62,704 nt of DNA from Roseateles koreensis. GTDB lineage: Bacteria; Pseudomonadota; Gammaproteobacteria; Burkholderiales; Burkholderiaceae_C. Positions 1-62,704 of the stretch are shown piece by piece. The DNA lies in assembly GCF_028595305.1 (NCBI RefSeq), contig NZ_JAQQXS010000022.1, forward strand, positions 1 through 62,704, in the 5' to 3' direction. The number at the start of each line of letters is the position of its first letter. Positions within the stretch are counted from its first letter, which is position 1. Position numbers and translations under genes: made by a program. Under the pieces are notes generated by a model. The model was not told the origin of the DNA. It searched no databases and worked only from the letters and a program-made list of their open reading frames with translations.

Positions 1-2
1 AG

Positions 3-311
3 GTCATCAACAAGGCAGGCGTCAAGGTGGACTACACAGGCGGCGCTTGGTCAGGCCAGCCCAGCACCTCGGCGGGTGGGGCGGAGGGCTTGGGGTATTT
101 TGGGGTGATGAAGGTCAAGGATGCCGGCTTTGATGACAAGCTGCTACTCAAAGATCGGCGCGGCCAGCCTATCGGTGACATGCCATTCACGGTGCGCAAT
201 CGGGTCACGGGGCAGAAAGAGCACGGGCGCACAACCGCCGACGGGCTGATCAAGCATGCCGTGGACGGTACGCCTGAGCAGCTCGAAATTCAGTGGGGAA
301 CAACAAAATGA
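3..311 (+). CDS. C-terminal end of a gene cut by the window edge, probably T6SS-associated
   Basis: The reading frame is open to the left edge, so only the last 102 residues are present and no start is visible. The visible part ends with a stretch reading LLLKDRRGQPIGDMPFTV followed by RTTADGLIKHAV. Its shape, a small beta-rich module with 'G-x-P-x-x-x-x-F' and 'G-x-T-x-x-D-G', resembles the tail modules found at the ends of VgrG-like or peptidoglycan-targeting T6SS cargo proteins. The stop overlaps the ATG of the next gene (ATGA at 308-311), so it is translationally coupled to the lipase. The T6SS link is inferred mainly from the lipase and Tli4 neighbours. Function of the missing N-terminal part is unknown. 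Confidence 0.5.
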   Translation, partial: VINKAGVKVDYTGGAWSGQPSTSAGGAEGLGYFGVMKVKDAGFDDKLLLKDRRGQPIGDMPFTVRNRVTGQKEHGRTTADGLIKHAVDGTPEQLEIQWGTTK

Positions 312-1981
312 GCGAACCCAAAGAGCCCTTGCTGGGTGATCCTTCCCGTCTGGTCAAAACCCGTCCCATGGGCAATGGCCAGTTCACGGCGAACTGGACG
401 CTCACGCCGGACACCATCACCGAGCCTGTGGTGTTTCAGATCAATACGGATGTGCTGCCCATCATCTTTGTGCCGGGCATCATGGGGAGTAATTTGAAGA
501 GCGTGGGGCGGACGTCCGATCCAGTCTGGCGTTTGGATGCAACTCTTGGCCAGCCCGGGGGGTTGCTCTTTGACTGGGGCACAGCGAGCGCTGGCCAACG
601 GCAAGCCCTGCTGCACCCAAGCCGCTGCGAGGTCGATGATGGCGGCGCCACACCCCAGCACTTGGTAGGCTTTGTGCACGAACTGGCGCAATATCGTCAG
701 CGTGGCTGGGGCGAGGTCGCCGAGACCAGCTATCACAGCTTTTTATTGCACCTGGAAGCGACCCTCAACACTGAGCGCTGGCACGCGTTGAAAAAATGGA
801 TACACAGCCCTGGCCAAGGTGACGCAGAGACACTCAAGGCATGGCGCGCGGAAAAAACAGCCCAGGTTTTGAGCGAGGCCGAGGTGACCGAGACCAATCA
901 TTGGCGCTTTCCGGTGTATGCCTGCGGCTACAACTGGCTGGCCTCCAATGAAGAAGCGGCGAAGCTGCTTTCAGAGCGAATCAAAGCCGTGATTCAAGAA
1001 AACAATCAAGGCCAACTTCACCGTTGTGCCCAAGTGATCTTGATCACCCACAGCATGGGCGGCCTGGTGGCCAGGCGCTGCCAGCAACTGGGCATGGCCG
1101 AGCAGATTGCTGGCGTGATCCATGGTGTCATGCCAGCCATCGGTGCTCCGGTGGCTTACCGCCGCACCAAGGCGGGCATGGGGGATGAAAGCATGATCGC
1201 GGGCTGGGTGATCGGCAGCCTGGGCAGCGATGTCACCCCTGTGTTTGCACAGGCACCCGGTGCTTTGCAATTGCTACCCAATGCGCAATACCCCAAAGGC
1301 TGGCTGCGCCTGCTCAATGAAAAAGGGCAGTTGATCGACAGCTTCCCCAAGGCCGACCCCTACGAAGAGATCTACCTCAACCGCAAGGATTGGTGGGGCT
1401 TGGTGAAGGAGGAATGGCTGCGTCCAACAGGTGGGATTCAATGGACGTGGAAGGACTACACCGACAAAGCGCTCAAATTGGCTAAAGACTTTCACACAGC
1501 ATTGGGCACCAGCTACCACCCCAATACCTACGTCTTCTGTGGCGAGCCCGACGATTTGCATGAAAAGAACAGCGTGGCCGCTGTCAGTTGGAGGATGAAG
1601 CTTTCTCCGTATCAAAGCAAAAAGATTGCCGACGACAAACTGGCCGGACTCCCCCATTCAGCGTTTCTGGAGCCCGGTGGCAGTTACGTCCTGAAGCAAG
1701 AGCCCAACCCCAACTACAACTCGCAATTCGGCGGCAGTTACCGCTTTGTTCAACCTTGGAGCATGGTTATGGACTTGTTCGACGCGGGCGGCGACGGCAC
1801 CGTGCCCGCCGTGTCGGGCCGCGCCCCGCTAACCCAAAACCCCCAGTGCATACAACAACAAATCCGTCTGGCTGGCTTTGGTCATGAGAAGGCTTACCAA
1901 AACGAGGCCGCGCAGGACTGGGTCTTGTACGCGCTGGCCAAGATTTTGAAGAAGGCCAAAGTGCCTCAAGTCAAGCCATGA
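308..1981 (+). CDS. LCAT-like alpha/beta hydrolase, probable T6SS lipase effector (Tle)
   Basis: A 557-residue predicted lipase. Near residue 51 it has PIIFVPGIMGSNLKS, the oxyanion-loop signature of the lecithin:cholesterol acyltransferase/PGAP1-like group. The nucleophile elbow LITHSMGGLVAR puts the catalytic Ser near residue 249. A candidate Asp lies in GGDGTVP (about 496) and a candidate His in GFGHEKA (about 526). There is no signal peptide, as expected for a toxin loaded on a secretion spike. I chose ATG 308, overlapping the upstream stop by four bases, over a GTG at 293. Its own stop overlaps the start of the Tli4-like gene (ATGA at 1978-1981), the usual order of effector then immunity gene. 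The likely role is phospholipid hydrolysis in rival cells. Assignment to a numbered Tle family is not possible by eye. Confidence 0.8.
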   Translation: MSEPKEPLLGDPSRLVKTRPMGNGQFTANWTLTPDTITEPVVFQINTDVLPIIFVPGIMGSNLKSVGRTSDPVWRLDATLGQPGGLLFDWGTASAGQRQALLHPSRCEVDDGGATPQHLVGFVHELAQYRQRGWGEVAETSYHSFLLHLEATLNTERWHALKKWIHSPGQGDAETLKAWRAEKTAQVLSEAEVTETNHWRFPVYACGYNWLASNEEAAKLLSERIKAVIQENNQGQLHRCAQVILITHSMGGLVARRCQQLGMAEQIAGVIHGVMPAIGAPVAYRRTKAGMGDESMIAGWVIGSLGSDVTPVFAQAPGALQLLPNAQYPKGWLRLLNEKGQLIDSFPKADPYEEIYLNRKDWWGLVKEEWLRPTGGIQWTWKDYTDKALKLAKDFHTALGTSYHPNTYVFCGEPDDLHEKNSVAAVSWRMKLSPYQSKKIADDKLAGLPHSAFLEPGGSYVLKQEPNPNYNSQFGGSYRFVQPWSMVMDLFDAGGDGTVPAVSGRAPLTQNPQCIQQQIRLAGFGHEKAYQNEAAQDWVLYALAKILKKAKVPQVKP

Positions 1982-3027
1982 AGCGTTGGAAAGGACTGCT
2001 CGTAGGCGCTCTGGTGGCGACCCTGAGCTATGCCTTACTGCCCACTTCGACGGTGCTCACGGAGAAAGAAATGCAAAAGATCGAACAACTCACAACCCAG
2101 ATGCAGACCCATTGTGTGGGGCGCTACTTGATTGATTTGCCGCAAGGTTTTGTGCTGTCCTCGGACACCGAGGCCGGTTTTTTTATCGGACTGGATGCCG
2201 ATCACGATTTGCTGAGAATCGTTAACATCCAGCAAGGGCTTGGTGATCAGCAGTTTCAGGGTTATGTAACAAAGAAAATTGCCAAATGGGATGAACTTAA
2301 CAAATATGCACAGCCCGATCAACACAAAACCAATTTAGCCCGGGTAGTACCTTATGGTGCTGAGACCTTAGCCCAGACTTGGTCAACGTACTCTGGTGAA
2401 ACAGTCGACTTGAGCTATCTGGGTTTTCGGGATGGGATTGCCTACACGCTTACGCGCACCGCGAACTCGACGCCGGAAAGAATTGCTGAAGGCACCACCC
2501 GCCTCCTCGACCTTTCCCGCCGCATCAGCCGAGTCAGCGATCCGCTCAAAGCGGGCAAGGGCACTTGCATTGACGAGCTTTTGATCGCGGGGCAATACGA
2601 CGAAGAAAAGCTGGACATCTACTTTTGGCACCCCAAGTATCCCGACCTTGAAGTCAAGATCAACTTCGCGGCCATTCAGGAGGACGAAGAGGATGACATC
2701 TTTGCCCGCGCCCGCAAGGCGAGTTCCTATTTGAATGTCATCGATCCCAAGCTGCATGATCGCCGCTACGACTTCTTTGGCATGAAGGCCAATGAAAACG
2801 GCTTCAAGAGCCCCAGTGAAATTGACAACGGCAAAACAAACTACGCCTATCAGATGGAGACGCGGCGGGCCAACGGCAGCGTTCGGATGCCGCATATCCA
2901 TGTTGTTATGAAGTTTGCGGAATACAAAAACGGCAAAAAAACTGGCAGCGACTTCAGCCAAGCCGAAGCCTTGGCCTTGTGGGAGGCCATCATCAAAACA
3001 CTCCGCCCAAGGCCGGGGGCCGTTTGA
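1978..3027 (+). CDS. Tli4-family T6SS immunity protein
   Basis: A 349-residue protein. It begins with a short basic and hydrophobic segment (MKRWKGLLVGALVATLSYALL) fit for export or inner-membrane anchoring. This is followed by the THCVGRYLIDLP motif characteristic of the Tli4 N-terminal domain, and it ends with the LW-x-x-I-x-x-LRPRPGA tail typical of Tli4 C-terminal domains. No lipobox cysteine follows the hydrophobic segment. Tli4 proteins bind and block periplasm-acting lipase effectors. Four-base overlap with the lipase gene supports a dedicated effector/immunity pair. Family membership is recognised by motif; the exact partner is inferred from position. Confidence 0.82.
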   Translation: MKRWKGLLVGALVATLSYALLPTSTVLTEKEMQKIEQLTTQMQTHCVGRYLIDLPQGFVLSSDTEAGFFIGLDADHDLLRIVNIQQGLGDQQFQGYVTKKIAKWDELNKYAQPDQHKTNLARVVPYGAETLAQTWSTYSGETVDLSYLGFRDGIAYTLTRTANSTPERIAEGTTRLLDLSRRISRVSDPLKAGKGTCIDELLIAGQYDEEKLDIYFWHPKYPDLEVKINFAAIQEDEEDDIFARARKASSYLNVIDPKLHDRRYDFFGMKANENGFKSPSEIDNGKTNYAYQMETRRANGSVRMPHIHVVMKFAEYKNGKKTGSDFSQAEALALWEAIIKTLRPRPGAV

Positions 3028-3235
3028 TTGGACTGTGGAACTGGGCCCGCCCCGAATGGGACACCCCTCTGCCCGCGTGGACGGCCATGTCCGCTACCTG
3101 GCCTGGCATTACTTCGAACATCAGCGGAGCCAGAACGGCCTGGGCAGCGCCCCCATCCGCTTGGCCCGCGATTACGCCGGCCCCACCTACGGCCAACACT
3201 TCCCCGTGCACGCCGAGGTTGAGGCCCTTACGGGA
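3005..3235 (+). pseudogene. Decayed coding fragment after the Tli4 gene
   Basis: In the +2 frame the sequence reads FDWTVELGPPRMGHPSARVD, then RYLAWHYFEHQR and APIRLARDYAGPTYGQHFP, with C or G in most third positions, as in real genes here. The signal begins inside the end of the Tli4 gene, has no start codon or ribosome binding site, and fades after about 3235, where codon use becomes random although the frame stays open to 3355. I read it as a leftover internal piece of a larger gene, probably another cargo or immunity gene of the island. The family is not recognised. The rest of the gap to 3421 shows no other gene. Confidence 0.4.
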
Positions 3236-3421
3236 AATGTCCGCAGCGCCAGATCAAGACTTGAGACGACGAGAAGCCGAAGGGCGAAGGCCTCGTCCAA
3301 CGGCCCGGGCTGGCCTATTCTTAGACATGAAGCCGTCAACCCAACCTGCCCATGAAAAAAGGCCGGTTGTTGCTGACCTTCACCCCCCCACGCCCAAATT
3401 CATCCGGGCTGGCGCCTTGCC

Positions 3422-4060
3422 TCAGAGCAAGGTCACCCCCGTCTTGGCCTGGACTTGCTCACGGCTCACACCGTCGGCCAACTCCACCAACTTGAGGCCG
3501 GCGGGCGTTACGTCCATCACGGCCAGATCGGTAATGATGCGATTGACCACACCAACGCCCGTCAAAGGCAAGGTGCAGTGGGGCAGGATTTTCATGTCCT
3601 CGCTGCCGTCTTTCTTGCGCGCCACATGCTCCATCAGCACGATCACGCGTTTGACGCCGGCCACAAGGTCCATCGCCCCGCCCATGCCTTTGACCATCTT
3701 GCCGGGGATCATCCAATTGGCCAGATCGCCCTTCTCGCTGACCTGCATGGCCCCGAGAATGGACAAATTGATCTTGCCACCGCGGATCATGGCGAAGCTG
3801 TCGTGGCTGCCGAAGATGCTGGAGCCCGCAATGGTGGTCACCGTCTGCTTGCCTGCATTGATAAGGTCGGCGTCCACCTCGTCTTCAGTAGGAAAAGGGC
3901 CAATGCCCAGCATGCCGTTCTCGCTCTGCAGCCACACCTCTTTGTCAGCCGGTACGAAATTGGCCACCAGGGTCGGGATGCCGATGCCCAGGTTCACGTA
4001 AAAGCCGTCTTCCAGTTCTTGCGCCGCACGCGCGGCCATTTGGTCTTGAGTCCAAGCCAT
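3422..4060 (-). CDS. scoB: 3-oxoacid CoA-transferase subunit B
   Basis: The 212-residue beta subunit of a succinyl-CoA:3-ketoacid CoA-transferase, which moves CoA from succinyl-CoA to acetoacetate or a related 3-oxoacid in the cytoplasm. The motif [14 protein letters not shown] carries the catalytic Glu (about residue 47) of family I CoA-transferases. The glycine-rich VNLGIGIPT and [10 protein letters not shown] blocks are also present. The start is ATG 4060 ([16 protein letters not shown]); the frame runs further upstream but that part does not resemble the family. It lies 46 bases downstream of the subunit A gene in the same operon. Ketone body, polyhydroxybutyrate or 3-oxoadipate substrates all remain possible; gene content alone does not decide. 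Confidence 0.92.
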
Positions 4061-4106
4061 GATTGTTTGCTCCAGTCGGTTGGGGGATTTGCGCGAGGGG
4101 CGCCAA

Positions 4107-4808
4107 TCACTTGGACGGTGTGGTGGTCTTTTTCTCGATGCGCTTCTCGGGATGCGCATTGACCACGATGCGGTGCACATAGATGCCCGGCAGGTGCACG
4201 GCGTCCGGGTCGATTTCGCCGGTTTCCACCAGCTGCTCGACCTCCACCACTGTCAGCTTGCCTGCCATGGCCGCCGCCGGGTTGAAATTGCGCGCTGTAC
4301 GGCGGAACACCAGATTGCCGCTCTTGTCCGCCTTCCATGCCTTGACCAGGGCCACATCGGGCATCAACGCGTGCTCGAGCACATAGGTGTGGCCATCAAA
4401 CTCGCGCAATTCTTTGCCGTCAGCAACGATGGTGCCCACACCCGTGCGCGTGTAGAAGGCCGGGATGCCAGCACCACCAGCGCGCAGCTTTTCCGCCAAA
4501 GTACCTTGCGGCGTGAATTCAAGCTGCAACTCGCCTGCCAGGTATTGGCGCTCGAATTCCTTGTTCTCGCCCACATAGCTGGAGATCATCTTCTTGATCT
4601 GCCGTGTCTCCAGCAACTGGCCCAGGCCAAACCCGTCCACACCCGCGTTGTTGGAGATCACGGTCAAATCCCTGGCGCCGCTGTCACGCAGGGCCGCAAT
4701 CAGCGCCTCCGGAATGCCGCACAGGCCAAAGCCGCCAACCGCCAGCAACTGCCCGTCACTGACAATGCCCTGCAGCGCTGCCGCTGCACTGGGATAGATT
4801 TTGTTCAT
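4107..4808 (-). CDS. scoA: 3-oxoacid CoA-transferase subunit A
   Basis: The 233-residue alpha subunit of the same enzyme. It has the [14 protein letters not shown] glycine-rich block near the N-terminus, [15 protein letters not shown], and [19 protein letters not shown], all typical of AtoD/ScoA proteins. It is first in a two-gene operon with scoB and divergent from the PAS-LuxR gene at 4924, with two dyads in the shared 115-base spacer. The start is ATG 4808. A role in short-chain acid or ketone metabolism linked to the regulator is likely. Confidence 0.93.
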
Positions 4809-4845
4809 GGAAGAAGACTCCGCTGCCTAGCACCTTGCTGGGCGA

Positions 4846-4883
4846 GTAGCGTACTACCGTTGACTGCGTAAGGCGTTACGTAG
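4846..4883. promoter_or_regulatory. Two candidate operator dyads between scoA and the LuxR-type gene
   Basis: GTAGCGTACTAC (4846-4857) has 4-base inverted arms around CGTA. CTGCGTAAGGCGTTACGTAG (4864-4883) has CGTAA/TTACG arms around GGCG with near-symmetric flanks. Both lie in the divergent spacer and share a GCGTA element, as expected for a dimeric regulator controlling both directions. Assignment to the adjacent LuxR protein is inferred from position only. Confidence 0.45.
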
Positions 4884-4923
4884 AATCGCCTAAGAAAATA
4901 CGCCCTTTACTTTGTGCCCACCC

Positions 4924-5469
4924 ATGCCCCTGGACTACCGAACCGCCTTCGACCACGCGCCCATCGGCCTGGTGCTGTCAGCCCAGCGTTTGATCAAGGA
5001 CTGCAATCGGCAATTGCTGGCGATGTTTGGCGCCGAGCGGGAGCAGTTGATTGGGCAAAGCTTCGAGGTGCTCTACCCGAGTGTGGATGAGTTCAAACGC
5101 ACTGGCGAGCGCATCGTGGCCAGTCTGGACACGCAAGGTTTTTATGCGGACGACCGGGTCATGCGCCGGGTTGGCAGCGGTGAGTTGTTCTGGTGCCATG
5201 TGGCGGGGCGAGCCATCAACCCATCGGACCCGCATGCGGAAGGCATCTGGAGCTTTGAGGACTTGTCGGCGCGGCGCCAACTCAAGGCTGATCTGACCCC
5301 GCGCGAGCGCGAGATTGCGGCCCTGCTGATCGACGGCATGACCAGCAAATTGATCGGTAAAAAGCTGACCATCAGCCCCCGCACGGTGGATGTGTACCGC
5401 GCTCGCTTGATGAAAAAATACAGCGCCGCATCGACCCCGGAATTGATTCACAAACTGCTGATCGTCTGA
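4924..5469 (+). CDS. PAS domain-containing LuxR-family transcriptional regulator
   Basis: A 181-residue cytoplasmic regulator. Residues 1 to about 115 form a PAS fold (YRTAFDHAPIGLVLSA, then FGAEREQLIGQSFEVLYP and LFWCHVAGRAI). The C-terminus is a LuxR/NarL helix-turn-helix (LTPREREIAALLIDGMTSKLIG, then ISPRTVDVYRARLMKKY). There is no receiver domain, so a small ligand or redox cofactor in the PAS pocket is the likely signal. ATG 4924 is preferred to GTG 4912. It is transcribed away from scoAB and is the obvious candidate regulator of that operon; the dyads at 4846-4883 could be its sites. Confidence 0.88.
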   Translation: MPLDYRTAFDHAPIGLVLSAQRLIKDCNRQLLAMFGAEREQLIGQSFEVLYPSVDEFKRTGERIVASLDTQGFYADDRVMRRVGSGELFWCHVAGRAINPSDPHAEGIWSFEDLSARRQLKADLTPREREIAALLIDGMTSKLIGKKLTISPRTVDVYRARLMKKYSAASTPELIHKLLIV

Positions 5470-5495
5470 TCGACGCTTGGCATGGCCGCGGCAGA

Positions 5496-5906
5496 TCAAA
5501 CCCGCCCGGCAGCCTCCAAAGCAGCCCACTCCGCGTCGTCATAAAGCCTCGACCGGGTCAGAAAGCGTTGGCCCGAAGCCCCCTCCAGCGAGAACATGCC
5601 GCCGCGCCCGGGCACCACGTCGATGATCAACTGCGTGTGCTTCCAGTACTCGAACTGGGATGTGCTGATGTAGAACGGCATGCCGCCAATGTCGCCCAGC
5701 AAGCGGTCACCCTCACCCGTCAGCAAATCACCGGCGGGGTAGCACATGGGCGCGCTGCCATCGCAGCAACCTCCCGACTGGTGGAACATCAGCGCGCCGT
5801 GCTGAGCCTTGATCTGGGCGATCAGAGCCAAGGCGGCCGGAGTGGCAACGACTTGGGAGACGCCGCCAGCCGCAGAGCCAGCCGAAGGTGAGGCAGGAGG
5901 TGACAT
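5496..5906 (-). CDS. DUF779 family protein, aldehyde dehydrogenase-associated
   Basis: A 136-residue soluble protein with HQSGGCCDGSAPMCYP near the N-terminus, the conserved cysteine cluster of DUF779, and WKHTQLIIDVVPGRGGMFSLE typical of the family. DUF779 genes are repeatedly found beside group X aldehyde dehydrogenases, as here, where it lies downstream of the dehydrogenase on the same strand with a 114-base gap. The biochemical function is not known; an accessory or metal/sulfur role is a guess from the cysteines. I chose ATG 5906 over an in-frame codon at 5921. Confidence 0.85.
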   Translation of the reverse strand: MSPPASPSAGSAAGGVSQVVATPAALALIAQIKAQHGALMFHQSGGCCDGSAPMCYPAGDLLTGEGDRLLGDIGGMPFYISTSQFEYWKHTQLIIDVVPGRGGMFSLEGASGQRFLTRSRLYDDAEWAALEAAGRV

Positions 5907-6020
5907 TGAACGAATTCCCAACTTGCGAAGCCCTTTGACGAACCCAGGGCGAACGGGAAAAAACTCCGCGAACGCCCTGAGCTAACGTCCCTACACCACG
6001 GATGCTTGGGACACTTGGCT

Positions 6021-7541
<1,521 letters not shown>

Positions 7542-7600
7542 CTTGAGTCTCCGCTGATAAGGGTTTTGTGGGGCCGCGATACCGGCCTCACCCCTTCAAA

Positions 7601-7615
7601 GCAGCTTGCGTGCCA
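7601..7615 (-). promoter_or_regulatory. Sigma-54 (-24/-12) promoter of the aldehyde dehydrogenase
   Basis: On the minus strand the sequence is TGGCACGCAAGCTGC: a perfect -24 half (TGGCACG), exact GG-N10-GC spacing and one change in the -12 half (CTGC for TTGC). Predicted start of transcription is near 7589, giving a leader of about 48 bases before ATG 7541. Confidence 0.8.
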
Positions 7616-7821
7616 ACCATTTGCAGGCGATGAAATCACGCACCCCCACCTTCGAAGCCCGCTTGCCTAGGGGAAAGCACGGACGCGCTGTTCCGTTGTG
7701 ACGCAATCAACAAGCCAGGGATGATGGCCTTGGACAGCCCGCCTGAAGACCGCGGCACCCAGCCTTGTTCAAAGCTGGTACAGCGAGGCTGAACCCGTGC
7801 GTTTGAGTGGCCATTTCGGCA

Positions 7822-7836
7822 TGGCACGCATGTTGC
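7822..7836 (+). promoter_or_regulatory. Sigma-54 (-24/-12) promoter of the PQQ alcohol dehydrogenase
   Basis: TGGCACGCATGTTGC matches the consensus TGGCACG-N4-TTGC exactly. The predicted start is near 7848, about 78 bases before ATG 7926, which is preceded by AAGGAGA. Confidence 0.88.
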
Positions 7837-7925
7837 GGATGAAGTCGGCGTCGTGCACATGGCACATCGCCCGGCGCGCGCTTGCACCCCGCTCATTTCC
7901 AAACCAAGACCACAAGGAGACCGAC

Positions 7926-9776
7926 ATGCCTTTGAAGCACCCCATTTTTTCCACGCATCGACCGTCAAGCCACGCACGCACCGCTCGGCGTGCACTGGCC
8001 GCCGCATGCGCGATCGCCCTGTCGAGCACGGCCCTGACGGGCTGGGCCGCCACCGGCCTCGTTACCGAACAAATGATTCAAGACGCGCCCAAGACCGGCG
8101 CCGAGGTGCTCTCGGCCGGCCTGGGCACCCAAGGCCAGCGCTTCTCTGCGCTAAAGCAGGTGAACACGGCCAATGTCGGTCGACTGGTGCCGGCCTGGGC
8201 TTTTTCGTTTGGCGGAGAAAAGCAGCGCGGACAAGAATCTCAGCCCTTGATTCACGACGGCAAGATGTTCGTCACCGCCTCCTACTCGCGCATCTACGCG
8301 CTGGACGCCAGCACCGGCAAGAAACTCTGGAAGTACGAGCACCGCCTGCCCGAAGGCATCATGCCCTGCTGCGATGTGGTCAACCGGGGCGCGGCGCTGT
8401 TCGACAACTTGGTGATCTTCGCCACCCTGGACGCGCAACTCGTCGCCCTGGATCAAAACACCGGCGAGGTGGTCTGGAAAGAAAAGATTGACGACTACGC
8501 CGCCGGCTATTCCGCCACCGCCGCGCCGTTGATCGCCGGGGGCTTGCTGCTGACGGGTGTTTCGGGCGGCGAGTTTGGCGTGGTGGGGCGCGTGGAAGCG
8601 CGCGACCCGCGTACCGGCCAGATGGTCTGGTCGCGCCCCACGGTGGAAGGCCATATGGGCTACCGCTACGACAAAGACGGCAAGAAAACCGAGAACGGCG
8701 TTAGCGGCACGACCAACCAGACCTGGCCCGGCGACCTTTGGAAAACCGGCGGCGCCTCCACCTGGATGGGTGGCACCTACGACGCCAAGACCGGCCTGGC
8801 TTATTTCGGCACCGGCAATCCCGCGCCCTGGAACAGCCATCTGCGCAAAGGCGACAACCTGTTCTCCTGCTCGACGGTGGCGGTGGACATCAAGACCGGC
8901 CAGATCCGCTGGCACTACCAAGGCACGCCCAACGACGCCTGGGACTTTGACGGCGCCAACGAGTTCATCACTTTCGACATGAATGGCCGGCGCATGGGCG
9001 GCAAGGCCGACCGCAACGGCTTTTTCTACGTCAACGACGCCAGCACCGGCAAACTCGTCAACGCCTTCCCCTTTGTGCGTCAACTCACCTGGGCCAGCGG
9101 CGTCGACCTGCAAACGGGCCGCCCCCAATTCATCGACGCCAACCGCAGCGGCGACCCCACGGCGGGCACGCCCGGCGCCGATGGGCATAAGGGCAAATCG
9201 GTTTTCGCGGCGCCCGGCTTTTTGGGCGGAAAAAACCAAATGCCCATGGCGTACAGCCCTGACACCCAGTTGTTCTACGTGCCCGCCAACGAGTGGGGCA
9301 TGGAGATCTGGAACGAACCCGTCACCTACAAAAAGGGTGCTGCCTACCTTGGCGCCGGCTTCACCATCAAACCGTTGAATGACGACTACATCGGCGCGCT
9401 GCGGGCCGTTGACCCCAAGACCGGCAAGATCGTCTGGGAGGTCAAAAACTACGCCCCGCTGTGGGGTGGCGTGCTGACGACCGGCGGCAATCTGGTGTTC
9501 TGGGGAACGCCCGAAGGCTTCTTGAAGGCCGCTGACGCGCGAACCGGCAAAGTGCTGTGGGAGTTCCAGACCGGCTCTGGCGTGGTGGCCCCACCCGTGA
9601 CCTGGATGCAAGACGGCGAGCAGTACGTCAGCGTGGTGTCGGGTTGGGGCGGCGCGGTGCCGCTATGGGGCGGCGACGTGGCCAAGCGCGTGAGCTTCCT
9701 GGAGCAAGGCGGCATGGTCTGGGTCTTCAAAATCCCCAAGGCCGGTGACCACACCAAGATCGCCAACGCCCGCTGA
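7926..9776 (+). CDS. PQQ-dependent methanol/ethanol-family alcohol dehydrogenase, probably lanthanide type
   Basis: A 616-residue periplasmic quinoprotein with an N-terminal signal peptide (cleavage likely after LTGWA, near residue 41) and eight-bladed propeller repeats such as [11 protein letters not shown] and [11 protein letters not shown]. The adjacent cysteines forming the unusual disulfide over PQQ are at 148-149 (PCCDVV). Metal ligands by family comparison are Glu216 (GGEFG), Asn298 (GTGNPAPWN) and catalytic Asp340. Asp342, two residues on in AWDFDGANE, is the extra acidic ligand that marks lanthanide enzymes (XoxF, PedH) and is Ala or Ser in calcium enzymes. AAGGAGA precedes ATG 7926. 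No fused haem domain is present, so it needs a separate cytochrome. The substrate (ethanol, longer or aromatic alcohol) cannot be fixed by eye. Confidence 0.92.
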
Positions 9777-9800
9777 TCACCCTGCCAACTCGCCATAGAC

Positions 9801-9827
9801 ACGTGGGCCCGAAACACGGGCCCACGT
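9801..9827 (+). terminator. Hairpin after the PQQ dehydrogenase
   Basis: Perfect 10-base arms ACGTGGGCCC / GGGCCCACGT around a 7-base loop, followed by a pyrimidine-rich but not T-only tract. It lies 24 bases after the stop codon and before the HiPIP gene, so it may end or attenuate transcription between the two. Confidence 0.65.
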
Positions 9828-9873
9828 TCTGTCTCTAAACCCTAATCGCACCCACCCAAGGGAGCCAACACCC

Positions 9874-10197
9874 GTGCAGCCCATTCTTTTTTCACGCCGC
9901 CAATTCAACCTCAGCCTTGCGCTGGCCAGCCTTTCATGCACCGTCGCCACGCGCGCCCACGCCGAGCCTGCCCACGTCAGCGAGGCCGATGAAACCGCGC
10001 AAGCCCTGGCCTATCGCCAGGACAGCAGCAAGGTCGATAGCAAGAAGTTCCCTCACCACGCTGCGATGCAACGCTGCAGCAATTGCAGCTTCTGGCAAGG
10101 CAAGCCGGATGACGCCTGGGCCGGCTGCGCCATGTTTGGCCGCAAGCACATCGCCCACACCGGATGGTGCCAAGCCTGGACCCCGCTGCCCGGCTGA
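9874..10197 (+). CDS. High-potential iron-sulfur protein (HiPIP), Tat-exported
   Basis: A 107-residue precursor. The leader has a twin-arginine motif (SRRQFNLSL, residues 7-15) with cleavage near residue 30 (TRAHA), consistent with export of a folded, cluster-loaded protein. The mature part has Cys68, Cys71, Cys85 and Cys99 (CSNC, GCAMFG, GWCQAW), the four ligands of the HiPIP [4Fe-4S] cluster. HiPIPs are soluble periplasmic one-electron carriers. GTG 9874 is supported by AAGGGAG ten bases upstream. It follows the PQQ dehydrogenase on the same strand, across a hairpin, which suggests that it accepts electrons from it or from its cytochrome. Confidence 0.9.
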   Translation: MQPILFSRRQFNLSLALASLSCTVATRAHAEPAHVSEADETAQALAYRQDSSKVDSKKFPHHAAMQRCSNCSFWQGKPDDAWAGCAMFGRKHIAHTGWCQAWTPLPG

Positions 10198-10205
10198 GAA
10201 ATTGC

Positions 10206-10229
10206 GCGCCCAGCGTCTTCTTCGGGCGC
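10206..10229. terminator. Hairpin between convergent HiPIP and TonB receptor genes
   Basis: GCGCCC (10206-10211) and GGGCGC (10224-10229) pair around a 12-base loop and are followed on the plus strand by TTTACT. The 33-base gap between two convergent stops makes a shared terminator reasonable, although the T-tract is short. Confidence 0.4.
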
Positions 10230-10230
10230 T

Positions 10231-12759
10231 TTACTCCCCGAAGGTGTAGCGCACGCCCACCCAGGCCGCCCGGGGAGCGCCGGGCGCAAAGAAGGTGCTG
10301 TGCACCAGGGGATAGTCGCCACCCGCGTTCTGGGGCAAGGGCCGGGCCTGGAAATTCCCACGCGCATCAAAGGCGTTCGCCCCGAGTTGCGCGGCGCTCA
10401 CATAACGGCGGTCCAGCGCGTTGTTGACCTGCACAAATGCTTGCAACGCGGGGCTGAAACGGTAGTCGCCGTGGAGGTTCAACACCGCGTAGCCGGGGCT
10501 GCGGCCCGGGCCGGTGTAGAACACCCCGTCGGGCTGATGCTGCGCGTTCTCGTTGCCCCGGGCCCTCGCTTCACTGACGGCATTCAGGTCCATGCCCACC
10601 CGCCATTGCGGCGCGAACGCCCAGTCGGCTGACAGCTTGAGCTGCTGGCGCGGCAACAAGGGGATGCGATCGCCAGGCTGAATTTGAATGGAGCCCTCGC
10701 CCCCCGGCTGCCCCGCCAAGGCGCCCGAATTGCTGCTGTTACCGGCGCCCGGCAGGGTTTCGCTGGACTGGTAGGTCGCGTCCAGCAGGCTGAAGCTCGC
10801 GGCCAGGCTCAGGGTGCGCGTCGGGTGTGCGTCAAGGCTGAACTCGAGGCCCTGGCGGCGTGTTTTGCCAAAATTTCGAAAGTAGCCGAAGCCGCTCACC
10901 CGGTCGCTCACGAACAGTAAATCGTCACGATTCTCCGCCCGGTAGAGACCCAGATGCCAGCTCAGATCACCCGGTTCGCCACCGGGCCAGCCCGTTTGAA
11001 CGCGGCCGCGCAAGCCCATCTCCACGTTGATCGTGACGACTTGCCGCAGCGGCGGGTCGCCGGCAAAAGCATTGGGCAGCTTGCAAGGGTTGGCGGGGTC
11101 GGCACACCCGAGTTCAACCGCGGTGGGCGCTCGCGTGCCCTGATTGGCGCCTGCATAAAAAGCCAGCCCGGGGCGAACATCCAAGGCCAACCCAAGCCCG
11201 GGGTTGAAGTGCGCGTACGCGGCATTGGCATCCAGCGAGCCCGCGCCTCCACCGGGCGTGAGTACGTCCTGGTTGCGCAGGTGATGGCGGTTGTAACGCC
11301 CAGACAACGTCAAGTGGGCCGCGTCATTCAGCGCCAGCACCGTACTGGCAAAGACGCTGGCCGTCTGGGTATGGCTGTTCAGGTTCACCCGGGCGTCAAA
11401 GGCGCCCTCGCCTTGCTGGCTGCCATCGGCAAACGCGCCCAGTCCCTCCACGGCGCTCACGGTGTGATCCGCGTTGAGCGCGCCGAACTGCGTCGCCTGG
11501 CGAAAATTCAGCTGAGCAACGTCCAGCGCCGCACCCAGCAACCATTGCTGCGCCACGCCCGCCAGCGTCCCCTGCCCCTCGGCCTGCACGTTGACGCCGG
11601 CGTTGTGTTGCGTGCTCTGCGTGGTGTTGAGCAGGCCATTGCAAACTAGCTGTGGCGCCAGATTCGCGGCGACTTGCGCCTGGCAATTGGCGCGCAGGCC
11701 CGCGAATGACACGCCAGCCGTGTCGGCTTGGCCCAGCGCGCTCTCATTCACATCACCATTGAGCGCTTGTGTGCGGATGTGGCGGTCATACACGTTGCCG
11801 GCCCACTGCACGCCCTGCTGCGTTTTTTGCCGCAAGGTGAGGTTGAACAATTGCGCTTGATTGCGCGTCCGGTCGGGCTGGCTGTAGACGCTGCGCCAAT
11901 TCGTCCGCAAGGCCGCTTGGGTCTGCAGGCCGTTGCCGGTCAACTCGTTGTCGGCCAAGGCAGCCGTCAGGCGCGCCTCCCCATTCGACCATTGCATGCC
12001 CAGCTTGCCGAACAGCTGGCGTACATCGCTGGGCGACGCGTCACGCCAGCCTTGCTCATGAAAACGCTGGCCGGTGAGGAACCAATGCCAAGCCCCTGCA
12101 AATCCGCCGGAACCACCGCTCTCGAACTGTGCGGCGCGGCGCCCGCCGCTGCCCCCTTCCAGTTGCAGCACCTGGCCCGGCGACGTCAGCCCGTCTTTGG
12201 TTTGCACAGCGATGGCGCCGCCCAGCGCATTCAAGCCAAACAAGGGATTGCTGCCAGGCATCAAGCTCACGCTTGAGATGGCTGAACGCGGGATCAAATC
12301 CCAGCTGACTACATCACCAAAAGGCTGATTCAGCCGCACGCCGTCCATGTACACCGACAAGCCCTGCGGCGTGCCCAGCAAGGGCGAGGCGGTGTAGCCC
12401 CGGTATTGCAAATCCATCTGAAATGGATTGCCCTGCATGTCATTGGCGCTGACCCCCTGAAGCTTGCGCACCAAATAGTCCGACAAATCCAAAGCGTGAC
12501 CGCGCGCCATGTCAGCTTCGTCAAAAGTCTGCACGGGCATGGCCAACCAGTCTTTGGGCACGCCTGAGCCTGGCACCCCACCCGGCCCCGGTGCAACGAT
12601 CTGCACGGCCGGCAGCACAAGTGCTTGGGCTTGCTGCGTATCGGCTGGATGGGCCGAATTGGGGTTTGCAGCCCAAGCCGCCGACCCACCGTTCAAGAGG
12701 AGCAGCGTGCCTGCTGCAATACCCGCCCGCCGTCGCTCAGATTTTCTCAACCGATTCAC
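10231..12759 (-). CDS. TonB-dependent outer membrane receptor, ligand unknown
   Basis: An 842-residue receptor from GTG 12759. It has a basic, hydrophobic signal peptide ending near GGSAAWA. The plug domain contains QYRGYTASPLLGTPQGLSVY and MDGVRLNQPFGDVVSW, then LMPGSNPLFGLNALGGAI. A long beta-barrel ends in VGVRYTFGE. The start lies inside the last codons of the activator gene (23-base overlap), so the two are translationally coupled. The frame could begin at 12831, but that would overlap the regulator further without looking like a leader. Ligand is not known. Its place in a PQQ/lanthanide-type alcohol locus suggests a metal chelate or cofactor; iron siderophore uptake cannot be excluded. 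Confidence 0.85.
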   Translation of the reverse strand: MNRLRKSERRRAGIAAGTLLLLNGGSAAWAANPNSAHPADTQQAQALVLPAVQIVAPGPGGVPGSGVPKDWLAMPVQTFDEADMARGHALDLSDYLVRKLQGVSANDMQGNPFQMDLQYRGYTASPLLGTPQGLSVYMDGVRLNQPFGDVVSWDLIPRSAISSVSLMPGSNPLFGLNALGGAIAVQTKDGLTSPGQVLQLEGGSGGRRAAQFESGGSGGFAGAWHWFLTGQRFHEQGWRDASPSDVRQLFGKLGMQWSNGEARLTAALADNELTGNGLQTQAALRTNWRSVYSQPDRTRNQAQLFNLTLRQKTQQGVQWAGNVYDRHIRTQALNGDVNESALGQADTAGVSFAGLRANCQAQVAANLAPQLVCNGLLNTTQSTQHNAGVNVQAEGQGTLAGVAQQWLLGAALDVAQLNFRQATQFGALNADHTVSAVEGLGAFADGSQQGEGAFDARVNLNSHTQTASVFASTVLALNDAAHLTLSGRYNRHHLRNQDVLTPGGGAGSLDANAAYAHFNPGLGLALDVRPGLAFYAGANQGTRAPTAVELGCADPANPCKLPNAFAGDPPLRQVVTINVEMGLRGRVQTGWPGGEPGDLSWHLGLYRAENRDDLLFVSDRVSGFGYFRNFGKTRRQGLEFSLDAHPTRTLSLAASFSLLDATYQSSETLPGAGNSSNSGALAGQPGGEGSIQIQPGDRIPLLPRQQLKLSADWAFAPQWRVGMDLNAVSEARARGNENAQHQPDGVFYTGPGRSPGYAVLNLHGDYRFSPALQAFVQVNNALDRRYVSAAQLGANAFDARGNFQARPLPQNAGGDYPLVHSTFFAPGAPRAAWVGVRYTFGE

Positions 12760-14956
12760 CGACGTTCTTGAGCAGCTTTCGATAGATGGTGTTGCGGCTG
12801 ATGCCCAGCTGTTTGGACGCTGCGGACACATTGCCGCCCACGGCGGCCAGCACCTTGCGGATCATGTCAATTTCCGCTTGCTCCAGGGTGTGCTGGGGCA
12901 CCGGCGTATAGCCGCCAAGCACGGCGGTTTGGGTGCTGCGCATGGCCAACTCGTGGGGTGGGCAGGATTCGAACACGAGTGGGTTCAAAAAACTCGCATC
13001 AATGGCTTGCCGCTCGCCCGAGGGCTTGAACGGTGTGCTGTGGCACTGCGGCACCGGGCTGCTTTCATCGGCAGTAACGCCCTGCCTGTCGGCACCTTCG
13101 GCCACCGGAGACAAAGGCACGTCAACGGCCGCCAGCTGGAGAGAAATACACTGCCCCAGTTGGGCCTGCGCCTCCTCCAGAAAATCGTCCGACAGATGGC
13201 TACAGTTGATCTGCGCTTCACCGGCAGACATGACTGCTGCCGTGCGCAGCACATTGGCCAGTTGGCGGATGTTGCCGGGCCAGCTATAGCACTGAAACAG
13301 CTGCCGCACCTTGGCACTCAAGGTGGGCGGATCGTGAGGCCGCTCGGTCAACAAAATACGGCGGACGATGGCCTCGAGGTCACTGCGCTCACGCAGGGCC
13401 GGCAGCCGCACGGCCAGGCCGTTGAGGCGGTAATACAGGTCTTCACGAAAGGTTTGCGCAGCAATCATCTCGCGCAGATTGCGGTGGGTGGCACAGAACA
13501 CGGCGATGTCCACGGCGATGGATTTATTCGAGCCCAAGGGCGTGACGCTGCGCTCTTGCAGCACGCGCAGGAGCCGGGCCTGCAAGGGCTGCGGCATGTC
13601 GCCAATTTCATCCAGAAACAAGGTGCCGCCATTGGCCTGCAAAATGCGACCCACCGCCCCCTTGCGGCGTGCACCGGTGAAGGCGCCGTCTTCGTAGCCG
13701 AACAGCTCCGCCTCGATCAAAGTTTCCGGAATCGACGCGCAATTGACCGCAACAAAGGGCTGGCGTGCGCGCTTGGAGTCCACATGCACGGCCCGCGCCA
13801 GCAGTTCTTTGCCGGTGCCCGTTTCACCCAGGATCAGCAAAGGGATGTCACGGTCCAGCACGCGCTGCACCTTGCCGACGAGCACCTCCACCTGCGCATC
13901 ACCTGTGCGCAGGTATTGCAGGCCTGACAGTTTGCAGCCACCGCTGGAGCCACTGTTGGCGCTGCGGGCGTCGTCGTCGCACGGCTCGGCGGCAGGGGCA
14001 ATCTCTTCGACCACCTGCCGCTCGACCTCATCACCCGCCAAGCCCAGGCCGGCCACGACAGGGCGCGAGGGCCAGTCAAAACGGGCGCTGACATAGACCC
14101 CCTGCCCGCTGAGCAGCTTGAGCTGCATGGGCGCCGACATAGGCATGCGGAAATGGTCGTAAATGGCCGCCGTGGTGGTGCCCAAAAGGCCAGACAAGGT
14201 TTGCGCACGCAGCGCCGCGCCGCTCAGGCCCAGTTGGTCCAGTGCGCCCCGATTGGCGCCCAGCAGCCGACCATCAGCGCCCACCACCAAAATGCCCTCC
14301 AGCAAGGTGCCGATGAACTCGGCCCGGCTGTGGAAGTGCAGGCGCAAGCGGTTGTTGCAATCGTCGGACAGCCAATGGTTCTCGATCATGCGGGCCGACA
14401 TGCGCACCAGCCCCATGGTGTGCTGGTGATAGCTGCGTTGGTCGCCCGAGACGTCCAGCACGCCGAGCATATTGCCACGCGGGTCGAAGATGGGCGCTGC
14501 CGAACAGGTCAAAAAACTGTTGGCGTGGATGAAATGCTCCGGCCCATGCACCAGGGTGGCCGTGCCTTCAAACAAGGCCGTGCCCACGGCATTGGTGCCC
14601 ATCGAATGCTCGGCCCAGTTGGCCCCCGGCGCCAGCGCCACCTTGTCGGCGCGGGCCAGAAAATCATCGTCGCCGACTGAATGCAAGACCGTGCCCGCCG
14701 CGTCGGTCAGCACGATCATGCTGTCGGTGTTGCGGATCTGCTCGAACAGCATGTGCATCACCGGCGCCGCGTGCAAGTAGAGCCGCCGATTGCGCTCCCT
14801 GGCCAGCGTCAGGTCGCTGCGCACCATGGGCTCCACCGCCAGTCGGGCATCACGGGACAAGCCCAGCCCCGCACTGCGTTGATGCGAGCGTTCGATGAAA
14901 GCGGCCCGTGGCAGGGCAGCGGCCGCAACGTCAACTTCTCGGTTGGACGTCGTCAT
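12737..14956 (-). CDS. AcoR-like sigma-54-dependent transcriptional activator
   Basis: A 739-residue enhancer-binding protein. The N-terminal part is a GAF-type sensor (residues about 40-210), followed by a PAS-like segment (FIGTLLEGILVVGADGRLLG). The AAA+ domain has Walker A GETGTGKE (about 378), the sigma-54 contact loop GAFTGA (about 425) and Walker B GGTLFLDEIG (about 448). A Fis-type helix-turn-helix closes the protein (GGNVSAASKQLGISRNTIY). AcoR relatives respond to acetoin, alcohols or aldehydes. ATG 14956 is preferred because AAGGA lies upstream at usable spacing. It is divergent from the cytochrome c operon, and three sigma-54 promoters in the locus (7601, 7822, 15117) are its likely targets. 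Confidence 0.92.
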   Translation of the reverse strand: MTTSNREVDVAAAALPRAAFIERSHQRSAGLGLSRDARLAVEPMVRSDLTLARERNRRLYLHAAPVMHMLFEQIRNTDSMIVLTDAAGTVLHSVGDDDFLARADKVALAPGANWAEHSMGTNAVGTALFEGTATLVHGPEHFIHANSFLTCSAAPIFDPRGNMLGVLDVSGDQRSYHQHTMGLVRMSARMIENHWLSDDCNNRLRLHFHSRAEFIGTLLEGILVVGADGRLLGANRGALDQLGLSGAALRAQTLSGLLGTTTAAIYDHFRMPMSAPMQLKLLSGQGVYVSARFDWPSRPVVAGLGLAGDEVERQVVEEIAPAAEPCDDDARSANSGSSGGCKLSGLQYLRTGDAQVEVLVGKVQRVLDRDIPLLILGETGTGKELLARAVHVDSKRARQPFVAVNCASIPETLIEAELFGYEDGAFTGARRKGAVGRILQANGGTLFLDEIGDMPQPLQARLLRVLQERSVTPLGSNKSIAVDIAVFCATHRNLREMIAAQTFREDLYYRLNGLAVRLPALRERSDLEAIVRRILLTERPHDPPTLSAKVRQLFQCYSWPGNIRQLANVLRTAAVMSAGEAQINCSHLSDDFLEEAQAQLGQCISLQLAAVDVPLSPVAEGADRQGVTADESSPVPQCHSTPFKPSGERQAIDASFLNPLVFESCPPHELAMRSTQTAVLGGYTPVPQHTLEQAEIDMIRKVLAAVGGNVSAASKQLGISRNTIYRKLLKNVGESVEKI

Positions 14957-15116
14957 GATGCAGATCCTTTTTGCCGCCATGCGGCTTGTCTCTTTATTGT
15001 TCGCCCTACCTGATGCTGAGCGACGGATGGGTCAGGCTGATCTTGCGATTCGCTGTGCTTCTTGTCCATGGAACATTCCCGAGGCGGGGCTGTGTCAGTT
15101 TGGAACACCCGCAGCT

Positions 15117-15131
15117 TGGCACAGAGCTTGC
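15117..15131 (+). promoter_or_regulatory. Sigma-54 (-24/-12) promoter of the cytochrome c - pqqU operon
   Basis: TGGCACAGAGCTTGC, followed by A, has intact TGGCAC and TTGCA halves with exact GG-N10-GC spacing. Predicted start is near 15143, about 65 bases before ATG 15208. It should drive all five genes to 20335, as gaps between them are small. Confidence 0.87.
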
Positions 15132-15207
15132 AATCGTCGGGCTCCAAAGCCCTGAAGACGGCCCCAGGCCGCGCAGCCAATCCATGCCAACCATCCAGGA
15201 GACAAGC

Positions 15208-15729
15208 ATGACCTACCCGACGAACACACCCCTGCCCCCCGCCCCAACGCGACGCCGCAAAGCATTTTGGCTGGGCGGCCTGACCTGCACCTTGCTGCTG
15301 AGCGGCCTGGCGTGGTCGCATGGCGACGTCACCCCCCAGGCTGTAGACACCAGCACCCTGCCCCGACTGGGAGAGGGCTGGCGCGCCGAAAACCCCTACC
15401 GCGCCAACGAGGCAGCCATCAAGGTCGGCACCTCGGCCTTTGGACAGAATTGCGCCCGTTGCCACGGCCTGGAGGCGGTGTCAGGTGGCATCGCACCCGA
15501 TCTGCGCCGGCTCGATAACGACTGCGCCAGCCTCAAAGACGCCAAACGCAGGGATGCCTGCGTGAAGGACAACGACGACTACTTCCTCACCACCGTGCGC
15601 CATGGCCGCAGCCGCAACGGCGCAGTCTATATGCCGCCTTTTGAGGGAACTTTTGATCAAGAAGCCATCTGGGCGATCAAGAGCTACCTCGAAACCCGGC
15701 GCGAAAAACCACTGCAGGCGGCGCAATGA
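15208..15729 (+). CDS. Cytochrome c (PedF/cytochrome c550 type)
   Basis: A 173-residue monohaem cytochrome with an N-terminal membrane/signal segment (KAFWLGGLTCTLLLSGLAWS). The haem site is NCARCHGLEAVSGG, and a likely axial Met lies in AVYMPPFEG. The pattern TVRHGRSRNGAVYMPPFEG matches cytochrome c550 proteins encoded with PQQ alcohol dehydrogenases (PedF). It should take electrons from the quinoprotein in the periplasm. AGGAGA lies seven bases before ATG 15208. The stop overlaps the next start (ATGA at 15726-15729). First gene of the sigma-54 operon. Confidence 0.9.
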   Translation: MTYPTNTPLPPAPTRRRKAFWLGGLTCTLLLSGLAWSHGDVTPQAVDTSTLPRLGEGWRAENPYRANEAAIKVGTSAFGQNCARCHGLEAVSGGIAPDLRRLDNDCASLKDAKRRDACVKDNDDYFLTTVRHGRSRNGAVYMPPFEGTFDQEAIWAIKSYLETRREKPLQAAQ

Positions 15730-16562
15730 ACGCCCAGCGCCGCGCCTGGCTGGCACGCGCCGCATCAGCGGCCCTGCTGGCCCACTTTGCCGGCCCCGCC
15801 GAGGCAACCAGCCTGAGCAAGATCCGCGAACGCGGCACCTTGCGGGTAGGCATCTACCAAGACATGCCGCCCTTTCACGTGGCCGGCCTGGGGGTGGATG
15901 TGGACCTCGCTCAGGCCTTGGCACAGGCCTTGGGCGTCAAGCTCAGCCTGTTGCCCTTCAACGCCGACGAGAACATGCTGGACGACCTGCGCAATATGGT
16001 CTGGAAAGGCCACTACCTCGGCTACGGCCCCGCCGACGTGTTGATGCATGTGCCAGTCGACCGCCCGCTCATGGACGCCTGCCCCCAGGTGCAGATCCTG
16101 GCGCCCTACTACCGGGAGCGGGTCATGATCGCCCGCGACGTGCACAAGCTGCCGCGGCTGGAACAACTGTCGCAAATCGGCACGCAAACCATCGCCGTAC
16201 CCGGCCAAACCCTGGCCGGCTGGCTGTTGTTGGGTGCGGATCAAGGCGCCTACCGCCAGCAACTCAGCACCCAATGGCCGGACGGCTGCGCCTGCGCGCA
16301 AGCCTTGCAGCGGGGTGAGGTGGCGGCAGCCGCCGGGCTGGCTTCAGAGCTGCAGAGCATCTTGCGCGATCAGCCCCAGTACGCCATTGAAGCGCTACCG
16401 CTGCCGCGCCTGCCCCGCGAAGGCTGGGCCATCGGCCTGGCCGTCAAGGCCGGTGAAACAGAACTCGCGCGGACGCTGCAAGAAGCCGTCAGCACTTTGA
16501 GCCAAACCGGCAGCCTGCGAACCCTCTTCGAGGCGCACAAGGTGGGCTGGACGCCGGTCTGA
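15726..16562 (+). CDS. MoxJ/XoxJ-like periplasmic binding protein linked to quinoprotein dehydrogenase
   Basis: A 278-residue solute-binding-fold protein with a signal peptide ending near AGPAEA and the RGTLRVGIYQDMPPFHV start of family 3 binding proteins. The motif GYGPADVLMHVPVDRPLM is typical of the quinoprotein dehydrogenase-associated group (MoxJ, XoxJ, PedG-like). These proteins are not ABC transporter receptors. XoxJ is thought to help activate or assemble the dehydrogenase, and no transporter genes adjoin it here. Four-base overlap with the cytochrome gene. Confidence 0.87.
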   Translation: MNAQRRAWLARAASAALLAHFAGPAEATSLSKIRERGTLRVGIYQDMPPFHVAGLGVDVDLAQALAQALGVKLSLLPFNADENMLDDLRNMVWKGHYLGYGPADVLMHVPVDRPLMDACPQVQILAPYYRERVMIARDVHKLPRLEQLSQIGTQTIAVPGQTLAGWLLLGADQGAYRQQLSTQWPDGCACAQALQRGEVAAAAGLASELQSILRDQPQYAIEALPLPRLPREGWAIGLAVKAGETELARTLQEAVSTLSQTGSLRTLFEAHKVGWTPV

Positions 16563-16570
16563 ACCCGCGC

Positions 16571-16594
16571 GTTCGGACTCAGCTTGTCGAAGCC
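16571..16594. repeat. REP-like dispersed repeat, copy 1
   Basis: This 24-base segment matches the reverse complement of 62394-62417 at 22 of 24 positions; the shared core is CTTCGACAAGCT. It lies between the stop of the MoxJ-like gene and pqqU, where it may form RNA structure and affect readthrough. Similar short intergenic elements are common in proteobacterial genomes. Confidence 0.7.
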
Positions 16595-16643
16595 CCGCCG
16601 CCTATTTGAAGAAGTATTGAAGCATCAAACAAAGCCCACATCC

Positions 16644-18803
16644 ATGTCCACTCCCTTCCAATTTCGCCAATGGGCGCGCCTCGCCAGCCCGTGCTGCCTG
16701 TTGGCCGTGCCGACCTTGAGCCTGGCCCAGCAAGCTGAGGCCCCTTTTGCTCCCGTTATGCTTGAACGCACCGTGATCAGCGCCACACGCAGCGCGGTGC
16801 AGCCCTTCAACACCCCCGCGGCCATCAGCCGGGTCGACGGCGACGAACTGCGCGACAGCCACGCCCAGATCAATATCTCGGAGGGCTTGAGCGGCGTGCC
16901 GGGCCTGCTCGCGCGGGATCGGCAAAATTACGCCCAGGACGTTCAGTTGTCCGTGCGGGGCTTTGGTGCCCGCGCGAGTTTTGGCATTCGCGGCGTGCGC
17001 CTGTATGTGGACGGCATCCCCGCCACCCTGCCTGACGGCCAAGGCCAGATCAGCCATGTCGAGCTGGGTTCGGTCGAACGCATTGAGGTATTGCGCGGCC
17101 CGTTTTCAGCGCTGTACGGCAACGCCTCAGGCGGCGTGATTCAGGTGTTCACTGAAGACGGCAGCGCGCCACCGCGCCTGAGCTTCAACGTCGCGGCGGG
17201 CAGCGATGGGCTGCACCGCCTGAGCGCGCAAGCCCGAGGCGCCACAGACGCCGGCCTGAACTACACACTGGGTGCCAGCCGCTTCCAGACGGAGGGATAT
17301 CGCCAGCACAGCGACACCGATCGCCGCTTGGCTAACGCCAAACTCAGCTGGCAACTCGACCCGCAAAGCCGCCTCACCCTGGTGTTGAATGCGCTCGACT
17401 TGCCGCAGGCCCAAGACCCCATGGGGTTGTCTCGCGCACAGCTGGCCGGCGACCCGCGTGGCGTGGACTCTAGCGCGCTCAGTTTCAACACCCGCAAGAC
17501 CCTGAAACAAACTCAGATGGGTGCCAGCATTGACCGGCAACTCGACGCCAACAACACCGTGCAGCTGACGGTGTATGGCGGCAGCCGCAGCACCGAGCAG
17601 TTTCAGTCCATCCCCGTCGCTGCGCAAAAAAGCCCCTTGCATCCTGGCGGCGCGATCGACCTGCACCGCGACTATGAGGGCGCCGACCTGCGTTGGAGCG
17701 GCAAGGCCAACAGCGGCTTGGGGCCCATCAACTGGACCGGCGGCCTCGCCTATGACTTGTTGAAAGAGCATCGCCAGGGCTACCAAAACTTCATCGGCAG
17801 CAGCTTGGGCGTGCAAGGCGCGCTGCGCCGCGATGAAAACAACACCGTCAGCAGTACCGATCCTTATGTGCAGGCCAACTGGCAGTTAGCACCCCAGATC
17901 AGCCTGAACGCGGGCGTGCGCCATTCCCAGCTGAACTTCAAATCCCAAGACCACTACGTCACCGCCAGCAATCCGGACGACAGCGGCAGCGCTCATTTCA
18001 GCGCCACCCTGCCCGTGCTGGGCCTGCTGTGGGCCGTGAGCCCCACCCTGCATGCCTACGCCACCGCAGGCCGGGGCTTTGAAACACCGACGCTCAACGA
18101 GCTGTCTTACCGGCCCAGCGGTGCCTCCGGGCTCAACTTCGCCTTGCAGGCCGCCCACAGCGACAGCATCGAATTGGGTGTGAAGTTGTCCAACAGCCCT
18201 CAGTGGGGAGAACTGGCCGCGTCGGTGTTCCAGACCGGCACAGACCAGGAGATCGTCACCCAAACCAACCTCGGCGGGAGAGCCACCTACCAAAATGCGG
18301 GCCGCACCCGCCGCCTCGGTTTTGAGTTGGCCTGGGCCAAAGCCCTGCTGCCCAATTTGCGCACCCAACTGGCCTATACCGCCCTGGACGCTGAATACCG
18401 CGATGGCTACATGACCTGCACCGCCACGCCTTGCGCCACCGCCAATCAAAGCGTAGCCGCTGGCAACAAGATGCCCGGTATCGCCAAGCACGCTCTGTTC
18501 GCGGCGCTTAACTGGGCGCCGCCCCAAGGCTGGCGCGCCGGTGTTGAAGCCCGGGCGTTGAGCCGCATCTACGTCAACGACCTCAACACCGACGCCGCAG
18601 CCGGCTACACCACGCTGGCCGCCAACGCCGGCTACGTGCTGGCCCTGGGGGCATGGGATCTCAACGCCATGGTGCGTGTCGATAACCTGTTAGATCAGCG
18701 TTATGTGGGTTCGGTCATCGTCAACGAAGGCAACGCCCGTTACTTTGAGCCCGCACCGGGCCGAACCTGGCTGGCCAGCGCCACCGCCAGCCTCAAGTTC
18801 TGA
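16644..18803 (+). CDS. pqqU: TonB-dependent PQQ receptor, PqqU (YncD) type
   Basis: A 719-residue outer membrane receptor with a signal peptide ending near TLSLAQ. The plug is strikingly like E. coli YncD/PqqU: DRQNYAQDVQLSVRGFGARA, then GIRGVRLYVDGIPATLPDGQ and EVLRGPFSALYGNASGGV. The barrel ends in LASATASLKF with a C-terminal Phe. PqqU imports pyrroloquinoline quinone with TonB energy. ATG 16644 is chosen over a TTG at 16584, which would add an unlikely stretch before the signal peptide. Lying in one operon with the cytochrome, MoxJ-like and YncE-like genes supports PQQ as ligand. The name follows motif recall, not an alignment. Confidence 0.87.
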   Translation: MSTPFQFRQWARLASPCCLLAVPTLSLAQQAEAPFAPVMLERTVISATRSAVQPFNTPAAISRVDGDELRDSHAQINISEGLSGVPGLLARDRQNYAQDVQLSVRGFGARASFGIRGVRLYVDGIPATLPDGQGQISHVELGSVERIEVLRGPFSALYGNASGGVIQVFTEDGSAPPRLSFNVAAGSDGLHRLSAQARGATDAGLNYTLGASRFQTEGYRQHSDTDRRLANAKLSWQLDPQSRLTLVLNALDLPQAQDPMGLSRAQLAGDPRGVDSSALSFNTRKTLKQTQMGASIDRQLDANNTVQLTVYGGSRSTEQFQSIPVAAQKSPLHPGGAIDLHRDYEGADLRWSGKANSGLGPINWTGGLAYDLLKEHRQGYQNFIGSSLGVQGALRRDENNTVSSTDPYVQANWQLAPQISLNAGVRHSQLNFKSQDHYVTASNPDDSGSAHFSATLPVLGLLWAVSPTLHAYATAGRGFETPTLNELSYRPSGASGLNFALQAAHSDSIELGVKLSNSPQWGELAASVFQTGTDQEIVTQTNLGGRATYQNAGRTRRLGFELAWAKALLPNLRTQLAYTALDAEYRDGYMTCTATPCATANQSVAAGNKMPGIAKHALFAALNWAPPQGWRAGVEARALSRIYVNDLNTDAAAGYTTLAANAGYVLALGAWDLNAMVRVDNLLDQRYVGSVIVNEGNARYFEPAPGRTWLASATASLKF

Positions 18804-18820
18804 GCCGCGCAAGGCCCTCG

Positions 18821-19357
18821 ATGCAAAGCTCTGTAAACACCTACAACCGAGTCGCCCGGGTGCTTCATGCCCTGACCGGCTTGGCACTGATTGTGCAGCT
18901 GGGTTTCGGCGTCCTGCTGGACGACCTGGCACCGCGCGGCACACCGGGCCGCGCCGGGTGGATCAACCTGCACAAGTCCGTGGGCCTGCTGTTGCTGCTG
19001 TTGGTGCTGCTGCGCCTGTTGTGGCGCCTGCGGCACCGCCCGCCCGCGTGGCCACCCAACATGTCAGCCGTTCAGCAACGGGCTGCCGGCTGGGGCCACG
19101 CCGCCCTGTATGCGGCCATGCTGGTGTTGCCAGCCTCAGGCTACGTGGCATCGAATTTCAGCAAGCACGGGCTGAAGTTCTTCGGCCTGCCGCTGCCCCC
19201 CTGGGGTACCAACCTGCCCCTGTTGTACGGCGCCTTGAGTACGCTGCACAAAATGAGCGCGCTGGCGCTGACCGTGCTGATTCTCGGCCACGTGGCGATG
19301 GCACTCAAGCACCAGTTCATGGACTGCGATGACCTGATGCGCCGCATCAAATTCTGA
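18821..19357 (+). CDS. Cytochrome b561 family protein
   Basis: A 178-residue inner membrane dihaem protein with four predicted helices: LTGLALIVQLGFGVLL, SVGLLLLLLVLLRLLW, ALYAAMLVLPASGYVA and LTVLILGHVAMALKHQF. Haem-ligand histidines are placed as in the b561 family (RVLHALTG, INLHKSVG, TLHKMSA, GHVAMALKHQ). It begins 17 bases after pqqU, in the same operon. It probably passes electrons between the periplasmic carriers and the quinone pool, or supports PQQ enzyme function. Confidence 0.88.
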   Translation: MQSSVNTYNRVARVLHALTGLALIVQLGFGVLLDDLAPRGTPGRAGWINLHKSVGLLLLLLVLLRLLWRLRHRPPAWPPNMSAVQQRAAGWGHAALYAAMLVLPASGYVASNFSKHGLKFFGLPLPPWGTNLPLLYGALSTLHKMSALALTVLILGHVAMALKHQFMDCDDLMRRIKF

Positions 19358-19387
19358 AAAACTTTTCAAAATCTTTTGAAAAACACC

Positions 19388-20335
19388 ATGCGCCACAGCC
19401 TCCACCGTCTCGCAATTCTTTCTGTGCTGCTGGGCCCTGCGAGCCTGCTGGCTGCGCCGCTGGCCTATGTTCCCAATGAAGGCTCGGGCACCGTTAGCGT
19501 CATCGATACCGCCTCTGACCAGGTGGTCGCTGAAATTCCAACCGGAAAAAAACCACGCGGCACGGTGCTCAGCCTGGACGGGCGCCGCGCCTACGTCAGC
19601 GACCAACCCAACAACCGCCTGGTGGTGCTGGACTTGCAAACCCGCCAGCCGGTGGGCGAAATCAAGCTGGGCGAATCGCCAGAGGGCGTGGGCATTTCAA
19701 GCGATGGGCGCTGGATTGCCGCCGCCATCGAGGAAAGCAATGAAGTTGTTTTCATCGACACCCGAACTGAGCAGCTCAGCTTCAAGGTCAGGCTGAAAGG
19801 GAAAAACCCCGAGCACGCCATGTTCAGCCCCGATGGACGCTGGGTCTTCGTCAGCGCCGAAGAAGGCGAAGCGGTGGACGTGATCGACGTCGAGCAACGC
19901 GAGCAGGTCGGGCAGATCTCCGTCGGCGCCCGACCGCGCGGCATCGGCTTTTCACCCGATGGCGCCGTGGCCTACGTCGCCGCAGAAAACGCCGACGAGG
20001 TCTACCTCATCGACGTCCCGCACCGCAAGGTGCTCAGCCGCATCAAGGCCGGGCTGCGCGCCAACGGCATCGCCGTCCACCCCGACGGCCGCCGGGTCTA
20101 CATCTCCAACGGCGGCGCCGCCACCGTCTCGGTGCTCGACACCCAAACGCTGAAAATCAGCGCCACCATACCCGTCGGGCAACGCCCCTGGAACATGGCC
20201 CTGACCCCAGATGGCAAAAAGCTCTACGTCGCCTGCGGCCGCTCCGGCGTGGTGTCAGTGATCGACACCGACACCCAGACCCGGTTGACCGACATCGCGG
20301 TGGGCAAACTGCCTTGGGGGGTTGCGGTGCGTTAA
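19388..20335 (+). CDS. YncE-like beta-propeller, PQQ-catabolism-associated
   Basis: A 315-residue exported protein with a signal peptide (LAILSVLLGPASLLAAP) and about seven YVTN-type blades, for example AYVPNEGSGTVSVIDTASDQ and AYVSDQPNNRLVVLDLQT. This matches the PQQ-dependent catabolism-associated propeller group. In E. coli the genes of YncE and YncD (PqqU) are neighbours, as here. It may bind PQQ, handle apo-enzyme, or bind DNA as reported for E. coli YncE; the role is open. ATG 19388 is chosen over a TTG at 19376. Last gene of the operon. Confidence 0.87.
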   Translation: MRHSLHRLAILSVLLGPASLLAAPLAYVPNEGSGTVSVIDTASDQVVAEIPTGKKPRGTVLSLDGRRAYVSDQPNNRLVVLDLQTRQPVGEIKLGESPEGVGISSDGRWIAAAIEESNEVVFIDTRTEQLSFKVRLKGKNPEHAMFSPDGRWVFVSAEEGEAVDVIDVEQREQVGQISVGARPRGIGFSPDGAVAYVAAENADEVYLIDVPHRKVLSRIKAGLRANGIAVHPDGRRVYISNGGAATVSVLDTQTLKISATIPVGQRPWNMALTPDGKKLYVACGRSGVVSVIDTDTQTRLTDIAVGKLPWGVAVR

Positions 20336-20357
20336 GAAGGTGCGCTCTGTGTCCCTG

Positions 20358-20606
20358 TCAATAATGCGGCGGCAACTCGTCTCTCAAACTGCGAAATGCT
20401 GGCGTGCCGTCGTCGCTGCGTTGCTCACGCAGCGCCAGTAGTTCATTGCGCAGCAGGTCGATTTGCTGCTGTTGCCTGACGACGATTTCGTTCAACTCGT
20501 CCAGCAGGTCTTCGTTGAAGCTGGCTTTGATTTCAAGGGCTGTGAGGCGGGCCTCAAGCTGGGGATCGATGGGGTGAGAGAGTTCCATCCTGCTATTGGA
20601 CGCCAT
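20358..20606 (-). CDS. slyX: SlyX family protein
   Basis: An 82-residue protein with the family core [20 protein letters not shown] then [18 protein letters not shown], predicted to form a coiled coil, and the PPHY C-terminus typical of SlyX. Function is not established. Start is uncertain between codons at 20606 and 20588; no clear ribosome binding site separates them. It is convergent with the yncE-like gene and divergent from trhO. Confidence 0.88.
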
Positions 20607-20653
20607 TTGGATGCGATTTTGGCGAGGCCCTTGCCTACAATCCGGCACTGACC

Positions 20654-21493
20654 ATGCCAAAAACCGATCTCCCCATTCTCAATATTTCTTCCTACAAGTT
20701 CGTCGGGCTGAACGATTGCGCTGCGCTGCGCGAGCAGTTGTTCGAGCGTGCGCTGGCCTTGGACTTGAAAGGCACCGTGCTGCTGGCGGAGGAAGGCATC
20801 AACCTATTTCTGGCCGGCTCCGCTGAAAACGTTCGGGCCTGGGTCGCTGCGCTGCGCCAAGACCCGCGCTTCGCCGACTTGGCGCCTAAAGAGAGCTGGA
20901 GCGCCTCGGTGCCCTTTAGAAAACTGCTGGTGAAGGTCAAACCGGAGATCATCCGCATGAACCACCCAGCCATTCGCCCCGACGCCCTGCCCCGTGCGCC
21001 TTCGCTGCCAGCCGTGACCCTGGCACGCTGGCTCGACCAAGGGCATGACGACGACGGCCGGCCGGTAGTAACCCTGGACACGCGCAATGCTTTTGAAGTG
21101 GACTACGGCACCTTCGAAGGGGCGATCGACTGGCGCATCGACAAGTTCAGCGAATTCCCGGACGCTGTACAGGCACACCGTCAGGACTTGATGGGCAAGA
21201 CGGTGGTGAGTTTTTGTACCGGCGGTATCCGCTGCGAGAAGGCGGCCATCTACCTGCAGCAACAAGGGCTGGACGGGCCGGTCTATCAGCTGGAAGGCGG
21301 CATCCTGAAATACTTCGAAGAAACGGGCGGTCCGCACTACGACGGCGCGTGCTTTGTTTTTGACCAGCGCGAGGCCCTGGATGCGGGCCTGGCCCCGTCG
21401 ACGGAGATCGTTCGCCCGGCATCTGAATCGCACCGAGCCAAACCTGACGCCACCCAGGCAGCCCAAGCAAGCCACCCAAGCCATGCCGACTGA
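20654..21493 (+). CDS. trhO: Oxygen-dependent tRNA uridine(34) hydroxylase
   Basis: A 279-residue cytoplasmic rhodanese-fold enzyme, formerly YceA, that makes 5-hydroxyuridine at the wobble position of certain tRNAs. The N-terminal ferredoxin-like part has [19 protein letters not shown], and the rhodanese domain carries [18 protein letters not shown], with the key Cys near residue 189. The final 25 residues are Ala/His-rich and non-conserved. The stop overlaps the start of the hydrolase at 21483 by 11 bases. Confidence 0.93.
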
Positions 21494-22490
21494 GCGAGGT
21501 CGCGGCCACCCCCCGCCGCTGGACGACAACCCGCGCGAGGGTTGGGTCTGGCGCATGCTGGGCTTGCTCCTGATTGTTGCAGCGCTGGGGTTTGCGGCCA
21601 GCAAAGCACCTGACCGGCCGCTGGAAACTTTGGTGCAGCGCTGGGCTCCGCCGCCCTCTGAATTCATCGACCTGCAAGGCCAGTTGGTGCACCTGCGCGA
21701 TGTGGGGCCGCGCGGCGACCCGGCGCCCTTGCTGCTGCTGCACGGTACCTCGGCAAGCCTGCACACCTGGCAGGGTTGGGTGGATGGCCTGCAAAAACAG
21801 GCCCCCGCGCACCGGGTGATTTCGGTGGACCTGCCGGGCTTTGGCCTCACCGGGCCGAATGCCCAAGACGACTACCGCACCGCCGCTTACGTCGATTTTC
21901 TGCAGCGCCTGCTGAGCCATCTGGCGGTTCGCCAGGTGGTGATCGCAGGCAACTCGCTGGGCGGTGAGTTGGCTTGGGAGTACGCGGCGGCGCATCCGGC
22001 GCAGGTCAAGGGCTTGATTCTGGTGGATGCCGCCGGATACGCCATGGCGCCCGATGCTATACCGCTGGGTTTTCGACTGGCGCGCATCCCCGTGCTGGGT
22101 GCCCTGGGCGACTACGTGCTGCCCAGAAGCGTGATCGAGCGCAGCGTGCGCGCTGTCTACGGCGACCCCACACGCATCGGGCCCGAGGTGATGGAGCGTT
22201 ATTTCGAACTCAGTCTGCGGGCGGGCAACCGCCAGGCGCTGCGCCATCGCCTGACGCAGATGCAACCGGGCGCGCACAGCGAAGCCATCAAAAGCCTGCA
22301 CGTCCCTACCTTGATTCTCTGGGGCGACCAAGACCGGCTGATTCCGCCCTCAGTCGCCCAGTCCTTTGCGCACGACATCGCGGGCAGCCGCTTGCACATG
22401 CTGCCCGGCCTGGGGCATGTACCGCAAGAAGAGGATGCTCAGGCCAGCCTGGCGCCAGTTCTGGCTTTTCTGCCTACGCTATTCCCCTAA
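21483..22490 (+). CDS. Membrane-anchored alpha/beta hydrolase
   Basis: A 335-residue protein with one N-terminal transmembrane segment ([17 protein letters not shown]) and a periplasm-facing alpha/beta hydrolase domain. It shows [17 protein letters not shown], the nucleophile elbow [15 protein letters not shown], the acid in [13 protein letters not shown] and the His in [12 protein letters not shown]. The triad is complete. Substrate unknown; haloperoxidase-like or esterase activity is possible. It overlaps trhO by 11 bases, so the two are probably co-transcribed. Confidence 0.88.
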
Positions 22491-22575
22491 GATGAAGAGT
22501 CGTTTGGATCGGGCAAGATCCAGAATCAGGCCTAATCTCTTCCACCCCCTTCAAATCCGCACGCAAGGACACGCT

Positions 22576-23382
22576 ATGCAACGCCGTTCAGTGATCGCCC
22601 TCACCGCCGTGGCCGCCCTGGCCCTCAGCGCCTTCACCCCCCCCAGTGCCATGGCGCAGTCGCCCGAATGGAAGAAAATTCGCATCGGTGTGGAAGGGGC
22701 CTACCCGCCTTTTTCTGAATTGGGCGCTGACGGCAAGCTCAAGGGTTTCGAGATTGAATTGGCCCAGGCTTATTGCGCCGAAATGAAGGCCCAGTGCGTG
22801 CTGGTGCAGCAAGACTTCGACGGCTTGATCCCCGCCCTGCAGGCCCGCAAGGTCGATGCCATCATCGCCTCCGTGTCCATCACCGACGAGCGCAAGAAGA
22901 CCGTTGCGTTTTCAGACCCCTATTACAAGACGCCGGGCCGCTTCGTGGCCAAGGCCGGCGCCAAGTTCGAGCTCACACCGGCCGGCCTGAAGGGCAAGAA
23001 GATCGGCGTGCAGAGCGCCACCATCTTCGAAGCCTTCACCGCCGCCACCTTCACCCAAAGCGAAATCGTGCGCTACCAGACGCAAGACCAGGCCTTTCTG
23101 GACCTGAAGGCCGGCCGCATCGACGTGACGCTGGCCGACACGCCTGCCGCCGACCAAGGTTTTTTGAAAAAGCCCGAGGGCAAGGGCTTCGCCTTCATCG
23201 GCCCTGCCTTTGACGATCCCAAGTTCTTTGGCGTGGGCTCCGGCGTTGCCCTGCGCAAGGCGGACGAAAAAATCCTGGGCAAGAAGTTCAACGAGGCGAT
23301 TGCCACCTTGCAGGCCAATGGCAGCTTCAAGAAGCTGGCCGACAAATACTTCGACTACGACATTTCAGTCAAGAAGAAGTAA
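22576..23382 (+). CDS. Polar amino acid ABC transporter, periplasmic binding protein (ArgT/HisJ type)
   Basis: A 268-residue family 3 binding protein with a signal peptide (ALTAVAALALSAFTPPSAMA) and IRIGVEGAYPPFSELGADGK. It has the ligand-loop signature DGLIPALQARKVDAIIASVS, then ITDERKKTVAFSDPYYKTP, of lysine/arginine/ornithine/histidine receptors. ATG 22576 has AAGGA upstream. First gene of a five-gene transport operon. Confidence 0.92.
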   Translation: MQRRSVIALTAVAALALSAFTPPSAMAQSPEWKKIRIGVEGAYPPFSELGADGKLKGFEIELAQAYCAEMKAQCVLVQQDFDGLIPALQARKVDAIIASVSITDERKKTVAFSDPYYKTPGRFVAKAGAKFELTPAGLKGKKIGVQSATIFEAFTAATFTQSEIVRYQTQDQAFLDLKAGRIDVTLADTPAADQGFLKKPEGKGFAFIGPAFDDPKFFGVGSGVALRKADEKILGKKFNEAIATLQANGSFKKLADKYFDYDISVKKK

Positions 23383-23406
23383 GCCCCTTTCAAAAAATCA
23401 CTCCCG

Positions 23407-24096
23407 ATGCTGCACGGTTTTTTACCCAGTCTGATTGAAGGCGCCGGTGTCACGCTCAGCGTGGCCCTGGCCTCCTTGGCCATGGCGATGGCGCTGGGCT
23501 TGATGGGCGCCCTGGCCAAGCTGTCGAAGTGGCGACTGGCGCGAGGCATCGCCCATGTTTACACCACGGTGATTCGGGGCGTGCCCGATCTGGTGTTGAT
23601 GCTGCTGATCTTCTTCGGCGGGCAGGTGGCGGTGAATGCTGCCGCGCAGTCTTTGGGCTATGAGGACTACATCGATATCAACCCCTATGTGGCGGGCGTG
23701 TTGACCATCGGCTTCATCTTCGGCGCTTACTTGACCGAGGCCTTTCGCGGCGCGTTTCTGGCAGTGCCGCCGGGGCAGCGCGAGGCGGGCCTGGCCTTTG
23801 GCATGTCGGGCTGGCAAATTGCCTGGCGCATCACCTTCCCGCAGATGTTTCGGCACGCGCTGCCGGGCCTGTCCAACAACTGGCTGGTGCTGATCAAGAG
23901 CACCGCCATCGTATCGGTGATCGGCCTGTCTGACCTCATGACGCGCGGCCAGCAGGCGGCCGGCACCACCCGCGAGCCTTTTGTCTTCTATCTGGCCGTG
24001 GCGCTGATCTACCTGAGCTTCACCAGCTTGTCGGAGTTGCTGTTCAACACGCTGCAAAAACGGTTTTCCACCGGCGTGCGCCGGGGCACATTGTGA
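23407..24096 (+). CDS. Polar amino acid ABC transporter permease (HisQ type)
   Basis: A 229-residue inner membrane permease with about five helices. It carries the conserved VIRGVPDLVLMLLIFFGG and the EAA-like loop EAGLAFGMSGWQIAWRITFP typical of His/Arg/Lys/Orn permeases. It starts 24 bases after the binding protein gene and is followed 10 bases later by its partner permease. Confidence 0.92.
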   Translation: MLHGFLPSLIEGAGVTLSVALASLAMAMALGLMGALAKLSKWRLARGIAHVYTTVIRGVPDLVLMLLIFFGGQVAVNAAAQSLGYEDYIDINPYVAGVLTIGFIFGAYLTEAFRGAFLAVPPGQREAGLAFGMSGWQIAWRITFPQMFRHALPGLSNNWLVLIKSTAIVSVIGLSDLMTRGQQAAGTTREPFVFYLAVALIYLSFTSLSELLFNTLQKRFSTGVRRGTL

Positions 24097-24106
24097 GAGG
24101 CCCGCT

Positions 24107-24796
24107 GTGATCGCCTGGGACACCATTCTTGAAAACCTGCCGCTCTACCTGAGCGGTGCCTGGACCACCGTGCAACTGCTGTTGGTCAGCCTCGGCCTGG
24201 GGCTGCTGCTGGCCGTACCGCTGGCGGTGTTGCGCAGCCTTTCCGGCAGTTGGCTGTCGCGCCTGGTCTGGGTGTACACCTATGTGTTTCGCGGCACGCC
24301 TATGCTGGTGCAGTTGTTTCTCATCTATTACGGCCTGGCGCAGTTTGAGGCGGTGCGTGAGAGCGCGCTGTGGCCCTACTTCAGCTCGGCTTGGTTTTGC
24401 GCCTGCCTGAGCTTTGTGCTCAATACCGCGGCCTACACGACCGAGATCATTGCCGGCAGCATTCGCGCGCTACCCCATGGCGAGATCGAAGCAGCCAAGT
24501 CCCTGGGCATGAGCCGCGGGGTCATGTTTCGCCGCATCGTGCTGCCCTCGGCGTTGCGGCGCGCCTTGCCGGCGTACAGCAATGAGGCCATCTTCATGCT
24601 GCACGGCACGGCCCTGGCCAGTATCGTCACCATTCTCGACATCACAGGCGCCGCCCGCCGTGTCAATGCCACGCATTACATTCCGTTTGAAGCCTTCATC
24701 ACCGCGGCCTGCTTCTACTTTTTGCTGACCCTGACCCTTGTTGGTTTGTTCCACAAGGCCGAGGCCAAATGGCTCAAACCGCTGTTGCCGCGCTGA
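24107..24796 (+). CDS. Polar amino acid ABC transporter permease (HisM type)
   Basis: A 229-residue second permease starting at GTG 24107. It has VFRGTPMLVQLFLIYYGLAQ and the EAA loop IEAAKSLGMSRGVMFRRIVLP. It pairs with the HisQ-type protein as the heterodimeric channel of the uptake system. The start is ten bases after the preceding stop with GAGAGG nearby. Confidence 0.92.
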   Translation: MIAWDTILENLPLYLSGAWTTVQLLLVSLGLGLLLAVPLAVLRSLSGSWLSRLVWVYTYVFRGTPMLVQLFLIYYGLAQFEAVRESALWPYFSSAWFCACLSFVLNTAAYTTEIIAGSIRALPHGEIEAAKSLGMSRGVMFRRIVLPSALRRALPAYSNEAIFMLHGTALASIVTILDITGAARRVNATHYIPFEAFITAACFYFLLTLTLVGLFHKAEAKWLKPLLPR

Positions 24797-24849
24797 ACCT
24801 GACGATTGACCTCATCCGCTCATTGCCTTTTGTCTGTCGCCCCCTCGCC

Positions 24850-25965
24850 ATGTCGATTCAAAAACACCTCCTGATCTCCCCCGCTCCGGGCACGCAACGC
24901 GAACTCATCTCGCTGCACTACGGCCAGGGCGGCGGTGAGAAGGCCTACATCCAGGCCTCGCTGCATGCGGACGAGTTGCCCGGCATGCTGGTGGCCCATC
25001 ACCTGCGCACCAAGCTCGACGCCTTGCAGGCAGCGGGTCGCATCTGCGGCGAAATTGTGCTGGTGCCCATGGCCAACCCGATCGGCCTGTCGCAATTTGT
25101 GCTGCACATGCAGCAGGGTCGGTTTGAAACCACCACTGGCGAAAACTTCAACCGCCACTACCCAGAGCAGGTGGACGCCGTTGCGCGGGCGGCCGAATCA
25201 CAACTGGGCGCCGATGCCACCCGTAACGTCGAAGTCCTGCGGCGTGAGTTGAGGCAGGCCGTCGCCGCCTCGCCCGCCACCACCGAACTTCAATCGCTGC
25301 GCCGCACGTTGATGTCGCTCAGCTGCGATGCCGACTACGTGCTGGACCTGCACTGCGATGCGCAGGCCCTCATGCACCTCTATACCGAAAAGCCCTGCTG
25401 GCCGGTTTGCGAGGACCTGGCACGATTCATCGGCGCCCGTGTGACGCTGCTGGCGCAAGAGTCGGGCGATAACCCCTTCGACGAAGCCTGCTCGCAGCTC
25501 TGGTGGAAGTTGCAGGCGCGCTTTGGCAACAAGTTCCCCATCCCCCAGGCCTGCATGTCTGTCACGGTCGAGTTGCGGGGCGCGGCCGACGTGGAGCACA
25601 CCCTTGCCGAGCAAGACGCGCAGAACATCATCGACTTCCTGCACTACCGAGGCCTGATCACCGGTGCCAAACCCACCCTGCCAGCAGCCCAGGGTGACGC
25701 CCGCCCCCTGGCCGGCAGCATGCCGATCAAGGCGCCCTGCCCGGGCGTGCTGACCTTTGTTCGCCAGGTCGGCGACACGGTCAAGGCCGGCGACGTGTTG
25801 GCCCACATCATCGACCCCATCAGCGCACAAGTCACCGAATTGAAGAGCCCCGTGGACGGGCTGTTTTTCGCACGCGATTTCGTGCGCTTTGCCAACACCG
25901 GCATGAGCGTGGCCAAGGTGGCCGGCCGCGAAGCCCTGCGCACCGGCAAATTGCTGGGCGCCTGA
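24850..25965 (+). CDS. Succinylglutamate desuccinylase/aspartoacylase family zinc hydrolase
   Basis: A 371-residue M14-like metal hydrolase. QASLHADELPGMLVAHHLR supplies the His and Glu zinc ligands and DYVLDLHCDAQALMH the third His. The C-terminal part (IKAPCPGVLTFVRQVGDTVK, then DVLAHIIDP) resembles the small beta domain of the AstE/aspartoacylase group. It lies between the permease and ATPase genes of the ABC operon, so the transporter probably brings in an acylated or amide-linked amino acid that this enzyme cleaves. The frame extends upstream over the permease end; ATG 24850 is chosen because the family match begins there. Confidence 0.87.
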   Translation: MSIQKHLLISPAPGTQRELISLHYGQGGGEKAYIQASLHADELPGMLVAHHLRTKLDALQAAGRICGEIVLVPMANPIGLSQFVLHMQQGRFETTTGENFNRHYPEQVDAVARAAESQLGADATRNVEVLRRELRQAVAASPATTELQSLRRTLMSLSCDADYVLDLHCDAQALMHLYTEKPCWPVCEDLARFIGARVTLLAQESGDNPFDEACSQLWWKLQARFGNKFPIPQACMSVTVELRGAADVEHTLAEQDAQNIIDFLHYRGLITGAKPTLPAAQGDARPLAGSMPIKAPCPGVLTFVRQVGDTVKAGDVLAHIIDPISAQVTELKSPVDGLFFARDFVRFANTGMSVAKVAGREALRTGKLLGA

Positions 25966-25979
25966 GAAAGATTCCAACA

Positions 25980-26747
25980 ATGACGGCCAGCTTGCAAGTC
26001 CAAGGTCTGCACAAGCGCTACGGCGAGCGCGAGGTGCTCAAAGGCGTCTCCCTGTCGGCCCGCAAAGGCGATGTGATCACCCTGATCGGCTCCAGCGGAT
26101 CGGGTAAAAGCACTTTTCTGCGCTGCCTCAACCTGCTGGAACAACCCCATGAGGGCACGCTCTCGCTCAACGGCGAGACCCTGAAGCTCAGCCGCGACCG
26201 CGATGGCAGCCTGAAGGCTGTTGATGCCAAGCAGCTGCAGCATTGGCGCTCACGCCTAGCCATGGTGTTCCAGAACTTCAACCTCTGGGGCCACCGCACG
26301 GTGATTGAAAACGTCATCGAGGCCCCCATCCACGTGCTGGGCGTGCCCCGTGCCGAAGCCATCGCCAAGGCAGAAGCCCTGCTGGCCCGCGTGGGTGTGG
26401 CGCATCGCAAAGACGTGTACCCGGCGCAGCTCTCCGGCGGCGAGCAGCAACGCGTGGCCATTGCCCGGGCGTTGGCTGTGGAACCTGAAGTGATGCTGTT
26501 TGACGAACCCACCTCCGCCCTCGACCCCGAGCTGGTGGGCGAAGTGCTCAAGGTCATGCGCGACCTGGCCGCGGAAGGACGCACCATGATCGTGGTGACC
26601 CACGAGATGGGGTTCGCACGGGAAGTTTCCAACTACACCTTGTTCCTGCACCAAGGCAAAGTGGAAGAAGAAGGCCCGCCCCGTGAGGTGCTTATCAAGC
26701 CACAAAGCCCACGCCTGCAGCAATTTCTCAGTGGCGGGCTGAAATAG
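25980..26747 (+). CDS. Polar amino acid ABC transporter ATPase (HisP type)
   Basis: A 255-residue ATP-binding subunit. Walker A is GSSGSGKST (about residues 37-45), the Q-loop is in MVFQNFNLWGHRTV, the signature is LSGGEQQRVAIARAL, Walker B is VMLFDEPTSALDPE, and the switch His is in VTHEMGFAREV. It closes the operon that starts at 22576, 14 bases after the zinc hydrolase gene. Confidence 0.95.
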   Translation: MTASLQVQGLHKRYGEREVLKGVSLSARKGDVITLIGSSGSGKSTFLRCLNLLEQPHEGTLSLNGETLKLSRDRDGSLKAVDAKQLQHWRSRLAMVFQNFNLWGHRTVIENVIEAPIHVLGVPRAEAIAKAEALLARVGVAHRKDVYPAQLSGGEQQRVAIARALAVEPEVMLFDEPTSALDPELVGEVLKVMRDLAAEGRTMIVVTHEMGFAREVSNYTLFLHQGKVEEEGPPREVLIKPQSPRLQQFLSGGLK

Positions 26748-26748
26748 A

Positions 26749-27303
26749 TCAGCGGACCCAGCGCGCCACAGTGGCGGCCACGCGCTCGCCAAAACCATGT
26801 GCCGTGGCCAGATCGCCCGCCACCATTTCATCCACCGACGCGTCGGACGGTGTCGTCGTCAGCAAACCGGCGGAGGCACCCATGTTGTTCAGGTCGCCAC
26901 GTGTAGCCGCCTTGCTGTTGGATGGCAACATGCCCAGACCCACCCACACCATGCCATGCTGTTGCGACAGGGTGAACAGGTAGTTCAGCGTCGAGGCCTT
27001 GTCGCCATTCAAAGAGGCCGAGTTGGTGAAGCCGGCGGCGATTTTGTCCTTCCAGACACGGCCAAACCATGGCTTGCTGGAAGCATCGGCAAACTTCTTG
27101 AATTGCCAGGACGGGCCACCCATGTATGTAGGCGTGCCAAACACGATGGCATCGGCGCCGGCCAAGGTGGCCCAGTCGGCTTCACTCAAATTGCCCTCGG
27201 CGTCGATGGGCAGCAAGGTGCCGCCGCTGCCCGCAGCAACCGCCTCGGCCACTTTTTTGGTATGGCCGTAGCCGCTGTGATAAACGATAACGATCTGGCT
27301 CAT
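26749..27303 (-). CDS. Flavodoxin family protein / NAD(P)H:quinone oxidoreductase (WrbA-like)
   Basis: A 184-residue flavoprotein with the phosphate loop IVIVYHSGYGHTKKVAEAVA and the FMN-binding GTPTYMGGPSWQFKKF and NYLFTLSQQHGMVWVGLG blocks of WrbA-like proteins. It probably reduces quinones by two electrons. It is followed on the same strand by no further gene and lies downstream of the pirin gene, a pairing common in quinone or oxidative stress responses controlled by LysR regulators. Confidence 0.88.
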   Translation of the reverse strand: MSQIVIVYHSGYGHTKKVAEAVAAGSGGTLLPIDAEGNLSEADWATLAGADAIVFGTPTYMGGPSWQFKKFADASSKPWFGRVWKDKIAAGFTNSASLNGDKASTLNYLFTLSQQHGMVWVGLGMLPSNSKAATRGDLNNMGASAGLLTTTPSDASVDEMVAGDLATAHGFGERVAATVARWVR

Positions 27304-27370
27304 GGGTCAATTCCTTTTCAGGTCAAAAAATTTAAATACGACTTGCACCAAGCGACGGGCTCGAACTGTT

Positions 27371-28102
27371 TCAACCCGCCAGGTCAAACACCAACACTTC
27401 TGCATCCACGCCTTGCGACAGATCCACCGCCGCATCCTGCGTGATCTGCGCCGCATCGCCACCGGACAGCACCTTGCCGTTGACGCTCAGCTGGCCGCGA
27501 ATCACATGCACATACGCCTGCCGGCCGGGGGCCAGCGTCAGCGAGGTTTGCTCGGCACCGTCCAGCAGGCCAGCGTACAAACGCGTATCGCTGTGAATCC
27601 GCACCGACTCCGCCGCCCCGTCAGGTGAGGCCACCAGGCGCAAGGCACCGCGCTTTTCCGCATCACTGAAATGCCGCTGCTCATAGCTGGGCGACACACC
27701 CAGCTCGTCGGGCTGAATCCAGATTTGCAAGAAATGCGTTTCCTGGCCCTGGGCATGGTTGAACTCGCTATGCATCACGCCCTTGCCGGCACTCATGCGC
27801 TGCACATCACCAGGGCGGATCACGCCATCAGCCTTGCCTGAGCTGGCACCCGTTTGGCCATTCCCCATGCTGTCTTTGTGCGCGAGTTCACCCTTCAGCA
27901 CATAGCTGATGATCTCCATGTCGCGGTGGCCGTGCGTGCCGAAGCCGGTGCCCGGCGCGATGCGGTCTTCGTTGATGACACGCAGCGAACCGAAACCCAT
28001 GCGGGCCGGGTTGTAGTAATCGGCGAAGGAAAAACTGTGAAACGACTTCAGCCAGCCGTGGTCGGCATGGCCCCGCGAACACGATTTGATCAGCTCCAAC
28101 AT
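27371..28102 (-). CDS. Pirin family protein (bicupin)
   Basis: A 243-residue cytoplasmic bicupin with pirin motifs FHSFSFADYYNPARMGFGSL, then GTGFGTHGHRDMEIISYVL (metal-binding His residues), and RMSAGKGVMHSEFN. Some bacterial pirins are quercetin dioxygenases or redox sensors. ATG 28102 is chosen over 28186 because the pirin match starts at MLELIKSCSRG. Divergent from the LysR gene. Confidence 0.92.
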   Translation of the reverse strand: MLELIKSCSRGHADHGWLKSFHSFSFADYYNPARMGFGSLRVINEDRIAPGTGFGTHGHRDMEIISYVLKGELAHKDSMGNGQTGASSGKADGVIRPGDVQRMSAGKGVMHSEFNHAQGQETHFLQIWIQPDELGVSPSYEQRHFSDAEKRGALRLVASPDGAAESVRIHSDTRLYAGLLDGAEQTSLTLAPGRQAYVHVIRGQLSVNGKVLSGGDAAQITQDAAVDLSQGVDAEVLVFDLAG

Positions 28103-28195
28103 GATATTCAGTCCCCTTCTTGTCGCAATGGAGCCACTGTAAGGAACGCCGAGCGTGGGCAGGCTGCGCGGCATTGAAGTCAGCATTCAAATAAG

Positions 28196-29188
28196 ATGAA
28201 GGGCATGATCACGCCCCCAAAAAACCGTTCGCTAACGCCTGAAGCCCTGGCCATGATGGACACCATCGCCCGCAGCGGCAGCTTCGCAGCGGCCGCGCGT
28301 GAGATGGGCAAAGTGCCCTCAGCGCTCACTTACAGCGTCAGGCAGTTGGAAGACGCGCTGGACGTGCTGCTGTTCGACCGCAGTTCGCGCCAAGCACACC
28401 TGACCGCGGCGGGGCAAGAATTGCTGATCGAAGGTCGGCGCCTGCTGATGGAGATGGACTCGGTCGCCAACCGGGTGCGGCGCATCGCCACCGGCTGGGA
28501 GAGCGAATTGACCATTGCGGTAGACGACGCCATGGCACGCCGCGCCTTGTTTGACCTCGTCGAGGCCTTCTATCAAATCCCCTGCGAGGGAGAAACCCGA
28601 AATGGCCCGCCAACGCGGCTCAAGCTGCGCACCGAGGTGCTGTCCGGCACGTGGGAGGCCTTGATTTCCGGACAGGCCGACCTCGCCATCGGCACCTCGG
28701 CCCAAGCGCCCACGGGCAGCGTGCATAGCGAGTTGATGGGCAATTTGGAGATGGTGTTCTGTGTGGCGCCCCACCACCCGCTGGCCCAGGCGTCACAACC
28801 GCTGGACACGGCGGCCATCGCGCAACACCGCATCATCACCGTGGCCGATACCGCCCGCAGCCTCACACCCATCACCGTGGGCGTGGTGCCGGGACAAGAC
28901 GTACTCACCATGCCCTCCATGGCTGCAAAGCTCGAAGCACTGCTGCGCGGCTTGGGCTGCGGCAACCTGCCCGCCAGCATGGTGCGGCGGCATTTAGAGG
29001 CGGGCCGCTTGGTGCAGTTGACCACCCTGCGTGGGGTGCATTCTTTCCCTAGTCATTACGCCTGGAGAAACAGCGGCAGCAACGGCGCCCAGCCGCCCGG
29101 CAGGGCACTCAGCTGGTGGCTGCAACAACTGGCCAGCCCAACCACCCGGCGCGCGCTGCTGGAGCAGCACGAGGGTTTGATTCTCTGA
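28196..29188 (+). CDS. LysR-family transcriptional regulator
   Basis: A 330-residue regulator with an N-terminal winged helix (MMDTIARSGSFAAAAREMGK, then SALTYSVRQLEDALDVLLFD) and a periplasmic-binding-protein-like effector domain. It is divergent from the pirin and flavodoxin genes, its likely targets, with a 93-base spacer. The start may be ATG 28196 or 28205. Such modules often respond to quinones or electrophiles; the ligand is not known. Confidence 0.92.
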   Translation: MKGMITPPKNRSLTPEALAMMDTIARSGSFAAAAREMGKVPSALTYSVRQLEDALDVLLFDRSSRQAHLTAAGQELLIEGRRLLMEMDSVANRVRRIATGWESELTIAVDDAMARRALFDLVEAFYQIPCEGETRNGPPTRLKLRTEVLSGTWEALISGQADLAIGTSAQAPTGSVHSELMGNLEMVFCVAPHHPLAQASQPLDTAAIAQHRIITVADTARSLTPITVGVVPGQDVLTMPSMAAKLEALLRGLGCGNLPASMVRRHLEAGRLVQLTTLRGVHSFPSHYAWRNSGSNGAQPPGRALSWWLQQLASPTTRRALLEQHEGLIL

Positions 29189-29248
29189 TGTTTGGTTTTC
29201 TGATGTGCTGAGCCTTGAACCTTCGTTTGAATTTCGCCTGATTCCCGC

Positions 29249-30211
29249 ATGAACTCGCGCTATATCGGCCGCTTCGCCCCTTCGCCCACGGGTCCGCTGC
29301 ATGCGGGCTCGCTGGTGGCCGCGCTGGCCAGTTGGCTGGACGCCCGAGCGCATGGCGGGCGCTGGCTGGTGCGTATCGAAGACGTTGACCGCCCCCGCTG
29401 CCCGCCGAGCACCGACGCCCTGGTGCTTGAACAACTGGCCCGCTGCGGCCTGCTGAGCGACGAGCCACCGCTGTGGCAGTCGCAACGCGACGCCCATTAC
29501 GCCGAAGCCTTGACGCGCCTGCAACAAGCGGGCTGGGCCTACCCCTGCGCCTGCTCACGTGCGGAGATTGCGCAGGCGCAGCCTCGGGGCCATGATCGGC
29601 ACGCTCACCGTGCCCGTCACACCGAATTGGTCTACCCCGGTACCTGCCGCCACGGCTTACAAGGCCGCCCCGCACGCGCCTGGCGCCTGCTCAGCACCGC
29701 TGACTTGGCTGCGCAACAAGCCCTGCCACCCCTGGAATGGCAGGACCGCCGCTTGGGCCTGCAACATCAGGACCTGGGCCGGGCGGTGGGCGACTTTGTA
29801 CTCAAACGTGCCGATGGCCTGTGGGCCTACCAACTGGCCGTGGTGGTGGACGACGCCCTGCAAGGCATTACCGACATCGTGCGGGGTGAAGACTTGGCCG
29901 ACAACACCCCACGCCAATTGCGCCTGCAGGCCTTGCTGGGTGTGCAGATACCGCGTTATCTGCACACCCCCTTGGTCTTGGGTGAAAACGGCGAAAAACT
30001 ATCCAAACAAAACGGCGCGGCGGCCTTGAATCTGACCCATCCAGCCGCCACCTTGATCGAGGCCGGCCAGCACCTCGGCCTGAATCTCCAGGGCAACACC
30101 GTGGCCGATGTGCTGGCCCACGGCGTCCAAACCTGGCGAGGAACTATGATGCCCGCCTCGCAGTCGCCAGAACCTCTGCCCGGCTCCGCAACACAAAAGG
30201 ATTTGACATGA
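29249..30211 (+). CDS. gluQ: Glutamyl-Q tRNA(Asp) synthetase
   Basis: A 320-residue truncated glutamyl-tRNA synthetase paralogue that attaches glutamate to queuosine in tRNA(Asp). It has [20 protein letters not shown] (HIGH-like), [10 protein letters not shown] and YPGTCRHG as zinc-site residues, and [10 protein letters not shown] as the KMSKS counterpart. It lacks the anticodon-binding domain of GltX, as expected. Its stop overlaps the FKBP gene by four bases. Confidence 0.94.
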
Positions 30212-30942
30212 ACACCAGCCCCAGCGGCCTGCAATTCGAAGACACGGTGCAAGGCACCGGCGCCGAGGCCAAATCGGGCCACGACGTCAGCGTGCACTAC
30301 ACCGGCTGGCTCTATACCAAAGACGGCGAAAATTGGGTGAAGGGCGCCAAGTTCGACTCCAGCAAAGACCGCAAGCAACCCTTCCAGTTCGAGCTGGACG
30401 CTGGCATGGTCATCCGCGGGTGGGACGAAGGCGTGCAAGGCATGAAGATCGGCGGCAGCCGTACGCTGGTCATCCCGCCTGAACTGGGCTATGGCGCACG
30501 CGGCGCCGGTGGCGTGATCCCGCCCAACGCCACACTGATTTTTGAAGTCGAGTTGCTGGGACTGAGCGGCGGTAACGAAGCCATTGAACTGAACCTGACT
30601 ACGCTGGACAGCGGCTTGCAATTCGAGGACACCAAGCTGGGCGACGGCGCCGAGGCCAAAGCCGGCCAGCGCGTCACCGTGCACTACACCGGCTGGCTGT
30701 ACAAGAACGGCACGCGCGGCAAGAAGTTCGACTCCAGCAAGGACCGGGGCGATCCGTTCCGCTTCCACTTGGATGGCGGTGAAGTCATTCAGGGCTGGGA
30801 CCTGGGCGTGCAGGGCATGAAGGTTGGCGGCACCCGCATGTTGGTGATCCCCGCCGAGCTGGGGTATGGCGCACGCGGCGCGGGCGGCGTGATTCCGCCG
30901 AACGCCACACTGCTGTTTGAAGTGGACCTGCTGGCCGTCTGA
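30208..30942 (+). CDS. Tandem FKBP-type peptidyl-prolyl isomerase
   Basis: A 244-residue protein made of two FKBP domains, residues about 1-117 and 130-244, that are near-copies. Both read [31 protein letters not shown], and then [19 protein letters not shown]. There is no signal peptide, so it acts in the cytoplasm. It catalyses proline cis/trans isomerisation. The usual bacterial form of this subfamily has one domain; this is a head-to-tail duplication. Coupled to gluQ by ATGA. Confidence 0.93.
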
Positions 30943-30993
30943 GACCAAGCCCTAACGCAACGCCACTCCGGAGTTGACCGACAGCAAGAAACG

Positions 30994-31017
30994 AGGCCCT
31001 GAACAGGGCCTTTTTTT
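30994..31017 (+). terminator. Intrinsic terminator after the FKBP gene
   Basis: AGGCCCT-GAAC-AGGGCCT followed by a run of T residues, 50 bases after the stop codon. A textbook Rho-independent terminator. Confidence 0.9.
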
Positions 31018-31047
31018 CGTCTGCATCCCGCTGAATTCAAAGTTAGC

Positions 31048-31833
31048 ATGAAGGCGAACTACCGGGTTCTCGCCATGAATCTGCTCGACGTTGACCACCT
31101 GCTGCGTTATTGGTCGCAAGTACAGTTTCAGATCAATGTGCTGATGCTGCTGCACCTGCTGGGCGCCGGCTGCCTGGGTTTGATTCTGGGCTACGAGCGG
31201 GCCTTCCATGGGCGCGCTGCGGGCATGCGGACCTATGCGCTGGTGTGCATGGCGTCGACCGGGGTGATTGTGGTGCTGGCCTTTCCGGAGCATTGGTTCG
31301 GCGGCCACCAAGCCGGCGGTTTGGCGCCCCTGGCGGTAGACCCCACCCGCGTGGTGCAAGGCATCCTCACCGGCATCGGTTTTCTGTGCGCAGGCGTCAT
31401 CATGCGCGAGGGCATGAACATCAGCGGCCTGACCACGGCGGCCTCCATTTGGGCAGCCTCCTCCATCGGCGTGATGGTGGGCATGGGCTTTTACCTCGCC
31501 GCCATTGCCCTCACCCTGCTGTGTGCCGGCTTGATGATGTGGGGCGCCAAGCTAGAGGCTCGGCTGCCCTCGCATCCGGCAATTTCGGTCTTTTTGCGCG
31601 GGGAGCCGGGGCGGCATTTCACCCAGACCGAGCTGACCCAATTTTCCCATCAGCTGGGCTATATGTTTGCCCCCGGCTCCATGAGCGTGGCGGGCATTGG
31701 CGACCGTGAAGAATGGCAGTTCGTCTGCACCTCGTTTCAAAACTACGGCAGCCAAACGCTGACCCGCTACGCGAGCCGGCTCAGAGAAATATCGGGCGTG
31801 ACCGAATACCGGGTCACCCACGCCCGCAACTGA
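31048..31833 (+). CDS. MgtC/SapB family membrane protein
   Basis: A 261-residue inner membrane protein with the MgtC signature in GCLGLILGYERAFHGRAAGM and TYALVCMASTGVIVVLAF, then VVQGILTGIGFLCAGVIMRE. About five helices are followed by a C-terminal cytoplasmic domain of about 85 residues. MgtC proteins are linked to magnesium limitation and ATP synthase control in some pathogens; the role here is unknown. The start may be ATG 31048 or 31075. Confidence 0.9.
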   Translation: MKANYRVLAMNLLDVDHLLRYWSQVQFQINVLMLLHLLGAGCLGLILGYERAFHGRAAGMRTYALVCMASTGVIVVLAFPEHWFGGHQAGGLAPLAVDPTRVVQGILTGIGFLCAGVIMREGMNISGLTTAASIWAASSIGVMVGMGFYLAAIALTLLCAGLMMWGAKLEARLPSHPAISVFLRGEPGRHFTQTELTQFSHQLGYMFAPGSMSVAGIGDREEWQFVCTSFQNYGSQTLTRYASRLREISGVTEYRVTHARN

Positions 31834-31837
31834 GCCG

Positions 31838-32035
31838 GGCTAGGCGGCTCCCCCCTTGCGGTGTGAACACGCGCAAGGGGGCCGTCGGGGTCGATTGCCG
31901 TGAAGGTAAAGCCGAAGTCCATGGCCGTGGGCTGCTGCAGCATGGGCAGGCCCACCGCCAACCAGGCTGCATGGGTGGCATTCACCGCAGCCACATCGGG
32001 CAGCGCAAAAGCCAGGCCAGGCTGGCCGGTGAACT
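31838..32035 (-). pseudogene. Broken VOC (glyoxalase-fold) gene fragment
   Basis: On the minus strand the sequence reads LAFALPDVAAVNATHAAWLA then DFGFTFTAIDPDG, the C-terminal half of a VOC-family protein. The open frame continues as PLARVHTARG, while the family's expected ending, L-R-V-F-T-P, is present one frame over, so an indel lies in the run of Cs near 31851-31856. A TAG stop precedes the fragment and no N-terminal half is present. This is a decayed gene, partly overlapping a hairpin at 31846-31885. Confidence 0.65.
31846..31885. terminator. Strong hairpin after the MgtC gene
   Basis: CCCCCTTGCG (31851-31860) and CGCAAGGGGG (31872-31881) are perfect arms, with further pairing outside after a one-base bulge. 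It lies just after the MgtC stop and could terminate it, although there is no T-tract. It may equally be the site where the VOC gene was rearranged. Confidence 0.45.
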
Positions 32036-32246
32036 AGCGCCCCGCCTTGGCGGCAAGGCGCAGCGCTGTCACCGGCTGGCCGCCAATGCCCCAGTTGTCG
32101 GTATCCACCTCGTCGATGATGACGAAGGTAGTGGCCGGGTTCTTGTTCAGCACCCGCGCCAGCAGTTCGGTGACACCGGCGATCAACTCGGCCTTTTGCT
32201 CGGCGGTGGCGCCCTCACGGGTGATCTGGATGTTGACGAAGGGCAT
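32034..32246 (-). CDS. 4-oxalocrotonate tautomerase family protein
   Basis: A 70-residue tautomerase with catalytic Pro directly after the initiator Met (MPFVNIQITREGATAEQKAE) and the conserved FVIIDEVDTDNWGIGG end motif. The frame runs up to 32291, but the start must be ATG 32246 to expose Pro1. Substrate unknown. It follows the condensin operon on the same strand with a 41-base gap. Confidence 0.93.
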   Translation of the reverse strand: MPFVNIQITREGATAEQKAELIAGVTELLARVLNKNPATTFVIIDEVDTDNWGIGGQPVTALRLAAKAGR

Positions 32247-32287
32247 GGCGGGGCTCCAAAAGCGGGTCACAAAAGGGGTAAGCAGCG

Positions 32288-35107
32288 TCAATCGTAGACG
32301 GATTTCTCGGCCCGCCGCGCCAACACCGCGATGGGTGGGGCCCAGCGCGACCCACGGGCCTTCTTGCTGGTCACCAGGGTGATTTCAGACGGCTCGAACA
32401 CCTCCACGTTGTGCGTGATCGGCGTGGTGAGCAGGTACTGCGCGCGGGTCGAGCGCAGGAAGTGACCCACCAATTGGATATTGCGCACATCGAGGTGGGC
32501 AAAGGGTTCGTCGATAAAGACAAAGCCGCCAGCACTATCGTCGTCCTTCATCAGCCCCACCAGCAGGATCAGGCTCTTGAGCACCTGTTGCCCGCCTGAA
32601 GCCTCGCCGTCGTTCAACCCCACCTCACCCTTGCCGTCGAAGTTGAAGCGCACCTGCAAGCCCGCCTGGGCCAGGATCATGTCGTCGTTGTCCAGGTGCG
32701 GCAGTTCGGCCACGGCGATCACGCCCGCCAGTTCACCCAACTCCTGCACGTTCTTCTTGTAGCGGCGCACCGTCGCGCGCAAAACGTCGATGTAGCGCTC
32801 ACGGGCGTTGAAAGCGGCAATGCGGGCCATCTCGTTGCTGGCGCGGCGGTCGTCCAGTTGCGTACTCTGCTCCAGCACCGCCACGCTCATGCGGGCGTGG
32901 CGGTCTTGCACCTGCGGGTCGGTTTCCCACACGCCGTTGTCCAGCTCCGCCTGCACATGGCGCCCGGCAATCTCGGCCTGCTTGGCGTTCTCGAACTCGT
33001 CGCGCAGCGCTTGTAGCGTGGCCGCCTGCACCCAGGCCACCGGAAACGCCGCACGCGCCGCGTTGGAGGCCTTGGCCGCCAGGCGCAATTCAGCCCGGCG
33101 CACGCCATGCTCACGTTGCACGCGGCTGACGTTGTCGTCGCTGGCCTTCAGGCTGGCCTGCGCGGCCTCGTAGTCGCGCTCGCTGCGGGTGTGTTGGGTC
33201 AGGGCACGGTCATGCTCGCCGTCCAATGCCGTCATGCGGTTGGCGGCCTCGATGCGCGCTTGCTTGAGCGCAGGCAGGCGCTCGCGGCAAGCCGCGAATT
33301 CATCAGCCCGCTCACCCAATTCTTGCGCGGCCTTGTGACCTTGTGCGGCCCGTTGCGCGTCCTTGAACTGACGCTCCACCTCGGCTTGCTCTTTGGCCAG
33401 ACGGGTCAGTTCACCGTCGTAGCGGGCCAACTCGGCCTCCAGCGCCTTGCGGCGAGACTCCAACGCCGACACACCGAACTGGAAGTCACGCGGCTCCACC
33501 CACAAGCTGCGGCCGCCCCGGCCGTCGCGGTAATAGGCGTCTGGCGTGATCCATTCACCGCAAAAGGCAGCCCCCGCCTCGGTGTCTTTGACCCGGCGGA
33601 CGCCGCCCAGCTGACGCAATAGCCAAGCGGGCAGCTTGGCATTGATCTTCAAGGCAGCCAGCAGCGAGTCAGGCGGCACGGTGGCCGGTGCGTGCTCGCC
33701 CTCCGCCACCACGTAATGCCGATAGCGCTCGCGTGAGGCCAGGGCAAAGGCATGGGCTTCATCGCGAGAATGTTCCAGTACCACCACCCAACGCGAGGGG
33801 CGCAGCATGCCTTCGGCCGCCGCACGCCAGGCCTCGTCGGCGATATCGATGCAATCGGCCAGCACATGGTGATGGATGCCGGCGTCGTCCAGCGCGCGGC
33901 GAAAGCGCGTAACCTCCACCGGCGGGGGCGGCAGGCGCTGGCCGGCCAGACTCTCCAGCGCTGTCTGCGCCTTGCGGCTCTGGTCATTGGCGCGGGTGAA
34001 GCTCTCGCGCAGGCCATGTTGGCGGCGGCTCAAATCCTCCACGCGCTGCGCCAACTCTTGCGCATCGGCTTCCACCGCGGCCAGGGTGCGCAGTTCTTCC
34101 TCACGCTTGGCGAGCAATTCCATCGGGCGCTCGGCCTCGCGTGCAGCGTCAAAGGCCGCACGGTTTTGCTTGCGCTCGGTTTCCAGCTCGCCCAAGCGGC
34201 GCTTGGCCTGCTCGGAGGCCTCAAACAACTTCAGCAGCTCGGCACGGCGTTGCGCCAAGCTGCGCTCGTCAGACCGGGCGAACAGGCGCTGGCGGTGCAG
34301 GTCGCGCAGGCCCTGGGCGATGCGTTGGCGGGCCTCACTCCACTGCAGCACGGGCAGCACTTCGGTCGCCAGACGTTCACGGTCACGCAGACGCAACTGG
34401 TACTGCTGGTAGCTGGTGACACGGTTGGCCAGGTCAGACAACTGAGCCTGGGTGTGCGACAACTCGTGCGCGGCTTGCTCCACCTCTTTGAGCAAATGCT
34501 GCTGATGGCTGCGGGCCTGGTCGTAGCGGTCCAGCACCTCCTGATCGCCAAACACCTCGAACACCAAGCGCAGCAGCTCCTTGGGCGACAGCTCGCACAG
34601 GCGATCGGTCTGCCCCTGCTCAAGCGCCAGCACGCGGCCAATGGCGCGGGTCAGCCCGGCGGCTTCGAGGCGGCGGCGCCAGGCCTCGATGCCCATCCAG
34701 TCTTTCTCTCCGCGCTCGGCGAGTTGCTCGATTTCAGCCACACCGTCGATCACCAAATAGCGGCGCTGCCAGTCGCCGCCATGCCGCTCAATACGGCAGA
34801 CCAGGGTCACCTGATCCGAGTAGAGCAGCGAGCTGGCAAAGGGCCGGCTGCTGTTTTGCCGGCCACGCGGGCGGTTGTCGACCAGGGCGCGCAACCAGGC
34901 GGTTTCGGCGTTAGCGTGGCGGGCGTAGGTCTTGTAGGTGCGCCCGCCCGAGCACTCCAGGCCCAGCAAGGTGCGCATGGCGTCGAGCAAGGTAGTTTTG
35001 CCCGATCCGTTGGGGCCGGCGATGGTGATGATGGCACCGTCCAGCGGCATGGTGACGCGCTGGATGTAGTCCCAATGCAGCAGTTCAAGGGATTGCAGGT
35101 GGAACAT
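32288..35107 (-). CDS. MksB-like SMC ATPase of a MukB-type condensin
   Basis: A 939-residue SMC-like ATPase. Walker A GPNGSGKT is at residues 31-38, followed by long charged coiled coils to about 410. A hinge-like globular segment (HHVLADCIDIADEAWRAAA onward) spans about 410-540, and further coiled coil runs to about 790. The ABC signature is EASGGQQ in the 832-841 block and Walker B is FVFIDEP (862-868). It is shorter than MukB, as usual for Mks proteins. It would form a DNA-entrapping ring with the kleisin and winged-helix partners encoded upstream, three bases away. SbcC-like or JetC naming is possible; the three-gene context favours Mks/Wadjet type. Confidence 0.82.
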   Translation of the reverse strand: MFHLQSLELLHWDYIQRVTMPLDGAIITIAGPNGSGKTTLLDAMRTLLGLECSGGRTYKTYARHANAETAWLRALVDNRPRGRQNSSRPFASSLLYSDQVTLVCRIERHGGDWQRRYLVIDGVAEIEQLAERGEKDWMGIEAWRRRLEAAGLTRAIGRVLALEQGQTDRLCELSPKELLRLVFEVFGDQEVLDRYDQARSHQQHLLKEVEQAAHELSHTQAQLSDLANRVTSYQQYQLRLRDRERLATEVLPVLQWSEARQRIAQGLRDLHRQRLFARSDERSLAQRRAELLKLFEASEQAKRRLGELETERKQNRAAFDAAREAERPMELLAKREEELRTLAAVEADAQELAQRVEDLSRRQHGLRESFTRANDQSRKAQTALESLAGQRLPPPPVEVTRFRRALDDAGIHHHVLADCIDIADEAWRAAAEGMLRPSRWVVVLEHSRDEAHAFALASRERYRHYVVAEGEHAPATVPPDSLLAALKINAKLPAWLLRQLGGVRRVKDTEAGAAFCGEWITPDAYYRDGRGGRSLWVEPRDFQFGVSALESRRKALEAELARYDGELTRLAKEQAEVERQFKDAQRAAQGHKAAQELGERADEFAACRERLPALKQARIEAANRMTALDGEHDRALTQHTRSERDYEAAQASLKASDDNVSRVQREHGVRRAELRLAAKASNAARAAFPVAWVQAATLQALRDEFENAKQAEIAGRHVQAELDNGVWETDPQVQDRHARMSVAVLEQSTQLDDRRASNEMARIAAFNARERYIDVLRATVRRYKKNVQELGELAGVIAVAELPHLDNDDMILAQAGLQVRFNFDGKGEVGLNDGEASGGQQVLKSLILLVGLMKDDDSAGGFVFIDEPFAHLDVRNIQLVGHFLRSTRAQYLLTTPITHNVEVFEPSEITLVTSKKARGSRWAPPIAVLARRAEKSVYD

Positions 35108-35110
35108 GGA

Positions 35111-35848
35111 TCAGGACTCGCTCTCGGGTTCTTGCGGTGCCACGGCAGGCACGTCTTCAGGCACTTCTTCCGGCGCCCGCAGCTTGGCAATGGCCGGCGC
35201 CGCCACGGGATCGGTGCTGCGCGCCAGCACATCGCCCAAGGCCCCGTCGAGAATGCGCGGCGCCAGGGTGTCGTAGTCCAGCAGCAAGTCCAGCAGCGGG
35301 CCTTCGGCGATGTCTTCACCACGCCGTGTGATGAAGCCGTTACGCTCAAGCAGCTTCAGGTTGGAGTCCAGGCGCATCTTCTTGCCCAGCTGGTTACCAA
35401 AGTCGGCCAGCAAGCTACGGTAGGAAACGGTGGGGCTGACACTACTCGCTGTGGGCAGTGGTTTGTCAGTGGCGAACATCTCGCCCTGCCCTTCTTCCTT
35501 CGCTTCCGCCCGGGCCACCTGGCGCTGGCGTTTGGGCAGCACGATCAGCGACCACAGCACCACCAGCAAGGCCACGCCGTCCCGTGGAAGATCAAGGTTA
35601 TTGTTCGCGGCCAGGCCGGTTTCACCAAACACGGCCACTTCAGCGGGCCGCAGCATCGCCAGGCTGATGTGGTCGGCGTAAAGGTTGTCGATCACGCGCA
35701 GGCCCACGGCCGAGAGGCGCTCGCCCAGCGCCGTCCACACATCGGTATCGATCAAGGCGCGGCGCACCAAAGGGTGGCTGCGCGGCAGCCAGCGGCGCGC
35801 CAGCAATTGCGCCGCCAGTGCGGCGGCGTCGTCCAAAGCTGCGCTCAT
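35111..35848 (-). CDS. MksE-like condensin subunit
   Basis: A 245-residue protein placed between the kleisin-like and ATPase genes. A winged-helix-like segment is suggested by VSYRSLLADFGNQLGKKM then SNLKLLERNGFITRRGEDIA. The end is acidic and disordered (EEVPEDVPAVAPQEPESES). MukE/MksE/JetB proteins bind the kleisin in the complex. The start overlaps the upstream stop by four bases. Identification depends on gene order more than on sequence similarity visible by eye. Confidence 0.72.
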   Translation of the reverse strand: MSAALDDAAALAAQLLARRWLPRSHPLVRRALIDTDVWTALGERLSAVGLRVIDNLYADHISLAMLRPAEVAVFGETGLAANNNLDLPRDGVALLVVLWSLIVLPKRQRQVARAEAKEEGQGEMFATDKPLPTASSVSPTVSYRSLLADFGNQLGKKMRLDSNLKLLERNGFITRRGEDIAEGPLLDLLLDYDTLAPRILDGALGDVLARSTDPVAAPAIAKLRAPEEVPEDVPAVAPQEPESES

Positions 35849-37167
35849 TCTTTTTTGTCCTCTTCTTGCTGTTCAGGGGCGGCGACGCTGCGCAACACCC
35901 CCTGGCTCATCCAGGCCACGTACTCGTCATCCACCTCCCCCTGGCTGGCGGACCAATGCACCCGCCAGGGTTGGCGTGCCATATCGCCTGTTGCGCCGCT
36001 GAGGTGCTGCGCCTGCGGGTCGCCCAGCAAGGGCAGCAGCTGCGCCCGGTAAGAAGCGCGGGCATAACTGCCTCCCAGCACGGCGGGGGCCAGGTTTTGC
36101 TCAAGCTCACCCGACTCGCTCCAGCGCGCCAACAACGCCTGCATAACGCTCATTTCGGGCGGCAAGCTCATCACGGCCAACTCACCTGCGGGCGCGGCCT
36201 GCGCACCGGGCAGGGCCTCGGCCTCTTTGGGGGCGGGGCGGTCACGCTCAAACTCGGCCTCGCAGCTGTCCAGCAGTTCATGCTGGGCCACAAAAATCGG
36301 TTGCACCGGGCGCGATAAAGCCCCCAAGCTGAGGTTTTCAAGAAAATGCACGCCCTGCAACCAACGCCGCACATCGGTGGTGGTGATGCCGGTGGAGCCG
36401 AGCGTGACGCGCTGCCGGTCGGCCTGCTGCAACGCCCGGTTGAACTGGCTGGCCATGGCCAAAAGCCGCGCCTGCGCCAGGCCCAACTCACGCGCCAACC
36501 GCTCCAGCTTGGCGTTGCCCTGCTCCTGCGCCTGCACCATGATGGCGGAAAGCGCCTCGCTGGCCTTCTCCACCAGTGAAAGCGCCCGCCCGAAGCGCTG
36601 GCGCGCGCGCCGCAAATGGAATTCCGACCCGCTGGCGATGGCGTCGGCAAACTCGTCGTACAAGCGCGAGAGCTGGGCCTGCAAATGCTGCAGCTGGGCC
36701 GGATCCAGGGTGCCAAGCTGGTGCGCGCCGGCCACATTGGCCAGCAAGGCGCTCAGGTCGGCGTCTTGCGCCTGGTTGCTCACCAGGGGCGTCAGCAGGC
36801 CCAGCAGCTGTTGGGCCAGCGGCGTCACACCGTATTGCTGGTTGGAGGCGTCCCATAGCAGCAACTCGGCCTCGCGCAGGCGCTTGAGCACCAGCTCCAG
36901 CGGCTCGTCACGCAGCATGTGGAAATGCTGGTTCAGGGCCTCGCGGCTGATGCGCGAGGCCGGCATCGCCATCACTTCCATGAACACCCAGACGCGCAGT
37001 TTCACCAGCGTGGCTGGGCCATGGAAGAGCGCGCGCAGCGCCGCCGTCAGGGCCTCTTGCCGTTCCAGTTGCCAGAGCAGCTGCGCCTCGCTGGGGGCCG
37101 CCGCATCGCGAAAAAAATCTTCAAAGCGAGCTTCGTCTTCGCTCGCTGGGTTGGTGGTCTCCCGCAT
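35845..37167 (-). CDS. MksF-like kleisin
   Basis: A 440-residue, mostly helical protein, first in the operon. It has an N-terminal winged-helix-like region (LVKLRVWVFMEVMAMPASRI then EALNQHFHMLRDEPLELVLK) and long helices in the middle. The C-terminal part, SASQGEVDDEYVAWMSQGVL, could contact the ATPase head. The arrangement fits MukF/MksF/JetA kleisins. It is divergent from the MarR gene at 37304. As with MksE, the call leans on the operon order kleisin, winged-helix partner, SMC ATPase. Confidence 0.72.
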   Translation of the reverse strand: MRETTNPASEDEARFEDFFRDAAAPSEAQLLWQLERQEALTAALRALFHGPATLVKLRVWVFMEVMAMPASRISREALNQHFHMLRDEPLELVLKRLREAELLLWDASNQQYGVTPLAQQLLGLLTPLVSNQAQDADLSALLANVAGAHQLGTLDPAQLQHLQAQLSRLYDEFADAIASGSEFHLRRARQRFGRALSLVEKASEALSAIMVQAQEQGNAKLERLARELGLAQARLLAMASQFNRALQQADRQRVTLGSTGITTTDVRRWLQGVHFLENLSLGALSRPVQPIFVAQHELLDSCEAEFERDRPAPKEAEALPGAQAAPAGELAVMSLPPEMSVMQALLARWSESGELEQNLAPAVLGGSYARASYRAQLLPLLGDPQAQHLSGATGDMARQPWRVHWSASQGEVDDEYVAWMSQGVLRSVAAPEQQEEDKKE

Positions 37168-37254
37168 GGCGGCGATTATCCCCGACCTGAGAGAGCGAAC
37201 CGGGACTTGACGGCCGGCAAATGCCGTCTTCCGGATCGCGGCGCTGGGCGGCTG

Positions 37255-37292
37255 TTGCGCGTTTCGAATTCACCCTATACTTCGCATGCGAA
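37255..37292 (+). promoter_or_regulatory. Promoter and palindromic operator of the marR gene
   Basis: A -10 element TATACT (37276-37281) lies 15 bases after TTGCGC (37255-37260). A perfect 12-base palindrome, TTCGCATGCGAA (37281-37292), overlaps the end of the -10 and the likely transcription start. That is the layout of an autorepressed MarR gene. Confidence 0.6.
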
Positions 37293-37303
37293 ATAAATTT
37301 CAA

Positions 37304-37774
37304 ATGCACCTCACCATGGCATCTCCTCCCCGCCTCATTTTTTTGCTCAACAGCGCGCAACGCCGCCTGCAGCAATGGATGGCCTCGTTGCAAGGCGACT
37401 TGAGCGGCCAGGGCAGCGCGCCCACGCCTGCGCACAGCGGCGTGCTGTTCATGCTCGACAAGAACGACGGCGCGACGATGGGCGAACTGGCACTGGGCCT
37501 GGACTTGGGGCCCTCCGCCATGTCCGGCCTCATTCAGCGCATGGAGGCGCTGGGCTGGGTGCGGCGCCAGCCCTGCCCGCTCGACGCCCGCACGCAACGC
37601 GTCTGGCTCCAGGGCGACGGGCGGCAACAACTGCCCGCTTTGTATGAAGCGCTGAAGCGCATCAATCAAAGTTTGAAATCAGGCTTTACCGATGAAGAAC
37701 TGCAAACCGTGGCCCGCTGGCTGCGGCATGTGCAGCACATCCAAAACGCACCGCACGGAGATTCGACCCCATGA
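37304..37774 (+). CDS. MarR-family transcriptional regulator
   Basis: A 156-residue winged-helix regulator. The recognition region is GELALGLDLGPSAMSGLIQR and the wing is RRQPCPLDARTQRVWLQGDG. The frame opens at ATG 37286, but that codon lies inside a palindrome on top of the predicted transcription start, so ATG 37304 or 37316 is more likely. Its stop overlaps the next gene's start (ATGA), so it is co-transcribed with the hydrolase that it probably controls. Confidence 0.88.
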   Translation: MHLTMASPPRLIFLLNSAQRRLQQWMASLQGDLSGQGSAPTPAHSGVLFMLDKNDGATMGELALGLDLGPSAMSGLIQRMEALGWVRRQPCPLDARTQRVWLQGDGRQQLPALYEALKRINQSLKSGFTDEELQTVARWLRHVQHIQNAPHGDSTP

Positions 37775-38688
37775 ACACCCCATCCACGGCTCAGGTGCCA
37801 AGCCAAGCCACTGCAGCGAACACCCAGCCCGAGCGGGTGGAAATCACCTGTGCCGATGGCGTGCGCCTGCAAGGCCATTTTCTGCAGGCGGTGGGCCACA
37901 CAGCCGGGCTGCCGGTGCTGATCTCACCGGCCACGGGCGTCAAGCAACACTTCTACCTGCGCTTTGCCACCTGGCTGGCAGCACAGGGGCATGATGTGCT
38001 GGTGTTCGACTATCGTGGCATCGGGCTCTCCCGCCAAGGGCGCCTGAAAGACTGCCGCGCCACACTGACCGAATGGGGCCAGCAAGACCAGGTGGCGGCG
38101 CTGGATTGGCTGCTGCAGCGCTCAGGCCGGCCGCAAGTGGTGTTGGTGGGGCACAGTGCGGGTGGGCAAATGATGGGCCTGCTGCCCAACCATCACCGGG
38201 TATCCCGCCTGGTGGGCGTTGCCGCCTCAACCGGTTGGATGCGCAAGATGCGCCCTGCCTTCCGCTTCAAAGCCGTGCTGGGCCTGCGCTGCATCGTGCC
38301 CCTGGGCACGCTGGTCAAGGGCTACGCGCCCACAGCCATGGTGGGCTTGGGTGAAAACCTGCCCGCCGCAGTGGGCCGCCAATGGGGCCAGTGGTGCGCG
38401 GCCGGTGGCTATGCCACCAACGCGGTCAGACACCTGCCGGAGCAGGATTTTCATGCGGCGGTCCGCACGCCCGTCACGGTGTTGTACGCCGCCGACGACG
38501 ACATCGCCAACACCGCCACCGTGGCCGATCTCTTGCGAACCTGGCCCGCTGCGCCCAAGCAAACCCTGCGCGTCACCCCCACCGAACACGGGCTCAAAGC
38601 ACTGGGCCACCTGGACTGGTTTCGCCAATCACACCAAGCGATGTGGCCACTGATCGCCCGCGCCATTCGGGGCGATGCGTTGGTTTAA
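37771..38688 (+). CDS. Alpha/beta hydrolase, YheT/serine aminopeptidase-like
   Basis: A 305-residue hydrolase with VLVFDYRGIGLSRQGRLKDC, the nucleophile elbow VVLVGHSAGGQMMGLLP, an acid in LYAADDDIANTATV and a candidate His in PTEHGLKALGHLDW. No signal peptide. It lacks a strong match to any named enzyme that I can recall. Coupled to marR by a four-base overlap, suggesting a detoxification or ester-cleaving role induced by its substrate. Confidence 0.85.
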   Translation: MNTPSTAQVPSQATAANTQPERVEITCADGVRLQGHFLQAVGHTAGLPVLISPATGVKQHFYLRFATWLAAQGHDVLVFDYRGIGLSRQGRLKDCRATLTEWGQQDQVAALDWLLQRSGRPQVVLVGHSAGGQMMGLLPNHHRVSRLVGVAASTGWMRKMRPAFRFKAVLGLRCIVPLGTLVKGYAPTAMVGLGENLPAAVGRQWGQWCAAGGYATNAVRHLPEQDFHAAVRTPVTVLYAADDDIANTATVADLLRTWPAAPKQTLRVTPTEHGLKALGHLDWFRQSHQAMWPLIARAIRGDALV

Positions 38689-38693
38689 ACCCG

Positions 38694-39329
38694 TCACCTT
38701 CTAATGGCCGCCACAAGGGCTGCGCGCACCGCCGGCGCAGCCGCCAACACAAACATCAGCCAATTACCGAACACAGTGCACCAGAACATGCGCCGAAACG
38801 ACGCCTTGCTGGATTTGTGCCGCAGCATCTGTTGCGCCAGCAAGGCACCCGGCCAGCCGCCCGCCAGCGCCAGGCCATGCAAAGTGCCCTCCGACACCCG
38901 CCACTCGCCGCGCCGGGCCGCACGCTTATCACCGGCATAAACCACAAAGGTCGCCAGGCTCAACGCCATGTAGAGGCCCCAAACAGCTGGCGGTAAACCC
39001 CAGGCCAGATGGCAGGCCAGGTAGAAGGCCGCAAAGACCGGCACCAGCAACAAAGCGCGTGCGCGCCGCGCCCCCGCCACATCAGCAGCCGACGCCGCTA
39101 CCGCCGCGGTGGCTGCCTTGACCGGTATCAGACGAACTTTAACGGCCCGGCGTTTGCCTTGCGAATCAAGCGCCACCTCAAAACTCAGGCGTGAACCCAG
39201 CACGGGTCGCTCCGCCCGTAGGGCAAAATCTTTGATATGCGCAAACACGCGCGCGCCGCCCGCTTTGGGGACGATAAAGCCGTAGCCTTTGGCATCGTCC
39301 CACTGGCTCAATTGGCCTTCTTGTCGCAT
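38694..39329 (-). CDS. Cold-shock domain / DUF1294 membrane fusion protein
   Basis: A 211-residue protein. Residues 1-70 form an S1-like cold-shock domain (GQLSQWDDAKGYGFIVPKAG, then RVFAHIKDF). Three or four membrane helices with the DUF1294 motif follow (YAGDKRAARRGEWRVSEGTL, then HGLALAGGWPGALLAQQMLR and RRMFWCTVFGNW). The combination is recurrent in proteobacteria, but its function is unknown. The start is placed at ATG 39329, two codons inside the longest frame. Confidence 0.9.
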   Translation of the reverse strand: MRQEGQLSQWDDAKGYGFIVPKAGGARVFAHIKDFALRAERPVLGSRLSFEVALDSQGKRRAVKVRLIPVKAATAAVAASAADVAGARRARALLLVPVFAAFYLACHLAWGLPPAVWGLYMALSLATFVVYAGDKRAARRGEWRVSEGTLHGLALAGGWPGALLAQQMLRHKSSKASFRRMFWCTVFGNWLMFVLAAAPAVRAALVAAIRR

Positions 39330-39401
39330 CGTCAACGGTCGGTTCGAGAAAACACAGGTCGCGTATTCTCGCTGAAGCCTGAAAAAAACCGGGCCCAGCC
39401 C

Positions 39402-39944
39402 TCACTTGGCCGGCGGTTTGGGCATCGCGTTGTAAACGTCAGCAGGCAGCACGGCGAAGACAAACGAGGTCGGCGCTTCGTTAGGGCCAAAGGGCCCCGG
39501 GACCTTGTTGCGCACCGGTGGCAAGCTCTTCAAATACTGGGCGATGGCTTGAGCGTCGGCCGGTGTGAGCCGTGAGAAGGCCATATACGGCATGACGGGA
39601 GCAAGTTGGCGTCCGTCGGGACGCTTGCCCGTGGTGATGGCCGTAACGATCTGCTCGCGCGTCCATTTGCCCAAGCCCGTTTCGTCGTCGGGCGTGAGGT
39701 TTCGAGCCAAAAACACGCCAGCACCCGGAATTGAAAAGCCGACATCTGAGCCGCCCAAATAACGCGTTAAATCAGGATGCCCCAAGAAATGACCCGGCGT
39801 GTGGCAATCGGTGCAGCCGCCCAGCGCCACGAGGTATTCACCGCGTCTGATGGAAGCTTTGTCCGAGGCCATGGCGCCGGCCACAAGCAAACTGCAAAAG
39901 GTGCTCAGTACGAGCCTGCTGATGGTTCCTTGCGTGAGGTGCAT
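39402..39944 (-). CDS. Periplasmic monohaem cytochrome c
   Basis: A 180-residue protein with a signal peptide (LVLSTFCSLLVAGAMA) and a haem site GGCTDCHTPGHFLG. The likely axial Met is in PVMPYMAFSRLTPAD. FLARNLTPDDETGLGKWTRE is typical of the cytochromes that accompany alcohol or aldehyde dehydrogenases and gluconate-type enzymes. GGAGAAG lies just before ATG 39944. No dehydrogenase gene adjoins it, so its donor is unknown. The frame extends 93 codons further upstream but without coding character. Confidence 0.9.
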   Translation of the reverse strand: MHLTQGTISRLVLSTFCSLLVAGAMASDKASIRRGEYLVALGGCTDCHTPGHFLGHPDLTRYLGGSDVGFSIPGAGVFLARNLTPDDETGLGKWTREQIVTAITTGKRPDGRQLAPVMPYMAFSRLTPADAQAIAQYLKSLPPVRNKVPGPFGPNEAPTSFVFAVLPADVYNAMPKPPAK

Positions 39945-40257
39945 GTTCTTCTCCGAAATTGAAGGTGAATGACATGAATCAGGCCTGAGCAGCCCTCGCG
40001 CGCCCGCAATATCGGCACGGCGTAAACCCCGGCAACCCGCCTGCAGGAGCCCCGCTGACCGGCGAACAAGGCCGCGTCGAGGCTTACACCGCGCATTTAC
40101 CAAGTTATTTGAGCGAATACAGCGATGGAGCATGATGCCCCATTCTTTCGACTGCGCATAGCGTTCGTCCGGGGTCAGCGCATCTTGCCGGTCGCCCGAC
40201 CTAGTCCCAACATCCGGCCACATCCAGGCTCCGGAATTTGCAAGAACCGACTGGACG
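39945..40257. other. Intergenic region between the cytochrome c gene and rhlE terminator
   Basis: About 310 bases without a convincing gene. A plus-strand stretch ending at TGA near 40133 reads RVEAYTAHLPSYLSEYSDGA with fair codon use, preceded by a stop some 47 codons earlier and no start codon. It may be the tail of a vanished gene. The region must also contain the minus-strand cytochrome promoter, which I cannot place with confidence. Confidence 0.3.
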
Positions 40258-40292
40258 AAAAAAAGCCACTGAAGCGAATTTCAGCGGCTTTT
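40258..40292 (-). terminator. Intrinsic terminator of rhlE
   Basis: Arms AAAAGCC-x-CTGAA and TTCAG-x-GGCTTTT pair with one mismatch around a six-base loop. On the minus strand the hairpin ends in a run of seven T residues, 68 bases after the rhlE stop. Confidence 0.88.
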
Positions 40293-40359
40293 CAAAGGGG
40301 AATTAACTCACCAGGGACGGTGCGCTTGAAATGGCTTCAAGCGCTACTGCCTCTCTCAA

Positions 40360-42036
40360 TCAGCGGCCGAAACCGCTGCGGCGAGGTGCGCCGCCAGGAG
40401 GGCCGGCGCGCTTGGGGCCGCGGGAGTCAAAACCACCCGGACGGCGATCGCCGCCAAAGCTGGGTTTGCCACCGAACGAAGGCTTGTCGCCAAACGCAGG
40501 CTTGTCACCAAATGCGGGGCGGTCGCCACGGGGAGCAAACGCAGGCTTGTCGCCACGCGGTGCGAAACCACGGTTGTCGCCGCGGTCGAAGGCGGGACGG
40601 TCGTTGCCACGGTCAAACGCAGGGCGCTCTTGACGGTCGAAGGCAGGACGTGCGTCTTGACGGAAATCGCCACGCGGAGCGAAGTCAGGACGGCCGCCGC
40701 CTTCACGCACGAAGGGCTTGCCGGCATCGCGGTGGAACGACGGCTTGCCGCCACCGAACTTGTTGCCGCCGCCGCCAAACTTGTTGCCCCAGCCCGGACG
40801 CGGGCCGCGGTCTTCAAAACCACCGGCGCCAGCGGGCCGAGGCGGGAAAATGCGCGGTTCTTGCGTCTTGGGCTCGAGGCCTTCAACGTGCGCCGACGGA
40901 ATGGTCTGCGTGGTGAATTGCTGGATGCGGCGGATCATGGACACGTCTTCACGCGTGGCAAGCGTCACGGCCAAGCCCGAGCGACCAGCACGGCCGGTAC
41001 GGCCAATGCGGTGAACATAGTCTTCAGCCTTCATGGGCAGGCCGTAGTTGATCACGTGGCTGATCGTGGGCACGTCAATGCCGCGAGCGGCCACATCGGT
41101 CGCCACCAACACACGCACCTCGCGACGGCGCAGGGCCATCAGCACGCGGTTGCGGCGGCCTTGTGGCATACCGCCGTGCAAGGGAGCGACCGAGTGGCCG
41201 ATTTCTTGCAGGCGCTCAGCCAGCCAATCCGCATCGCGCTGGGTGCTGGTGAACACCACGGCTTGATCCAGATCCTTGTCGGCCAACAGGTGCTCCAACA
41301 ATTGGTCTTTGTGATTGTTGTTGTCAGCCCAGTGCAGACGCTGGGTGATGTTTTCGTGGGTGTCGGTGTGCGAAGCCACGTCAACACGCAAGGGATCACG
41401 CATCAACTCATGCGCCAGACGGCCCACGTGGCCGGCAAACGTGGCGCTGTACATCAGTGTTTGGCGTTCTGCGGGGATGCGGCTGGCGATCAACTTGATG
41501 TCGTCGATGAAGCCCATGTCCAGCATGCGGTCGGCTTCGTCGAGCACCAGGGTCTCAACGTTGTCGAGCACACACTTGCCAGATTGCAGGTGGTCCATCA
41601 AACGACCGGGGGTGGCGATCAGGATGTCCAGGGGGCCGCTCAATTGGCGAATCTGCAAGGCGTAAGGCATGCCGCCCAACACGGTGGCGATCTTCAGGCC
41701 TTGCACATGGCGGCCGTAGGTTTGCGCGGCCTTGGACACTTGCATGGCCAGTTCACGGGTGGGGCACAGCACCAGCACGCGAGGGCCATGGATCTTGCCC
41801 TTTTCGCGGCGGGTGTTGGCACCGGTGCCGTCGCCACGGCTGGCCAAGATACGGTTCAGCGAAGGCAGGATGAAGGCGGCGGTCTTGCCGCTGCCGGTAC
41901 GGGCCGACACCATCAAGTCTTTGCCTTCGATGCCCGGCGGGATGGCTTGGGTTTGTACTTCAGTGGCGGTCTCGTAACCGCTATCCTTGACGGCACGCAA
42001 AATGGATTCGTGCAGGCCTAGATTTTCAAAGCTCAT
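40360..42036 (-). CDS. rhlE: DEAD-box RNA helicase RhlE
   Basis: A 558-residue ATP-dependent RNA helicase. Motifs in order are the Q motif (ESILRAVKDSGYETATEVQT), Walker A ARTGSGKT, PTRELAMQ, VLDEADRMLD (DEAD), SATFAGHVG, and the C-terminal HRIGRTGRAG. The core ends near residue 400. A 150-residue tail of Gly, Arg, Phe and Asp with repeated PAFDRG/PAFGDK units follows, typical of RNA-binding tails. Start is ATG 42036. The mRNA appears to have an unusually long leader (see 42037-42464). Confidence 0.94.
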   Translation of the reverse strand: MSFENLGLHESILRAVKDSGYETATEVQTQAIPPGIEGKDLMVSARTGSGKTAAFILPSLNRILASRGDGTGANTRREKGKIHGPRVLVLCPTRELAMQVSKAAQTYGRHVQGLKIATVLGGMPYALQIRQLSGPLDILIATPGRLMDHLQSGKCVLDNVETLVLDEADRMLDMGFIDDIKLIASRIPAERQTLMYSATFAGHVGRLAHELMRDPLRVDVASHTDTHENITQRLHWADNNNHKDQLLEHLLADKDLDQAVVFTSTQRDADWLAERLQEIGHSVAPLHGGMPQGRRNRVLMALRRREVRVLVATDVAARGIDVPTISHVINYGLPMKAEDYVHRIGRTGRAGRSGLAVTLATREDVSMIRRIQQFTTQTIPSAHVEGLEPKTQEPRIFPPRPAGAGGFEDRGPRPGWGNKFGGGGNKFGGGKPSFHRDAGKPFVREGGGRPDFAPRGDFRQDARPAFDRQERPAFDRGNDRPAFDRGDNRGFAPRGDKPAFAPRGDRPAFGDKPAFGDKPSFGGKPSFGGDRRPGGFDSRGPKRAGPPGGAPRRSGFGR

Positions 42037-42464
42037 ATTTTCTTTCAACAAGGCTGTGCCCCGCCTGCCTTGCTTTTGATCGCAAAAAGGCAAACGCATG
42101 CACATGCTTGAACGCGCTATTTGTGAAAGCGCATCAAGCCAATAAAGTCGCTGGGAGAAAGCTCGCGTCGTGCGCCAGGTCTTCATGCATCGGCAGCGCA
42201 AAAGCGGGCCGATGCGCTGCCTGGGGCGGCGCCGGGGGAACAGTCAAAGCGACGGCATCGCCGCCGACCGAACCCGAAGGGCGTTCAACGCATCACCCGG
42301 TAAAGGGTGCTCAGCAGGACACCCGACAAGGGTGTGTTGCTGTCACTGCGCACAAGACTTCAAGGGAGAAGCGCCTGGGCAGCGGCCTGAACAAAGGTCA
42401 GAGGAGACGTACGAACTGCTGCGGCCAAAAAAACTTCTTCACCGCAAGCAAGACTTAGACTATA
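42037..42464 (-). ncRNA. Long structured 5' leader of rhlE (candidate cis-regulatory RNA)
   Basis: A minus-strand extended -10 (TGC-TATAGT, hexamer at 42459-42464) predicts a start near 42452, about 415 bases before ATG 42036. Within the leader lie three hairpins in a row: ACACCC/GGGTGT at 42319-42335, CACCC/GGGTG at 42294-42309 and a bulged GAAC-GCCC/GGGTTC near 42270-42286. They share the same CCC-loop-GGG form and even spacing. DEAD-box helicase genes often carry long autoregulatory leaders. No open frame here has convincing codon use. Confidence 0.45.
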
Positions 42465-42515
42465 GCACACTAGGGTTTACGAGAGAAGTCTTTTTGGTCC
42501 AGCAAGACGCAAGAA

Positions 42516-42547
42516 GTGCTGAGCGTGATTTACGTCACGCTCAGCAC
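42516..42547 (-). terminator. Terminator-like hairpin after the SNF2-like gene
   Basis: GTGCTGAGCGTGA (42516-42528) and TCACGCTCAGCAC (42535-42547) form a perfect 13-base stem with a six-base loop, 48 bases after the stop. On the minus strand it is followed by a moderately T-rich tract (TTCTTGCGTCTT). Confidence 0.75.
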
Positions 42548-42595
42548 CTTACATACCTCGGACACCTTGGCCCTGGTGAAGGCGTGGCGGAAGCT

Positions 42596-45472
42596 TCAGG
42601 CGTCTTGCGGCACCAGCAATGCCAGGGCCTGCATGAAGGCCTGCAAGGCCTCACCCTGCAAGAGGCGCAAGCTGATGTCGCCGTCCAGACTGCTGGCCGG
42701 CAACTCGGGCAGTTGGTCCATGGCCAACAACATCTGCTGCTCAAGGCTGGCTTGCGCGAAAAGCTGAATCAAAGGCATGCCCCGTGTTTCAGCCTGACTG
42801 ACCCGCGCCAGGCGCTGGGCCAGCAGGGCTTCGCTCCACGGCAACTCCAGATTGACTAGGCCCACGCCCTGCGCCACGGTGCCGTCGTCCAGGCTCGCGT
42901 CGGTTCGCGCCAGCAGATCCAGGCCCGCAGCCGCGCCATCGCTGCACAGCAACACCTGCACAGACTCATCATCACGCCAACGGCGCGCCAGGTTCTGGCG
43001 CTGCACCAGGCTTTGATGGGACTGCAGATGCAGCACGCGCAAGCCTTCAGCCTCCAGGCAGCGGGCCAGCAGGGCCAGGGCGTCGTCCCACTGGCAGAAC
43101 ACCACCAACCGTGAAGCGGCAAGTCCCAACAACTCCTGCGCCAGCGCGACCACGGCCGTCAATTTGGGCGCTGCGGCAAGGCCTTCAACGCCAGCGGGCA
43201 CGGTGATGGCTTCAGCTGGCGATAGCAGTTCGGCGCTGATGGCGACTCGGCGCAAAGCCTGCAGGTGCCGGGTGATCTGCAACAGCTCCGCATCCGACAC
43301 ATAGGCGCTACGCTGCCAACGTTGTACGGTCTGACGCAAGGCCTGCCACAAGGGCGCTTGCATGGCCATCTGCACGGAGTTCAGGGCAACCGGGCGCAGC
43401 TGCAGCAAGGCGGGCGGCAGGGTCGGCGCCAGCTCGCTGCGGCTGCGGGCAAACATGACGCGCTCCAGGGTTTGGTCCAAGCTGTCGAGGCCGATCAAAC
43501 GCTGAACATGCCCCTGGGCATCGCGCTGAACATGATGGCTCAGAAAGCGCGCATAGGGGCCCGTGCGCTGAAGGTCAAGCAAGTCCACCAGCGGCAGCAG
43601 TTGCAGGGGTGCTTCCGTCATGAGCGTGCCGTTCAGCAGCACCAAAAATTCATGTTTGAGCTGCTTGAGCAAGGTCAGCTGCGCGGCGTCGAGACTGGCC
43701 GCCGCGTCAACAATGATCAAGTCCGGTGCCAGGCTTTGCAGTGCGGTGAAATCAGGCGCCAGATTCGCCACATCGCAGATGGTGAGCTCAGCGCCGCTCT
43801 TCAGCGAAGTCAGCTGCGCCGACCGGGCGAGCGCATCGCCGGCCACCACCCGGGCTTGACGCGGGCTCAAGGTCTGCGCCTCAGCCAGCCAGCGGGCTTG
43901 CGCCGGGGCGGCGCACAGCACCAGCACCCGCTCGGCGCCAAAATGGCGCATCAGCAACTCTGCAGCCGCCAAAGCGCAAGCGTGCTGTCCCAAACCCAGG
44001 TCATCCGCCAGCAGACTACGGCCGGCGCAAACGGCAAACAAGGCCGCTTCGATCTGATAGATCGGCAAAGGCAATTTCAGCAAGTCATGAAGAGCCGGGC
44101 TCTCCAAACCTTGCGGATAGGCCTGCTCGAGCCGCTGCACCCGCTGCGCGGCATCGCGGCGATGGGCCAGCAAGGGCCACACGCCTTCCTCCACACGCAA
44201 CTCGTGGCCGAACTCTGCCGCGGTCTGCAGCAAGGTGTTCAATACGCCCGGCACTTCAGCACGCAGGCGGCCGTTCTCGTCCACCAAGGCTTGCACGCTT
44301 TCAAGCAGCGCATCGGGGCAATGCCGGCCGGCCCGCCAGCGCAGTTGTCGGCGTGCCCCATAGCGCACCAACACCTCGCTGTAATCGGTCTCCCGGCCTT
44401 GCAGCAGCACTTGGGCCGACTCAGGTTGCGCCAGCAAGGTTTCCAACACGAACTCAATATGCTCGCAACTGCCCCGGTCGCTGAAGGCGAATGCCGCGCA
44501 ATTGCAGCGGCAGTCCAACGCCTGTGCGCCATGCACCATCACACGCCAGGCGGCTTGCCCGGTGAGGGCCGCCAAGGCCGTTACGCGATAGGCGCCAAAG
44601 TGCGAGGCAGCATCTTCCGCCTGCAAATGAAAGCTCGCCGGCACGGGCACCGCGACAGGCTCCGGCGCCACCTTGACAGAAGGCTGGGCTGGCTTGAGCG
44701 ATTTCGGCGCCACGGGCTTCGCGGCCTTGGGCGCGTCCGGCTTTTTGACTGCAGCGGCCTTGGGCGCTTGAGCCACCTTCGCCGTTTTGGTCGGCGCAGG
44801 TTTTGTCACTGCTGCTGGAGGTGTCTCCGCCTTGATCGCAGCTTTGGGCGCGATCTTGCGGGTGGACTTGGCGGCAGGTGTTTCAGCAACAGTCGCTGCT
44901 TTTTTTGCGGGTTTGGGTGCGGCTTCAGGAGCAACTTTTGCCGCTACCTTAGACGCCACCTTAGCCACCACCTTTGGCGCCGTCTTTGCAGCAGTCTTGG
45001 ATGGGGTTTTCCTGGTCTTGGGGGCTGCCGTTGATTCCGGCTCGGCTACCGGCACGGGCTTGGCAACAGCCGGTTCCGCTGCGCCAAGCTTCTTGCTCGC
45101 AGCCTTCTTGGCTGTGGACTTGACGGCTTTGGCGGGCGGCAAAGCCGCCGTCTTTGTCTTTTTCGCCGGCTTCGCAGCAGCGGAGGCCATGGCGGGCACG
45201 TCCACCGTCGCCTTCGCTGCCGACTTCACGGTCGCTTTCACCATGGACTTCGCGGCGGATTTCACCGGCGTGGCGGTCTTTGCCGCTTTCTTCGCTGCAG
45301 GTTTCACCGCTTTGACTGGCATTGCGGCCACGCGCGTGCTGGGCGCTTTTTTTCTGGCAGCTGTCACCTGCGGTTCAGCTGCAATTGCGCTGACACCGGC
45401 GGCGTCGCGGGTGCGTGGAGATTTCGCGGCAGCGGTCTTGCCGCTCCCAGTTTTTTTAGAGGCTGTGGCCAT
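42596..45472 (-). CDS. SNF2-like protein with histone H1-like tail, SWIM zinc finger and lost ATPase motifs
   Basis: A 958-residue protein. Residues 1 to about 280 are almost all Ala, Lys, Pro, Val and Thr with repeated AAKPAKK-like units, resembling histone H1-like DNA-binding tails. A SWIM-type zinc finger follows near residue 320 (CRCNCAAFAF, then GSCEH). The rest has the layout of a SNF2 helicase, but the key motifs are changed. Walker A, normally DDMGLGKT, is DDLGLGQH (about 493). The DEAH box is VDAAAS (about 588). Motif VI, normally Q-x-x-GR-x-x-R-x-GQ, is AQRLARVSQAE (about 890). It is therefore probably unable to hydrolyse ATP. ATG 45472 is chosen over a TTG at 45511, which would overlap pabBC. 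Confidence 0.78.
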   Translation of the reverse strand: MATASKKTGSGKTAAAKSPRTRDAAGVSAIAAEPQVTAARKKAPSTRVAAMPVKAVKPAAKKAAKTATPVKSAAKSMVKATVKSAAKATVDVPAMASAAAKPAKKTKTAALPPAKAVKSTAKKAASKKLGAAEPAVAKPVPVAEPESTAAPKTRKTPSKTAAKTAPKVVAKVASKVAAKVAPEAAPKPAKKAATVAETPAAKSTRKIAPKAAIKAETPPAAVTKPAPTKTAKVAQAPKAAAVKKPDAPKAAKPVAPKSLKPAQPSVKVAPEPVAVPVPASFHLQAEDAASHFGAYRVTALAALTGQAAWRVMVHGAQALDCRCNCAAFAFSDRGSCEHIEFVLETLLAQPESAQVLLQGRETDYSEVLVRYGARRQLRWRAGRHCPDALLESVQALVDENGRLRAEVPGVLNTLLQTAAEFGHELRVEEGVWPLLAHRRDAAQRVQRLEQAYPQGLESPALHDLLKLPLPIYQIEAALFAVCAGRSLLADDLGLGQHACALAAAELLMRHFGAERVLVLCAAPAQARWLAEAQTLSPRQARVVAGDALARSAQLTSLKSGAELTICDVANLAPDFTALQSLAPDLIIVDAAASLDAAQLTLLKQLKHEFLVLLNGTLMTEAPLQLLPLVDLLDLQRTGPYARFLSHHVQRDAQGHVQRLIGLDSLDQTLERVMFARSRSELAPTLPPALLQLRPVALNSVQMAMQAPLWQALRQTVQRWQRSAYVSDAELLQITRHLQALRRVAISAELLSPAEAITVPAGVEGLAAAPKLTAVVALAQELLGLAASRLVVFCQWDDALALLARCLEAEGLRVLHLQSHQSLVQRQNLARRWRDDESVQVLLCSDGAAAGLDLLARTDASLDDGTVAQGVGLVNLELPWSEALLAQRLARVSQAETRGMPLIQLFAQASLEQQMLLAMDQLPELPASSLDGDISLRLLQGEALQAFMQALALLVPQDA

Positions 45473-45507
45473 GAAATTATGCAATTCGGTGTGAACGATG
45501 CGTCGGC

Positions 45508-47379
45508 TCAAACGCGCCCGAACGCATCATCCGGGCGGGTCGCCAAGCGGGCTTGACACCAACCACGCAGGCTATTGAAAAAGGCAAGTTCCTGGGCATT
45601 CGCCAAATCTGCGATTCGCAGATTGGCTTCAATGAGACGTCCCTGATGCAGGAGTTCTTCCCGGTAGACGCCAGGCAGCAAGCCGGCTTGCAGCCGTGGC
45701 GTGAGCCAACGGCCATTCAACTGAACGGCGACATTGCCGAAGGTGCATTCGGTCAATTCGCCATCTTCGTTCCAAAGCAGCACGTCGAAGGCCTCAGCCG
45801 GCTTCGCACTGGTAAAAAAATCATAGGCTTCGCGCCGGGTCGTCTTGTGTTGCAGAAATTCAGCGCCCGGCCCCCGTGTCTGGATGGCCGACGGCGCGAG
45901 CGCGAGTATCACGCATTGCGGCGTGGCCGGCAGCGCGGTGGCCGTCACGGCCAGGCCCTCCCGCTCGCCCAGGGTGATTCGCACGCGCCAATCGCCCGCC
46001 GGCGTTTCGCTGGCCAGCGCCTGCAAACGGGCGCGCAAGTCAGCCAAGGGCAAACGCAGGCCGAAGTGCTGGCACGTGCGCTGCAAGCGCATGAGGTGGC
46101 CGTTCAGCCGTTGATAGACGCCGTGATCCAACCGCAGGGTTTCCAGGGCGGCAATGGGCGCCTGGGCGCGCGACAAAAAACGCGCCTTGGCGGCCCATTC
46201 AGCCACTTCCGCCTCCGGGTTTGAATCCAGGGTGATGGCACTGCCAACGCCCGCCACCAAACCGGCGGGCGCCGAGACACCCGCTGCAGGGGCTTGTTCA
46301 ACGGTGCGAATCGGCACATTGAAGGTGGCCACGCCGCCGGGCTGCAAGAGCCCAAGCGCGCCGCAGTACCAACCCCGCTCAGCGGGCTCCAACTCGTGGA
46401 TGATTTGCATGGCCCGAATTTTGGGCGCCCCCGTCACCGATCCACAAGGAAACAAGGCCGCAAACAACTCAGCCAGGGTCAAACGCGGGCGGCTGACCGC
46501 CGTCACCGTCGACGTCATCTGCCAGACTGTGGGCAGAGCATGCAATTCGAACAAACGCGGCACCCGAACGGTGCCCAACTGTGCGACGCGACTCATGTCA
46601 TTGCGCAGCAGGTCGACGATCATCAGATTCTCGGCGCGCTCTTTCAGGCTGGTGTGCAAATGGGCTTGCGCCGCCTCGTCCTCCACCACGTCCCGACCCC
46701 GTGTCGCCGTGCCCTTCATGGGTTGCGCGGCCAGCAACCACGCGTTGGCGGCACCAGGCACGGGCCGCCAGTCAAAAAACAACTCTGGCGAAACGCTGGC
46801 CACACCCGCCTCGCGCAAGAAGAGCGAAAAGCCGCCCGACTGCGCACGGTGCAAGGCCAAAAAATAATCCGCCAGATCGACGGACGGCGACAAGTCAGAG
46901 CGCAGCCGCGTGGTCAGGTTGACTTGATAGCAATCACCCGCCCGAATCCACTCACGGATGCGCTCGATGCGGGCGCACGATTGCGGCGCCTGCCCGTCGT
47001 CACACCAATCGGCACAGAGCCGCTGAACCTGGGCGTCAGCAATGCCGGGCTCGAAGCCGTCCGGCCAAGGCTCGGGCGCTGAGTCAAACACCGCAAATTC
47101 CGCCAAGGGCAGGGTAACGGAATGGGTCAGCAAAGCTTTGTCGAAAGCGCCTGCCGCCTCGTAACGCAAGCCCCCCAGCACCCAGGCGCCATCGCGGCTG
47201 GCCTGGTGCGCCTGCGTCAGCACCGCTGCCACATCAGAAGTGTGATGTGCACGCAGCCAACGCGCGGGCGGCGTGTAGAAGGCACCGCTCACGCGCTCGC
47301 CGTCCTCCCGCGCCAAAGGATGGCGCGGAAAATCAAAAGCCGCTGTCAAACGGCCTGCGGATCGCATGGCATCAGCCAC
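45508..47379 (-). CDS. pabBC: Bifunctional aminodeoxychorismate synthase component I / aminodeoxychorismate lyase
   Basis: A 623-residue fusion for p-aminobenzoate synthesis in folate biosynthesis. The PabB part (to about 375) has IRAGDCYQVNLTTRL, then PMKGTATRGRD, LIVDLLRNDMSRVA-like and FPCGSVTGAPKIRAM motifs of chorismate enzymes. The PabC part is a class IV aminotransferase-fold lyase with the phosphate-binding NEDGELTECTFGNVAVQLNG and TPRLQAGLLPGVYREELL. GTG 47379 follows AAGGA at good spacing. The gene ends 35 bases before the SNF2-like start on the same strand. Confidence 0.93.
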   Translation of the reverse strand: MADAMRSAGRLTAAFDFPRHPLAREDGERVSGAFYTPPARWLRAHHTSDVAAVLTQAHQASRDGAWVLGGLRYEAAGAFDKALLTHSVTLPLAEFAVFDSAPEPWPDGFEPGIADAQVQRLCADWCDDGQAPQSCARIERIREWIRAGDCYQVNLTTRLRSDLSPSVDLADYFLALHRAQSGGFSLFLREAGVASVSPELFFDWRPVPGAANAWLLAAQPMKGTATRGRDVVEDEAAQAHLHTSLKERAENLMIVDLLRNDMSRVAQLGTVRVPRLFELHALPTVWQMTSTVTAVSRPRLTLAELFAALFPCGSVTGAPKIRAMQIIHELEPAERGWYCGALGLLQPGGVATFNVPIRTVEQAPAAGVSAPAGLVAGVGSAITLDSNPEAEVAEWAAKARFLSRAQAPIAALETLRLDHGVYQRLNGHLMRLQRTCQHFGLRLPLADLRARLQALASETPAGDWRVRITLGEREGLAVTATALPATPQCVILALAPSAIQTRGPGAEFLQHKTTRREAYDFFTSAKPAEAFDVLLWNEDGELTECTFGNVAVQLNGRWLTPRLQAGLLPGVYREELLHQGRLIEANLRIADLANAQELAFFNSLRGWCQARLATRPDDAFGRV

Positions 47380-47442
47380 GAATCGTCCTTAAAAGGTCAG
47401 CGCGGTGAATAGGTTCTAACGCTCAACTTCAGCGCTTTGCCA

Positions 47443-48039
47443 TCAAAGGCTGAGGAAATGCGTTCGGTAGTAATCCAATTCATCAATGGACTCTTGGATA
47501 TCGGCCAAGGCGGTGTGCGCCTGCGCCTTCTTGAAGCCTGCCAGGATGTCGGGCTTCCAGCGTTTGGCCAATTCTTTCAAGGTCGAGACGTCCAGATTGC
47601 GGTAATGGAAGAAAGACTCCAGCTTGGGCATGTAATTGGCCAGGAAACGCCGATCCTGGCAGATGCTGTTGCCACACATGGGCGACTTGCCTGCGGGCAC
47701 GTACTGCTGCAAAAAGGCGATAGTCTGCGCTACCGCTTCATCTTCATCAATGGTGGAGGCCTTGACCCTGTCGATCAAGCCGCTCCTGCCGTGCGTACCC
47801 TTGTTCCAGGCGTCCATCTTGTCCAGCGTTGCATCTGTTTGATGAATCGCGAACACCGGGCCTTCAACCCGCACCGTCAGTTGCGGATCGGTCACTACCA
47901 CGGCGATCTCGATGATGCGGTCGCTGTCGGGGTACAGGCCGGTCATTTCCAGATCGATCCAGATCAGGTTCTGGTCACTGAGGGCCAGCACCGGCGTGGC
48001 GCTGTCAGGGCTGGAATCGGAGACGGGCGAGTTACTCAT
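47443..48039 (-). CDS. orn: Oligoribonuclease
   Basis: A 198-residue DEDDh exonuclease that clears 2-5 nucleotide RNAs and pGpG. Motifs are [20 protein letters not shown], then [18 protein letters not shown] and the C-terminal [21 protein letters not shown] 48039 is chosen over the longer frame, whose extra residues lack similarity. Divergent from the M48 peptidase gene by 93 bases. Confidence 0.97.
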
Positions 48040-48132
48040 AGGGGCTTGATGTGGATCTTTGAATGAACTTCGAAGGGACTTTGATTGGGGCGTATTGTCG
48101 CAGCCCCGCACTGCAGCCCTACACTTCGGCCC

Positions 48133-49422
48133 ATGTTTGCAAGCATTCCTTCCATCTTGAACCCCCAAATCCTGGCCCAGGCCTTTGCTGCGGCGCTGGT
48201 GTTGACCCTGTTGGCCAAGTTTTGGCTCAGCAGCCGCCAGATTCGCCACGTGGCACAGCACCGCAACCAGGTACCGCCCGCATTTGCGAGTACCGTCTCG
48301 CTCGCCGCACACCAGAAGGCGGCCGACTACACCATCGCCCGCAGCCGATTCGGCCTGCTCAATCTGGCCTTCAGCACGGCCTTGTTACTGGGGTGGACGC
48401 TGCTCGGCGGGTTGGACGTGCTCAATGGCTGGGTCGCGCAAACCGTTGCGCCCCGGTGGGGCGGCATGGCGTATCAGCTGACGCTGATTCTTGTTTTTGC
48501 GTTGATTGGCGGCGTGCTGGATCTGCCCTGGGATATCTACAACACCTTCTCGCTGGAGCAACGCTTTGGCTTCAATCGCATCACGCCAAAGATGTTCGTG
48601 ATGGATGCGCTGAAAGGCCTATTCGTTGGTGCCTTGATCGGCCTGCCCATCGCCGCCCTGATCCTGTGGCTGATGGCCGCGGCGGGCAGCCTGTGGTGGC
48701 TATGGGCCTGGGGCGCGTGGATGGGCTTTAACCTGCTGATTCTGGTGCTCTACCCCACGGTCATCGCCCCGCTGTTCAATAAATTCGAGCCGCTGCCGGA
48801 CGAAGGCCTGAAGGCCAGTGTCGAGGGCTTGATGACGCGCTGCGGCTTCAAGGCCAAGGGCCTGTTTGTGATGGACGGCAGCCGCCGCTCGGCGCATGGC
48901 AATGCCTACTTCACGGGCTTCGGGCCTGCCAAGCGGGTGGTCTTCTTCGACACCTTGCTGGAGCGTCTCAACGGCCCAGAGGTGGAAGCCGTACTGGCGC
49001 ACGAGTTGGGCCACTTCAAGCACAAGCACGTGACCAAGCGCATGGTGCTGATGTTTGCCTTGAGCCTGGCCGGTTTTGCCTTGCTGGGCTGGTTGTCAAG
49101 CCAACCCGCGTTCTACGTGGCCTTCAGCGTGCTGCCCAATGCCACAGCCCCCAACGACGCGCTGGCCCTGCTGCTGTTCATGCTGGTGGTGCCGGTGTTT
49201 GGTTACTTCTTCACGCCCGTGGGCAGCTACTTTTCGCGGCGCGATGAATTTCAGGCCGATGCCTATGCCTGCGCCCAGGCCAATGGCGCTGATCTGGCCG
49301 CCGCCTTGCTCAAATTGCACGAAGACAATGCCGGCACATTGACGCCAGACCCTTTGTACGCCCGCTTCTACTACTCACACCCGCCCGCCAGCGAACGCCT
49401 GGCTGCGCTGCAGACCCACTGA
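48133..49422 (+). CDS. M48-family membrane zinc peptidase (Ste24/CAAX protease-like)
   Basis: A 429-residue inner membrane metallopeptidase of the Ste24 type with about six helices. The zinc motif is [10 protein letters not shown] (near residue 290), and the third ligand region is [38 protein letters not shown] is the conserved loop of this family. It likely takes part in membrane protein quality control. First of three closely packed genes with phhB (2-base gap) and rsgA. Confidence 0.93.
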
Positions 49423-49424
49423 CC

Positions 49425-49769
49425 ATGAGCATCAACCTTCTTGTCGCCCAGTGCGACCCTCGCCCCGCCGCCCTCCCCGAGGCCGACCTGCAGCCCTGGC
49501 TCGCCAAAGTGCCCGGCTGGCAGCTTGTCAAATCCGACGACATGCCGCCCGCCCTTGAAGCGCATTTCGGCTTTGACAACTTCTACCAGACCATGGCCTT
49601 CGTGAACGCGGTGGCCGATATTGCGCACGGCCAAGACCATCACCCCGACATGATCGTCAGTTATGGCGCCTGTACGCTGCGCTTGTGGACGCATGCGGTC
49701 AACGCGTTGAGCGTGAATGACTTCATCTGCGCGGCGCAGATCTCGGCCCTCCCCGAGTCTGGCGCATGA
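49425..49769 (+). CDS. phhB: Pterin-4a-carbinolamine dehydratase
   Basis: A 114-residue enzyme that recycles 4a-hydroxytetrahydrobiopterin. It has GFDNFYQTMAFVNAVADIAH and HHPDMIVSYGACTLRLWTHA, with the dehydratase His residues, and LSVNDFICAAQI. No phenylalanine hydroxylase gene is in the window. Its stop overlaps rsgA (ATGA at 49766-49769). Confidence 0.93.
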   Translation: MSINLLVAQCDPRPAALPEADLQPWLAKVPGWQLVKSDDMPPALEAHFGFDNFYQTMAFVNAVADIAHGQDHHPDMIVSYGACTLRLWTHAVNALSVNDFICAAQISALPESGA

Positions 49770-50674
49770 GCCGTTTCGGCGACCTCGACCTCGGCTTGGT
49801 CGTGCGCGGCCATGGCCGTCACTACATCGTTGAAGACAGCGAAGGCCAGCGCCGGGTGTGCCATCCGCGGGGCAAAAAGAGCGACTGCGTAGTGGGCGAT
49901 GAAGTGCGCTGGGCCCCCAGCGGGTCGGACGAAGGCGTGATCGAAGCCGTTGAGCCGCGCCGTAACCTGCTGTTTCGCCAGGACGAATGGAAGACCAAGA
50001 GCTTCGCCGCCAACGTTGACCAATTGCTGATCCTGGTGGCGGTGGAGCCGGTTTTCAGCGAGAGCCAGTTGTGCCGCGCCTTGATCGCCGCGGAAGCCGC
50101 CGGCATCCACACCACCATCGCCCTCAACAAGACCGACCTGCCCGGCACGGCGGCGGCACGGGAGCGGCTCGCACCCTACCGCGCCATGGGGTTGAACATG
50201 ATGGAAATTGCGCTGAAGGCGCAGCCTCAGCAATCGATTGAAACGCTAACGCCGTGGCTCACCGGGCAGCGTAGCTTTGTGATGGGGCCCAGCGGCACCG
50301 GCAAAAGCACGTTGATCAATCTGTTGATTCCGGACGCCAAGGCGCAGGTGGGCGACATCTCGCAAGCCCTCAACTCAGGCCGCCACACCACCACCACCAC
50401 GCAGTGGTACTGGGTGGATGCCGAGCGCAAGTCGGCGCTCATCGACTCACCCGGGTTTCAAGAATTTGGCGTGCGCCAGGTCGAGCCGGCGCAACTGCCC
50501 TTGCTGATGCCTGATTTGCGTGCCCATGCCGACCACTGCCGCTTCTACAACTGCACCCATCAGCACGAGCCCGGCTGTGGCGTGCGAGACGCCGTTGAGG
50601 CCGGCCTGATCAGCGCCAGCCGCTACCGCATCTATGGCGAAATCCTGACCGAATTGACCAGCAAGCGCTGGTAG
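49766..50674 (+). CDS. rsgA: Ribosome small subunit-dependent GTPase A
   Basis: A 302-residue circularly permuted GTPase that assists 30S maturation. An N-terminal OB fold is followed by G4 ALNKTDLP, G1 GPSGTGKSTLIN and G3 DSPGFQEFG. The zinc site is CRFYNCTHQHEPGC, and the C-terminus ends in RYRIYGEILTEL. Four-base overlap with phhB. Confidence 0.96.
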   Translation: MSRFGDLDLGLVVRGHGRHYIVEDSEGQRRVCHPRGKKSDCVVGDEVRWAPSGSDEGVIEAVEPRRNLLFRQDEWKTKSFAANVDQLLILVAVEPVFSESQLCRALIAAEAAGIHTTIALNKTDLPGTAAARERLAPYRAMGLNMMEIALKAQPQQSIETLTPWLTGQRSFVMGPSGTGKSTLINLLIPDAKAQVGDISQALNSGRHTTTTTQWYWVDAERKSALIDSPGFQEFGVRQVEPAQLPLLMPDLRAHADHCRFYNCTHQHEPGCGVRDAVEAGLISASRYRIYGEILTELTSKRW

Positions 50675-50763
50675 CGGCCAGGAGTCTTTCCACGCCAAAA
50701 GCCGACCGCCGGCCCCACGACCCTGTGATGCGGATCAGAAAGGCACGGGGCGGGCGTGTGCGC

Positions 50764-51027
50764 TCAGGATTTCGCTTGCGGAACCTCACGCACCTCGACA
50801 TCAACCACCTCGCCCATGGGGCGCCTTGCCATGTCACGGCCCGCCCGAAACTGGCTGGCGCGACGCAAGCCGGACACATCCACCACGGGCTTGCGGCCCC
50901 GGACGAGACTCCACAGCGCCAGCGCCAGCATGGCAAACAGCGCCAGGCTCAGCAAGACAAGCACAAATACAGCGGTGGCCACGCCCAGCACGAGGCGGGC
51001 CAGCAGGGTCACAAAAGCAGAAATCAT
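50764..51027 (-). CDS. Small membrane protein, uncharacterised
   Basis: An 87-residue protein with one long hydrophobic segment (residues about 1-45, FVTLLARLVLGVATAVFVLV onward) and a basic, then acidic, soluble tail (GRKPVVDVSGLRRASQFRAG, VVDVEVREVPQ). AGAGGG lies five bases before ATG 51027; a GTG at 51033 is less likely. I do not recognise a family. Codon use is normal for the region, so it is probably a real gene. Confidence 0.7.
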   Translation of the reverse strand: MISAFVTLLARLVLGVATAVFVLVLLSLALFAMLALALWSLVRGRKPVVDVSGLRRASQFRAGRDMARRPMGEVVDVEVREVPQAKS

Positions 51028-51087
51028 CAACACCCTCTTTCAGTTCAGGCCAGGGATTGCCACAGATGGGGGCAATCCCACCGCTTT

Positions 51088-51840
51088 TCAACCCCGCCCC
51101 ACCAGGGGCATGGTGGTTGCCATGACCGTCATCTGCTGCACATTGGCGGACAAAGGCAGGCTGGCCATGTACAGCACGGCCCGCACCACATCGGCAACGT
51201 CCATGGTGGCCTCTACAGCCGTCTGGCCGTTGGCCTGCTTCACACCTCGCGTCATGGGCATGGCCATTTCAGTCAAGGCATTGCCGATATCGATCTGCCC
51301 GCAGGCAATGTCAAACGCCCGGCCATCCAAAGACAGCGCCTTGGTCAGGCCGGTGATGGCATGTTTGGTGGCGGTATACGGCGCCGAATTGGGGCGGGGC
51401 GATTGCGCCGACACCGAGCCGTTGTTGATGATGCGTCCGCCACGCGGGCTTTGCGCCTTCATCAACTTAAAGGCCGCTTGTGCACAGTAGAAACTACCGC
51501 TCAGATTGACGTCCAGCACCGTCTGCCATTGCTGAGGTGTCAATTCATCAATAGGCACCGGCGGCGCGGAAATGCCAGCGTTGTTGAACAACACATCCAA
51601 TCGACCGAATGTATCTTGCACCCGCGCAAACAAGGCGGCCACCTGCTCGGCATGCCCGATATCGCCCACCAGCACGAAGGAGCGGGCCGAGTCAGCAAGC
51701 GCGGCGGTTTCCCGCAAAGTCGCCTCGTGCCGACCCACCAGCGCCACACGGTACCCCGCTTGCATCAAGCCCAGCGCCACGGCCCGGCCGATGCCGGAAC
51801 CAGCGCCGGTGACAAGGGCGAATTTATCGAAAGTCGTCAT
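51088..51840 (-). CDS. Short-chain dehydrogenase/reductase
   Basis: A 250-residue Rossmann enzyme with [19 protein letters not shown] for NAD(P) binding, NNAG in [12 protein letters not shown], catalytic Ser in [13 protein letters not shown] and Y-x-x-x-K as [11 protein letters not shown]. Substrate unknown. It begins 53 bases downstream of prlC on the same strand and may share its transcript. Confidence 0.93.
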
Positions 51841-51893
51841 GCAAATTTCTCTCGGGTTGGGAAAAAGAACGCTCGCTGCAGCCTCAAACTCTC

Positions 51894-53957
51894 TCAGCCA
51901 GCCTGCAAACCACGCGCTTTGAGCATGGGCTCAACACGCGGGTCGCGCCCGCGGAAGGCACGAAAGGCTTCGCCCGGCTCGCGGCTGTTGCCGGTAGCGT
52001 AGATGCAGTCCAGCAAGCGCCGGGCCACCGCGGGGTCGAATACATCACCGGCCTCCACAAAGGCCTCAAAGCCATCGGTCTCCAGCACTTCCGCCCACAT
52101 ATACACGTAGTAGCCCGAGGCGTAGGAGCTGCCGGCAAACAGGTGCTGGAAATGCGTGAGCCGATGGTTCACGCCGACCGCGTCGGGCAGGCCATAGGCT
52201 GCCAAGGTTTGCGCCTCAAAAGCCTGTACCTCCGGGCCTTGCATGTCCGTCAAAGAATGAACGGCCAGATCCACCAGGGCACTGGCCGTATAACGCAGCG
52301 TCTCATAACCCTGATTGAACAAGGCGGCGGCCTTGAGCTTGGCCAGCAAGGCGTCGGGAATGGCTTCGCCGGTTTGATAGTGGCGGGCATGTTTTTTCAG
52401 CACCGCTGGTTCGGCCATCCAATGCTCGAACATCTGCGAGGGAAATTCGACGAAATCGCGCAGCACCTGGGTGCCCGAGAGCCGCTCGAATTCAACGTCA
52501 GACAACAGCCCGTGCAAGCCATGACCAAACTCATGAAACAACGTGCGTGTGTCATCAAAACTCAGCAAGGTGGGCTGGCCTGGCACGCCCTTGGCAAAGT
52601 TGTTGTTGTTCAGGATGATGGGCAAAACGTTCACGCCCTGCGAACCCTGGCGTGCCTGCCACTGCAGGGCATTCATCCAGGCGCCGCTGCGCTTGCTCAT
52701 GCGGGCGAAGTTGTCTTGCAAAAACACACCGCGCAAACCGCCCTCGGCACCATGAACCTCGTACACCTTGACGTCTGGGTGATAGCCCTGCGCTGCGGGC
52801 TGGGCAATGAAGCGCAGGCCAAACAAGCGCTGCGCACAATCGAACAGGGCCTGCACCATCGCGTCCAAGGGGAAGTAGGGTTTGACCTCCGCCTCGTCCA
52901 GGTCATAGCGGGCCTTGCGTACTTTCTCGGTATAAAAGCGCCAGTCCCAGGCCCGCAAAGGCAAGACCTGACCCTGGCTTTGCATCATCGCCTCTAAGGC
53001 CTGTTGCTCCAGCGCGGCGGCGGCTTTGGCGGGAGCCCAAACTTGTTCCAACAAGGCCAGCACGGCCTGGCGCGACCCCGCCATGGTGTCGGTCAAGGCA
53101 TAGTCAGCGTAGCAGGCGTGGCCATGCAAGCGCGCCTGCTCCTGGCGCAGCGTGAGAATTTCTCGCGCGATGGCGCGGTTGTCGGTGGCACCCTCGTGCG
53201 CGCCGCGGCTCACCCACGCGGCGTAGGCCTGCTCGCGCAGATCGCGACGCTCGCTGAAGGTCAGGAAAGGAACAATCAACGAGCGCGACAAGGTGATGAC
53301 ATGCCCGGCTAGGCCCCGGTCCGCCGCAGCCTGGCTGGCCGCTTGCCGCACAAACTCCGGCAGGCCCGCCAGATCCGCTTCGCCTTGCAGCTGCAGCTGA
53401 TAGGCGCTCTCATCCGCCAACACGTTTTGCCCGAACCGTGTGTGCAGCTCCGCCAAGCGCGACATCAAGACCGCATAACGCGCTTGCTCAGCGGGCACCA
53501 ACTGAGCGCCGGCCCGCACGAAGTCCAGATGCACACGCTCCAGCAAACGCAGGGACTGCGGCGGCAAGCCCAGCCCGTGCCGCGCCTGATAGACCGCATT
53601 CACCCGCTGAAACAGGCCGGCGTGCATGTACACCCAGCTGTTGTGCGCCGCCAATGGGGCTGCCAGCATGCGCTGGGCCGCTTGCAACTCAGGGTTTGTG
53701 GCGGAGGCCGCCAAGGTGCCGAACACATGCGCCACGCGCCCCAACAAGCCTCCGCTAGCGTCAAAACGAACGAGCGTGTTGTCGAAAGTCGCGGGCTCGG
53801 CTTGGGCTGCAATGGCGTTCAGTTCGGCACGATGCGCATCCAGTGCCCATTCAAAGGCTGGCGCGAAATGAGCGGCCGCGATCTGCCCAAAGGGCGGCAG
53901 CCCGCAAGGGCCCGTCCAGTCTTGCAACAAAGGGTTGTTCTGAAGTTGGGGGCTCAT
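51894..53957 (-). CDS. prlC: M3-family oligopeptidase A
   Basis: A 687-residue cytoplasmic zinc peptidase that degrades short peptides and cleaved signal peptides. The zinc motif is [15 protein letters not shown] (near residue 475). [20 protein letters not shown] and [14 protein letters not shown] are conserved M3 blocks. Start is ATG 53957 ([14 protein letters not shown]); an upstream codon at 53981 is less likely. Size is as expected. Confidence 0.95.
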
Positions 53958-54112
53958 GGCGCGGTCGGTATGTTCAATCAAAAAGAAAAGCGCCAGGCTG
54001 GTGAGCTTGGCGCCTTGTGCAAATTTTCTGAGCGGCTGACGGTCCGATGGCAGGCCATCAAGCCCGCTGGCCTTCAGATGCCACCGCTCGTTGAGCGGAC
54101 TATTGGGCCGCG

Positions 54113-54802
54113 TTATTTGGCAGCTGGGGCCGCAGCAGCACGCTCTTTCTTGATGGCTTGCTCGTCGGCTTCGTCATAAGCCTTGTTGCCGCATTCAGCC
54201 TTCCAGGAGTCAACCTTGTCCAGATGGGCTTCGGTGCGCTCTTCCAGGGCCTTGAAGCTGGCGTTGAAAGGGTCGACCTTGTCGGAGAAGACCTTGCGCT
54301 TGGCGGCCAGCGTCTTGCCGCGCTCGATCACCGGGGCTGCGCTGGCGTCGAACTTGGCTGCGCGCGCTTCGTATTCTTTGCGCTTGGCTTCGAGCTCTTC
54401 TTTTTCCATCTTCGGCGCAGCGGCGCGGATGTCTTCGTTCATCTTCAGGATGCCTTCACGCTCCTTCTTGAATTCGGCCACCTCGGCGCTGTAGGCGTCT
54501 TCTTCTTTCTGAAGATCGTCCTTTTCTTTCTTCAGGGCAACGCTCTGGTCCTTGTAGGCTTGCTGGCCCTCCTTGATGGACAAGGCTTCCTTGGTGTTGG
54601 CGTCGTACAGGTTCATGCAGCTGCGCAATTCATCGCGCGTCATGACCTTGGGCTTGGGTTTCTCGACCACGGGCTTACCGACCTTGTTGTTCTTGGGGTC
54701 GACCTTGGCGTTCGGGTTGGTCGTGATGTTGGACTGGGCTGCCGCCTGGAAAGAAACCGGCAGCAAGGCCGCCAGGGCAAGAGCGAGAACGATAGTTTTC
54801 AT
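54113..54802 (-). CDS. Exported coiled-coil protein, uncharacterised
   Basis: A 229-residue protein with a clear signal peptide (TIVLALALAALLPVSFQAAA) and a highly charged helical body. Heptad-like stretches such as LKKEKDDLQKEEDAYSAEVA and KEELEAKRKEYEARAAKF suggest a periplasmic coiled coil. Two cysteines, SCMNLYD and AECGN, flank the helical region and could form a disulfide. I recognise no named family. It stands alone between prlC and a small gene. Confidence 0.8.
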   Translation of the reverse strand: MKTIVLALALAALLPVSFQAAAQSNITTNPNAKVDPKNNKVGKPVVEKPKPKVMTRDELRSCMNLYDANTKEALSIKEGQQAYKDQSVALKKEKDDLQKEEDAYSAEVAEFKKEREGILKMNEDIRAAAPKMEKEELEAKRKEYEARAAKFDASAAPVIERGKTLAAKRKVFSDKVDPFNASFKALEERTEAHLDKVDSWKAECGNKAYDEADEQAIKKERAAAAPAAK

Positions 54803-54915
54803 GACAATGACTCGGCAGCTAAGCCTGAAATTTGAAGCGAAAGCAGAACTATGCCACGCCCGGCCCGGGCTGGGCCTGAGGCGAAATACTCAGTTGCACT
54901 TTGAAAGACGGGGGA

Positions 54916-55188
54916 TCAGGCCAGTGCTTTGCGCAGCAATTCGGCCACCAGCCCGTTGATGCCATCGGCATGGCCGGCCGCGCGCTCGCGCAGGGTTTGC
55001 GTCAACTCCGAAGGCAGCTTGCAGGCAAACGGCACCAGGCCTGCGGCTGCGTCGAGGCGGCGCTGCTCCTTGCGGTCCGGCAATTGGGCCGCACCTTGTC
55101 CAAAGCGGCCGGGGACGGGGGCACCGCGCATCTGGCTGTCCAGCTTCAGGCCGGCAAGGCGATCGAGGTCCGTTTTCTTCATGCTCAT
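54916..55188 (-). CDS. Small conserved hypothetical protein
   Basis: A 90-residue basic protein: the N-terminal MKKTDLDRLAGLKLDSQM is followed by a C-terminal helical part, KLPSELTQTLRERAAGHADG. The latter resembles a ribbon-helix-helix-like or short helical regulator. The start may be 55188 or 55182. Divergent from yaeQ. Function unknown. Confidence 0.65.
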   Translation of the reverse strand: MSMKKTDLDRLAGLKLDSQMRGAPVPGRFGQGAAQLPDRKEQRRLDAAAGLVPFACKLPSELTQTLRERAAGHADGINGLVAELLRKALA

Positions 55189-55294
55189 GGGGTGTCCACA
55201 GTGGGTTCAGTGGATGCGATTGTCCGTCATCGATAATCCGCCACTTTGCCGCAGCCCATTTGCCTGCAGCCACACCAACCGAGCGCCCGCCCAC

Positions 55295-55855
55295 ATGGCC
55301 ATCAAAGCCACCATCCACAAAGCCCAAGTGCAGATCGCCGACATGGACCGCAACGTCTATGGCGAACACAGCCTGACCATCGCCCGCCAGCCCTCGGAAA
55401 CCGACGAGCGCATGATGATCCGCATCCTGGCTTTTGCCTTGAACGTTCCGGCCGATGACCTGAACGGGCGGCTCGAACTGACCAAAGGCCTGGCCGATGC
55501 CGACGAGCCCGAACTGTGGCAGCGCGACCTGACCGGTGAGATCAAACACTGGATTGACCTGGGCCAGCCCGATGATCGGCGCCTGCTCAAGGCCCATGGC
55601 CGCTCCGAGCTCGTCAGCGTGTACGGCTTTGCCTACAGCACGGCCATTTGGTGGGCCAATATCGAATCTAAGCTGACCCGGCTCAACCGCCTGGCGGTCT
55701 GGCAGATTCCGTCAGAGCAATCTCAGGCGCTGGCCAAATTTGCGCAGCGCAGCATGCAGCTGCAAGTCACGGTGCAAGACGGCGGCATCTACGTCTCCAC
55801 CGCCGCTGACTCGCTTGAAATCAACCCGATTGCCCTGCGCCGCCCAGGAGAGTAA
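55295..55855 (+). CDS. yaeQ: YaeQ family protein
   Basis: A 186-residue cytoplasmic protein with IHKAQVQIADMDRNVYGEHS, then RQPSETDERMMIRILAFAL and VWQIPSEQSQALAKFAQRSM, all characteristic of YaeQ. The fold is nuclease-like, but the function is not established. The frame is open far upstream; ATG 55295 is where the family match starts. The peptidase gene follows five bases after the stop. Confidence 0.94.
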   Translation: MAIKATIHKAQVQIADMDRNVYGEHSLTIARQPSETDERMMIRILAFALNVPADDLNGRLELTKGLADADEPELWQRDLTGEIKHWIDLGQPDDRRLLKAHGRSELVSVYGFAYSTAIWWANIESKLTRLNRLAVWQIPSEQSQALAKFAQRSMQLQVTVQDGGIYVSTAADSLEINPIALRRPGE

Positions 55856-55860
55856 AAGCC

Positions 55861-58035
55861 ATGCCGCTTGCCCGTTCTGCCGCCACCCTCACCCGCCTGA
55901 CCCTAGCCACATTGGCCTTGTTGCTGACCTCGGAGATGCCCATGGCGCAAGACGCTGACACCACCGCCAACGCCCTCAGCGATAGCGACCCCTATCTGTG
56001 GCTGGAAGACGTGCAGGGCGAGCGCGCCTTGAACTGGGTGCGCGAACGTAACGCCGCCAGCACCCGGGTGCTGCAGGCCCGCCCTGAATACAAGGGGCTG
56101 CGCAAAGACATGGCGGAGGTGCTGAACGCCAAAGACCGCATCCCCATGGTGCGGCGCATGGGCCCCTGGCTGTACAACCTCTGGCAGGACGAGCAACACA
56201 AGCGCGGGCTGTGGCGCCGAACCTCGCTGGCGGAGTACCAAAAGCCGCAGCCTGAATGGGAAACCGTGCTCGACCTCGACGCCCTGGGCGCGGCCGAAAA
56301 CGAAAACTGGGTGTTTGGCGGCGCAAGCTGCCTGGCCCCCGACTATCGCCTGTGCCTGCTGTCACTCTCACGCGGGGGCGCTGACGCGCATGTGCTGCGC
56401 GAATTCGACACGCACACCAAGCAGTTTGTGGAAGGCGGCTTTACCCTGGCTGAAGCCAAATCTGAATCGAGCTGGATCGACGCCGACACGGTGTATGTCG
56501 GCAGCGACTTCGGCCCCGGCTCCCTGACCGATTCGGGCTACCCGCGCGTCATCAAACGCTGGCAGCGCGGTACACCCATCTCGGCTGCAGTCACCGTGTT
56601 CGAGGGTGAAGCACAAGACGTGGCAGTGAGCGTTCAGGTGGACCATACGCCGGGCTACGCCCGCACGATCTTCAGCCGCGCGCTGGACTTCTACAACCAA
56701 AGCAGCTTTCTCCTCGACACCCGCGCGCAGAGCCAGGGCCAGACCCCCTTGGTGAAGCTGGACTTGCCCAGCGACGTACAACCCTACTTCTGGGGTGCCC
56801 GGCTGCTGCTGGAACCCCGCAAGGACTGGACCGTCACCGGCCACACCTACCCGGCCGGTAGCCTGCTGATGGGCGATGCCGCAGCCTTTTTGCAAGGCGA
56901 GCGCAAGTTTCAGTCGCTGTTCACACCCACCGAGTCGCGCTCCCTGGCCGGCTACACCGTCACGCGCCAGCATGTGATCCTCAACATCAGCGAGCAAGTG
57001 GCCAGCCGCCTGGAGGAATGGAGCTTCACCGGCGCCGAGCCTCAGCTGCGCAAGATCCAGGCGCCCTTCCCCGGCACCCTCAGCATCGCCAGCCTGTACG
57101 ACAGTGAACTGCCCGCCGACGATCTGGCGGACCGCTACATTGTCAACTACGCTGACTTTCTGACGCCCGACACCCTGTATCTGGCGCAAGCCGGCAGCGA
57201 TGAGCGTCAGGCCCTGAAAAGCCGCGAACCCCAATTCAACGCCGGCGGCATGAAGGCGGAACAATTCTTCGCCGTCAGCAAAGACGGCACCCGCGTGCCC
57301 TATTTCGTGGTCTGGCCCATGGGTGCCAAGGCGGATGGCAAGAACCCCACGCTGCTGTATGGCTACGGCGGCTTCGAGGTGTCCATGCAGCCGGCGTACT
57401 CTGGCGGCATCGGCCGCGCCTGGGTCAAGCGGGGCGGCGTGTATGTGCTGGCCAATATCCGCGGCGGGGGAGAATTTGGCCCCAACTGGCACCAGGCTGC
57501 CGTGAAGGAAAACAAGCAGCGCAGCTATGACGACTTCATCGCCGTGGCGCAAGACCTGATCAAGCGAAAAATCAGCACGCCCAAGCACCTGGGCATCATG
57601 GGCGGCAGCAACGGCGGCTTGCTGATGGGTGCCACCTTTGTGCAGCGCCCCGACCTGTTCAACGCTGTGGTCTGCCAGGTGCCCCTGCTGGACATGCGCC
57701 GCTACCACAAGCTGCTGGCCGGTGCCTCGTGGATGGCCGAGTACGGTGACCCTGACCAAGCGACCGACTGGGCCTTCATCAGCCAATACAGCCCCTATCA
57801 AAACGTCAAAAAGGGCGTGAAGTACCCTAAGGTGCTGTTCACCACCTCCACGCGAGACGACCGCGTGCACCCCGGCCACGCCCGCAAGATGGCCGCCTTG
57901 ATGCAAGCCCAGGGGCATGAGCTGTACTACTACGAGAACATCGAAGGTGGCCACGGCGGCGCGGCCGACAACGATCAACGTGCCACGCTCAAGGCCATGG
58001 AGTTTGCCTACCTGTGGCAACAACTCAAACGCTGA
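55861..58035 (+). CDS. Exported prolyl oligopeptidase (S9A family)
   Basis: A 724-residue serine peptidase with a signal peptide (LTLATLALLLTSEMPMAQ). An N-terminal propeller (DPYLWLEDVQGERALNWVRE) precedes the hydrolase domain. The catalytic Ser is in GIMGGSNGGLLMG (about 582), Asp in TSTRDDRVHPGHA (about 665) and His in IEGGHGGAADN (about 697). It cleaves short peptides after proline, probably in the periplasm. It follows yaeQ by five bases. Confidence 0.92.
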   Translation: MPLARSAATLTRLTLATLALLLTSEMPMAQDADTTANALSDSDPYLWLEDVQGERALNWVRERNAASTRVLQARPEYKGLRKDMAEVLNAKDRIPMVRRMGPWLYNLWQDEQHKRGLWRRTSLAEYQKPQPEWETVLDLDALGAAENENWVFGGASCLAPDYRLCLLSLSRGGADAHVLREFDTHTKQFVEGGFTLAEAKSESSWIDADTVYVGSDFGPGSLTDSGYPRVIKRWQRGTPISAAVTVFEGEAQDVAVSVQVDHTPGYARTIFSRALDFYNQSSFLLDTRAQSQGQTPLVKLDLPSDVQPYFWGARLLLEPRKDWTVTGHTYPAGSLLMGDAAAFLQGERKFQSLFTPTESRSLAGYTVTRQHVILNISEQVASRLEEWSFTGAEPQLRKIQAPFPGTLSIASLYDSELPADDLADRYIVNYADFLTPDTLYLAQAGSDERQALKSREPQFNAGGMKAEQFFAVSKDGTRVPYFVVWPMGAKADGKNPTLLYGYGGFEVSMQPAYSGGIGRAWVKRGGVYVLANIRGGGEFGPNWHQAAVKENKQRSYDDFIAVAQDLIKRKISTPKHLGIMGGSNGGLLMGATFVQRPDLFNAVVCQVPLLDMRRYHKLLAGASWMAEYGDPDQATDWAFISQYSPYQNVKKGVKYPKVLFTTSTRDDRVHPGHARKMAALMQAQGHELYYYENIEGGHGGAADNDQRATLKAMEFAYLWQQLKR

Positions 58036-58043
58036 GCCAGCCC

Positions 58044-58964
58044 ATGACAGCCCTCCAACTCAGTCACGACCCGCATCCAGGCGGCGGTCGCTTCCACGCC
58101 CGGGTGGAAGGGCACCCCGTGGAGTTGGATTACCGCCGCACGGCAGCACAACTCACCATTCATCACACCGGCGTCGACCCCGCGCTGCAAGGCCGGGGCC
58201 TGGCGGCCCGGCTCGTGGACGCCGCCTTGCAATGGCTCGCCACACAAGACGGCCTGCAACTCGTGCCGCAGTGCAGCTATGTAGCCACCTACCTGAAGCG
58301 CCAGCCCAAGTGGCAACGCCTGCTGCTGGCCCAGCCGCTACAACAGGTGCTCAACTTCTGGTTCGGCCCCTTGGGCAGTGCTGAAGACGGGCAACTGCGC
58401 CCGCTGTGGTTCACCAAGAACGAGGCAACGGATGCCGAGATCGGCCGGCGTTTCGCCCCGCTGATCGAAGCCGCCCTGGCGGGTGGCCTGCAAGACTGGC
58501 CGAGTACCGGCACAAGCAGCACAAGCAGCACAAGCGACACAAACCACCGAAGCCACCAAAGCGGCCTGGGCGGCCTGGCCCGCATCCTGCTGCTGGACCA
58601 ATTCACGCGCAACCACTTTCGCGGCCAACCGCGCAGCTTTGCGGGCGACCCGCAAGCGCTGGCGGAGGCGCTGGTACTGATAGCCGACACCCCGCGCTTT
58701 GAAGCCCTGAGCCCCTTGCAGCGCTGGTTCGTCTTGATGCCGCTGGAGCACGCCGAAGACGCCACCCTGCAAGCGCAATGCGTGGCCGCATTTGAAGCCT
58801 TGGTGCCGCTGGACCCACGCCTCCAGGGCGCACTCGACTTTGCCCGCAAGCACCAGGCGGTGATTGCACAGTTCGGCCGCTTTCCCCATCGCAACGCCAT
58901 CCTGGGGCGCATCAGCACGGCAGCTGAAGAAACCTATCTCGCGCTGCCGGGTAGCGGGTTTTGA
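58044..58964 (+). CDS. GNAT (YjdJ-like) acetyltransferase fused to DUF924
   Basis: A 306-residue two-domain protein. Residues 1 to about 95 are a minimal GNAT domain (LTIHHTGVDPALQGRGLAAR, then LVPQCSYVATYLKR). Residues about 105-306 are DUF924 (VLNFWFGPLGSAEDGQLRPL, then LLLDQFTRNHFRGQPRSF and RKHQAVIAQFGRFPHRNA). The two are usually separate genes. A low-complexity Ser/Thr insert (TGTSSTSSTSDT) from a short DNA repeat at about 58510-58545 interrupts the DUF924 part. Start is ATG 58044, eight bases after the peptidase stop. Confidence 0.85.
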   Translation: MTALQLSHDPHPGGGRFHARVEGHPVELDYRRTAAQLTIHHTGVDPALQGRGLAARLVDAALQWLATQDGLQLVPQCSYVATYLKRQPKWQRLLLAQPLQQVLNFWFGPLGSAEDGQLRPLWFTKNEATDAEIGRRFAPLIEAALAGGLQDWPSTGTSSTSSTSDTNHRSHQSGLGGLARILLLDQFTRNHFRGQPRSFAGDPQALAEALVLIADTPRFEALSPLQRWFVLMPLEHAEDATLQAQCVAAFEALVPLDPRLQGALDFARKHQAVIAQFGRFPHRNAILGRISTAAEETYLALPGSGF

Positions 58965-58983
58965 TAGGGCATGGCAAGCGGCC

Positions 58984-60732
58984 TCAGGCCCCTTCCTTCT
59001 CCTGCAGCAAGCGCCACATCACCTTGCCCGAGCCCGACTTGGGCAGGCTGTCGGCAAACTCAAGCAGCTTAGGCGCTTTGTAGGCCGCCATGTGCTCGCG
59101 GGCCCAATCGATGATGTCTTGCTCGGTGGTCTTACCCTTGGCCTCGGTGCGCAGCACCACAATGGCCTTGACTGTCTCACCGCGGTAAGCGTCTTTGGCG
59201 GCGATGATGCAGGCCTCCTGCACGGCGGGGTGCCTGTACAGCAGCATCTCCACCTCCGACGGCCAAACCTTGTAGCCGCTGGCGTTGATCATGCGCTTGA
59301 GCCGGTCGGTGATGAAGAAATAGCCTTCATCGTCCATGCGCCCCAGGTCGCCCGTCCTGAAGAAGGCCTTGCCCTCGCGCTGGATGAAGGCCGCCTCGGT
59401 CGCCGCTGGTTGGCGCCAATAACCCTTGAACACCATGGGGCCGTGGGTAATGATTTCGCCCACCTCGCCGATGGGTAATTCTTCGAGCGTCACCGGGTCG
59501 ATGATGCGCGAATCGACGCCGAAAATCGGGATGCCCAGACATTGCAGCTTGGCCCGCTCGGGTGGGTTGGCGTGTGACGGGGCAGCCGTTTCGGTGAGGC
59601 CATAGCCCTCGGCAAAAGTCAGCCCAAATTCCTGTTGCAAACGCTCTGCCACCGCCTGCGGCATGGCGGCGCCGCCCCCGCTGAGATAAGTCAGGCTGGA
59701 AAGGTCAAATTTTTTGTAATTGGGGCTGCCAAAGAGATCAATGATCATGGTGGGCACACAGGTCCAGTGCGTCACCTTACAGCGGGAGATCAGGTTGCCA
59801 GCCAATTCGCGGTCCCAGCGCGGCATCACCACCACCGTCATGCCCTGATAGATTGGGCCCAGCACGCCGTAGAGCATGCCGGTGATGTGGAACATTGGCA
59901 CAACCGCCAGCCCCACCGATTCTGCCGAGGCATAACCCCATTGCCCACCGCCACAGGCATTGGCCATCAAAGTGGCGTTGGTGTGCATGCAGCCTTTGGG
60001 CAGCCCTGTGGTGCCCGAGGTGTAGGGCAGCAGCGCCAAGTCATCGGGCCCCACCCGGTGCGGCCCGGCCGGCAGGCGCTGATCGAGCGCATCCTTCCAG
60101 CAGGTGAAGTGGGTGATGCTGGTCAGGCCGGCACTGTCCGGCAAAGCCGGTTCGGCACAAAGAAATTGCCTTAGCGCGTCTGACAAGCCCAACTCGGCCG
60201 GAATCCCCGGCGGGGGCAGCGCATCGGCGTAACTCGCTACCAGCACGGCCTTGACCCGCTGAGCTTGCGGCAGCGCCGCATTGGCAGCGGCAACGATGCC
60301 GGCCAACTCGGCAGAGCAGATCACCACCTTGGTCTGCGGGTCGGTGATGTAGTGGCCAAATTCTTCCATGCGATTCATGGGATTGACCGGCACCAGCACC
60401 GCATTGGCACGGTTCACCGCATAGAACGAGGCAATGTACTGCGGGCAGTTTTGCATGAACAGCGCCACCCGGTCGCCCTGCTCAACGCCCTGCCCCTGCA
60501 ACCAACCCGCCAATGCTTCAGCTTGCGCATGGAGCTCGGCATAACTGAGCGAGGCCCCGCAGAAAATCGTCGCCGCCTTGTCGGGGTGCCGCTTGGCCGA
60601 AACATCCAGGTTGAACCACAAGGAGGTCTGCGGAATCGCCAACTCACGGGGCAGGCGACGCGGCCAATGGCTGCGTCGCGCCTGGCGTTGCGGGCTGTCC
60701 GGTGTTGGCAAAGCTTCTACGGCGACGACCAT
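58984..60732 (-). CDS. Long-chain fatty acid-CoA ligase (AMP-forming)
   Basis: A 582-residue acyl-adenylating enzyme. The AMP/ATP loop is YTSGTTGLPKGCMH (about residue 236), GYGLTETAAPSH is the adenylate motif, and FRTGDLGRMDDEGYFFITDR then MINASGYKVWPSEVE form the hinge. The C-terminal catalytic Lys is in LPKSGSGKVMWRLL. It activates fatty acids in the cytoplasm for beta-oxidation. AGGAGA supports ATG 60732 over an upstream codon at 60846. Confidence 0.92.
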   Translation of the reverse strand: MVVAVEALPTPDSPQRQARRSHWPRRLPRELAIPQTSLWFNLDVSAKRHPDKAATIFCGASLSYAELHAQAEALAGWLQGQGVEQGDRVALFMQNCPQYIASFYAVNRANAVLVPVNPMNRMEEFGHYITDPQTKVVICSAELAGIVAAANAALPQAQRVKAVLVASYADALPPPGIPAELGLSDALRQFLCAEPALPDSAGLTSITHFTCWKDALDQRLPAGPHRVGPDDLALLPYTSGTTGLPKGCMHTNATLMANACGGGQWGYASAESVGLAVVPMFHITGMLYGVLGPIYQGMTVVVMPRWDRELAGNLISRCKVTHWTCVPTMIIDLFGSPNYKKFDLSSLTYLSGGGAAMPQAVAERLQQEFGLTFAEGYGLTETAAPSHANPPERAKLQCLGIPIFGVDSRIIDPVTLEELPIGEVGEIITHGPMVFKGYWRQPAATEAAFIQREGKAFFRTGDLGRMDDEGYFFITDRLKRMINASGYKVWPSEVEMLLYRHPAVQEACIIAAKDAYRGETVKAIVVLRTEAKGKTTEQDIIDWAREHMAAYKAPKLLEFADSLPKSGSGKVMWRLLQEKEGA

Positions 60733-60885
60733 TTGCACTGTCTCCTGCTGTTTATCTTTGGTACCGAGAGGCCAAGGCGCCCGATGTTCGGCATGCCGCT
60801 CATTCTGGCGTGCAGGCCAAGGACCGTGTTGTCCCTGAAGCGACAAAACATAAGGCGACTTTCAAGCGGTGTGCGACTGGCGTGA

Positions 60886-62328
<1,443 letters not shown>

Positions 62329-62335
62329 GCTCGAA

Positions 62336-62355
62336 ACGGGGCGTACTCGCCCCGT
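62336..62355 (+). terminator. Hairpin after argG
   Basis: ACGGGGCG and CGCCCCGT form an eight-base perfect stem with loop TACT, seven bases after the stop codon. There is no T-run, so termination may be weak or Rho-assisted. Confidence 0.6.
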
Positions 62356-62393
62356 CCTACCGATAGCTGCCGACAACGGCTGTATAGCACGCT

Positions 62394-62417
62394 GGCTTCG
62401 ACAAGCTCAGTCCGACC
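62394..62417. repeat. REP-like dispersed repeat, copy 2
   Basis: This segment matches the reverse complement of 16571-16594 at 22 of 24 positions (core CTTCGACAAGCT). It lies at the 3' end between argG and the small convergent gene and slightly overlaps the latter's end. Confidence 0.7.
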
Positions 62418-62667
62418 GGGTGAAATTGAACCTCGACACAATTTCCCGTGCGCCCTGAGCGCATCGGGATTCAGTGATTTCTGCTCGGCCCTTGTGATTG
62501 CAGTTGAAGGCCGCCGCAATGGTGCTCAGTTGGTCGGTGCTCAGCTCCTTGGCCACACCTGCGGGCTCGTCGTCCTCGGGGTAGAACGCCCAAGCTGCTG
62601 ATACTCCGATCGTGAGCCATGTGCTCAGGCACAGGAGAAGTACTTTCTTTGTGGTCGCCATCGGCAT
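62407..62667 (-). CDS. Small exported protein, uncharacterised
   Basis: An 86-residue precursor with a signal peptide (VLLLCLSTWLTIGVSAAWA) and a mature part of about 60 residues with two cysteines (AAFNCNHKGRAEITESRCAQ), probably disulfide-bonded in the periplasm. The start may be 62667 or 62661. Family not recognised. Its last codons overlap the REP-like repeat, so the annotated end could be shifted in relatives. Confidence 0.6.
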   Translation of the reverse strand: MPMATTKKVLLLCLSTWLTIGVSAAWAFYPEDDEPAGVAKELSTDQLSTIAAAFNCNHKGRAEITESRCAQGAREIVSRFNFTRSD

Positions 62668-62704
62668 TGTTTTTATCCGCAAGGGGGTGTACTCCGCGTG
62701 GAGG

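Follow-up and report, generated by a model that had tools for sequence, protein, structure and literature searches.

Among the closest described counterparts of the locus analyzed here is the ped cluster of Pseudomonas putida (PedH, PedE, PedF; PedS2/PedR2, AgmR), which comprises the same enzyme type, the PedF cytochrome and the propeller protein. According to the available parts of two reports (PMC12997753, PMC6115532), the ped genes are controlled by LuxR-type regulation and a lanthanide two-component system, whereas sigma-54 and a GAF-type activator appear to take this role here. Sigma-54 control of a PQQ alcohol dehydrogenase as such has already been reported: the available part of PMC6115532 cites it for Azospirillum exaA, but there the partner is a LuxR-type regulator. 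BmoR of Thauera butanivorans is likewise an alcohol-responsive sigma-54 activator, which is likened to ours by description; in the available part of PMC8899819 its target is an alkane monooxygenase, activated from a site that lies 193 bp upstream, unlike the PQQ regulon presented here. Similarly likened by description are the sigma-54 alcohol regulons of Clostridiales (AdhR, AcoR and others), in which GAFTGA activators have distinct operators in front of alcohol genes, but these encode fermentative NAD(P) enzymes rather than PQQ enzymes (PMC6615313, available part). As to the cofactor, PMC12124388, in the part available, describes PQQ import without synthesis as common and finds only slight synteny of import and synthesis genes, from which separate regulation was inferred with four exceptions in Burkholderiales. 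Among the open-access full texts consulted, mostly represented by the openings of their abstracts, none was recognized as describing the operator or regulon reported below.

We analyzed a 62,704-bp stretch of Roseateles koreensis DNA (the window), in one locus of which the initial annotation had proposed a single switch for periplasmic oxidation, electron transfer, cofactor import and aldehyde removal. The ExaC acetaldehyde dehydrogenase gene (6021-7541, minus strand; NF050026, 965.9 bits, cut-off 900) lies next to the PQQ alcohol dehydrogenase gene (7926-9776, plus strand; TIGR03075 over cut-off), whose product is the only match to this dehydrogenase in the genome at E 0.001. Of 6zcv and 1flg, which we take to be PedH and ExaA, respectively, this enzyme resembles the former more closely (834 vs 660 bits) and shares with it the motif WDFDG, where 1flg reads WDFSG. 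An aspartate two residues past the catalytic aspartate is a mark of lanthanide enzymes. The dehydrogenase carries this signature of the PedH/ExaF type, and lanthanide use is predicted. Directly behind it lies a HiPIP gene (9874-10197, plus strand; PF01355, 77.9 bits; start uncertain). A second run of genes on the plus strand, a putative operon, starts at 15208 with the gene for cytochrome c-550 PedF (15208-15729; TIGR04494, 198.7 bits, cut-off 122), which is overlapped by 4 bp by that for a periplasmic binding protein (15726-16562; PF00497), and continues with the PqqU-like TonB receptor gene (16584-18803, likelier start ATG 16644) and those for cytochrome b561 (18821-19357; PF01292) and a protein of the PQQ-associated beta-propeller type (19376-20335; TIGR03866, 221.3 bits, under the cut-off of 287.3). 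The receptor covers positions 5-675 of the 676 of NF041535 with 811.9 bits, under the cut-off of 1200, and matches the PQQ transporter of E. coli, PqqU (9c4o), over its full length (644.9 bits, residues 41-710); in the window it is placed with pedF in what would be a sigma-54-dependent operon.

Two further gene groups were noticed. An ORF for another TonB receptor (10231-12831, minus strand) overlaps the end of the activator gene described below and has homologues of 47-60% identity near the dehydrogenase in at least eight related loci; its top hits in the PDB are poor, PqqU among them with 52 bits, and a role for lanthanide or metallophore uptake is a guess. At the other end of the window, a Tli4-type immunity protein (PF18426; 1978-3027, plus strand) is encoded directly behind a large ORF (293-1981) that reads as a lipase; the two are perhaps an effector-immunity pair.

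The sigma-54 -24/-12 consensus is TGGCACGN4TTGCW, and promoter scores are given here as matches out of its 12 consensus positions. Three sites with exact GG-N10-GC spacing had been proposed for the locus, and all of them are present with 11/12 each, namely TGGCACGCAAGCTGCT upstream of exaC (7600-7615, minus strand), TGGCACGCATGTTGCG upstream of the PQQ dehydrogenase gene (7822-7837, plus strand) and TGGCACAGAGCTTGCA upstream of the pedF operon (15117-15132, plus strand). The additional statement that no site lies inside a gene holds if the dehydrogenase starts at ATG 7926, which is preceded by AAGGAG, and fails if it starts at GTG 7797, from which the mechanically called ORF would span the 7822 promoter. 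The genome contains one rpoN match, and a sigma-70 scan of positions 5900-21000 found nothing. In the window, the loose sigma-54 pattern (at most 3 mismatches) was not in excess, with 150 matches vs 172 expected from shuffles; sites of at least 10/12 numbered 22 (both strands, minus the first 260 bases of each), and a site of at least 11/12 occurred in 2.1% of random 400-bp stretches. Genome-wide, there were 93 sites with at most one mismatch vs 40 in the backward control, and this list by itself revealed no additional regulon members. Motif counts alone are thus poor evidence for the three sites. Since the generic scan showed no excess, we dropped such counts and used conservation as evidence, which together with a paired upstream palindrome decides in favor of the three sites being real.

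A search of relatives for conservation of the sites had been suggested by the initial annotation, and its outcome is clear. A promoter of at least 10/12 precedes the PQQ dehydrogenase gene in 72/81 loci, exaC in 17/17 and pedF in 23/26, counted over the best 80 of 366 candidate loci from a genome scan plus the window; matches below identity and coverage limits (50-70% and 50-80%) and upstream regions shorter than 150 bp were dropped in this footprinting. Such promoters occur in 3.8% of 5000 random 410-bp stretches, which were taken from the very same loci and hence include real sites. The activator gene has a sigma-54-like site upstream in just 2/27 cases by the same threshold and in the same set of loci. 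Nine dehydrogenase upstream regions fall short of 10/12 (L053, L079, L088, L097, L100, L101, L102, L105 and L106), among them three loci (L053, L102, L105) in which activator and pedF are present and a good dehydrogenase promoter is absent. Pairwise identity in the unforced motif columns amounts to 79-80%, compared to 31-43% in the spacer and 31-36% in the flanks, the motif figure being inflated by the selection of the 118/124 upstream regions that score at least 9/12. Because the flanks have diverged, mere relatedness is not the cause of motif conservation.

Over-represented words in the upstream regions revealed de novo a 17-bp palindrome, TGTTCCA-N3-TGGAACA. Two copies lie between exaC and the dehydrogenase gene: TGTTCCGTTGTGACGCA (7689-7705; score 10.4), whose center is 96 bp away from the -12 GC of exaC and 139 bp away from that of the dehydrogenase gene, and TGTTCAAAGCTGGTACA (7766-7782; score 19.1), whose center is 173 bp away from the former GC and 62 bp away from the latter. 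These two palindromes could serve both genes. The third copy, TGTGTCAGTTTGGAACA (15091-15107; score 19.7), is centered 32 bp from the pedF -12 GC. Among the 22 sigma-54-like sites of the window, only the three sites upstream of exaC, the dehydrogenase gene and pedF are paired with a strong copy (score 19.7 at pedF and 19.1 at each of the other two); one more site, within the exaC start, is paired with a palindrome scoring 11.2. Across the loci, a palindrome of at least 10 precedes the dehydrogenase gene in 65/76 cases, exaC in 16/17 and pedF in 23/25, as compared to 4% of 4000 random stretches. As a loose pattern, the palindrome occurs at 33 places in the genome vs 22 in the control, an undercount because neither palindrome of the exaC-dehydrogenase interval fits the pattern; the list by itself revealed no additional regulon members, and the copy at 15091-15107 was the only listed one noticed beside a listed promoter. 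Distances between palindromes and promoters follow the turn of the DNA helix: for 77 distances, R amounts to 0.77 with a period of 10.5 bp and to 0.79 with one of 10.75 bp (R = 0.60 when only distinct distances are counted).

Because training of the palindrome and counting share sequences, we tested 25 further loci from genomes of the same order, which have no identical 100-bp gene piece in common with the first set. A promoter was present in 21/25 and promoter plus palindrome in 17/25, with two loci scored as misses, one in which the N-terminus is cut (L025) and one that is distant (L027, 65% identity). Besides these two, the eight loci without both elements comprise two that are promoterless (L009 and L010) and four that carry an altered palindrome, TGTCTCA-N3-TGAGACA. 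In front of 18 other PQQ dehydrogenase genes, hand-chosen among the other matches of the same search, both elements were found in 0/18 cases, the promoter alone in two and a palindrome above 10 alone in one.

Enhancer sites are usually located farther from the promoter than the pedF palindrome, which ends just 10 bp before the -24 GG, a spacing unusual for an enhancer-dependent promoter. The palindrome could act as a repressor site or serve the divergently oriented activator gene, in which case pedF would be controlled unlike the other two units. The short spacing, with the center 32 bp from the -12 GC in the window and 31-32 bp in 17/25 loci, and the divergent activator gene speak in favor of such an arrangement. 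We nevertheless regard it as unlikely, since the pedF palindrome shares the helical phase of the distant sites, a second site is located further upstream in some loci, and the activator gene so rarely has a sigma-54-like site of its own.

The sigma-54 activator gene that the initial annotation had placed in the locus and described as AcoR-type was recognized, its domain make-up being AcoR-like: it extends from 12737 to 14980 on the minus strand and encodes GAF (PF01590), Sigma54_activat (PF00158) and HTH_8 (PF02954) domains, a GAFTGA loop and the recognition helix SRNTIYRKL. An activator match (E 1e-110) is present in 23/26 genomes having the dehydrogenase. One genome without such a match (G205) likewise lacks promoter and palindrome, and in two genomes (G354 and G056, corresponding to L009 and L010) the activator is encoded near the dehydrogenase gene, yet the promoter is absent there. 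The altered palindrome is that of one genus (L017, L019, L020 and L021), where it matches 12-13 of 14 positions in 4/4 genomes, while 2000 random stretches never scored above 11/14. A second, partial copy lies about 18 bp away in three of these loci (L017, L019 and L021). Two activators were found in this genus, encoded about 2 kb from the dehydrogenase gene, and both have the recognition helix GRATLYRKL instead of SRNTIYRKL; no promoter diverges from their genes (best scores 8 and 9 of 12), and in the other two genomes nothing matched the activator at E 1e-110. The joint change of helix and operator is a single evolutionary event, but it is what one would expect were the activator to bind the palindrome; the missing promoters next to these two activators and at L009 and L010 speak against it. 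Since both were altered together in one genus, the GAF-AAA-Fis activator of the locus very probably binds the palindrome. Promoters and palindrome could also be real and the palindrome be recognized by another sigma-54 activator or a LuxR-type regulator, for which the pairing of sigma-54 with a LuxR-type regulator at exaA of Azospirillum brasilense (cited in the available part of PMC6115532) sets a precedent, and a helix change that represents one event only leaves room for it. However, the activator gene adjoins the regulon in many loci and the pqq genes on two plasmid records, and its helix alters where the palindrome alters, which makes recognition by another regulator improbable. That the three sites match a common motif merely by chance, as the 22 window sites and the lack of excess of the loose pattern would permit, is hardly credible given conservation within near-random flanks and a palindrome paired at just these three.

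For the content of the regulon in relatives, we scanned the collected loci for composites of a promoter of at least 10/12 and an upstream palindrome of at least 14. This yielded 119 composites, vs only 3 when the palindrome was sought downstream. A script assigned them to the dehydrogenase (50), exaC (11), pedF (7), binding protein (6), activator (4), other genes (39) or none (2), but several rows of the classes other and binding protein are dehydrogenase, exaC or pedF promoters in the wrong frame, and the counts for pqqB and HiPIP given next supersede these classes. Both are new targets (pqqB: TIGR02108 over cut-off in the two examples tested; HiPIP: PF01355). Homologues of pqqB occur in 26 loci, 25 of which have upstream DNA to score: a promoter of at least 9/12 together with a palindrome of at least 10 was found in 20/25 and one of at least 10/12 with such a palindrome in 13/25, with random expectations of 2.6% and 1.7%, respectively. 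The composite is missing in L071, L090, L109, L110 and L075, the last of which offers no room; L090 and L110, with a match of only 35%, may not be genuine pqqB genes. HiPIP is encoded directly behind the dehydrogenase in 38/42 loci with a match, and the detached HiPIP genes, all from Curvibacter, have their own composite promoter in 4/4 cases. On plasmid records of Burkholderia multivorans and Variovorax boronicumulans, where the activator gene adjoins pqq genes, pqqA has a promoter of 11/12 with a palindrome of 18.9 and pqqB one of 9/12 with a palindrome of 19.4; a TonB receptor gene on the Burkholderia multivorans record has no palindrome. Single composites precede a porin gene (L034, no family match) and a NosR-like gene (L053), the upstream regions of NosR-like genes being otherwise bare (composite in 1/18).

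Nine composites that fall within or close to the coding sequence of what we read as a SoxYZ-like carrier (distance 66), and four in the activator reading frame near its start, were judged false. In Variovorax boronicumulans (L203:4001-7820), acs (acetate-CoA ligase) and an aldehyde dehydrogenase gene divergent from it have one palindrome in common (score 16.0), and their promoter sites score 10/12 and 9/12; acetate activation may also belong to the regulon.

The presence of pqqB in the regulon of relatives raises the matter of PQQ supply in the window organism. Its genome (completeness 100) contains no pqqC and, at E 1e-60, no pqqE (best match 80 bits vs a cut-off of 381); in the compared genomes, 17/26 for pqqE and 6/12 for pqqC are over cut-off. 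As the two synthesis genes searched are absent and a PqqU-like importer is encoded in the pedF operon, PQQ supply seems reduced to import. In relatives such as those of the Roseateles locus L032 and the Pelomonas locus L077, a pqqU-like gene lies behind pedF, and pqqB with the composite promoter is present as well. In the window organism, PQQ import seems to be under the switch that governs PQQ synthesis in relatives.

Together, conservation in relatives, an operator that was discovered de novo and is common to the promoters, and the co-change of operator and activator in one genus support the proposal of a single sigma-54 regulon comprising the three promoters, and we consider it highly likely that the three sites are working promoters of an activator-run regulon for alcohol oxidation and PQQ supply. 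In the mechanism we envisage, the activator would sense a small molecule via its GAF domain, most likely an alcohol or a derived aldehyde; this inducer is guessed from the example of BmoR (PMC8899819, available part), and the initial annotation had suggested ethanol, butanol and aromatic alcohols as substrates. It would bind TGTTCCA-N3-TGGAACA upstream of each promoter, assemble, contact sigma-54 RNA polymerase through its GAFTGA loop and spend ATP to open the promoter. Together, the lanthanide-type PQQ alcohol dehydrogenase with HiPIP, and PedF with the binding protein, the PqqU-like importer, cytochrome b561 and the propeller protein would be turned on, along with the divergent unit for ExaC. 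The same switch would drive the pqqB operon for PQQ synthesis in relatives, with import replacing synthesis here. More broadly, we lean towards a Burkholderiales-wide regulon in which one GAF-type activator, acting via TGTTCCA-N3-TGGAACA, joins lanthanide-type oxidation, electron carriers and PQQ supply, in which supply has moved from synthesis to import inside the regulon in the window organism, and in which a palindrome centered only about 44 bp before the expected transcription start suffices.

The operator, the active site of lanthanide type, the HiPIP gene that follows the dehydrogenase gene and the tie to PQQ synthesis go beyond the initial annotation. The data point to a mode of control that is conserved among Burkholderiales, Roseateles, Variovorax, Ideonella and Curvibacter among them, and distinct from that of Pseudomonas. 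With a likely activator and its operator named, the regulon becomes predictable species by species, and the genus with altered palindrome and helix supplies a natural counterpart with which DNA recognition by such activators can be studied. Activator and operator might be of use in an alcohol biosensor. For the biology of these bacteria, the regulon would represent a case in which synthesis and scavenging of a cofactor are governed by one switch.
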